A DNA stretch of 64,000 nt from Odontesthes bonariensis. Lineage: Eukaryota; Chordata; Actinopteri; Atheriniformes; Atherinopsidae. Below are positions 1 to 64,000 of this stretch, piece after piece. The number at the start of each line of letters is the position of its first letter. The first letter of the stretch is position 1. The position numbers and the translations under genes were made by a program. The notes beneath the pieces were generated by a model, which made no database searches, was not told the DNA's origin, and saw nothing but the letters and a program-made list of their open reading frames with translations. The stretch lies in assembly GCF_027942865.1 (NCBI RefSeq), contig NC_134510.1:9024001-9088000 (forward strand). Direction: 5' to 3'.

Positions 1-3000
1 GACATAATATGCATTTTTGTCATCCAGAGAGTTTAATGATTTGATTGCCTTAGCTCTTTGTAGTTTTAATACATGTAAGGTACTAAGAATAACCAAGTAT
101 GTTGTTTATCCTTCTGGCTATAGTTTTTTCTTGTTATCAGTTCAGTGTCTTATTCATGAATAATGAATTAGTTCATAAACATAACGTTAAAAGCTGTCAT
201 AGTCCCAGTGAAACAATCCACTGTCAGCCCACAGAGAATTTTTAGTCAGTATATTCTCATTACGGCAACTAACTTCGCTGCCAGGAGTTAAGATTTATAT
301 TAATCACTTAATAAAAAATAAAACTAAATTAATTTCTCTCTTTGTCTCTGATTTGACACCTCTCTGGCCCATGCCTCCTCTGTCTTCACCATCACTGTGC
401 AGAAAGTGAAGAGATCAGCCCATCCCAGAGAGGGACAGATTCCTATTGTTAGTTTGCACAATGGGCCACGCTGTCTGTATGTCTGTCTGTCACATCTGAT
501 TGTTGGTCAGTGTCCTAGAGAGGACAGAATCAGTGCTATTCGCCCCCAAATCAGCCTTCAAGCTTATTCGGCTTTACATTTAGACTTTTACTTTTTAGCT
601 ACTAAACATAGTTTCTTAATGAGATTAAGTTCTTGTGTTCCAGTCTGATGCACTGATTCCACTGTAATTAATTCATGCTGGTAAAAAAAGTGCTTGCCAG
701 GAGAGGCGAGAGGTGAGACATGTCTTGTGAGAAAAACCTTATCTTTTTTTAATTATGTAACTTGAAGAGCAAACTGGTTGCAGTCCAGTTTGTTATAAAT
801 AGAACTAATTTCACCCGTGGGACTGTAAATTTAAATTAACTACATAGAACAAAGTTTGATATTGGTCCATGATTGTCCTGTGATGATGAATGTGTTCACA
901 CAGCTGCGGTTTTTTTTTATTTTAAAACTTCCTTGACTGCTGCAGTGGATCTTCTCTTACAGTTTGTGTCATTTTGACTTTTAAGTGCTTCATAAAAGAA
1001 CATTTGGATATGTCGTTCATGTGCGTTCATCTGTAGTCGTAGCAGTGCTCAGATGTTGAACACATCTACGAACAGAATATTTCTTTCACTCTACAGAAAA
1101 AACCTACTGTTGACTGCTAATTGTTACACTTTTACTTATTCATCTGTAAAAAATGATTCCAATCAAAGCTAATACACACTCCTTGGTGGTTCACACTATG
1201 GTTGTGCATCAGATTACTTGAAGCTGAATATGGTTAACAGTGACAGATGTAACTAATGACTAATGCTTTTGGTAGGTTTAATGGTGCAGCATTAAAATGA
1301 AATACCTAATGTAGCAATGTCTCAAAATGTTTCTTGAATATAGTACTTCAATTAATTGAATTGCTTACTTTCTACCATTATGGACACAAATGGTCTAATC
1401 TTTAAATAATTCCCTGTAATGAAACAAACACACCCCCAAGGAGCTTTGTGGTGTGCAGCCTCTTTCTTTCTGTGTGTAATGTGCGTAATGTTTGCTAAGT
1501 AATCCAGCAAGCAAAAGACACTCCCGGCCTTGGCTGCTTTGTTTGTTCTTCCTGTGACAGGAAAAGTCTCTCCCTTCGTCTGTCTCCTCTGCTTCCATTC
1601 TCTTTCATACTCTCTCATGTGAATTTGTCTCCCTCGGTGGGTAGAACATAAAATCTCTGCTGTCTGAGGAAGGTGCTTGATTCCCACTGTGACCCCCTGG
1701 ACAGTAAAAGCACACCCTGTCTCCATTTGCCAACACAGACAACAAACAAACAAAGAAAAGAATAATTCACTGTAATTAGTTTGAATTCACTTGCTGGAAA
1801 ACTTAATCTGTTGTGGTGAAGCCAATAAAAGGTGAGATGAATCCCTGCTCACACTTCAAATTGCTATCTTCTGTGTTAAGTCTGTGGAATGAACTATCGT
1901 CAGGCAGTACATTCACCACCTTAACACACTGCTTCTTACACACTCACACAGTCAAACACCTCGTTGTGCCCTCTAGCCCCTCTTGGTATTAACCAGAAGC
2001 CTCCTTGTGGGCTCAGTAACAGCAGAGCAGAGGGTCACTTACAATCTTTCCTGTAAAGCTTGGTGAGGTTATTGATCTTGATTTAGTCAACAGAGCACAT
2101 CTGGCTTGATGGATGATGCCAGACGTTGGATCATAAATAACCTGAGTCAAAGCCATCCCACCCCAGTCCGTCTGTCTGTCTGTCTGCTTCAACATTTGGG
2201 TCTATAACTGCACTCACAAACACGTACGCTTTACTTTGATTTAATGTCAGTCCCCCAGAAATCTCATCAGCAATCTACTCATCTGCTCCCACCACCCTTT
2301 CCTCCCAAATCTTGTTTACTTCTCACACTGCAGTCATCACACACATATACAAACACACACACACTGAAAGCTAAATTCTGTTGGCTCTGGTGTTGTATCA
2401 TCTTTTCAAAGGTATGTTTCAGGTCAGTGGGCATATTGACTTGGTGCCAACCTGAAAGACGGTAAAAAGAGGGTAGAGGCATAGGAAAACGGCCGGACTG
2501 TATGTGGAGGTTTTGAATTTAAAATGAGCCATAAACCCACCAGGCCTCAATTTTTTATAAGGCTGGTGAGGACATATGAAGCCATTTCATACCATTAATA
2601 ATGTTGTAAGTTGGATGTTGTGTGAAGAGCAGATAAGTCAAAATTGATTGGATATGGGCTGTGGGCTTTTAAGGGAAAGCATCCGTTAAGTCTCTCTTTA
2701 TTTCTTTCGTTGTACTATGAGCTAAGTAATGATTAATTTTTATCTGTATTTTTTCTCTTTTACTACTGCTCTTTTACTAATGCTCATTCTTAAATCTGTA
2801 CTTCTCTGTTAAAACCCAAACATAAAGATTTTGCCCATGAACACTATGTCCTGTCGTTCCGCTGATTTAATAACAAGTTAGGCTGTCTACTAACTTGTTA
2901 TGCACTTGAACCACTCACTGTATTTTCTCCCATTGACAAATAGAGCACAGGATTATACCAATTTTACTTGGCCAATACACAGGCATTGTTTTGTTATTTA

Positions 3001-3712
3001 ACGGCCTAAAGACTAACATGAATGCTCTTCCCCCTCAGTGTTATGGAGGGATTTTATATTTTAATAAGGGCTATCTAATAATGTGTTTTGAAAGAATGAT
3101 AAGCAATCTCTGACTGCTGTAGAGATTAAAATATTTAATTTATGTTTCATTCAAGCTGTGTCCTCTGACAACTTAACTGTTGTCAGCAATGTCATATTGC
3201 CAGAAGCCCCCTGCCTGCCTTATCTGGTAAAATGGACCACTGAACCTGAGCATTCACTTTCTCTCCTGTTTTTCAGTTTTTAATCTAATGCTGCTGCACC
3301 TAGTCTGTTAAAACTCACCGCACCGTTCTCTTTCTCCTTCTCTGTATTCCCTCTCCTGCTTCATCTCTTATCCCTTTATCTCAACCACATCACTGTAGTC
3401 CTATTTCCCGTCCAACCTCCACCTGTCTCATATTGCTCAAGGGATACAGTTATGTTTGGCTCCTGTGACTACTTCTCCTATGATTGGGTTCTCATCTCTA
3501 TGTTTTAATCCTTCACATGCCACCCCCAGCTGTGCGTTTTGAATCCTTTATAAAGTTTGTCTGTCCACAGCCATCGGTATGTTTATGACCTGAAATTAAA
3601 CTTTGTCTTGGTGGTAATTTTCTTGGAATATGGGTAAAGCAAAAGCCTGTTCTCCACAAAAAAAGAAAAACCCACCTCAAATGGGCATAATTTGTTGAGA
3701 AATTTTGGTCCT

Positions 3713-3780
3713 TTTTGGTACTCTGACCATGACCCTGAGTTGGATTAAGCAGGTATAGAAAATGGATGGATGGATGGATG
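3713..3780 (+). repeat. SINE-like 3' tail ending in a GGAT microsatellite
   Basis: The segment reads as a run typical of teleost short retroposon ends (GACCCTGAGTTGGATTAAGC followed by GGTATAGAAAATGGATGG) and passes into a short GGAT tandem run. The assignment rests on recalled similarity to a widespread fish repeat and was not searched. The body upstream (about 3600-3712) looks degraded. Confidence 0.45.
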
Positions 3781-4256
3781 CTGTTTCTAGAGTGTCACTC
3801 CAGAAATTACACTCAGTTGCTTCATTGTTCCAGAAATACAGACTTTCTGAGTTACTAGTCCTCAGAAGGCATCAGAGGACAGAGGAACATATGGAGCCTC
3901 GAAAGAGGAATCCAGTGGCTACCCTCTTCATAGACAGTGCTGACAGCTGCAGTAATAAACTCTATATTACCACTCCTGGCAGTTTGTGTCACATTAAATC
4001 ATATGTACAACTTATATTATTTAGCACATTGCTACAACTTTTGTGTGCACAAAATACAGTATAATGTGTTGTTATCAGATTGTATTGCTAGCCTTATCAG
4101 CAAGCTCAACAATAATCAAATCCTGCTGGTTTTCTAACTTCATTCCCAGCTCTGATTTACAACCTCCAAGACTAATGAAATGCAGAATAAGGTCCAAATG
4201 AACAAATCACAACAGCTACTGGATATGAATTGCCGTCAAATTTTGTTGCAGACATA

Positions 4257-5292
4257 CAGTATATTGTTAAAAGTGTCAACTGTCAGTAGTATGACAAAGT
4301 GGAAGCGATTGGGAACGACAGCAACTCAGCCTTCATAACTTATTAAGTGCTACGTAAAATGACAGATGTCAGATTAGCTCAAGAACAGTTCATAGAGAGC
4401 TTCATGGAATAGGTTTCCATGGCCGAGCAGCTGCATCCAAGCCATACATAACTAAGTGCAATGAAAAGTGTCTGATCTAGTGGTGTAAAGCACCCGCCAC
4501 TGGATTCTAGAGCAGTGGAGACGCATTCTCTGGAATAACAAATCACGATTCTCCATCTGGCAATCTGATGGACGAGTCTGGGTTTGGCGGTTGCCAGGAG
4601 AACGGTACTTGTCTGACTGCATTGGACCAAGTGTAAAGTTTGGTGGAGGGCGATTATAGTGTGGGGTTGTTTTTCAGGAGCTGGGCTTGGTCCCTTAATT
4701 CCAGTAAAAAGGAACTCTGAATGCTTCAGCATACCAATAGATTTTGGACAATTTCATGCTCCCAACTTCATGGAGATAGTTTGGGGATGGCCCCTTCCTG
4801 TTCCAACATTGTTCCAGTGCACAAAGCAAGGTCTATAAAGACATGGATGAGCGAGTTTGCTGGGGTAGAACTTGACTGGTCTGCAGAGAGTCCTGACCTC
4901 AACCCGATAGAACACTTTTGGTTGGGAAGTCGCAAAGTAAGATTTTCATTACCCAATAATAACCACTGTGTCTGTTACTGTGTACAGTATATGACAAATA
5001 AACATCTTGAATCTTGAATCTTTGGGGTGAATTAGAGCGGAGACTGTGAGCCAGGCCTTCTCGTCCAACATCAATGTCTGACCTCACAAATGCACTTCTG
5101 GAAAGATGGTAAAAAATGATCATAAATACACTCCTAAACCTTGTGGAAAGCTTGCCCAGAGGAGTTGAAGCTGTTATAGCTACAAAGGGTGAGCCGACGT
5201 CATATTAAACTCTTTGGATTAATAATGGGATGTCACTTAAGTTCATATGCGTGTAAAGGCAGATGAGCAAATACTTTTGGCAATTTGATGTG
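4257..5292 (+). mobile_element. Tc1-like DNA transposon copy A, inactivated
   Basis: A Tc1/mariner-type element lies in NIPAL2 intron 1. Its left end (CAGTATATTGTTAAAAGTG) and right end (CACATCAAATTGCCAAAAGT on the other strand) are diverged inverted repeats. Both sides carry a TA dinucleotide (4255-4256 and 5293-5294), as expected for Tc1 insertion. Recognisable transposase blocks survive in scattered frames, for example around the [11 protein letters not shown]-like and SPDLNPIEHFW stretches, the latter holding part of the DDE catalytic region. The 5' half of the transposase is largely deleted and several stops break the frame. A second retroposed piece is nested near the end (4922-5025). 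It is closely related to the copy at 26817-27846. Confidence 0.85.
4922..5025 (+). mobile_element. Nested 5'-truncated retroposon tail inside Tc1 copy A
   Basis: About 100 bp interrupt the transposase region just after the SPDLNPIEH motif. The insert ends with ACAAATAAACATC and two copies of TTGAATC, a tail typical of L2-like fish LINEs and the SINEs that use them. It is flanked by a perfect 5-bp direct repeat, TTTGG, at 4917-4921 and 5021-5025. The neighbouring Tc1 sequence resumes directly afterwards (GTGAATTAGAGCGGAGACTG). The insert therefore post-dates the Tc1 insertion. Confidence 0.7.
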
Positions 5293-6131
5293 TAGATGAA
5301 CCCCTTCTGACTTTGGAAACCCCTTGATTTCTGTTAGAAAGTCCCCTAAGAGGACTTTAATTTTTAATTAGTTTTCAGTTTAAGCATACTAACGTAAACA
5401 CTGAACTTTTTTAACTACTTTACCTCAATCTGTTAAAATGTGTTTATGTGAATTGTAATGTATTGTATAAGGCTGAAAAGATGTACATACAGGGACCCCC
5501 AGCTGCTGAATGGTTGAGTTTCATAACTAATTAAGTGCTATTATGTATGCATTATTTTAATTCCTTTCATCAGTTGACAGTACCTGGTAGGTACAATGTT
5601 AAATTACAGTTGTCTCAAAGATCAGTGTTTGTCAAAAGTTCACATTTCTGATTATTCCAATATGCCTTGAAAGAAACAATGACATCTTTAAAGTGAGGAT
5701 AAACAAGATCTAGATGAAAAATGATGACCTCTGCCACAGTCAGTGTGAAAGTGTTTTTACTCAAAACATTGATAATGAATCACGTGTGTGCAAAGGTGTG
5801 TACTGACCTGCCTCTAAGGTGTCAAATATTGTGGGAGAATGATCAGAGTGAAGGAGTGTTTATTTTTTATTAGATGTGAGTATGTGGGAATTAAGATTGT
5901 GATATATTATTAAACCTCAGAAGCTTCTTTTCCACAGGAGAATACATGCACATACACACTCATGTCTTTGAACAAATCACCAATGAAAAATCCTTCTCTA
6001 TCTGTCTGTAGTTGTCACGGAAATGACAGATGTGACAGCGGGAGACCAGAGTTGTATTATGGGGTGTTTGGAGTTGTTTGACAAGCAGAGCGTTACCTAA
6101 TCTTCTGCCTGTTTGTTGTTTGTTTGCACAG

Positions 6132-22390
<16,259 letters not shown>

Positions 22391-24010
22391 GACCAGCTCC
22401 ATCTGTTGGGACTGCTATATTTTGTGAAATTGTGTGTGTGTGCACTTGTGCCTTTTTCTGGGTTAAAAAAAAAAAACTATCCATTTATAGAAAAGGTAAG
22501 AAGAAAAAGAAAAGAAAAAAAGTAGAACAACTGAAACCAATGCCAGCTGACTGCCGGTGTTTGTGCTCTCATTGGTCTCAGATTCACTGTCCAATGTGAT
22601 GAGAAGTTCTGCTTATTCTCAAAAGGAAATCTGTTTGTGCGTCACTGTCAATAATAATAATGAGATTCAACTTCTCAGGAACATCAGGTGCTTCACTAGC
22701 AGCTACTTTTATTTTCATTGTAGTAGTAAGACAGAAAGGTGATGGATGTCTTTCACTTTAACAGAATTATGTGTAATCAGTTGAACAAAATGGTCTGTGT
22801 GCCCAGAGGTCAGTAAACTGCTGCAGGAACCTGAAGAGAGAATTTCACATCACGCAGCAAAAAAAGTGCAGCACTGCCCTCTAATGGTGAGGGAGGGATT
22901 CAAACGTCCATGCAGTTCAATACCTGTTTGTGTTGATCTGTTGTAAATTTACTTCATTTAAAATTAAAGTCTAAAGTGGATGTTTTGTTTTTTGTGACAC
23001 TGATAATTTTTTTTTTTTTAACTAAATACATACAATTGAATTACTGAGATCCATCTTCAAAAATATAATGTGACATGACTTGTGCAGTGTGCAGCCTGGC
23101 CACCCATCTTCACCTAAAACTACATACTTGACTGAAATTCTACCAAACTGTAGTGTTGCCAAGCAACAAAACTCTTGTCTGCCACCTACACATTATGGGA
23201 TATGTGGGAAACCACTGCTCGCACTAGTGTAACTATCAGAAGAATGGAAGTTGAAGTACATGTTGTTTGCTGCATTTCCTTCTAAGAACCGTGGGTGTGC
23301 TTAGACTGCTTAGAGTGTTGAAACATTACTGAAGCTGTTCACCAGCAATAACGGTTTTCCACAAACAGTACATGATTTTTCTCATTATTAGCTCATTTGA
23401 GAAAAAAAGAAAAAATATTTCAATGCAGTGGCACTCTAACACAAAGACTGTACATTAGTTTACATTTCTGAAAGTAATTCCAACCAACTAACTTGACTTT
23501 TTAAAGAACAGAGTGCCCTGAACATAAACACTCAGCATTTTAAGTCTAAACATCAAGGGATATAAAATAAGTCAAATGAAGTCCTATTAGATACCCAGTA
23601 ATAAAAGTGTAAAATAACTAAACCAAAGTTTCCTTTACAGCATTTATCTGATCCCTTTAGGAGCATCCATTTAAAAAAAAAAAAAAAAAAAAAGAAAAAA
23701 GGCACAAGTATGAAAATAAAAAGTATCTCTGTCCAAGTGAAACAATGAGCATCCTCCAGATGCATAATAAACAAACAAAAATTGTATTTTCAATAATGTC
23801 ACCAGGTAGCTTTTAGTCGTGCTCTGCCTCTGCGCATATTTGAAGCCATGGCACAAGGTTTTTCTTGGATCGCTTTGAGAAATGGAAGCAAATGAATGGC
23901 CTACAACTTCAAGCATTCGCAGGACATAATTCTTGGCACCAACCTTCTCCATTAAGTTAACGCTGAATGCCTGGTTTGAGACCAGTTCTGCATAGGTTAA
24001 GATGTTTCAG
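22391..24010. other. NIPAL2-POP1 convergent intergenic region (3' UTRs)
   Basis: The region between the NIPAL2 stop and the POP1 stop must hold both 3' UTRs. A run of A at about 23671-23694 and other A/T tracts are present. I could not fix polyadenylation sites for either gene with confidence. The 23929-24010 segment next to the POP1 stop recurs in rearranged form in a POP1 intron. Confidence 0.6.
23929..24010. repeat. POP1 3'-end segment with a rearranged copy at 26101-26180
   Basis: Bases 23929-23956 match 26101-26128 in inverted orientation with a single mismatch over 28 nt. The adjoining 23964-24007 matches 26135-26177 in direct orientation with few differences. The direct part reaches the POP1 stop codon. 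Confidence 0.8.
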
Positions 24011-26566
24011 TCACACTTCTATGTTTATCTTGGCAAAGCGGTAGTGCAGGGAGGTGGGGTTGCGCAGCAGCAGTTTTCCTCTATGTTCCACTGGCTGGTT
24101 GAGGAGGGTATTAAGGAGCCCTGCAACACTGACAAACCCAAGAGCCTCCCCACAACCTACAGACAGGGAGAAGTCACCCTGAGTGACCCAACCCAGAGTC
24201 ACCCGTGAGCAGTGAGAAATGACACTTGGCAGAGGATCTGGCCACAGCCCCAAGATGATTTCTGAAGAAGACTGCGGGGATAATTTGGATTCTTTGGATG
24301 GAACTGGTTCTTTGTTAGAGGGAAGGTCGGATCCTTCGCCTTCAGGAGCATCAGAAGATGAAGGGGGAGCCTTCTTGGAGCCCTTCTTCTGACGTTTAAT
24401 TCTGCTTTTAATGTAGTCTCTATGTGGGGGCTCCTGAGGGCCGCTACTTTCCTGTTTTTTGCCCAGCAGCTTCAAATCCTCTGCTGACGGCACACACAGC
24501 AAGGCATGTAGCTCAGGTTTACCCTTCGACAGCAGCGACGCACGCACCCACACCAGGCTCATTCCATGTGCTGCGAGAAAAGATGTCACAGCTGAACGGC
24601 TGAGAGGCGGCACCTCCCCAACACGCCATGGCCTCTGACCTTTTGATGTCGTGGGTCTGCACCAACCAGAGAGAAGCCTCAGAGACTTTCTATTCCTGGA
24701 AAACATAAAATAGCCAGTAACCATTTGGAACAGGTGGTTAATACTGAAAGAAAGATTCTTCACTGGACCCATTAGGTGCCCTGAGAGACATAAAAATTTG
24801 CTTAAATAACCTATTTGATTCCTCATGCTGAAAGCAAAAAAGCTAGCAAATAGACTGTAAAAATCTGTCCAATTTTTTAGTCATAAACTCAAAGCTTATG
24901 AGAGGGTTTCATGAGGATGGATGCAGTTCTTCCCCTCTACTAATATCTGTGATGTATTGCAGCAATTTAATGCTGCATGTACTTTGGGTATTCTCATAAG
25001 AGACATTACAATGAAAGTGAGATATACTGGAGATGCTATGCATCAAGCCTGGCTAAAGCTATACTGATTTCCCTCAATAAAAAAAAAAGAAAAGAAGAAA
25101 GCAGGAAAATGATGACTCAAACCTAAGGCTACAAAACCAGTGCACATTTCCCTCAAGGCACCTTTAAAAGTCAGCTGCATTAATATAGTTTGAGGTAGGA
25201 TTTAAAAAGGATTTAAACTAAAAATCTGAGAGGATCTTGGAGTGAACCTGCAGGGGGGTTTATTTAAAGTCAATGCGAATAGAAGTATATTTTCCCAATG
25301 AGAGAATAAAAATCCATTAAATGACAAAGCAAAGAGACATTTACCTCAGTACAGTGAAGCAGCTTGGAGGCTTAGTTACAGTGATATCTTGTGATGTCAT
25401 CACCTCCAGCACAGCATCAGTCTTTGTTGTGCTTTGGGTCTGCTCATCTCCTTTCCCCACCTCTCCTTCTTCCCTTGTGAGGAGCTCCCACTCCTCTGTC
25501 AGCTGTTGCCAAGAGCAACGGAAAGGAGCCAGACAGCCTTGTTTAATGTAATTGGTCCTTTTGGCGGGTGGACGCCTGCGGAAGAGGTTGGAAGGTCACA
25601 TCCTTGTCAAACTGTTAGGGTAAACCTACCAATTTACGCAATTACGTCACGACTGCTGATTGGTGGACAATTGGGAGGGGCTGATGTATTACCATCTCAT
25701 CTGCATACTGAGAAAGATCCACATTATGGATATTAACTGGGGTCAGATATTTGGAGAGCCTCCCTCTGTCAAAGCCTCAACAGACAACCTCACCTCTTAC
25801 TGAAGCTGTAAATGAGTGAATATCAACCATGCTTGCAGGTGACCACAGTCAATACCATAGCAGACCTCATGGTTCCAATATAGTCTTGCTGTATCACTTA
25901 ACTTTTGGTTTATCAAACTTAAAACATTTCCCTCCAAGTTTAAAGGTTAATATTAAGTTTATCAATGGTTGTAGAATACATATTGGAGAACATACCATCA
26001 CATTCTGAGCAAAATCTTAAAATTGTTTTTTCTATCCACTGAGTGGCATATTAGTTATTCCAGAAACGTATTACAAGATACACTAAAACTTTGATGATAA
26101 CTTAATGGAGTAGGTTGGTGCCAAGAATGAACAATGAATGCCTGGTTTGGGACCAGTTCGCATAGGTTAAAATGTTTACAGACACAATCATAATGTCATT
26201 GCTGAAAACTATTATTTTGTATCTGATAACAACAATCCTCCACAAAAATTGTCATATTGGTTCCCTCCCTGCTTCAGCTGACCTTTTGAATTTGTCCAGG
26301 AGCTCGTCCTCTTGCTCCTCCTGAAAACGAATGCCTGCAGGGCAGTCTGGATAATCGTGGGGAAAGTGGGGAGCCGCTTTATTTTGGGAGTGTTTCAGGC
26401 TCATGTTAAGTCCAGCAATGCGAACTCCTCTGTAGACCTGGAAGAGGGAGATTTTTCAAAAACTTAAACTCAAGTGCCTACTTGTTAATTTCAAGGCAAT
26501 TCTGCTCTGTTCTGGTCCAAGAAAAGTGAAACTGTTAAAAATAAATAAAGACAATACATGACATAC

Positions 26567-26597
<31 letters not shown>

Positions 26598-26632
26598 TAT
26601 ATATATATACACACACATATATATATATATAT

Positions 26633-26677
<45 letters not shown>

Positions 26678-29600
26678 TACATATATATACATACATACAT
26701 ACATACATACATACATACATACATACATTTCCTTCACCTTTTATCAGCCCCCTTAACTCTATACCATTGTATTAATGGATGCGTGCTTAAACCCTTTTCA
26801 CACACACACACACACACACTATATTGCTAAAAGTATTCCCTCACCCAACCAAATAATTAAATTCAGGTGTATACATGCAGGCACCTAGGCACGCAGACTG
26901 CTTCTACCAACATTTGTGAAAGAATGGGTCGCTCTCAGGAGCTCAGTGAATTCCAGCGTGGTACCGTGATAGGATGCCAACTGTGCAACAAGTCCAATCG
27001 TGAAATTGCCTCGCAACTAAATACTCCACAGTCAACTCTCAGTGGTATTATAACGAAGTGGAAGCGATTGGGAACGACAGCCACTCAGCCATGAAGTAAA
27101 ACGACAGAGGATGTGGATGCTGAGGCGCCATAGTGCGCAGAGGTCGCCAACTTTCTGCAGTCAATCGCTACAAACTTCATGTGGCCTTCAGATTAGCTCA
27201 AGAACAGTGTGTAGAGAGCTTCATGGAATGGGTTTCCATGGCCGAGCAGCTGCATCCAAGCCATACATCACTAAGGGCAATGCAAAGCGTCGGATCTAGT
27301 GGTGTAAAACACTCCGCCACTGGACTCTAGAGCAGTGGAGAGGCTTTCTCTGGAATTACGAATCACGCTTCTCTATCTGGCAATCTGATGGACAAGTCTG
27401 GGTTTGGCGGTTGCCAGGAGAACGGTACTTCTCTGACTGCATTATGCCAAGTGCAAAGTTTGATGGAGGGAGGAATTATGGTGTGTTTTTTGGGGGGGAA
27501 GGGGGGGGTTCCAGGAGCTGCGCTTGGCCCCTTAGTTCCAGTGAAAGGAACTTTGAATGCTTCAGCATACCAAGAGATTTTGGACAATTTCATGCTCCCA
27601 ACTTCATGGAGATAGTTTGGGGATGGCCCTTTGCTGTTCCAACATGACAGTGCACCAGTGCACAAAGCAAGGTCCATAAAGACATGGATGAGCGAGTTTG
27701 GTTATGTAAGAACTTGACCGGCCTGCACAGAGTCCTTAACTCTGTGCAGCCAGGCCTTCTCGTCCAACATCAGTGTCTGACCTCACAAATGCGCTTCTGG
27801 AAGAATGGTCAAAAATTCCCATAAAATTACTTTTGGCAATATAGTGTATGTATTTTAAAGCCGGGACTGATGCAGATCAAACTTGATCTGTCCTTGTTTT
27901 GCCTCTTTGCCAGCAAGGGAGATAGTAACAGAGACAAATCAATCCCACCTCGTGTGTGCTTTCACACATTAAGCTGTCATCAGACAGCTTATTCACACAG
28001 CGATGCAGGGCTGTTCCTCCTCCATTTATGTGTGAATTACAAGTAAGAACAGCAGTGGTATAACGAAAACGGCTTTTAACACGTGTGAAAAAGGCTAGAG
28101 TTGGTAGAGAGAAGGTCCAGAAGTGCCACTCAGTCCATTTCAATGTGTATTCATGCAGGTGTTTCCTACACCATCCCAACTCAAACACACTACAATCATA
28201 AGTACTTGCATTCAGTTTAACAAGACTTCACAGTTTATAAGCACCCTGACTTTCAGTGCTAAGATAACCAAAACTAAACTGTTCAAAAACTCCTGGCAGA
28301 AAGAAAAAGATAATAAAGTTAAATTCTGTCAGATAATACCAGTGTCCAAGCTACCTACCAGAGGCACCCAAAAAGCCATGCCCCAGCCTTTAGGAAGGAG
28401 CAGGTCCCATCCAGCTCCCCAGGAGCTCATCTCATTCCCCACCTGCTTGCCAGGCTGATGAACCAATAGAATGGGGACTCGGCCCTGTGCGGGAACAGGG
28501 CTCAGCCTGGAGCCTGGCACCAGCACCTCACTCCTCATACGGTTTAGCTCCTTTAGGCGGTACACAGAAAAATGCTTCAACTAATGCAACAACCAAGCTT
28601 ATGTTTGCATAGCTTCAAAGACAAAGGGACAAATCGAAACAAAGAATTCAGACACTAAATTAGATGCTTTTTATTACTATCTCTGATAGTAAGAAAATAT
28701 TTAGTTTTTTTTTTTTTTTTAGAAAAACCTGCTCAGATATCTTGTTTTTGGTGACGTTGTCACGGACAGACGGCTCCCACAAGGAACTCTGACAGCAATG
28801 TTCTGAAACACCTCGTAACATCAGCTGCCTCCTCTTCTCCTCATCAATTTCTGAAGAAACACAGATACACAGCATGCTTCACTAGTTAGGAAAAACATGA
28901 AGCCAATTATTAAATGACCAGTGTAACTCAATAATAAAACATACGGTACTCAACTTTGTCAACATTAACATGCTCCAATATCTACTTTTTACAGGTAAAC
29001 CAGGAGAAAATCCTAAATGTCATGCAGAATGGAGGGCAGTTCTTTATGTTAGGTCTGTCTTGTATGAAATCTGTGATTAATCAATCACTCAGTTTTGTTT
29101 CCATATTTGCTTAATTACTAATTTTGAAAATGAGGACAACAGTTTCTAGTAATCTAATACCTAGTAGGTCATTTTAAAAGTTATAATCCTGTTATTAAGA
29201 GCCTATCTGGATTATCCAATATGAAGACGGAGTAACCGGATTTATTTCACCACTATTGCTTGCAAGATTGGATTGACTGACCAACAACTGTATGTTCTCG
29301 TCAATAAAGTTGTAAGGAAAAAAGTCTTACTGATCAAATTGACCAGATAACACCGTTAACCTGTTTGCTGAAACTCCATGTGCTTGACTAAACGTGGTCT
29401 ATAATTCACAAATATCATCCTCTGGTGTGGTTGCAAAGTCAAAGGCTGAGGAAGAATACAGAGCTGTGAAAAAAAGATTAAGAAGAAAAAAAAGAAAGAA
29501 AAAAAAGATTGCTTTGGCCTGAGGTGTAAATAACTTTCCCCATCTTGGGATTACAGAATTTTCCTTGCTATTCTAAAGCCAGTCCTCATTATTCTGACGC

Positions 29601-32600
29601 TTACAGCTGTTGATGCTTGCTTCATAAATCATGTGGGAAAGCGCATCCCCTCACATAAGAACAAATTCAGATGGTCAACACACGAAAAAAAAAAGAGTCC
29701 TAGGGTGTAAGATATTCTAAATGGTCCACTGCTTTTGCTGGAAATTGATTCTACACACATGTGATTTTTTTCTAATGATATAAATTAAGATTGTAGAACT
29801 GTAAGTGGAGAGCACTTCTCTCTCAGACTGCAGGTTTACTTGAGGTTCCCAGAGTTTCTAAAAGTAGAATGGGAGGCAGAGCCTTCAGTTATCAGGCACC
29901 TCTGTGGAACCAGCTGCCAGTTTACGTCTGGGAAGCAGACAGTAATTTCCTCACCCTGCTCTCTTTACTCTTTATGTATACATAACATTATTGTTGTCAT
30001 TAACTTGTGTTTCTCTTTCTCAGTAGGTATTCCTGGTCTGGTGTTATGGTGATTGTTGTCCCCTCTTTCCTGTCCTCTCAAACCCCAGCTGGTTGAGTTT
30101 TTTTCTCTCATTGTGCACGCTGAGGATGGAGGGGATTGGATCGAAGAGAAGTGTCCATGCAATCTCCTTGTTCCCTTAGCTAGACAATTTTAATTAGTTC
30201 TGTATGAATTGGACCAATTTGGAATTTAATTTGATTATGACTGTATTCGAGTGAACTGGATTCTAATTGGCTTCAACTGGACCGTAATCTTTGAAGTGGG
30301 TTTGAGATGACATAGTTGTAATTTGGTGCTATATAAATAAGACTGAATTATGTTCAGTGTCCATGCATTTATTCAGGGCCGTTGTTCAAGAGGTGGAGTA
30401 CTCTACAGAGCACCAGTCCATCACAGGACTAACAAAGACGGACAGGAGCGCATCAGCACACTCATACCTTCGAGTTAACCTGACATGCTTTTTAGCTGCA
30501 GGAAGGAACCAGAGAACATGGAGAAGACAAATGTTGGCTAAGGGAGCACATGCAAACTCCACACAGCCAGTTAGAAGGCTCAAATCTAGGACATTCATGT
30601 CATGAGGCAGTAATGCTAATCCCTGAACTACCCTGCTCCATGTATACAATCAAATATCTTAAAATGCAGGATACCTTTTAGGGGAAAAAAATTAAGTTGT
30701 GTTCTTCTACCCCACAGCCCCAAAAAGAGGAACGTGTGAGCAATGAGAATATAGTTATAATAGGTAACATGCATGAAAATAAGTAGTATTTTATTTTGCG
30801 GTTCAACCACATTTTCCTTGGCCTTGCGTTATTTGTTAAGCACACTTTCTCTTCTAAATAGTTCCCTTTAAATCAATCAACTGTTCTCAGTCACTGAGGA
30901 TGTGTTTGGAGTACAGGGTCCTGCCAGGATTCGAACCTGGAACATCTGCATGGCCAGGCAGAGGCCCCCCCGGAGCACAGAACCAGATACGTACTCAGTG
31001 CGACAACCTCAGGACTGGAACCAACAGACTGATTCTGTGATGAGCTACACTTCTTTTCTCTTACTGAATAGTCAGTTTTCAATTGGGGTCCGAGAAAGGT
31101 TACATCCCTGCTTACATACTGTATGATGTAAATGTATGTTAAAAAGTACATTTAGGTTCTTTAAACCAACTTCCCCCTGCATCGTCTTTCTAGAAGGTCA
31201 GATTTTACCTTGGGCCTGGTTTACACAGGGCAAAGCTTTAACCTTCTTTGTTGGTAAAGTCAGCCTGGGGTCATCCACTGTCAGCCCAAGCACAGTGCCT
31301 GGGGGGAGCTCTCCGGTTGAGTAGATGCCTGGATAAATCACACAGACCAGCATAAACGCACAATGAACATGCTGGCACAAGTACAAAGGAGGGGAAAAAA
31401 AAAAGAAAAACAGAAAAAACAAACCTTTCAGTGTGTGAAAGACATCCGTTTGTTGTTGATGCAGAGCCATCATGCTCTCATCTTTGCAGTGCTGAGGCCA
31501 CCAGAGGGAAGGAGGCTGGGACTTGTTCACTTCCTGGAAAACAAAACAAAAAGAAAATCAGAATTATTCAATGTGTGAAAAGCTAATTATTTTCAGACTG
31601 CTCAAGTTAAAACACCACAGTGCTTACATCACAGTGCATAGCTGCTTCCAAAGTTTCCACCAGCACAGAATGCGACTGAGGCCCAATCAGGCGGTAGCGA
31701 ATAATCTCCATTGTGAGATCGCTGCAACAAAAAAAAAGTGAATAAAAGAATCAATCATTATCTGGAAACTTATTCTTCTAAATTGTACAACTAAAAGTGT
31801 ACTTATTTAGTTTCAGAGCCAAAGTTGGACACTTCACTAACTTGATGACTATTCCAGTTGAGCTGGACTTCCAGCTAACTGGGGTACCAGGTAATCTGGT
31901 TCCATCTCCCAGGATCTTCTTTGCAGGAGGTCCGCCGATATCTTTACCGCCCCGTTTTCTCTTTGTTCCAAGTATCAGGTTGGCTTCAGAGGTGTTTTCA
32001 GGCTCTGTTTGTAAGTTGGGATGAGCTTCTGCAGGTGGTACAACTGGGAGTACTACAGCCTCACAACACTGGCACACACTTTGTAATTCAGGGAGAAGAT
32101 CCTGGAAAGATTGAACAGCATCTTGAATGAACAGCCCTCCTGTGATTTACTCTTGATTGACTAATAACTGCTAAAATTCCAAAACAAGTAACTATTAGTT
32201 TTAAAACTCATCACACCTGCTTAAGAGTTGGATGAGCCCAGATCCACAGCTGCCTATGAGTTGAACCTTGGATTCGGGGTCTCCAGAGGAAGGTGACAGG
32301 GCCCAGAGGCTGTGAGGGGTACCATCCTGCTCTGTACACTGTAACACTGCCCTGTCTGCACCCTGACAGACACAGGGCTGCAGCAAATGTAGGCCCTGTG
32401 AACACAAATCAGAGCTTTTAACTCTAGACTGAAACAAATCATAGAAACTTAGACCCCAAAAGAAAAGGAGTTCACAGAGGAAAAAAAAAACAAATGTATT
32501 TGCACTCACCTGCTTCTTTACTGGTCAGCTGTGACAGAGCAGCCAACAGCTGGCCTTCCTGTCCTTGTAGCTCTATACAGCAGTAATAAGAAAGGTCCTG

Positions 32601-34203
32601 AGTAGACATAATCAGAAAGGTTAAGCCCAGTTTTTCCACCAGTGATATCCCTTCAGGTCCTGTAACTAAAGCATAAAACCCACACTTGATTTGTGTGCTT
32701 ACCTGTAGAAGGCAGTGGCTGCTCATTGCTCTGTAGCATGGCCGGTAGCATTTGTATGTGGGCCTGTCCCCGAGACAGTAACCCCACTTTTTAGCCATGT
32801 GGAAGCGCTTGGCGTGCCAAATGTGTGTCTCCAGCCAAATGTTTTTCCGTTGCCTGCGGTTGAACTCCAGCAGCAGGTTCCCATGCCGCCGGCGAGCCTT
32901 GCGGCTTTTACTCTTCGCCAGTTCCTTTTTCTTCTTAGGGCTAGCCTGAAGGCTCTTCTCCCGCTGGTGGAAGAACACATATTTCAGTGAGCAACCGAGA
33001 GCTACTCAGAGTGGGAGAATTTGTATGTGGAACAAGAAATCCTAAATCCTAGAAAAAAAAAAAAAAAGTTTGAAAATTACCATTCTGTTGGCTACGTCTC
33101 TCAGTCTGCGAGGAAGCCGCTTGGTATTGTGGCTCATGGCCCGTCTTCTCATGTGTTTAGGCAAAGCCTGAAACACTTGGCTGCTGCCTGTTGTCTTGCT
33201 GACTGCTCTCAGCATGGCACTCACCTCTGCAGCTCTTGCCCTGGAGAAAGCTCCAGCTGGGTGAGGAGGAAAAAGATGGATAGATCTAATTTCAAACATC
33301 AATCTAGTGAATCTGACACTCCATTTGTGGTTAGGGAGCAAGCTCACGGTTAGGTTCTTCCATTCTGTGACTCTCTACATCCTTTGTTAAATTATTTGTT
33401 TACCTGAGAGGGCAAAACAAATGAGCTCACCACCACATGAAAGCTATGGCTATTCAAATACCAACAGTATTGGCTACAATAGCGTAAAACAGAATAAATA
33501 TGATGAAAGATGGAACTCAACAGCAAAAGTTTTGAAAACTGGAAAACGAGTAAGGGATGTATAAAAATGTGTCACCGAGCACAATACACTGCACTTCAGA
33601 GTGAATTTGCATGAGGAAGACTATGTCTTTACCAGGGATGTACTTGGGCATCTCTTTGGCGTAACCACCACCATCTTTATGATGACCACGGACCCATCCA
33701 CTCCTGTGGGGAGGTTTCATCTGCCTTTCTGAGGAGTGGTGCACATCAGATGAATCACCTGCAGGAATATAGTTTTGTCAGTGATTTTGCTTCAGGCCAT
33801 TAATAGCAAGCTAGCAGTCTTAAGATGAACTCGCCGGTCATTTGTCCTGCTGGCACAGGAAGAATGGGATCAACTAAATTACACTAATGTAGCACCTGAC
33901 AGGGATCTTTGCCCTTGCATAGATTTAGTCATTCCTATATTCACCATAGAGACACAGACGCTCCTGAACCTTTCATTCCTGTCTGGTAAGGGATGGCAGA
34001 CAGTCTGCAGCCCTGATGACCAAGCAGCAGAGATGACGCCATAGAAAGAAGACAGACAGTGAGGATGGTGTACCTGGGACAGAAGTGTTCCCCCCGCTCC
34101 GAGCGCCTCTCTCCACGTTAAGAGGCGAAGATGGATACTGCACACTGGCGGGCTGATTCTTCATCTTCTTCTCTCGCATTTTGACTTTAGCTGCAGACAT
34201 TTT
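24011..34203 (-). CDS. POP1: Ribonucleases P/MRP protein subunit POP1
   Basis: POP1 is the large protein scaffold of RNase P (tRNA 5' processing) and RNase MRP (rRNA processing) in the nucleus and nucleolus. Fifteen coding exons on the minus strand join in frame: 34203-34074 (ATG at 34200), 33758-33633, 33256-33081, 32963-32703, 32597-32510, 32395-32217, 32101-31842, 31721-31628, 31533-31425, 31328-31209, 28850-28729, 28550-28359, 26437-26283, 25575-25345 and 24695-24011. They sum to 2925 nt, or 974 residues; the human protein is about 1024. Family signatures include [20 protein letters not shown] (exon 33256), [16 protein letters not shown] (about residues 184-199), [23 protein letters not shown], the POPLD block [24 protein letters not shown] (about residues 595-625) and the C-terminal [23 protein letters not shown] acceptor just before the ATG implies an upstream 5'-UTR exon ending at 34388. 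Intron 11 (31208-28851) and the intron 28358-26438 carry repeats. Confidence 0.96.
26101..26180. repeat. Intronic partial copy of the POP1 3' end, partly inverted
   Basis: In the POP1 intron upstream of the 25575-25345 exon. It has a 28-nt inverted match followed by an approximately 43-nt direct match to 23929-24007, with weaker similarity running on toward the stop-codon region. Confidence 0.75.
26565..26729. repeat. Compound TA / CA / CATA microsatellite
   Basis: Alternating TA and CA blocks are followed by an ATAC (CATA) tetranucleotide run, within a POP1 intron. Repetitive open frames in this tract, reading as Tyr/Ile/Val/Cys strings, are artefacts of the repeat. Confidence 0.95.
26800..26820. 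repeat. CA microsatellite abutting Tc1 copy B
   Basis: A pure CA tract leads directly into the left end of the transposon. The TA dinucleotide expected on the left flank has been lost or overwritten. Confidence 0.9.
26817..27846 (+). mobile_element. Tc1-like DNA transposon copy B, inactivated
   Basis: A nearly full-length (about 1.03 kb) Tc1-like element sits antisense in a POP1 intron. The terminal inverted repeats are CACTATATTGCTAAAAGTA on the left and CACTATATTGCCAAAAGTAA on the right (other strand), with TA following the right end at 27847-27848. The transposase N-terminus is readable from about 26924 ([18 protein letters not shown], then a helix-turn-helix-like [18 protein letters not shown]) and later blocks such as [13 protein letters not shown] and [20 protein letters not shown] appear in other frames. 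A deletion after TATQP, several frameshifts and a shortened end of the DDE region show it is not functional. It belongs to the same subfamily as the copy at 4257-5292 and is the less damaged of the two. Confidence 0.9.
29790..30352 (+). repeat. Degraded interspersed repeat (retroposon 3' region)
   Basis: The block contains GGCAGAGCCTTCAGTTATCA and GGAACCAGCTGCCAGTTTA, and ends with ATTTGGTGCTATATAAATAA, sequences I recognise from a very common teleost retroposon 3' region that ends in GGCGCTATATAAATAAA. Internal deletions are large. It lies in the long POP1 intron (28851-31208). Confidence 0.55.
30362..30645. repeat. Degraded vertebrate-type short interspersed repeat
   Basis: It contains CAGTCCATCACAGGACTAAC, AGTTAACCTGACATGC and GCACATGCAAACTCCACACA, phrases typical of an abundant fish interspersed repeat. 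It lies in the same POP1 intron. The element class was not determined. Confidence 0.45.
30918..31015 (-). repeat. tRNA-like sequence, probable tRNA-derived SINE head or tRNA relic
   Basis: On the minus strand there is a perfect T-arm (CCAGG, loop TTCGAAT, CCTGG) containing a consensus pol III B box GGTTCGAATCC (30927-30937). A 6-bp acceptor-like pairing follows (GTCCTG at 31015-31010 with CAGGAC at 30923-30918). The first acceptor pair is mismatched, the D-arm is poor, and 98 nt is too long for an ordinary tRNA. It is therefore more likely a tRNA-derived SINE or relic than a working tRNA gene. Confidence 0.35.
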
Positions 34204-34387
34204 CTGTGGAAAACGAGAAGGCACCGCTATGGTCGTTTGCTAAACGAAACGCTGACATTTCAAAACAATTGCATGACCGTTAGCCTGCTAGCAAAGTTAT
34301 CTCCCTTAAAGTTGGTGTCCGTGTGACTGACAAAACACAAACATATTAACGCAACGGGTACACAAACGTTTCCTTTAGCAGAATTAC

Positions 34388-34830
34388 CTCGAAATTTCCC
34401 AGGTTGCGAATGTTTGTCAGACACTTCACTCCAAATGTAGGCGTCTTCTCTCCTCACAGTTGGCTACCATGTGAGTTCCCCTCATGCTAGTCTGCGCCCG
34501 GTTTGCTTCCGGATATGTCGTGTTAGCAGCATGTGTAGAATACTGTCGCAACAAAAATACACCGTCATAATAAGAACCTTTTCTTTTAAGGTAATGTCAC
34601 AGTTTTTCGCCTTTTCTCTAAACTTGATATAAAAACTTTTTCATATCTGCATTTAAAGACCGAAATAAATAAAGTACCAAGAGGAAACATATTTTTGCGC
34701 CATCACTGTATAGTTTACGGTAAAGCGAGCCGAACGTCCTTGTGCTGTGACGTGTCTTCACTTTGCAGCTCTGGTGAACGTTTTTTGCTCTGTTTTCTCT
34801 CACTCTTGGATCCGTATAATCTGAGTAACA
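34388..34830. promoter_or_regulatory. Probable bidirectional promoter of POP1 and RIDA
   Basis: POP1 (minus) and RIDA (plus) diverge from this interval. The POP1 5'-UTR exon ends at a GT donor at 34387-34386, and the RIDA ATG is at 34830. The interval holds CTTCCGG (34506-34512), the core of ETS/GABP sites common in TATA-less bidirectional housekeeping promoters, and a CRE-like TGACGTG near 34746-34752. Transcription start sites cannot be placed from sequence alone. Confidence 0.55.
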
Positions 34831-37800
34831 TGGCTACACTAGTCAGAAGAATTGTCAGCACGACTAAAGCCCCTGCTGCTATCGGCCCATACAGGTGAGA
34901 ATTGTTTTGATGAATCAGTGTTCAACTTAACAGCTGATGTACACCAATTACTTACGTTCGGACCACATGACAAGCGGGAACTGGTGTATTGAACATCTAT
35001 CCGCTTTTTTTATTTTAAAGTTGATTACAGTACATTTCTGAGTATACGGTGTAGTTCGCTTGTTTCATTGTTGGGGAGGCGGTGGGGTGCACATGCACAT
35101 TTCAGGAGCAAAGTTCAGGTCTTTGGATTTTGCACTGTTTTCGATTTTGAAAGCTTGAACTATTAGGAACAACAGGTTTGTGCTTGTAGTTTTTAGGATA
35201 CGGCGTGTCTCCAGGTGAAGTTCCATATGGTAGCTCCTTGATGAGCATTTTAAACATTTGCACGCATTTGCACTTTAGTGCAATATCTCATGTCCTGATG
35301 TGCAATATTACAATATCACCTTGACACTTTAACTACAATATCACTTTAATCAAATAGTCATTTTAATTTTATCGACGCCTTATTTTATTTTATTATTGTT
35401 TTTATTTGCTAAATATTTTGTTTATTTATTTTTTGTCACCCCCTTTTGTGTTTTTATTTTGTTTGTGATTCCATTTTCTTGCTCTTCTTTTAATGTACCG
35501 CTCTTCGCCCTTCTAATTGCCCTTCGGGGATAAATAAAGTTTTTTCTGATTCTGATTCTGAAAATAAAGTGAAACCGACATTTGATCAGAAGGGCACACA
35601 TAGCTATTCTTAATAGATAACCGATTAAACACGAGAATCTTTGAAATCGCTCTGTTAAACACTAACAGGTTTAAGTCCAGTTTTTTTTCTCTATCTAGTA
35701 ATTGAATGTGCTTGCTTCTCTATTTCTGCAGCTAAAATCACCAGAGAGGATGAGAAGATTTCAGTCTGTCTAACAGGTAACTCTTAGATCCTGTTTGTGT
35801 TTTTTCCAGCCAAGCAGTGGTGGTGGATCGGACCATGTATGTCTCAGGACAGCTGGGGATGGAGCCTGCCAGTGGACAGCTGGTGGAAGGGGGGGTTCAG
35901 GCTCAAACCAAACAGGTGACACTTTACGACACAAGTGACCGCCATCATTCAGTCATTCATAAACGTGTGGCACCACAACAATTGAAAGGGACTGTGGTAC
36001 TTTAAGTTCCTGTTTTTCCCTTTTAAGTTTCTCATGACCAAAACTTAAAAAAAAAAAGAAAAGTGGTTATAAATGTATTATTTGGAAGTAAATTAATCAG
36101 TCTCACAATTCAAAGTCAAGATAAATGAGTACAGAAGACCTTCTGTGCAAAATCGGAAGCAAGGAAGAACAGTGAGAGACTTTTTAAAAAGAGTTGTGTT
36201 GATGTTTGTTTTTATTTTATTTTTACTCAATAACTATATACAATGTGCAGTTGATAGGTAAACATAAATAAATATCAGCATATCCCATGAGCACAGTTTG
36301 CCTTTACGACCAGTTACAGGTGCATTTGCACTTCATCAAGATACAGAGTTCAGGGTTGGGTCAGGGCTCCACCATCTGTTGTAGTTCTACACAATTCTGA
36401 CTGCATGTTTGAGCACACTGTCAAGCTGTGGAATTGATCAAGGATTGGTCAGATATACTTCGCAGTGTATGATGATTAGAATCTAAACATTTGAAGTGCT
36501 ATGCACTGTGCTGTACATTGAGTTGTTAAACCTCTTTGTTTTTTTTCAGGCTCTTGTGAATATGGGTGAAATCCTTAAAGTTGCTGGATGCGGTTATGAA
36601 AATGGTGAGGGAAAAAAAACAATCTCTGGTGATCAATAGATTAGTATTATGTATGTATGTTGACTACCTTTTGCTTTATTTCAGATCAAGTCATGCATTT
36701 TATTTTGATTTTCTGCAGTTGTCAAAACCACAGTGCTCTTAGCTGACATAAACGACTTCGCCGATGTCAATTCTGTTTACAAGCAGTGTAAGTATCGTAC
36801 TCAATCATATTGCAATGCATCTGAAACTAGCCTGTCTTAATGATAGACTAAACTCTTGACTACTCAGCAAAAGCTCATTGCTTTCATCTTGTAGTACAAA
36901 GTTAGCCACTGGGTGGCAGCACAGCCTCGATAAGTAATATCACTCCGCTTGGTTGCTTCTGAACACACCCTTTTATTTGCAGACAACAGTATACACTTAA
37001 AACCTGCCCAATCCTTGCCTCTAATCGAGAGTTATCTGTGCATTTGTTACTAAATATTCTGAATATGCCAAGCAAGGTCCAGAGCATGCATATATATGAA
37101 ACAATCATTCAAACAGTAATGTAATGTAATTTTCTTTGATAAAAGAAATGTACAGGGACTATTAACACTTGCTGGGTTACTTTGCAGAGTGAAACCTGAG
37201 CTCCTGTTGCCAGTGGATTAAGCTTAATCTAATTTCACTGTCAATTAAGTTGTGATAATAGGAGCATTTTTAATTGTCATTAAATTCTTTGATCTTTGGA
37301 GGGGGAAAATGACTGACAAGGAAAAAGCAGTAAAATGCTGCCTTCACCTATGGGGAGCGTGTGGTACAAGATTTAAACTCCAAGCACCCAAGAGTGGTTC
37401 AGAATATAAAGCCTTGAAGGAAAATCGACTGCCCCCATAGATGGATAGATGGCTTCACTTCACTTTAATTTATGGCGTGGTGTTTGTTTGCCATAGGTAT
37501 TTTCACTTTTTCTGGTTGATTTAGAATTTAGGTATGAATGAAGTTGAGTGGCGCCATGCTGGTATCACAAGAGACCAAAACACTTACGAAACCAAAGAAA
37601 TAACAACACTTTAAGTTCTGCTGATAACAGTGTCATTCTGAGAATGAAAGAGATGTCAGTGAAGTGCGGTCAGTGCATGCCAGTTAATGTGTCATTGTTA
37701 CTGTGGCTTAATTGCTGTGCATCTCCCCTTATATGTCCTGTAGTAGTATTTTGTTCTAATGAGATAGCACAAGCTAGTGAGAGTTTTGTAGGTGCTTTCG

Positions 37801-38222
37801 CCATCAATCATTGGGTGATAGGAAATGGAGAACAAGATTTTGATATGAATACTTTGCAGATTAAAAACTGTGAATTATGACGGATTCATAGGTTAAGACC
37901 AACATTGTGTATGTTTAACTACTGACTGGTTTGCATTTTGACTGGTCAGCAAAAATGATCCGTGCGTCTGAATCATTCATGGTGAGTGTGTTTAAATGTT
38001 CTCTGTAGTTTTCAGTGCCAACTTCCCAGCCAGAGCTGCTTACCAGGTTGCTGCTCTCCCCAAAGTGAGTACTAGACAAAGATTTTTGCTCTTCTTCTCC
38101 GATTCTGTGATCATTTTATCCAAACTGAAAGCCGTCATCTGCACTGTGTTGTGTGTCTCCAGGGTGGACTGGTTGAGATCGAAGCTGTTGCTGTTTTGGG
38201 CCCTCTGACCGATGCTTCTTAA
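34830..38222 (+). CDS. RIDA: 2-iminobutanoate/2-iminopropanoate deaminase (RidA/YjgF/UK114 family)
   Basis: This enzyme hydrolyses reactive enamine/imine intermediates made by PLP enzymes, releasing ammonia and 2-oxo acids. Six exons join in frame: 34830-34894, 35810-35915, 36550-36604, 36719-36787, 38009-38064 and 38163-38222. They give 411 nt, or 136 residues, against about 137 in human. The start MATLVRRIVSTTKAPAAIGP is family-typical and is the first ATG of the exon. The protein carries MYVSGQLGM and the family signature PARAAYQVAALPK, with the Arg at about residue 107 corresponding to the conserved substrate-binding Arg. The C-terminus ends LVEIEAVAVLGPL then TDAS. An AATAAA polyadenylation signal lies at 38241-38246. 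It is divergently paired with POP1 and converges on ERICH5. It is known in vertebrates also as HRSP12 or UK114. Confidence 0.97.
35210..35572 (+). repeat. LINE 3' tail in RIDA intron 1
   Basis: The segment contains repeated TTTGCACTTTAGTGCAATAT-like motifs, then GCCCTTCGGGGATAAATAAA and a terminal TTCTGATTCTGATTCTG repeat. This is the style of L2-type fish LINE 3' ends, in which a small hairpin precedes AATAAA and a short tandem tail. No coding part remains. Confidence 0.65.
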
Positions 38223-40481
38223 CAAGCACATCTATCAAACAATAAAAACTGCACTGCTGCAGAAAATCTGAATCAGCTATATTGTTTTGTAGGGCAAACA
38301 AGAACTGATTAAAAACAAGCTAATGGAATCTTATTGTTGATAGATTATATTTTGAAGGCCATTAGATGATTTTTGTTGTTATAAATAAATAGTGGGTCAT
38401 CTGTCAGTCTAGCAGCAGTCAGGCTGGGAGCACTTTCTCTTCTCATTAACATTGATGAGACTTGTTTGGAGACAACGCTGCGTTTTCATCTCCTGCTGCT
38501 CACATTTCACTCACAACAGTTAAGTATCTAAGCTTGTTTGTTGGCTTGAGTTACACCAGTCATACTCATGACAGTATGTATATTTTCTTTCATTATTGAT
38601 GATCAGCAAAAAAAAGCAATAAATTGTTTCCTATAATACATTCCTATAGTGTGGTGTTTTTGTTTGTTTGTTTGTTTGTTTTTTCTTGACATTGATAAAA
38701 GTACCTGTAGCTGAATAAACTAGCAAACCTTTTGTGGCTTAGTCTTCTTCAGCCTCTCAGTTTTCCTCAGTGGATATGTGTTGATGATCTTAGGCCTATG
38801 CAGCAGTGGTGGTTTAAAGTAGATCAGATTACAAGAGCATGGAGAGTTCATGAAAGATATTATTTTCTCTTTAAATTTAGCATTAAACTCTAGCGTAACC
38901 CTTGTTACTGTGCATATTTTGAAGAAGTCCTTATCGATGCTGACTAAACTTGGCTTGCATTCCCTCACAACATTACATTGCCTGATTTTTCTCCTCCTGT
39001 TTGTATCAGGTAAACACCTTAAGTGTGGTTTTGCTGTGTCTACACAGCACAGTGATTGTCTAACAGCATTTGTTGTTCCATTTGCCTCTTAAATAATATT
39101 CAGAAACATTTATGTTTTCACTCTGGTGCTCACTCGCTCCACTGTTTCTATGGTTTGGTGTTTAATAGGTGTTTATCAGTGTTAGAAAAAAATAGTAGCT
39201 CCGGCAGCTTTTATGCAAAAGTCTGATTCAGTTTGAATTATGTGTGCTTGAGCCAAAGCACGTTTTTTGCACTTAATGTCACTGTTAATTTGAATTTCCA
39301 AGGATTACTTTTCAAGTTCCCGTGAGACAGATTAATGAAAAAATAATTATAATTGTAGTTGCCAAATGAAATACAGTACTACTTCTGGAATAAAACATCA
39401 GTCATTAGTGAGTAAATCTTTATTCTGTACACTAAGAGATTAGCAGAATTATAGCCAAAGTTCAGGTAAGCAATATATTACAGAGAAAGAAACAGAATGA
39501 AAATTACAATGTTCCCACAACATCCATTATATCAAATGCAATTAAAATCATTTTATATGTTCTTTACATCTTTTAACACATTTAAAAAGCTAAATATAAC
39601 TTCAACAAGGTGATCTATGACTGTGCTACACATGCATCGTACAAGCATATGACATCAGTATTGCCTGATTATATCTCTAAATTAACGTTGGACTGGCTTT
39701 TATTGTCATGGAAGATAAGTTTCTGAACATCTGGCAGCTACAGTACAGCTGTAGTAGATGGCTTTATGAAACATCACAACAACATGCCAGTAATTTTGAT
39801 CATTTATTGTATTTTTATTGTAAACCGATGAAATATATCACACTGTACACTGTCTTATTTAAAACATAGTGTTCCTATTAATACAAATAGCTTTCTGAGA
39901 AAGGCTACTATTAAATAATGTGTAAACATTTTTGATATTTTTTTTTTTTTCCAAATGTTCAACTTGTACAAACAATCAGTATAGGTAAAGTAAAATAAGG
40001 CTAACAGTGTGACCTCGGTCACCGAGACAGAGAGTTATTCACCTCCCCAGTTTGGTATTCTTGTCACTTTGCAATCTTTGCATTATATTATTCACAGTCA
40101 TGTTTGGCTTTTTTTCCTTAGAAGATGCTACGATAAATTCTCAAGCTTCTCCTGAAAGCATCCCTCCCTACATTTCAACACCCCGCTAGTATAGTCTCTG
40201 AAACAGTCAACAGTCTCTTTAACATGAGCTCACAGATTTCACAGAGTATTGCATCCTCATATCACATATCACTAAGTGCTTTTGTCGCACTTTTGGTGTA
40301 AAGGCCTATGTGTGGCTCCAAGCATTTGATGTCCCAATAGAAAAATTCCTCTTCCACTGCAAAAGGTTTATCGACAAATGTAAGAAAAATCCTGATCTTT
40401 CCCGAAAGAAAACAATATTAAGGCACGTTGAATATTAACGAATGTACGGTTTTGTGAGTGCTGATGAGACAGTACTGAAAG
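38223..40481. other. RIDA-ERICH5 convergent intergenic region
   Basis: AT-rich DNA holds the 3' ends of RIDA and ERICH5. A GTTT tetranucleotide run lies around 38660-38682. No exon or repeat family was recognised. The open frame at 38850-39092 has no splice or family support. Confidence 0.6.
38241..38246 (+). terminator. RIDA polyadenylation signal
   Basis: Canonical AATAAA 19 bp after the RIDA stop codon. This implies a very short 3' UTR. Confidence 0.7.
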
Positions 40482-43400
40482 TTAAGCAATTTCTTTTCTT
40501 TTCTCTTCCTCTTTTGCTTCATCTTGTTTTTCTTCCAGTTGTCTTAAAAGGTAGTTTTGGGTCTTTGTAATATCGATGAATCTCCTCTCCCTGAAAGAAA
40601 AAGAAGATAATATCAAAGCATCAAAAAAGACATCTTGTTGACATGTTCGACTTTAACAGGCATTAAACTCAAGTGTGTCTGATCCTGGGGCGTTTGTATT
40701 GGGTGAAAGTTCTGGCAGCTTACCAAGTTAGTCCTCCTTTTTGGCTTTCTCACTCTCTGTATCTGGAGATGCCTCATTTGCAGATGCCACTGCATGCACA
40801 CAAACACACACATTAAATCAATATGACATTTTATTTCAGTGTATAGCCACATTCTAGATTTACCACACTGATGGCTCAGTTTGACATGACTTAACAATCA
40901 CCATGTTGACAACTAAACTGTCACAGCGGCCCTTAGGAAAGAATTGCAGAGCTAATATTCCTTCTAAACCCCAACTAGGTCTCCTAAACTGGTTTACTAA
41001 TGATTTACTATAACACACAGACTCACACGAGACGGCACATACACACATGCCTCCAGAAAGTGAGAGACAGAGAGGTAGAAAAGAAAAGGGCTCCGCAAAA
41101 GTTACGCAGTACACACCGTCTTCCTTACCAGACCTGTATTCTGTATGTACTGTATGAAGGGGTGTCGCTGCCCAAAAAGTACAACATGTTCTCAGAGTAA
41201 AAAGGCGGGTAAAGGCAATATACTGCAAACCATTAGCTCTCTTTTATAGAGGACAACTGAAGAAATTTGACATGTTACTGTGAAGATCCAGCACACTAAT
41301 ATGGATACACATTTTCTCACTATATCTGATGCATCTAATTTTAATCTTTAACTTTAATCTATGTTTGAACCTGATTATGATGTCTTTAAGTTTTAGGGGT
41401 GGGAAGTAAGTAAAAGGCAATAACAACTTTTTACGAAATGAGCCCTGCAAAGAGAATTCACATAGTTGCATGTACATACTAATCGTGCAGCAGGGCATGA
41501 TTAGTCTATAGACAGTTCACAATAGAATACAATGAGTGAGAGTTGTCTGAGTGGAGCTGTTGTTCTGATAATGTGCTTGTGCTGTAATCAACATGCTCAA
41601 GAGAAGCCTTCTTACCGAGGGTGTGTTGCTGCCTTTTGTTTCTCATACTGTGCTATCTGTTTAGCCTGAAGGTCCAACAATACCCCGTTCAGTCCGTCAG
41701 CCTCAGCACAGAAGCAGTTGAAGAGCAGTTCTTTAAGACCTCAGAGTTTCTAAAATGATGTATTGGATTTATTGTTTTGTTTCCAAATCGTGGTCTCTGG
41801 TAAAATGTGAGGCAAGAGGATGGTTTGGACATGCAAAGGAGCATGCGTTGCTTATCTGAATGTCAGCAGGATTTGTTGCACATTAATGGGTCTGCCTTTC
41901 CTCACCTGTTTCTCCCCGCTCACCTTTCTCTGCCTGTTTGTACATGCTTAGCTTCAAACATGTGCTCTCACAGATTAAGCCTGACTATTTAAGCCAGTGG
42001 CGATGCTGCTGTATGTGACCTCCACCCAAAAACTGTCTCCTGAATAAGCATCTCTTGTTTAAGTTGGCATGACAAGGTTGTCAAATAAATAATTCTGTGT
42101 CCAATTGCCTAAATCAGCTGAGCAAGAAAATCTGTCATGAACTTTCTTAAGACTCCGACACAGCGGCACCAATCAAACACTAAAATTATGCTGTTGTTAT
42201 CCTCCTGCTGTTTTATTGTGAAGGAAATGTCACCTTGCAATATTAAAGTGTGTAAACTCTCACTTGTGCAGTAGGACAAAAGTGTACTTTAAGTGGCTAA
42301 ATACCTACCTAAAATACATTTTGTCGTGGAAAGAACTTGAAAGCAAATGTTTTTTTTCCTGTAAATTTTTTAAAGGAATGGAAAAAAGGGTAATCAATGT
42401 GTGTTAGTTTTTCATACCATCTGATGAAGGTTCAGGAGCTTCTAATGGAAGTGCACTGTCTGCAGCAGGCTCTGATGTCACACTTCCTGATGGAGCCTCT
42501 GGTACTTCTTCTGTCTGAGTTTCTGAAACACTTGGTGCAGGTGCTGGAACTTCTGCATTCTGGCTCAGTTCAGCAGCTGATTCCGCTTCTGTAGCCAGGC
42601 CAGGTGTGACCTCTGCTGGTAGGGTAGTCACAGCAGGGGCTGTAGGGGCCTCTGTTGCCACCTCAGTGGCAGGATGAGGGTCAGCCTGGGCAGATACTGT
42701 AACAGGAGATAATGGAGGCATCTCTGGAACACATGCTGCAGCAATAGCAGTGTCTATTACAGGCTCTACAGCATCTTCGAGAACTGAGGGTTGAGCTGGT
42801 GCTGCAGGTTCAACTGACACTGAAACTACACCAGGTGCTGAGGACTCATTTGGTGCATTTTTTGAAACATCAATCTGTGTTTCTGAGGTGGTCTCTGGTG
42901 CAGAATTGTCAAGCAGGGCTTCTGCCTCTACAGGTGCAGACTCTTCAACTGTAGGTTCAGCTGCTGCTTCAACGGGAGCTTCAACAGGAGCTTCAGCAGC
43001 GGCTTCAACGGGAGCTTCAACAGGAGCTTCAACAGGAGCTTCAGCAGCAGCTTCAACGGGAGCTTCAACGGGAGCTTCAGCAGCAGCTTCAACGGGAGCT
43101 TCAACGGGAGCTTCAGCAGCAGCTTCAACGGGAGCTTCAACGGGAGCTTCAGCAGCAGCTTCAACGGGAGCTTCAGCAACTGCTAAATCTGGGACCTCGG
43201 CAGCCACTTCAACAGGGGCCTCAACAGCCTCAGCTACAGCCTCCTGTACAGCTACTGGGGCCACCACTAGCTCAGATACAACTGGTTCAACAGATGGTTC
43301 AGGGACCACTTCCTCTGCAACATCAGGGGCCTCTGCCTTTACTCCTTCAACTGATTTAATAGGGGCTTCTTCCATGGCCTCAACTAGGACTTCGACCACA

Positions 43401-46400
43401 GGAGGGGCCTCGTCCTGCACGGTTTCAACAGAAGCTTGTGCCTCCACTGGAGGTACATCCTCAACCACTGCCACAGCATCTATAGGCTCACCAGAGTCCT
43501 CTGCTGGAGCAGAGGCTATAGCCTCTTGTGCTGGTTCCTCACAAGCAGCAGGTTCTAGCTGTGGCTCTGCTAGGAGGTCTTCCCCTGAGCCAAGATCCTC
43601 CTGAGCCTCCAGGGCCACTAAGACTGCCTCCGTCTCATCTCCAGTTCCTGGTTGAAGATCATCTGGTAAGGCAGTCTGCACAGGCAGCTGCATCTGGTCC
43701 TCGATGGTTTTTGCATCTTCTGCAATGATGCCATTTTTGATGGCTGTCAAAACAAAGATGACAAAAGAAATAAGTATATACAACTTGTAAGCATCCTGCA
43801 CTTATCAAATGACAGTCCACTCAGTTAGTGATGTCCAGTTGATGTCAATCAATCTCAATCAATCTTTATTTATATATCGCATTTCATACCACAGGCAACT
43901 CAATGTGCTTTGTGTAACAATGATGGTGACACTGACAGTGTCATTCAATATAACAGTTTTAAGAAGGGCTTAATTCCGTTAATAGGTTACCACATTTGTG
44001 AATACTTATTCATCCAAACATATTGCAATATATTTTATGTTTTCCTCTGAGTTTTTTCTTTAAACACTTTTTCCAAAACTAAGGGAATAAAATCTGCTGT
44101 CAAGTTTTCAAAATTCATATTTACACAATTCTACATAAACTATATATTCATACGTATTTGGATAAACGTGAGAAATATTTCAATTTACCAAACACATGAA
44201 ACCTACAGCCTTCTCAAAAAAGTTGATACTGAGTAAAATTCAATTAAATTAAATTTTATTCACATATCACTAAATCGCAACAAATGTCATCTCTCGGTAC
44301 TTCAGAGATATAGTAAAAAAAAAAAATCGAATTAATAATTGATAGTAGAATTTGGTTACTTTTGTCACCTGCTCAAACTGTGACTGCACCCTAACAGTAA
44401 CACAAGGTAATCTTTGAAAAAAAAACAAAAAAAACAACAACAATCAGGCTCCTCTGGCTCTTCCAAGTGCCTCTCGTGTGATTTGCAAGAAGTGAATATA
44501 CCTGAGTGAAAAACAATCAGAGCCAGGAGGAGTCTATAACAATGGCAATCACTGCCACATCTAATGCAGCTGCTGTTACTAAACTGCGTTTATATGACAG
44601 CCTCCTGCAGGGAGGGGCTTTGGAGGCAGAGCTGAAGCACAGCACAGAGGGAGGAAGAAGGACCCATGAATTGTAGTCATTCAAATTCCTAAGTCAAATC
44701 CAGCTTTTTCTCAAGGTTACCAAGTTTTGTTTCAGATTGCATAGACAGTACAAAGACAGCATATTACATTTGGAATCAGAGAAATTTTCTCAAGTTTCTG
44801 AAAGACATAGGCTAAACTTATCAACATCTTTTAAACAGTTGGAATGGGGCAAACAAGTTGTGTTAACATAAAAATACAGGCATGCCTGAAGGGCAATAAT
44901 AACAACTATTATTTTGTTGTTAGGTAACTTGCACATCTGTGAGAGCATAATTTGTGCTGAAGGATATGCAAAAGTTTTGCAATAACTTAATGCTGCCATC
45001 TGGACAAGATCTTTTGAGTGTTGTTAAAAAAAAAAAAAAACATGGTAAACATGCCCCTGTAACAACTTTCCCCCCCCCATATGTTGCTGGCATCAATTTC
45101 ATAAGTACTTCTCAAAAAAACTAAATTTCTCAGTTTCAGCATCTGACTTGGTGCATTATCATTTGCATTACAAAGTGTCTTCAGTTCTCGGGGAGGAAAG
45201 GGGTTGTGCTGTGGAGCTGTACTTGAGGATATGCAGAATACAAGAGAATAAGCAATAAGGCACGCAAATGCATGCTGAAGAAGCAATTCTTTCATTTCCG
45301 TTCTTGAAAATAGGATTTATTGAAGCCCTGAGGACCTCTAAGTCTCAGAGGAAATAAAATGCAAGTGGTATTGAAGGGGTACCTTCACTTTGTTTATTTT
45401 TCATTCCTCTTTGCTCTTCTACAGTCTTTTGTGAGTGTGAACAGACCATCAGCCCTGATATAAGGCTATATTAGACAAGGAACTAAAGAGGCCTCAGACC
45501 AACCAAACACAAATGACAAATCGTAAATCTCAGGTCACAGGAACCACAAAATCCTGACAAATGCTTTTTATCTGTTTTTATTTCAAAGCTTGCTGCCTCT
45601 CAATAACATAGCGTGGACATTGTCCCCACGTGAGACAAACCAGAAGGATTCAGTTAGCTAAAAGGGAGGATAGGTTTAGCCGTTGCAGCTTCCTGATTTT
45701 ATTTGTCTGTCAGTAGCTTTTAAAAGAGCTCAGACTGATGGGTGGAAGGGAATGTGATGGCTTGGCAGCTTGCATAAAAATTAGCCAGTGGGAAAATACA
45801 GAGGCAAATAAGTGAAGCAAATCATTTCTAATGACATCTCCTTTGTTTGAAGACTGTAGAAGTTAAAAAGCAGCTCTTTCCAGATGTTCTACATTCCATA
45901 ATACTGGCTTCTGACTGTTCCATATTTTTTATTATGTGCTGTCATGTGTCAGTCATTTCTTATCTTTTAATCAGAAATATACATTTTACACCCACTAGCA
46001 GAGAAACAAAAAAAGCTGTCGTTAGAATAGTAGTTCTGACCAGGTGTTGAAAACTGTGAATGTCACTGTTTTGGTCGACTCGAGACAGATACAGCCACTC
46101 CAGGCATGAGTGACTTGTTTGTCACAATGATTTAGCAGCCAAAGATGACACAGATCCCAGACAAAACAGTGTCATGGCTGGGTGGAAGTACAGGGAAGAG
46201 AGGGAGGGGGACGGGGGACCGGACACAGACCAGGGGCCCAGACTGGGGATGGGACCAGTGGTGACTTGGATGGCATACAACTGGTTTATTAGACAAACAG
46301 TGTACTGTATTAATTAAAACCTCACTCATTCAGCCATATTTAGAGAAGTCTGCCTGGGGTAGAGTACAATAACTGATTTTCTTGCCGGGGTGATGTAAGA

Positions 46401-47839
46401 GTCTGGAAAGGGACCCGAGCTTCTCCAGGTGACTAAAGCTGGCTGCCTGGAGAAACAAAGCCCTGACACAAGCATCATACAGTGTGAGAGAGGGAATGGA
46501 ACATTCTGTACATGAACACAAAGGAGCTATACCAGGCAGAGTAATCGTATCAAACTTTTTAGGCTACTTGCTCAAAAATGTAGTTCAAATTTTTCCTCAA
46601 TCAAATATTTGCATAAACACAAACAACAAGGCCAGAGACTGTCATGGCATGTGTTTGTAATGATCTGGCTTGGGAACACTGTGTACAACCAGCTGTGCTT
46701 AGCATGACGCTACCATGTGCCAATAAGAATGAATAGACAATCATGGACTGTGTCAGTGTTTGAGATGGGTGTATGTACAAGCTTGAACAAAGCGTACACA
46801 TACGTGGAGATGGAAAAACTAAAGCAAGACAGCCATGACAGCCATGACAGATTGAGCATATCAGCAAAAGCACAACTTTTTAAAAGTGCTTCACTGTCCC
46901 TTAGAGGAATGGTTTGGTAGCTTAAAACATTTTATCTTTCCTTAAAAAACCATCCATCTCTAAGCTTCTCCTTATTTACCGTTGCAGTTCACACACCTCT
47001 TATCTTGGCGATGATAATCACACACACTTCATCAGCAACATACTTCTTGCAGAAGATAAGTGGATGACTATCTTTGTCACTTTTATTTTATGAAACATAA
47101 GTTATTTTGTTTGGCTGCTGGCGGTTTTGACAAACTTTCGAAATCAATTCAGAACATTGGAAGCAAACAGGTTGGATTGCAATCTTGCCTCAGGCAGCAA
47201 AAGCCTTTTAAACACTCCCATCTTTCTTTCACACTGTCTTATTGTAAGATTTGCATGTTGTCCTAAATAGAATGCTCTCTTAATTTCACAGAAACAGGAT
47301 GAGAATGACCATGATCATACAGTGCAACTTAACTCCTGTTCAGGTCCCATTACATCAATAAATAATTACAAGTTTTTCATCAAACCACTCTGTGGACAGA
47401 AAGCTCTAAAAAAAAAAAAAAAAAAAAAAGAAGCTGGTAAAAATAACACCAAAGACATGTGGGCAAAGATGAAAAATGACTTAACATGAATAATTCTACA
47501 CTTGAGGTACTTAAGTATGCTATGCAGGGGAATGTGAGTGAGAAAGCACACGGTGTACCAGACCAGCCGGCAGCAGTCATACAGCCTTTAACAAGATCTG
47601 ATTGAATGGAAGTAACCGAGACTTAGAGCACCTACTGTCCACTGTTTCAGAAATATAAGCATGCCCATGTGATCAAGTTACAAATGTCAAAGTTTGAAAG
47701 ATAAATTCCATTTTTAAAATGTCAAACTTCTCACAGGGGATATTTACTTACCCAGTGTGTCTCCATTGCTCTCCTCAGGCTTTGTGCCTGGTCTTTTCTC
47801 TTGATCAACAGTCTGAGCACTTGATGATGAACACCCCAT
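40482..47839 (-). CDS. ERICH5: Glutamate-rich protein 5 (ERICH5-like), acidic lipid-anchored protein
   Basis: Exon 1 (47839-47752) encodes MGCSSSSAQTVDQEKRPG. MGCSSS is a consensus N-myristoylation site with an adjacent palmitoylatable Cys and is characteristic of ERICH5. Exon 2 (43743-42418, phase 1 in and out) encodes about 440 residues rich in Ala, Glu, Val and Pro, with a VEAPVEAAAEAP minisatellite. Two further exons fit in phase: 41739-41616 (containing LNGVLLDLQAKQIAQYEKQK) and 40590-40482 (charged helix LLRQLEEKQDEAKEEEKRK, then EIA and stop). With these the protein is 548 residues. An alternative last exon at 40789-40728 joins exon 2 directly and ends AKKED. Function is unknown and membrane association is inferred from the N-terminus. 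Position between MATN2 and RIDA matches human ERICH5. The first two exons are firm and the 3' end is inferred. Confidence 0.82.
40728..40789 (-). CDS. Possible alternative last exon of ERICH5
   Basis: After a GCATGCAG acceptor the minus strand reads ASANEASPDTESEKAKKED and then a TAA stop, in frame if spliced directly from the exon ending at 42418. A GTAAG-type donor follows about 8 nt after the stop, so it could also be an internal exon that truncates the protein. Its acidic, Glu/Ser-rich composition suits ERICH5. If spliced after the 41616 exon instead, it would stop after a few residues. Confidence 0.4.
41616..41739 (-). CDS. Probable third coding exon of ERICH5
   Basis: This 124-nt stretch has a GTAAG donor and an AG acceptor that is only weakly preceded by pyrimidines. 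It stays open in the frame set by exon 2 and hands the correct phase to the 40590-40482 exon. It encodes a predicted amphipathic helix containing LNGVLLDLQAKQIAQYEKQK, unlike the low-complexity exon 2. Confidence 0.5.
42950..43180 (-). repeat. Coding minisatellite in ERICH5, 36-bp unit
   Basis: Near-identical copies of a 36-bp unit encode VEAPVEAAAEAP, with occasional 18-bp part-units giving extra VEAPVE. Units differ mainly at synonymous sites such as ACGGGAGC versus ACAGGAGC. The antisense strand is also open, reading Ser/Thr/Gly/Ala repeats, which is a by-product of the repeat. Confidence 0.92.
43848..43925. repeat. Short interspersed repeat end
   Basis: It starts with tandem TCAATCAATC and continues CTTTATTTATATATCGCATT and ACAGGCAACTCAATGTGCTT, a terminus very common in teleost retroposons. 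It lies in ERICH5 intron 1. Confidence 0.55.
44236..44320 (-). repeat. Short interspersed repeat end
   Basis: On the minus strand this reads as a TTTAGTGATATGTGAATAAA-type end followed by a TTTAATTTAATTGAAT tail, a diverged form of the GGCGCTATATAAATAAAATT fish retroposon terminus. It lies in ERICH5 intron 1. Confidence 0.45.
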
Positions 47840-49125
47840 GTTTAGTAACAACAATAGATCAGACAGTAAAATGGAATCTGTTATGAAGAGCAAGCAAACA
47901 CAAGTCTCAGAGCTGTCTGTTTTTTTAAAGACTGAGACTGTCGTGCAGTGCAAACATGAACTACTAAACTTTGCTTAATTCCTAAAAGTAGCTCAGCTAC
48001 CACAATGTGTCTATGTGTCTATGCATGGCCTGCTGCCCTCCTGCCTCAAACAACAATCTGTTAAAAGCATAAAGCAAAGTAGCGCAGTCTGTATTACTGA
48101 GTGTTCCCTGCCTCCTGCTCACAGTCACACTATTCACACAGGAGAAGGAGGAGGCAAACACGTTCATGGAGCGTCCACCCCCTTACGGTCTGCTCTGGAG
48201 GACATCCACCACCTTGTGGTCATATTGAGAATAACATGTGCAGCACACTAGATCTCGAGATTTTTTCTGTTTTTGATGTGTAGAAAAAATTCAAAATTTT
48301 AAAATGCTTTTTGAAACCAATTCAGTGTTTTTCAGTTGTAACAAATAGATGCAGTGGATGATGTGCAGACCATTAAAATAATTTTTAGAATTTATCACAC
48401 ACACCACAAATGTGAAGTTTAAAATGTTTATTTGTCAATAAACTGTACAAAAAGTTGTTTATGTGAGAACACTTCTTACCAAATACACTTTGTGGCACCA
48501 TAGGTTACATGTACACATTTATTTAGTGTCTTAGTAAGACTTTTCCATGACATCAGAATCAAAGTGTAGGTATCTCAGCTATGATGTACTTAGTTTTCAG
48601 TATGCTAAACTTAGAAATATTTCTTGGCAGCCTTTAAGACCCTTCTTGAACATTTTAAATCTAAAGCTTACATAGCTTCATGTGTGGTAAAATCTAGATT
48701 TTGAGGTACCATTGTTGAAAAAGTGTTGTCAGTAGCAGTTGGTGGGTTTTCATCCGAATGTATCATATATTTATACTGGGTTTTCAGAAAATCTGCTAAA
48801 TAAAATGTGAATATATGCATGTTTCTATCCATGACTGTAATATTTTAAAGGATTGGTTCACAAAGATAAGTAGTGGGGTGGTGCTAATTCTTCTGCCAGA
48901 ACTGCAGAAGAAAGCGTAAAGATATGGTGTGACTAAAAAAGAACCACTCAAACATCAAACAACAGCAAAAAAAAACATGAACACTGTCCTGTAATACTGT
49001 AGACAGTGTTGCATTTGCTTATGTTCCAGCATAGGCTAAACAGCAGTATTAAAACAGAGTTAGTACATTTCTTCAGAGACGAGTCTTCTTCAGTTTTGCA
49101 CTGTGGCTACGATGGGGTCAGCCTT
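47840..49125. other. MATN2-ERICH5 intergenic region
   Basis: This 1.3-kb interval must hold the MATN2 3' UTR and the ERICH5 promoter. A minus-strand AATAAA (48427-48432) is a candidate MATN2 polyadenylation signal about 0.7 kb past the stop. In human the ribosomal protein gene RPL30 lies between these two genes. I found no trace of it here. Confidence 0.5.
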
Positions 49126-50238
49126 TTACACGAGTTGATTCTCCAGAGTCTCCAGCTTCTTTGACATAGCTTCAAGTAGGCATGTTAAAGAATCTTATAA
49201 CAAATAAATTCAAATTAGTGCACAACCTTACCATGTCCAAAACATCATACAGCCCAAAAGCTCAAGTATTATCTCTGGAACAAATCACTGCCTGCTTTGA
49301 TACTCATTTGATTTTTTCCAATTCAAACTTACATGTTAACTTTGAATACAAATGACAATGCTTGTTTTAGAAATGTTAATCTTAAAATGATTACATTATT
49401 GCAGTCCCTGTCACCACAGAGTGGCAAACTCTTCTACATCTTTACTTTTGAAAGTCTCAGCCTCTTCAGCAGATAAGATGGAAGAGCTTGGAGTTCTGAC
49501 AAGGATGCAGCTGGAATATTGGGAAGGCTATATGATTAGTTTTATTGAGAGATGGATGCATTAATTACTCTGACATGCAGCAGTGACTACTCATGCATGT
49601 AGAGACTGCAAGGCAGAGAGTTAACAGTAATGAAGGAGAGTCTGCAGTTCTTGTTAACAACAGATGGTGTTGTCCTGGACATGTCACTGAGAAGGAGCGT
49701 CTCTGCACACCAGAGATTTAACGGTTGGCTTTAGGTTTCTGTTGATGTGCTCTACTGGAGAGTTCAACTGTTTACCTGTTTGTAACACCATCAGATAGGT
49801 TCTTGCCAAGGTTAAAAAACAACATGCCAATTCATTCATAGTGATCTATCAAGGCTTTAATCACACCTCCCACTCTGCTACACTTTAACTTTAACAAAGG
49901 TTTGTCAGTTGATTTCTATTTTAGTTTATTTGTTTATCTTTTATAACATGTAAAATATTCGCAACATTATTTACCTTTGGACATGAATGAAACATTTGAT
50001 TTGGGTTTTTAGACTCAATCGTGTCACAAACACTGATCCACCAATCTGACACCTTAATCTCTCTGCTAGTTGTAGTTTGGTCTGTGGAGGACAATGAGAA
50101 AGCACTGACACTGTGTAACACTGTACAGTCAGCACAAAAGGATATTATTCTGAACCAGGCTCTTCAACTTCTCTGTGACTTGGTTCTGAAACATTAACAC
50201 ATTCTCGCACTGGCACATATTTTCATCAGCTGGTTTAT
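49126..50238 (-). CDS. MATN2: MATN2 coiled-coil exons separated by an AT-AC intron
   Basis: Exon 50238-50146 encodes [17 protein letters not shown] and the start of a helix. Exon 49175-49126 encodes [15 protein letters not shown] and the stop. The intervening intron 50145-49176 (970 nt) begins ATATCCTTTT and ends AC, with TTCTTTAAC (branch A at 49185) nine nt upstream. Joining at these ends gives the expected matrilin coiled coil in frame, whereas I found no GT-AG pair that does. Confidence 0.88.
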
Positions 50239-53200
50239 CTGTGGGGGAAAAAAATAATTAGATGAGAAAGTTTTTCTGGATTAGAATCCTTTCATTTTTA
50301 TCTTATCCTTTCACTCTGATTCCTCCCTTGTAAATTTTCTTTCTGTCTCGGCTTGTGTAGGTTCTGATTAAGCCAATGTATACATGCATTTCCCATCTGC
50401 ACTCATAGGTAAATGAAAAAAGTATATGGGATCTATCTGATTCTGTCAGATCAGAATTAAAACAGTTAATGCATTTCTGCATAGATGAGTGTCCTCTGGC
50501 TCTTCAGACTGTGGTTATTGTTATTGTGGTTATTATTATTGAGGCAGCAGGTGGCAGTAATGGACCATTATTAAGTCAAATTTGACCAAGCTTTGTCATG
50601 AAAGTGCCTCATTGGAAACTCACCTAACATAACACTGAACATGGTGTCCATAGTGCTTTTTTTTTTTTTTGATTTTCATCAACCTTGTGTGGATACCTTT
50701 ACCTTTACACATCCTGGACTTGAGCTTCATTGCAATTTCTCCCATTTTCTCAAAATCCTCAGCATAATACAGGTGCATCTCATCAGGCTCTGATGCTATT
50801 TCTCTCAACTCCTGTTCAATGGCCTTACCAACCCCCAAGGCATATATGGTGACCCCTGAAATGGACAGAAAAAAGACTAATGGTATGAAACTGCTATCAA
50901 AAAGAGATGCTCTGATTAGAAATTGAAATATGGATGTCAAGACAGAATATATGTTACGTGTACCAGAATTTTTTGCTTTACTGGCCCATTCGGAAACATC
51001 ATCTTGTGATCTTCCATCAGTGAACACAATGCTGACTCTTGGAATGGTCGGCCTGGCACCCTCTTTGGCTGAAAAGCTGAGCTCAAACATGTGATGTAGA
51101 GCTGAGCCTGTCATGGAGCCCCTCCCCATGTACTGCATCCGGTTCACAGCCTGCTTGACGTCTTGCGCTGTGACGTACTGGCCTAAGGTGAACTCTGTGC
51201 GGACCTTGGTGGAGTACTGAATAAGGCCTACATGTGTGCCTGTCCTGGAAATGTCCAGAGAGTCCACAATGCCGTTTACTAACTGCTTGACCAGCTCAAA
51301 GTTGGCAGGGCCCAGACTCTTGGAGCCATCGATCACGAAAACTAAATCCATGACTCCATCGTGACATTCTGATTCTGCCAAGAGAGTAAAATACATGTTT
51401 CTTTGATTTTCTTGCATTCTCGAGCAGGGGTTCTACAGACCCCATATCTTAGAAAGATGAAAAGAAAAGAACGTAAAAAATTGTTACGTTTTCGAATTGT
51501 AACAAAAACCTTTTAGTTTGTCAGGCAATGATTCCAAATTTCTTCACTAACCAACCTTATTTAGAAAATATAAAAAACAACTAGAAACTGATGCCAGCAG
51601 AGGTGCAGAGGTTTACCCTTTCTTTCATTTACACTTGTTCACCATTTAGGGACAGCGGATACTAAGTTATTGGCAGACCAGTCAAGCACACACACTCTGT
51701 TCCCAGGAAGCTACGCTGTTGGAGGTCCTGCAGAATGAGGTCTGGTTGTGTCCTGAGACCAAAGTTCTTTACAATACTATTAAGAAATTGTATCCATTTT
51801 TTTAATATAATCAAATTTTTTCAACAGTGTGCTGATTCTCTGTCAGAGTTTGGTAATTAATTAACAATCCATTTTTGCTTGGGAAGTATAAGAAATATTT
51901 TTGTGGATGCTCCTGTTATATCCAGTCCTGACACCCTCACCTGTTACCAGCTATTATCCCAATCCCAAAAAGGTCTAAAAAACTTTTTTTGGCCGCTCTC
52001 CCAACTTTTTTAGAGTTTGTTGTCGAAATCAAGTTAAAGGTTGTTATTTCTAAAAATTACTAAAAATTATTTATTTTATACTTTTGTTTGTTAAATAAAA
52101 GTTAAAGAACAAATTAGCAATGTATAGATTTATGTTTTTGCTGCATTTTGGAAATTTTTTTCCACTTCTCTGGAAACTATGAAAAGACATTTGTGTTCAT
52201 ACTTTTGCAGCTCTTTCTACCTTCAGCCAGCATGAATCCCTCAAAACATTTACAGACGTAGGAGTCAGTGGTACTGACACACTGATGCTTCTTCCATTTT
52301 GTTTTTAACAGTCATTAATAACCTCAAAATAAAATGAAAATTAAAGGGAACTAAACATTTACACTGTTTGCTTATTTACTGTTCTATTTATCCTCATGCA
52401 TTTCTCCGTTGGATATCTTTGAATTATTGTGTTTCATGCTCACAGTGAGAAATATTCCTTCAAATGTGTAAGACTGGACTCACTCTGGCATGTCTTTCCA
52501 TCAGGTCGCAGTGTGTATCCGTCTCTGCATTTACACACACAAGAATCTTCTGTATTCATGAACCCCTGCTCACAGCCATGTTTCCCATCAGCACAGTGGT
52601 CTGTCTCTGCAAGAGGGTAATCATTTACTACTGCTGCTCAATTTTAAACCTTCATGAAAAGCAGTGATCAAATACATACAGCTAATATTTGGTGACAGGT
52701 GACAATGACTTTTGCATGTTTTTGGAATTTACGTAATGATTTTACTTTACTTATTTGATTGGGGGCTCACTTCACTTTTATGGGATATTTCATTTTTCTA
52801 ATCAATGTAAAATTGCATTTATTTATTTAAAATCCCATCTTTTCTTTCATTAAGTAGACTGATTAGAACCGATTTCAGCGTTTGTATATTTCTTTATCAT
52901 TCTTTATGTGTTTGAGCCCCAACTGCATTCTCAGGTATGATGGAAAAATGAATGAAACCCAGGAGAGCTAAATGATGTTAGGGCTGATACACATTTATAT
53001 TGTGAGCCACTTTGGGATTTCTAAAACATCACAGTTAAAGAAGTGTTGCCTTACTCATAGATGATGAAGAAAACATTTCCTTTTTTAGTAAATAATGGCA
53101 TAAGGAGAAAACACTCACTTTTGCATGTTTTCCCATCTGGTCTGAGTGTGTAGCCTTTTCTGCATTTACACACACAGCTGTCCTCTTTGTTCATAAACTC

Positions 53201-56200
53201 CTGTTCACATCCATGGGTACCATCAGCACAGTGATCAGTCTCTGCAGGAGAGAGACCATGTATCTGCACTCAGAAAACTGAGAAGTAATTGAAAAACAAA
53301 AAACTTTTGAGCATCATTTGTGCATCAGAAACAACTTTACTCTCAGGATTCATAAGAGCTTGAATAAAGGCAACGGAAGGCATCTTCAGTTCATGGTTCA
53401 GAACTGAAGAAGCCTTTTGTCTGAGAGGTGAAATGTCTTCAAGATCCCAAAAGAAGTTCTTTCAAGTTATTTAAAACTGAGCAGATTTACTCTGGATGCC
53501 AAAGGATGCATACCCTGTATACTCTTCATCTTATTTAAATCTACCAAAGACCACAAAGAATAAAAAATAATCTAACCCCAGGTACAAAAAAGTAAGTCCA
53601 GATGTCAATTTTGCAGCCTCCATATCTTGTAAGAACATTTGAAGTAGGTTTTCAAAGAGTTTCGGTCGCTAATTAGTTCTCTTCTTCCACAGTCAAAGTT
53701 GTATTCTACAATATTTGACCACTCTTCTGAATGTATACACCATAATACATGTCAGCGAGTGTCATGTTGCTGTTTTCATGATTGGAAAGTGTAAAGAAAA
53801 TCTAAAACCATGTCTTTTGAATAACAAGGATGAAAAAGAAGCAGACTTTTACTTTTGCAGGTTTTCCCATCTGGTCTTAGTGTGTAGCCTTTTCTACATT
53901 TACACACACAGGAGTTTTCTGTGTTCATGAAATCTTGTTCACATCCATGGCTGCTATCAGCACAGTGATCAATCTCTGGGATGGAAAAAACAGAAATGAG
54001 AGGGAAATTTTTACATTTTGCCTGATTTTTCTTTTTTTTTTCATATTCTCTTGGTTCTGTTGTTTGGGGTGTTTAAAAATGGATTACTTGTGCATTCAGT
54101 TTTTTCACCAGATTACAAAATAATAAAAAGCTCTTACTGCTGCAGGTCTTGCCATCCAGATTTAGGACGTAGCCCTTGTTACATTTGCAGATGTAGGACT
54201 CCGGAACGCTGACACAGTTATGCTCACAGCCGTGGTTTCCCAGGTCACAGTAGTCTATTTCTGAACAGGATGACTGTCTTATTAATGTTTTATCTACACT
54301 ATCAGAGCTGCAACTGCAGTTATAGCTATATGTATCAGCATTTTATGTACAATTTGGCCATTCAAATCAAAACAGCAAATAATAGAGTGCAACTTGTTCA
54401 TCCGGAAATGTACAATAAGGTACAGAACTGAGAAGGCAAGTATTATCAGACAATTTTTCTTGTTTTGATTTGACAATACTATGAGAGCCTGAAATCAACT
54501 CTACATTTCAGCAGCTGCTCTGATGATTGCAAAACCACACTTCCTTCAGGAAATCTCCCGCACTTTACTTTCTGTTAACATCTGCCAGGGGACCAAAAAG
54601 GGGCCTTTTCCAATTGTGGGAGGACAAGACATCACTGGTAGGAGGGATGCTGGCTGTCATTTCAGCTGGAGGACCATAAAAGTTACACATTTGCACAACC
54701 TATTTTTGTAGTAACCACGTGAGGCTTATCAAGTCTATCATTCAAGTAACAAAAAGTTGAAATTATTATCATTACGAATATTATCACATATTAATTGTTT
54801 TTGATCTTAGCATTTAAGGTGATTACATTTCACACATGCACTTTGAGCATTTGAGCAGGGACACTGTCCAGTCCCGATGAAGGCTTGGATATTGATCTGT
54901 ACCATTAACCATAAAAGAAAGATGATGATTCTAAAAATATTACTGTTGCATGTCTTCAGGTCTATGGTGAGTTCATATCCTGGACGGCAGCGACACTCGT
55001 AGCCATCAGCTAGGTTTGCACAGATGTGTTCACAGCCATGATCCACCACAGCACATGTGTCCTCAGCTGCCGAGGGAAAACATGGAGAAAAAGTATCTAC
55101 AGTTCAGATTACAGACAGACACCCACAGTAACTGATTGTTTGGGGCCACACATTCTATTTCATCTCTATCAATTCCTGGCTGAGAATTTTAGCCATTAGT
55201 GGCAACATTTTACGAGTTGTTATGTCTGTCTGGTCGTGATAATGACAGGCTTTTTCCCTGAAAGCAGGCGCATCAAGACAGTAACAATGAAAACTGAAGA
55301 GACAGAAATTTTAAAACAATGACTTGAGAGATGTCAAAATATCCCATAGAGACAGGTGATTGTTTTTGTGCATCCATAATCAAAAGCTAAATTTGTCTGT
55401 GATATTGAAATATTGGCTATAGCAGTTTAAGAATTTAGGGGTATTCTTTGACATACATTATTAATTTCAAAGTGTGATTTATGAGAACATTAAGATGCTT
55501 TGTCAACATACTGCAGTTTTATTTGACACGTGAGAATGAGACTGTAGCTGGTAAAGACGTCACCAGATTTTTTTTGAAAAGTTTTTTTTACCTTTACATG
55601 TCTTGGCATCAGGATTGAGGATGAAGCCTTTCCTGCACTTGCACTTGAATGAGGCAGGGCTGCTCACACAGATATGTTGGCACTGATGGTCCACCACATC
55701 ACACATCTCTGAACCTAAGGCATGTAGGAACAAGCACAAGTTTGCAAACACACACGCTCTGAAAAGTACAGAAACACTATTATGAAAATAATCGTCACCT
55801 CCACACAGTTTGGACTGGAACACAGAGATCAGGGTGTCTATTTGGCTAAAGTTGGCCACCAGGTGCACATGTTCGGTGTGTGGCTTGCTCCCTATGGCCT
55901 TCAAGGTGTTCATATCAACCCGGCCCACTCCAATGGCAAAGATTTGAATACCAGCCTCCCTCGCTTGTGCTGCAACCTCCTCCACAGTGTCCTGAGGTCT
56001 CCCATCAGTCACAATCATAGCGATTCGTGGAATGTGCATGCTCATTGGTCGGGCTCCCTGTTCCTCGGTAAAGGATGTCTCCATGGTGTACTGGATGGCC
56101 AGACCTGTCATGGTTCCTGTGGCGAGGTGTTCCATATTCCTCACAGCTTGAACCACTTCATCTCTGGTGGTGTAGGTGTTGAGGGAGAACTCAGGCTGCA

Positions 56201-56585
56201 CTACGCTTCCATACTGGAGCAGGCCGACGCGTGTTGCATCACGGCCGACATCGAGGAACTGCAGTAGGTTTATGATGAAGGTCTTGACCTTTTCGTAGTC
56301 TTTGGGACGGATGCTTCTGGAGCTGTCAATGACAAAGACGAAATCCAGCGGTGCAGCTTTACAAGGATTCTCTGCGAACAAGAGTAAGTTTACAATCAGT
56401 TTTGAAAACTGTAATAGCAAATATAAACAGGCATTCTAATCAGCAACTAGTCACTTACCCACTGAATTGTTTTGGATTGTTGTCTCATTTGTCCCTCTGG
56501 CTGTGATGAGTCTGGGACGGTGTCTCTCCGGCTGCACTGCATTACAGCACAACAGGCAGAAGAGACTGAGGGCCAGGGATCTCAT
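49126..56585 (-). CDS. MATN2: Matrilin-2
   Basis: Secreted oligomeric extracellular matrix adaptor. Twelve coding exons join in frame: 56585-56459, 56371-55799, 55714-55592, 55066-54944, 54260-54138, 53975-53853, 53241-53119, 52606-52484, 51374-50964, 50855-50703, 50238-50146 and 49175-49126. They give 2145 nt, or 714 residues. Order: signal peptide ([14 protein letters not shown]), VWA1, six EGF modules each on a 123-nt phase-1 exon, VWA2 on two exons, then a C-terminal segment with CQCE cysteines and a heptad coiled coil ending LETLENQLV, which trimerises matrilins. Human MATN2 has ten EGFs and about 956 residues, so this copy is shorter. The last intron has AT-AC ends. A GT donor at 56891-56890 suggests an upstream untranslated exon. 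The synteny with ERICH5, RIDA and POP1 identifies it as MATN2 rather than MATN4. Confidence 0.94.
50703..51374 (-). CDS. MATN2: MATN2 second VWA domain (two exons)
   Basis: Exons 51374-50964 and 50855-50703. The metal-ion-dependent adhesion site looks intact: DGSKS near the start, Thr in [10 protein letters not shown], and Asp in FTDGRS. The domain closes with a Cys (SRMC) that would pair with the Cys at its start (SECHDG). Confidence 0.93.
52203..52322 (-). pseudogene. Decayed EGF exon of MATN2
   Basis: Between EGF6 and VWA2 the minus strand reads [14 protein letters not shown] then [14 protein letters not shown], with a matching phase-1 donor position (A before GTATGA at 52203-52202). This is the C-terminal two-thirds of a normal matrilin EGF. 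The first two cysteines are gone, and the frame upstream meets three stop codons before an AG. The exon is therefore a relic that would break the protein if spliced in. Confidence 0.75.
52484..53975 (-). CDS. MATN2: MATN2 EGF modules 4-6, tandem near-identical, cysteine-shifted
   Basis: Exons 53975-53853, 53241-53119 and 52606-52484 encode three very similar modules (DHCAD..HGCEQ.FMN..DSCVCKC then [11 protein letters not shown]). In all three the third canonical Cys is replaced by Phe, and the Tyr two residues before the fourth Cys is replaced by Cys. Six cysteines are kept but with spacing C-x10-C-x-C-x-C. Modules 1-3 keep the usual pattern. Confidence 0.9.
53390..53470 (+). repeat. Interspersed repeat fragment in a MATN2 intron
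   Basis: It contains CTGAAGAAGCC and GAGAGGTGAAATGTCTTCAA, phrases I associate with a common teleost retroposon. Family not determined. Confidence 0.4.
54138..55714 (-). CDS. MATN2: MATN2 EGF modules 1-3 (canonical)
   Basis: Exons 55714-55592, 55066-54944 and 54260-54138, each 123 nt with phase-1 borders. Each has six cysteines in the normal EGF order, for example [13 protein letters not shown] then KCKC then DAKTC in module 1. Confidence 0.93.
55799..56371 (-). CDS. MATN2: MATN2 first VWA domain (single exon)
   Basis: The exon begins [20 protein letters not shown], giving a complete DxSxS metal-binding motif. Thr lies in [10 protein letters not shown] and Asp in IVTDGRPQD. The domain ends SKLCG, supplying the second Cys of the domain-closing disulfide. 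Confidence 0.95.
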
Positions 56586-57336
56586 TCTGATGAGAGATGA
56601 CAACTGCAGCAGAGGGGCACAATGACAAGAGTTCGTACAACAGGAACACTCTCACGATGTAGTAAGTAGAGGGCAAGGCTGCATGGAAGAGAGACAGGAG
56701 ACAAGGAAAAACAAACATGTTAGATAAGTTTTTATCTAGAAACAAAATACTACTACAAGTGACACACAAGACAGATGACTCGATAAGAGTCAAAGTTGTT
56801 GTGAGCCAGACTGATACCATTAATCTACTGCACAGCACATACAATCTACGAGGGAGTGAATCAGCTTTGTGATGCTGAAAAATCCAGTTACCTCGCAAAG
56901 CCACTCATCCTGCTTCATAGTACAGGCCCCTGTCAAGGATCAGATCATTTTTCATAATATGATGATACATTAAAAAAAATGGCATTGAGAGAGGGTTACC
57001 TGTCTTTTTTACATGACTGTAATCAGGGTCGTAGGAAGTTCATGTAAATGCACACACTTACGGAGCTGAAAAAATGTCCTACACACTGAAATTTTATCTC
57101 ACAATCAGAATTTTACTTCCAAAACAAACCAAATTATATATATTATTATTGTATCTTATTTTATTAATATTGATATTATTTCTATTTTGGAACAGAAATC
57201 ATATAAGCATGAATACTGTCATCGTTAAAACTCTTTTTTTTAAAAGAAATAAGTCCCAGGCACTCAAAAGTAGAAAAGGAAGAAGGTATAAATAAAAAGC
57301 CTTTAATGACTTTGGCTAATCATAATAAAATACCAA

Positions 57337-57372
57337 CATGTTTCAACCACCACCGTGGTCTTCATCAGGGCA
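57337..57372. repeat. Repeat fragment with fish transposon-tail motif
   Basis: The motif ATGTTTCAACCACCACCGTG followed by GTCTTCATCAGG resembles the conserved end of an abundant teleost interspersed repeat. The call is from memory only. Confidence 0.35.
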
Positions 57373-59400
57373 AAGCAGAAGTCCACTCTTTTTTTTAACT
57401 TCTAAAATAGCCAGAACAGAGGGCATTGAATAATCATCAGATCCTTTTCGGTTCTGTTGAATAAACTCAGCCTCACATGTATCAGAAGTATGTCTGGCTG
57501 CACCCGCAGTTGGATCATCCAACTCTGCCCACATCCAATTTGACTGCTTGTGGAAGGGGTTGGAGGGCACAGTTAGGGATTTGTGGACATGACTTCTAAA
57601 GTGACGCTGATGTGAGAAGAGTCTCAAAGATCAAAGAGGGAGAGAGGCTGTCAAAATGAAAAAAAAAAATCTGAAATAATCACAAACCAAGCACTGCAGC
57701 TAATGACAAAGGGATGAATTTCTTTGTACAAGTAAACCACCAGTGATAAGTAATAAAGTAATAAATATTAATTTATACTTCAAACTGAACAACACCAGAA
57801 TATTTACATTTCATTCATTAAGAATGAACAGTCTAATCACAATATTAATTGTGGAGCTGTCTATTCTTACATTCGCCGACATTTTTGATTGTTATACTGG
57901 TATCAAGTTATCAAACACCTTCCTTTGAAGGGGCCTGTGTCTGAATGTTTCAGCCAAGCTACCTTTGAATCAGGAAGTCCTGGCAGCTCTAAGAAGAAAC
58001 AGAAATGTGCTCAACAATAATTCTGTGACAAAGGAGAAAATTATTCTTGTTGATGAAAATCACTGAATTTTAAACCATGCTACTGAAAAGAATTTGTGAT
58101 AAGTATTTTTTCTTATAGGACAACTGCTGTGAAAAACAGTAGATTATAACTCGGGTGTGACGTTTTTTCCCAGTTCCAAGCCTTCCAAAGAAAGGCAAAA
58201 TGGAAGTTCCATAAACCACCAAGATTCTGCTTCAAGGACTCATGGGAACTACGCAGGGCTGCAATAGTTGACATGACATTCATTTTGTGCTGTTGTAAAT
58301 TATTTATAATATCAATTTTATTTTTGTTTGCTGTTCTATTTATATTTGAGTTGAGCTGTGTTAAAATTGTAACGTAAGTTCCAGTAACTTTAATATTGGC
58401 AATGTGTGTGGTGGATGGGCCACAAGTATAGTTTTTCTTGGTCCATTATTCATTAAATGAAACCTTGCAATTCCACCAAATCTGTTTCAAACACTTGCAT
58501 CTTTAATGGATAATTGCTGTGTATGTTGAAATTGTTTTTTAAAACATTAGACTTGCTACAAAGGGAAGGTCAGTCACACAGACTGTTTTGTTTTGTTAGG
58601 TATTTTTTCTGAATGATTTATTTGATTAAGAAATTGAACAAGAGTGACTTATTAATGAGATTCATGTTTTCCCATCTGTCACCAAATGGAGTCAAACCGC
58701 TATATATGTATAAGCTTTTGGATGTTTTGCTGCACAGGTGGTTTAAAGTGATTTAAGAGAAGCTGAAAGGTACCACAGACTGTTTTCCTATCCAGTTCCC
58801 AGGGGCGCCATCCTTTACCATCCATATTCAGACTGCAACTTCAGCCATCTTAAAGATCTGGTATCAGTGTAGAAATTGCAAATACATCCACATTCAGGCA
58901 GAGTTACGTGGTATTTGTCATGAAGTACCAATCATGTTGATTAGGTAAAACAGGAAGTTGACGAATAACTGAATTCTGAAAAACTTTCTCAGAGGGATGA
59001 GACTAGTTCAGGGCTCAGTCTGCCCACAGCCCCACGTAGACATGTATATGGTAGCTGCTGACCTGGGACCTGCTGGGGTCACATATCCATGTTGCATCTC
59101 ACACTGAGTGGTTGACCTCTGAACTCACATATGCTTGACATCTCATTGCCAAAATCTTCACATCATTATCTTAAGCTGCTGTTCTTCTTCTTGACTTTTT
59201 CTGCCGTAATAATGAATAATAATTTTCAACGATGTCCTTGCAGATTAACATTTTGCTGCCATGCTTCACCAGAGGATGTATTTATCTATGTAAAGACTTA
59301 TTAAAATGCACTCTTTATGAAAATCTATTCTACGTTTTCATTCAAATATATTTATTTTATACTAGCTATTTGATAAATTGTGTGTATTGCTGTGCCGCAG

Positions 59401-59570
59401 AGCAATTATTTTGAAAGCCAAGATTGTATGTTTACGATGAAACACAAAAACGGCATGTACGGTGCGGCTTTTATGGGATTTGGTCTGTGTTTTGTACATT
59501 CCCTGTCCTTGATGGCTTTTCGTGATGTTGGTGAAAAAAGACCTAAGCTGTTTCCAGACCTCATTTTTAG
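59401..59570 (+). other. Unassigned exon-like open stretch
   Basis: A 170-nt open segment is framed by a good acceptor (TGTGCCGCAG) and a strong donor (AG before GTGAGTA). It encodes a hydrophobic central part (GAAFMGFGLCFVHSLSLMAF) between charged ends. I do not recognise the family. No start exon or convincing partner exon was found nearby, so it may be chance or a fragment of an unrecognised gene. Confidence 0.25.
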
Positions 59571-60439
59571 GTGAGTACTCAGCAGGTGATCGACAAGCCA
59601 AATAAAAAATTATATAAGTTCTTGAGAACATTAATCAACAGATATTAAGAGACATTAATCAGACCTGGGTCATATGCAATTAACTCTGAGTTACTGCATT
59701 TAAAGACATTGAATAAAAATCTACTCACCTTGTTGTCAACACTAAAATATTTTCTTGAGAAATCCCACCACTGAATCAAGAGAAGACCACCAGCAGGAAA
59801 ATCTGTCAGTCTAGTTGCTCCACAGTGTAAACACACCTATGCCCCAGCTCTCTGTCTTTTTGAACTGCTCAGCCCCTTACTCCATCTACTCGGTTTCTCT
59901 GTTTACACCCCCTCTGACTCTAACTTTGGAGACGCCTCTTGTTCTGCTCAGTCTGCTGGTAAAACAATAACTACAGTATGAGTGTTTCATGCACATTCAG
60001 ATATCAATACTTAGCTTTAAAGCCACTGTATAAATGTGATAAATCGGGTAATGAATGTATCTCTTATGAGCAGTTTTTAAAATCAAACGTTCTCATAGGA
60101 AATGACTATTGTGATAGAGGTGATTGCAATTTCAAAAAATTAACTTTCTTCATCCTTTGCTGAACAGCAGTTTATGGAAAGACTGGGTAAGTAGAACCAT
60201 CACTATTCCGACCCCTGTGAGGGCACCTTCCTGCCACACAATGAACAGATTTATACTGTCTCCTCTCACCTCAGTGACCAAATAGTTTCCAGGAGAACAT
60301 ATTATTTGATCTACAAAGTCAGCAAGAAAAAGTAATTGTATTAATTCTATATAAGTACTTGATAAAAAAAAAGTTACTTGGCTGAACTCAATTCTTAACA
60401 TACAAACTGTACATGCTTCATCTACAAAAACACACACAC

Positions 60440-60664
60440 CTCACATTTGTCAGTGAAATTTGATTTTAATAGACAAATAAATGTCACATCTTTATTCTCC
60501 ATACAGCAGTGCTCTTCAAGTTTGACTTTTGCATCCTTGCAGGACATTTTGTGTCCGGGGAGCACCTTGCCAATAACTGCATCTGGTGGAACAGACTTGT
60601 GTAATATTTGAACAGACCACAAAGCTCCCATTGGCCTAATTGAAAAAACACAACCAAGGTCCAT
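60440..60664 (-). other. Unassigned open stretch
   Basis: It begins MDLGCVFSIRPMGALWSVQI on the minus strand and continues Cys/Lys-rich, followed by a GTGTGTGTG donor-like sequence. A second open stretch at about 60437-60150 follows. No family was recognised and coding status is doubtful. Confidence 0.2.
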
Positions 60665-61587
60665 GTTTATTGAGCTTCAGGTTCCCTTCAAGCAACTCAT
60701 TCTTAGTGACTACAAAGAGGAAACTGATTTCATATCAGTTAAGTCATAATAGATAAATAGCAGCCTGAGACATTTCCCGTCCATCAGTAGAAACACAGTT
60801 ACATTTAAAAGTTAGCAATAATCAACCAGCACAATTCAACACTGGGTTTTTATGAAACAATTCTGTTTTCTGTTGAGTAAAACAGTAAAAAGAAGGTGAT
60901 ATGTTTGATATACACTAGGTTGCTCTTTGATCATGTCAGAATACAGGCAGATGCTTCTCTTTGGGAAACTTTCAGTCAAGGTGACACTTCATACAAAGAG
61001 CCTAAAAAGTGCCCTCCTGTGGAGATAACGTTTTGAATGAAGGCAATCCAACCCTGATCATGAGCAGAGACAAGACAGAAAGGAAACACATGATGACTCC
61101 TCACTCATACTATCACAGTTCACCAATGCGGCCAACAAGCTCCTCATTGTTGCTATTATGCATAAGATTAACATTTCTGTAGAGGCTGGGACTCACATAA
61201 TACATCATACTATTAGAGATTACACAGAGAGCACAAATGGAATTCATAAAAATATAAATCATCTATCAAACATTCTAGTGCTTTCATATTTTGTTTCACC
61301 CAGATTCAAATGCAAAAAATGCACATCATTTCTGGAATTACACTAAGAGAGACAGAACAGATTAATATATAAGGAAAAACACGAGATAATCAGTAATAAC
61401 AGGAAGAGATGAGAAGTCACGGTGGTGGTGCTTTTGCACATGTACATAGGTATACATGTGTGTAGTATGTGTGTAGCTACAGTATATCCATGCATATACT
61501 GTACACTGGAGAGGCAGTGTGGTGCATAAAATTTTGCTGGGGTCTTATTAACAGCAGGATTTATTCAGCAGAATGCTGGGATTGTGC

Positions 61588-61668
61588 TCATGCAGTAGCA
61601 GCAGCGCGAGATGGAGGTGCCTGTTTGGGAGGAACACTGACATGGTCGTCGTATGGTGGGAGCAGCAC
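61588..61668 (-). CDS. LAPTM4B: Lysosomal-associated transmembrane protein 4B, last coding exon
   Basis: After an AATCCCCAG acceptor the minus strand encodes VLLPPYDDHVSVPPKQAPPS then RAAATA and a stop. VLLPPYDD is the conserved cytosolic tail start of LAPTM4 proteins, and PPYD supplies the PY motif that binds NEDD4-type ubiquitin ligases and directs lysosomal sorting. The human protein has a second PY motif at the extreme end (PPPPY). Here the tail ends in an Ala-rich stretch without it. The membrane-spanning exons must lie beyond 64000. The position next to MATN2 matches human. Confidence 0.85.
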   Translation of the reverse strand: MLLPPYDDHVSVPPKQAPPSRAAATA

Positions 61669-64000
61669 CTGGGGATTAAAAAAGGAGGTGAAACACAAAA
61701 GGAATATATGTAAACAACAGTGCAGCAATATGACAATACTTATAATGTATAAGTGCTCAAACATCAAACTTATAATGTTTGAGCACGTCTAAGTTGCATC
61801 ATCTGTTTTTGTGCAAATTCAAAATGAAGAACCAAATTAAACTTTGGATTCAATAAAAGCTGTTTTTTTGTCTCAATGCTAACATGCTCACAATGAATCC
61901 TTACATGCGTCTATTTTCCAGGTATGAATACCATGTGATATCTTAGCTCAGGTAAAACTGTCTTTGGTTAGGGTTGTTCTTTAGGTTTTATTATGGTTAA
62001 GTCTAGATAAAAGTTGGCATCAGGGGTTAAAAATTAGAATAGAGTTATAGACATTTTCACAGATTAAAACCAAATATTAAGCGACTGGACAATTTAAAAG
62101 CTCCAAATAATCTTCCACCCCTGGCACAAGTACAGCTGAAAAATAATTTTATTAGATTTCCTTCAAACAAAACATTGAACAAATTTGACATTTTCACTGC
62201 ATTACCAAAATGTTATGCAACCAACATTTCAGCTGCACTAAAGTGTCCAAAAAGTAATTACAAACTGAGGTGAAGGACCAGCCTAAATTATCATTCAGAT
62301 TTTTACCTGCCAATAAAAAAAAAAAAAGTTGGGTGCTCTGGCAGGAAGTCCCTGGCCTGCCTTTACTTTTAATTCTGGGAACAACAAGCAACACAGTGCT
62401 CACAATATAAGCTCAAAATTTATAGAAATTACTGTTTCTGGGTCACTAAATCATTATATGTATTTTGCATTATTTGAAACTGTCACACATGCTCAGAAAC
62501 AGTCAAATTAAATCAAATTTTTAAGGCTCCAAAAACATAACATGCCCACATTTTCCTAAATTGGCAATATGTGAAATTGTCACAAAGATATTTCCAAACT
62601 ATTAGATGTTCCAAATGTTTATGAAGAAGTACAAGGAGGTAGACAACGGTGTAACACCAAGGACTGTCACACAAGAGAATGAAGGTGAAGTCTCATCTGA
62701 CCCAATCACCTAAAACAACCTTTTAATTTCCTACTTTGTCACTGTCGGTTAGGGTTAGGCAAAAAAATACATGGTTATGCTTTAATCACAAAAAATACAT
62801 AATTACAGTTTGCATCACGTTGAACACTTTCCCAGAAACAACAGGAAATTAAAAAAGTTACCAATTTCTGGACCTTTATGAGGAGACTACTGTGTTTAAG
62901 TATTTCACTGTGAGACTGAGCTGAATAAGAGAAGATTCATCTTCTCTTATTCCTCACTCACACTGAACAAATGTAGGGTGAGGTGGTGAGGTCTGTTTTA
63001 TTTCAATAATGGCTGCCTGCAGCACGGAAGTCCTCATCTGGGCTGGAAAGCTCTCTTTGCTTAGTGCTGTGACATGTTGCTTATTATAGGAACTAGATAA
63101 ATCGTTTCTACAAGCTTTTTCTTTCAAAAATTCAAGTCTAACCATCCTCTCAGCTTGACCCTTCACCAGCAGAGTACCCAAGCTGACTTCATGTGGAGTG
63201 AGAAGACCGCAGATGTGGCTCAACACCCATTTTGGTTTCGCTGTTGATAACTCAGCAAACAAAAATGCTCTCTGAATGGTTCAGCTGACTTCATATAAAA
63301 CACCATGTGCCCGACCTGTGTGTGCAATGTTTTAAACCATGAGTCACTGAATGTGTCAGCGCATAGAGACAGCTGCAGTCCTGCCTCTGTGACAATAAAT
63401 CTTGCTGTTTTTCAAGAAAAATGGACATATAATAATCCATCATGTCTTTTAGCCTACAGCACAAATGAGAATTATAGCTCCTCTTACGGCTCACTTCATT
63501 TCTGAGAACCTATACAAAAAAACAGCCTATTGTCCTTTCTCGTTTTTGCCTGACCACAACAGCAGGGCCAGCCTTAGAAACGTGAATCACTGTCTTTCTG
63601 CATGATAGACTGAAAAAATAAATCACTATTAACAGTGCAGCTGACCTCAATAGCCTTGAGACAACCAGCACATGGGACAGGTCACATCAACACCTTTAAA
63701 TCATAGCTACAGAGGATAACTTGCAATCACATTCTCTGAATTGCATGCTTGAGTCTCTGCGGACACATCAGTGACTCACCGATAAGAATATTTTCAACCT
63801 GCATGACCCAATGTAGGACCCAACGTTGTCTAATTTGGGGTTGTAAATAACATTATAAACATACATGTATATATATATATCTATATATATATATAGATAT
63901 ATATATATAGATATAAATACTGTATATCATGATATGATATCATATATATGATATCAGTATCACTGATGAATTGTTACAAAGCTATACATATATATATATA
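61669..64000. other. LAPTM4B last intron (partial)
   Basis: No upstream LAPTM4B exon was found, so this should be intron running off the window. A minus-strand open frame at 62954-63262 has no family or splice support. The end of the window is a TA-rich palindromic tract. Confidence 0.5.
63862..64000. repeat. TA-rich, partly palindromic microsatellite at the window edge
   Basis: Long TA runs are interrupted by CTA/TAG and ATCATGATATGATATCAT-like palindromes, and TA resumes at the last bases. It is likely unstable and may reach beyond the window. Confidence 0.9.

Follow-up and report, generated by a model that had tools for sequence, protein, structure and literature searches.

The last intron of a matrilin-2 coding model, 970 nt long and lying at 49176..50145 on the minus strand of the window (the whole 64,000-nucleotide stretch of DNA analysed here), is, on its sequence features, almost certainly a conserved matrilin AT-AC intron in the MATN2 gene, probably of a teleost, and most likely removed by the minor spliceosome. 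The intron is real, it was correctly interpreted in the initial annotation save for small corrections, and it is already known. The features on which the argument rests are as follows.

49126..56585, minus strand: hand-made matrilin-2 coding model with 12 coding exons and 714 aa, arranged as VWA - 6 EGF - VWA - coiled coil
50146..50238, minus strand: exon 11, with the CxC cysteines and the first half of the coiled coil, ending in KSLVQN (translation, alignment to 1aq5)
49176..50145, minus strand: U12-type AT-AC intron, 970 nt, phase 1 (sequence, pair enumeration, slide test, resampling)
50136..50145, minus strand: 5' splice site ATATCCTTTT, a perfect match to the U12 consensus (sequence; consensus as given in passages of PMC2831892 and PMC2846911)
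49184..49192, minus strand: branch site TTCTTTAAC, one base of nine off TTCCTTAAC, branch A at 49185 (mismatch scan)
49126..49175, minus strand: exon 12, coding for the 16 residues that close the coiled coil (the I at the junction plus 15), and a TAA stop (translation, alignment to 1aq5)

Intron ends and the coiled coil joined across them

On the minus strand, the intron runs from A50145 to C49176, with CTGGTTCAGAATA followed by ATATCCTTTTGTGC at 50146/50145 and AAGATTCTTTAACATGCCTAC followed by TTGAAGCTATG at 49176/49175. The perfect AT-AC U12 donor proposed initially, ATATCCTTTT, is read directly at 50145, and so is the proposed AC end at 49176, where the 3' end is CCTAC. The branch site, which had been described as one change from consensus with its A at 49185, was borne out as well: TTCTTTAAC has a single mismatch, is the sole 9-mer with three or fewer mismatches to TTCCTTAAC within the last 40 nt of the intron, and places the branch A 10 nt from the exon. 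U12-type introns are expected to lack a pyrimidine-rich tract; the pyrimidine content of the 20 nt before AC is 60%, within the range (55-85%) of the 10 GT-AG introns in the model, so that this feature is uninformative either way and does not single out the AT-AC intron.

Joining 50146 to 49175 splits an I codon into A and TT, in phase 1, and yields a 47-residue coiled-coil peptide with 31 residues before the junction and 16 from the junction on. The first D codon of exon 11 is likewise split, with G at the end of the preceding exon (50703) and AT at 50238. The peptide aligned without gaps to PDB entry 1aq5, a cartilage matrix protein, over residues 5-47 of both (E=4.4e-08), while the runner-up match in the PDB search reached only 0.065. 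This cartilage matrix protein is matrilin-1, from chicken. In a Pfam scan, the peptide matched Matrilin_ccoil (PF10393) with 50.8 bits against a cutoff of 26.3. The intron therefore interrupts the coiled coil itself, with 31 residues on one side and 16 on the other, and does not lie just before the coiled-coil exon as had been proposed.

Alternative splice pairs and chance occurrence of the motifs

A total of 2332 GT-AG, GC-AG, AT-AC and AT-AG pairs were enumerated and their products scored against 1aq5, with donors 30-199 nt past the exon start, acceptors at least 50 nt beyond and products of at least 20 aa. The AT-AC pair 50145/49176 came out top with a score of 107, followed by the GC-AG pair 50160/49194 (98), the AT-AC pair 50148/49176 (96) and an AT-AG pair (94). 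The pairs ranked 2-10 (scores 81-98) also keep the frame and finish in LETLENQLV, and they fit the homologue less well. When both ends were slid jointly from -25 to +25, GT-AG, GC-AG or AT-AC ends were found in only one of the 51 shifts, namely shift 0. Thus, the earlier statement that only this pair joins the exons in frame does not hold for the frame as such, which ranks 2-10 share, and it does hold for a gap-free join.

That the last exons are spliced by the major spliceosome through GT-AG or GC-AG ends, the AT-AC appearance being due to chance, is extremely improbable. The pair that speaks most for it, GC-AG 50160/49194, is in frame and scores 98 against 107, but it turns SLVQNI into NSLTCLL, and beyond GC its donor GCCTGGTTCA does not follow the U2 consensus. 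GT-AG alternatives for the last MATN2 junction were rejected, as the best of them scores 67 in the pair scoring against 107, barely better than the 59 of the unspliced reading. Chance placement of the donor, branch site and AC end was also rejected, by the slide test together with resampling, in which a correctly placed donor and branch site seldom arose. Across 20000 Markov-1 resamples of the intron, with each feature counted separately, a perfect 8-base U12 donor at the first base was obtained in 1, a branch site 8-20 nt before the 3' end that differed from consensus at no more than one base in 39 and an AC end in 1183.

The motifs taken by themselves are another matter. The 9-base donor ATATCCTTT is present once in the window, both strands considered, where 0.79 occurrences are expected by shuffling, so that this motif by itself proves nothing; donors of the form RTATCCTT number three in the window. 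Another ATATCCTT donor is located at 44967 (minus strand), and one-mismatch U12 branch sites each followed by AC lie 2741 and 4478 nt downstream of it. With no recognised gene junction there, this set is probably a chance occurrence, indicating that a full motif set can occur without a known gene junction. As judged from the sequence, the set at 49176..50145 carries its weight through its position, exactly at the exon ends that protein homology sets.

Matrilin-2 identity and other features of the window

Exon ends in the 12-exon model were picked by hand, seeking GT and AG. All 11 introns are in phase 1, and 10 of the 11 are GT-AG, partly by construction given the hand-placed ends, the other being the AT-AC intron. 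Along the whole 714-aa model, six stretches of EGF type accompany two VWA domains, and PF10393 matches with 43.3 bits; these are features of the matrilin family. Downstream of the model on the same strand, Pfam detected the N- and C-terminal domains of POP1, so that both two VWA domains and a POP1 neighbour, as expected of matrilin-2, are present. Two further minus-strand ORFs, 47744-47974, which starts with MGCSSSS, and 42404-43801, which encodes 465 aa with repeats of the type APVEAAAEAPVEAPVEA, resemble ERICH5; neither gave a Pfam match. Human MATN2, ERICH5 and POP1 are near neighbours. LAPTM4B and RPL30 were not recognised by eye among ORFs of at least 40 aa at 43800-49130 or minus-strand ORFs of at least 45 aa outside 24000-57000, a survey that short exons would escape.

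It is very unlikely that the gene is instead another matrilin with two VWA domains (MATN4 or MATN1), and the reading of the intron would be the same if it were. In its favour, the model has six EGF repeats and lacks an extended unique stretch ahead of the coiled coil; mammalian MATN2 has about 10 repeats and a long stretch of this kind. Against it stand the adjoining POP1 (Pfam) and the ERICH5-like ORF, which match the neighbours of human MATN2, and the wording CENVLMFQN, which we take to resemble human MATN2. Passages of PMC1464127 bear on both sides: they place MATN2 and MATN4 as the closer pair within the family, and they report that T. nigroviridis possesses MATN2, the table there giving a dash for zebrafish MATN2. 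The initial reading as a U12-type AT-AC intron of matrilin-2 is supported by the splice signals, the gap-free junction homology, the domain architecture and the POP1 neighbour.

Several other features of the window were observed. Three adjacent MATN2 EGF exons on the minus strand (53975-53853, 53241-53119 and 52606-52484) are near copies with 77-88% DNA identity, compared to 50-61% for the remaining pairs among the six EGF exons. All three have F in place of the usual third cysteine (HGCEHxC) and C two residues before the fourth cysteine, where the other three exons have F or Y. Through this paired swap the six cysteines are kept and one is relocated, which may alter the disulphide pattern. 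At 52203-52287 (minus strand) lies a remnant of a further EGF exon, with the second half and a GT donor present and the first half absent; its three closest upstream AGs give phase 0 while its neighbours are in phase 1, and in-frame stops lie further upstream. This is probably a decayed, skipped exon. A 173-aa ORF at 7576-8097 (minus strand) resembles, in our estimation, the terminal part of a reverse transcriptase protein from a LINE-type element.

Known matrilin introns, predicted splicing and intron retention

The AT-AC intron of matrilins was reportedly first noted in MATN1. Studies from 2000 by Muratoglu et al., on human matrilin-2 and the conservation of the AT-AC intron in matrilin genes, and by Wagener et al., on a matrilin gene AT-AC intron, reportedly dealt with such introns. 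The intron described here shares with the published ones the gene family and the AT-AC ends, and its position in the coiled coil is presumably theirs as well; apparently only the species differs. The claim that an AT-AC intron is a feature of matrilin genes agrees with passages of PMC6865273, according to which minor introns are present in all four matrilin genes. Compared with vertebrate U12-type introns as presented in parts of PMC2831892, which covers zebrafish, puffer fish and others, and of PMC7367187, the donor, branch site and terminal dinucleotides are alike, and no difference was found. Passages of PMC6865273, PMC1464127, PMC2427018, PMC11693446, PMC7367187, PMC2831892 and PMC2846911 hold no description of a fish MATN2 intron, which does not prove its absence in print.

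Donor and branch-site types of this kind pair with U11 and U12, as stated in passages of PMC2831892 and PMC2846911. In the splicing route that we propose, U11 would pair with ATATCCTT and U12 with TTCTTTAAC, and the AC soon after the branch site would be used; the motifs thus point to the U12 machinery as the most likely agent. Splicing would bring together both parts of the coiled coil at the C-terminus, which matrilin-2, by analogy with its family, is expected to use for trimerisation.

Read without splicing, the frame adds NILLC before a stop, giving a protein that ends in VQNNILLC, loses the last 16 of the 47 residues and keeps the cysteines. The peptide of this retained form still matches Matrilin_ccoil with 33.8 bits (cutoff 26.3), indicating that the trimerisation domain would be shortened and not wholly gone; the loss of this domain claimed initially therefore has to be corrected to a shortening, with the first half still recognisable. 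It is conceivable, though we consider it very unlikely, that slow removal of the intron acts as a switch, in which a limiting minor spliceosome would lead to retained matrilin-2 with altered, not absent, oligomers. If so, the retained form would combine both CxC cysteines, an extra C-terminal cysteine and a partial coiled coil.

The intron alters no existing view. It offers a clean case of an intron class retained in one gene family, and it is usable as a test case for fish gene annotation and for asking why matrilins retain minor introns.
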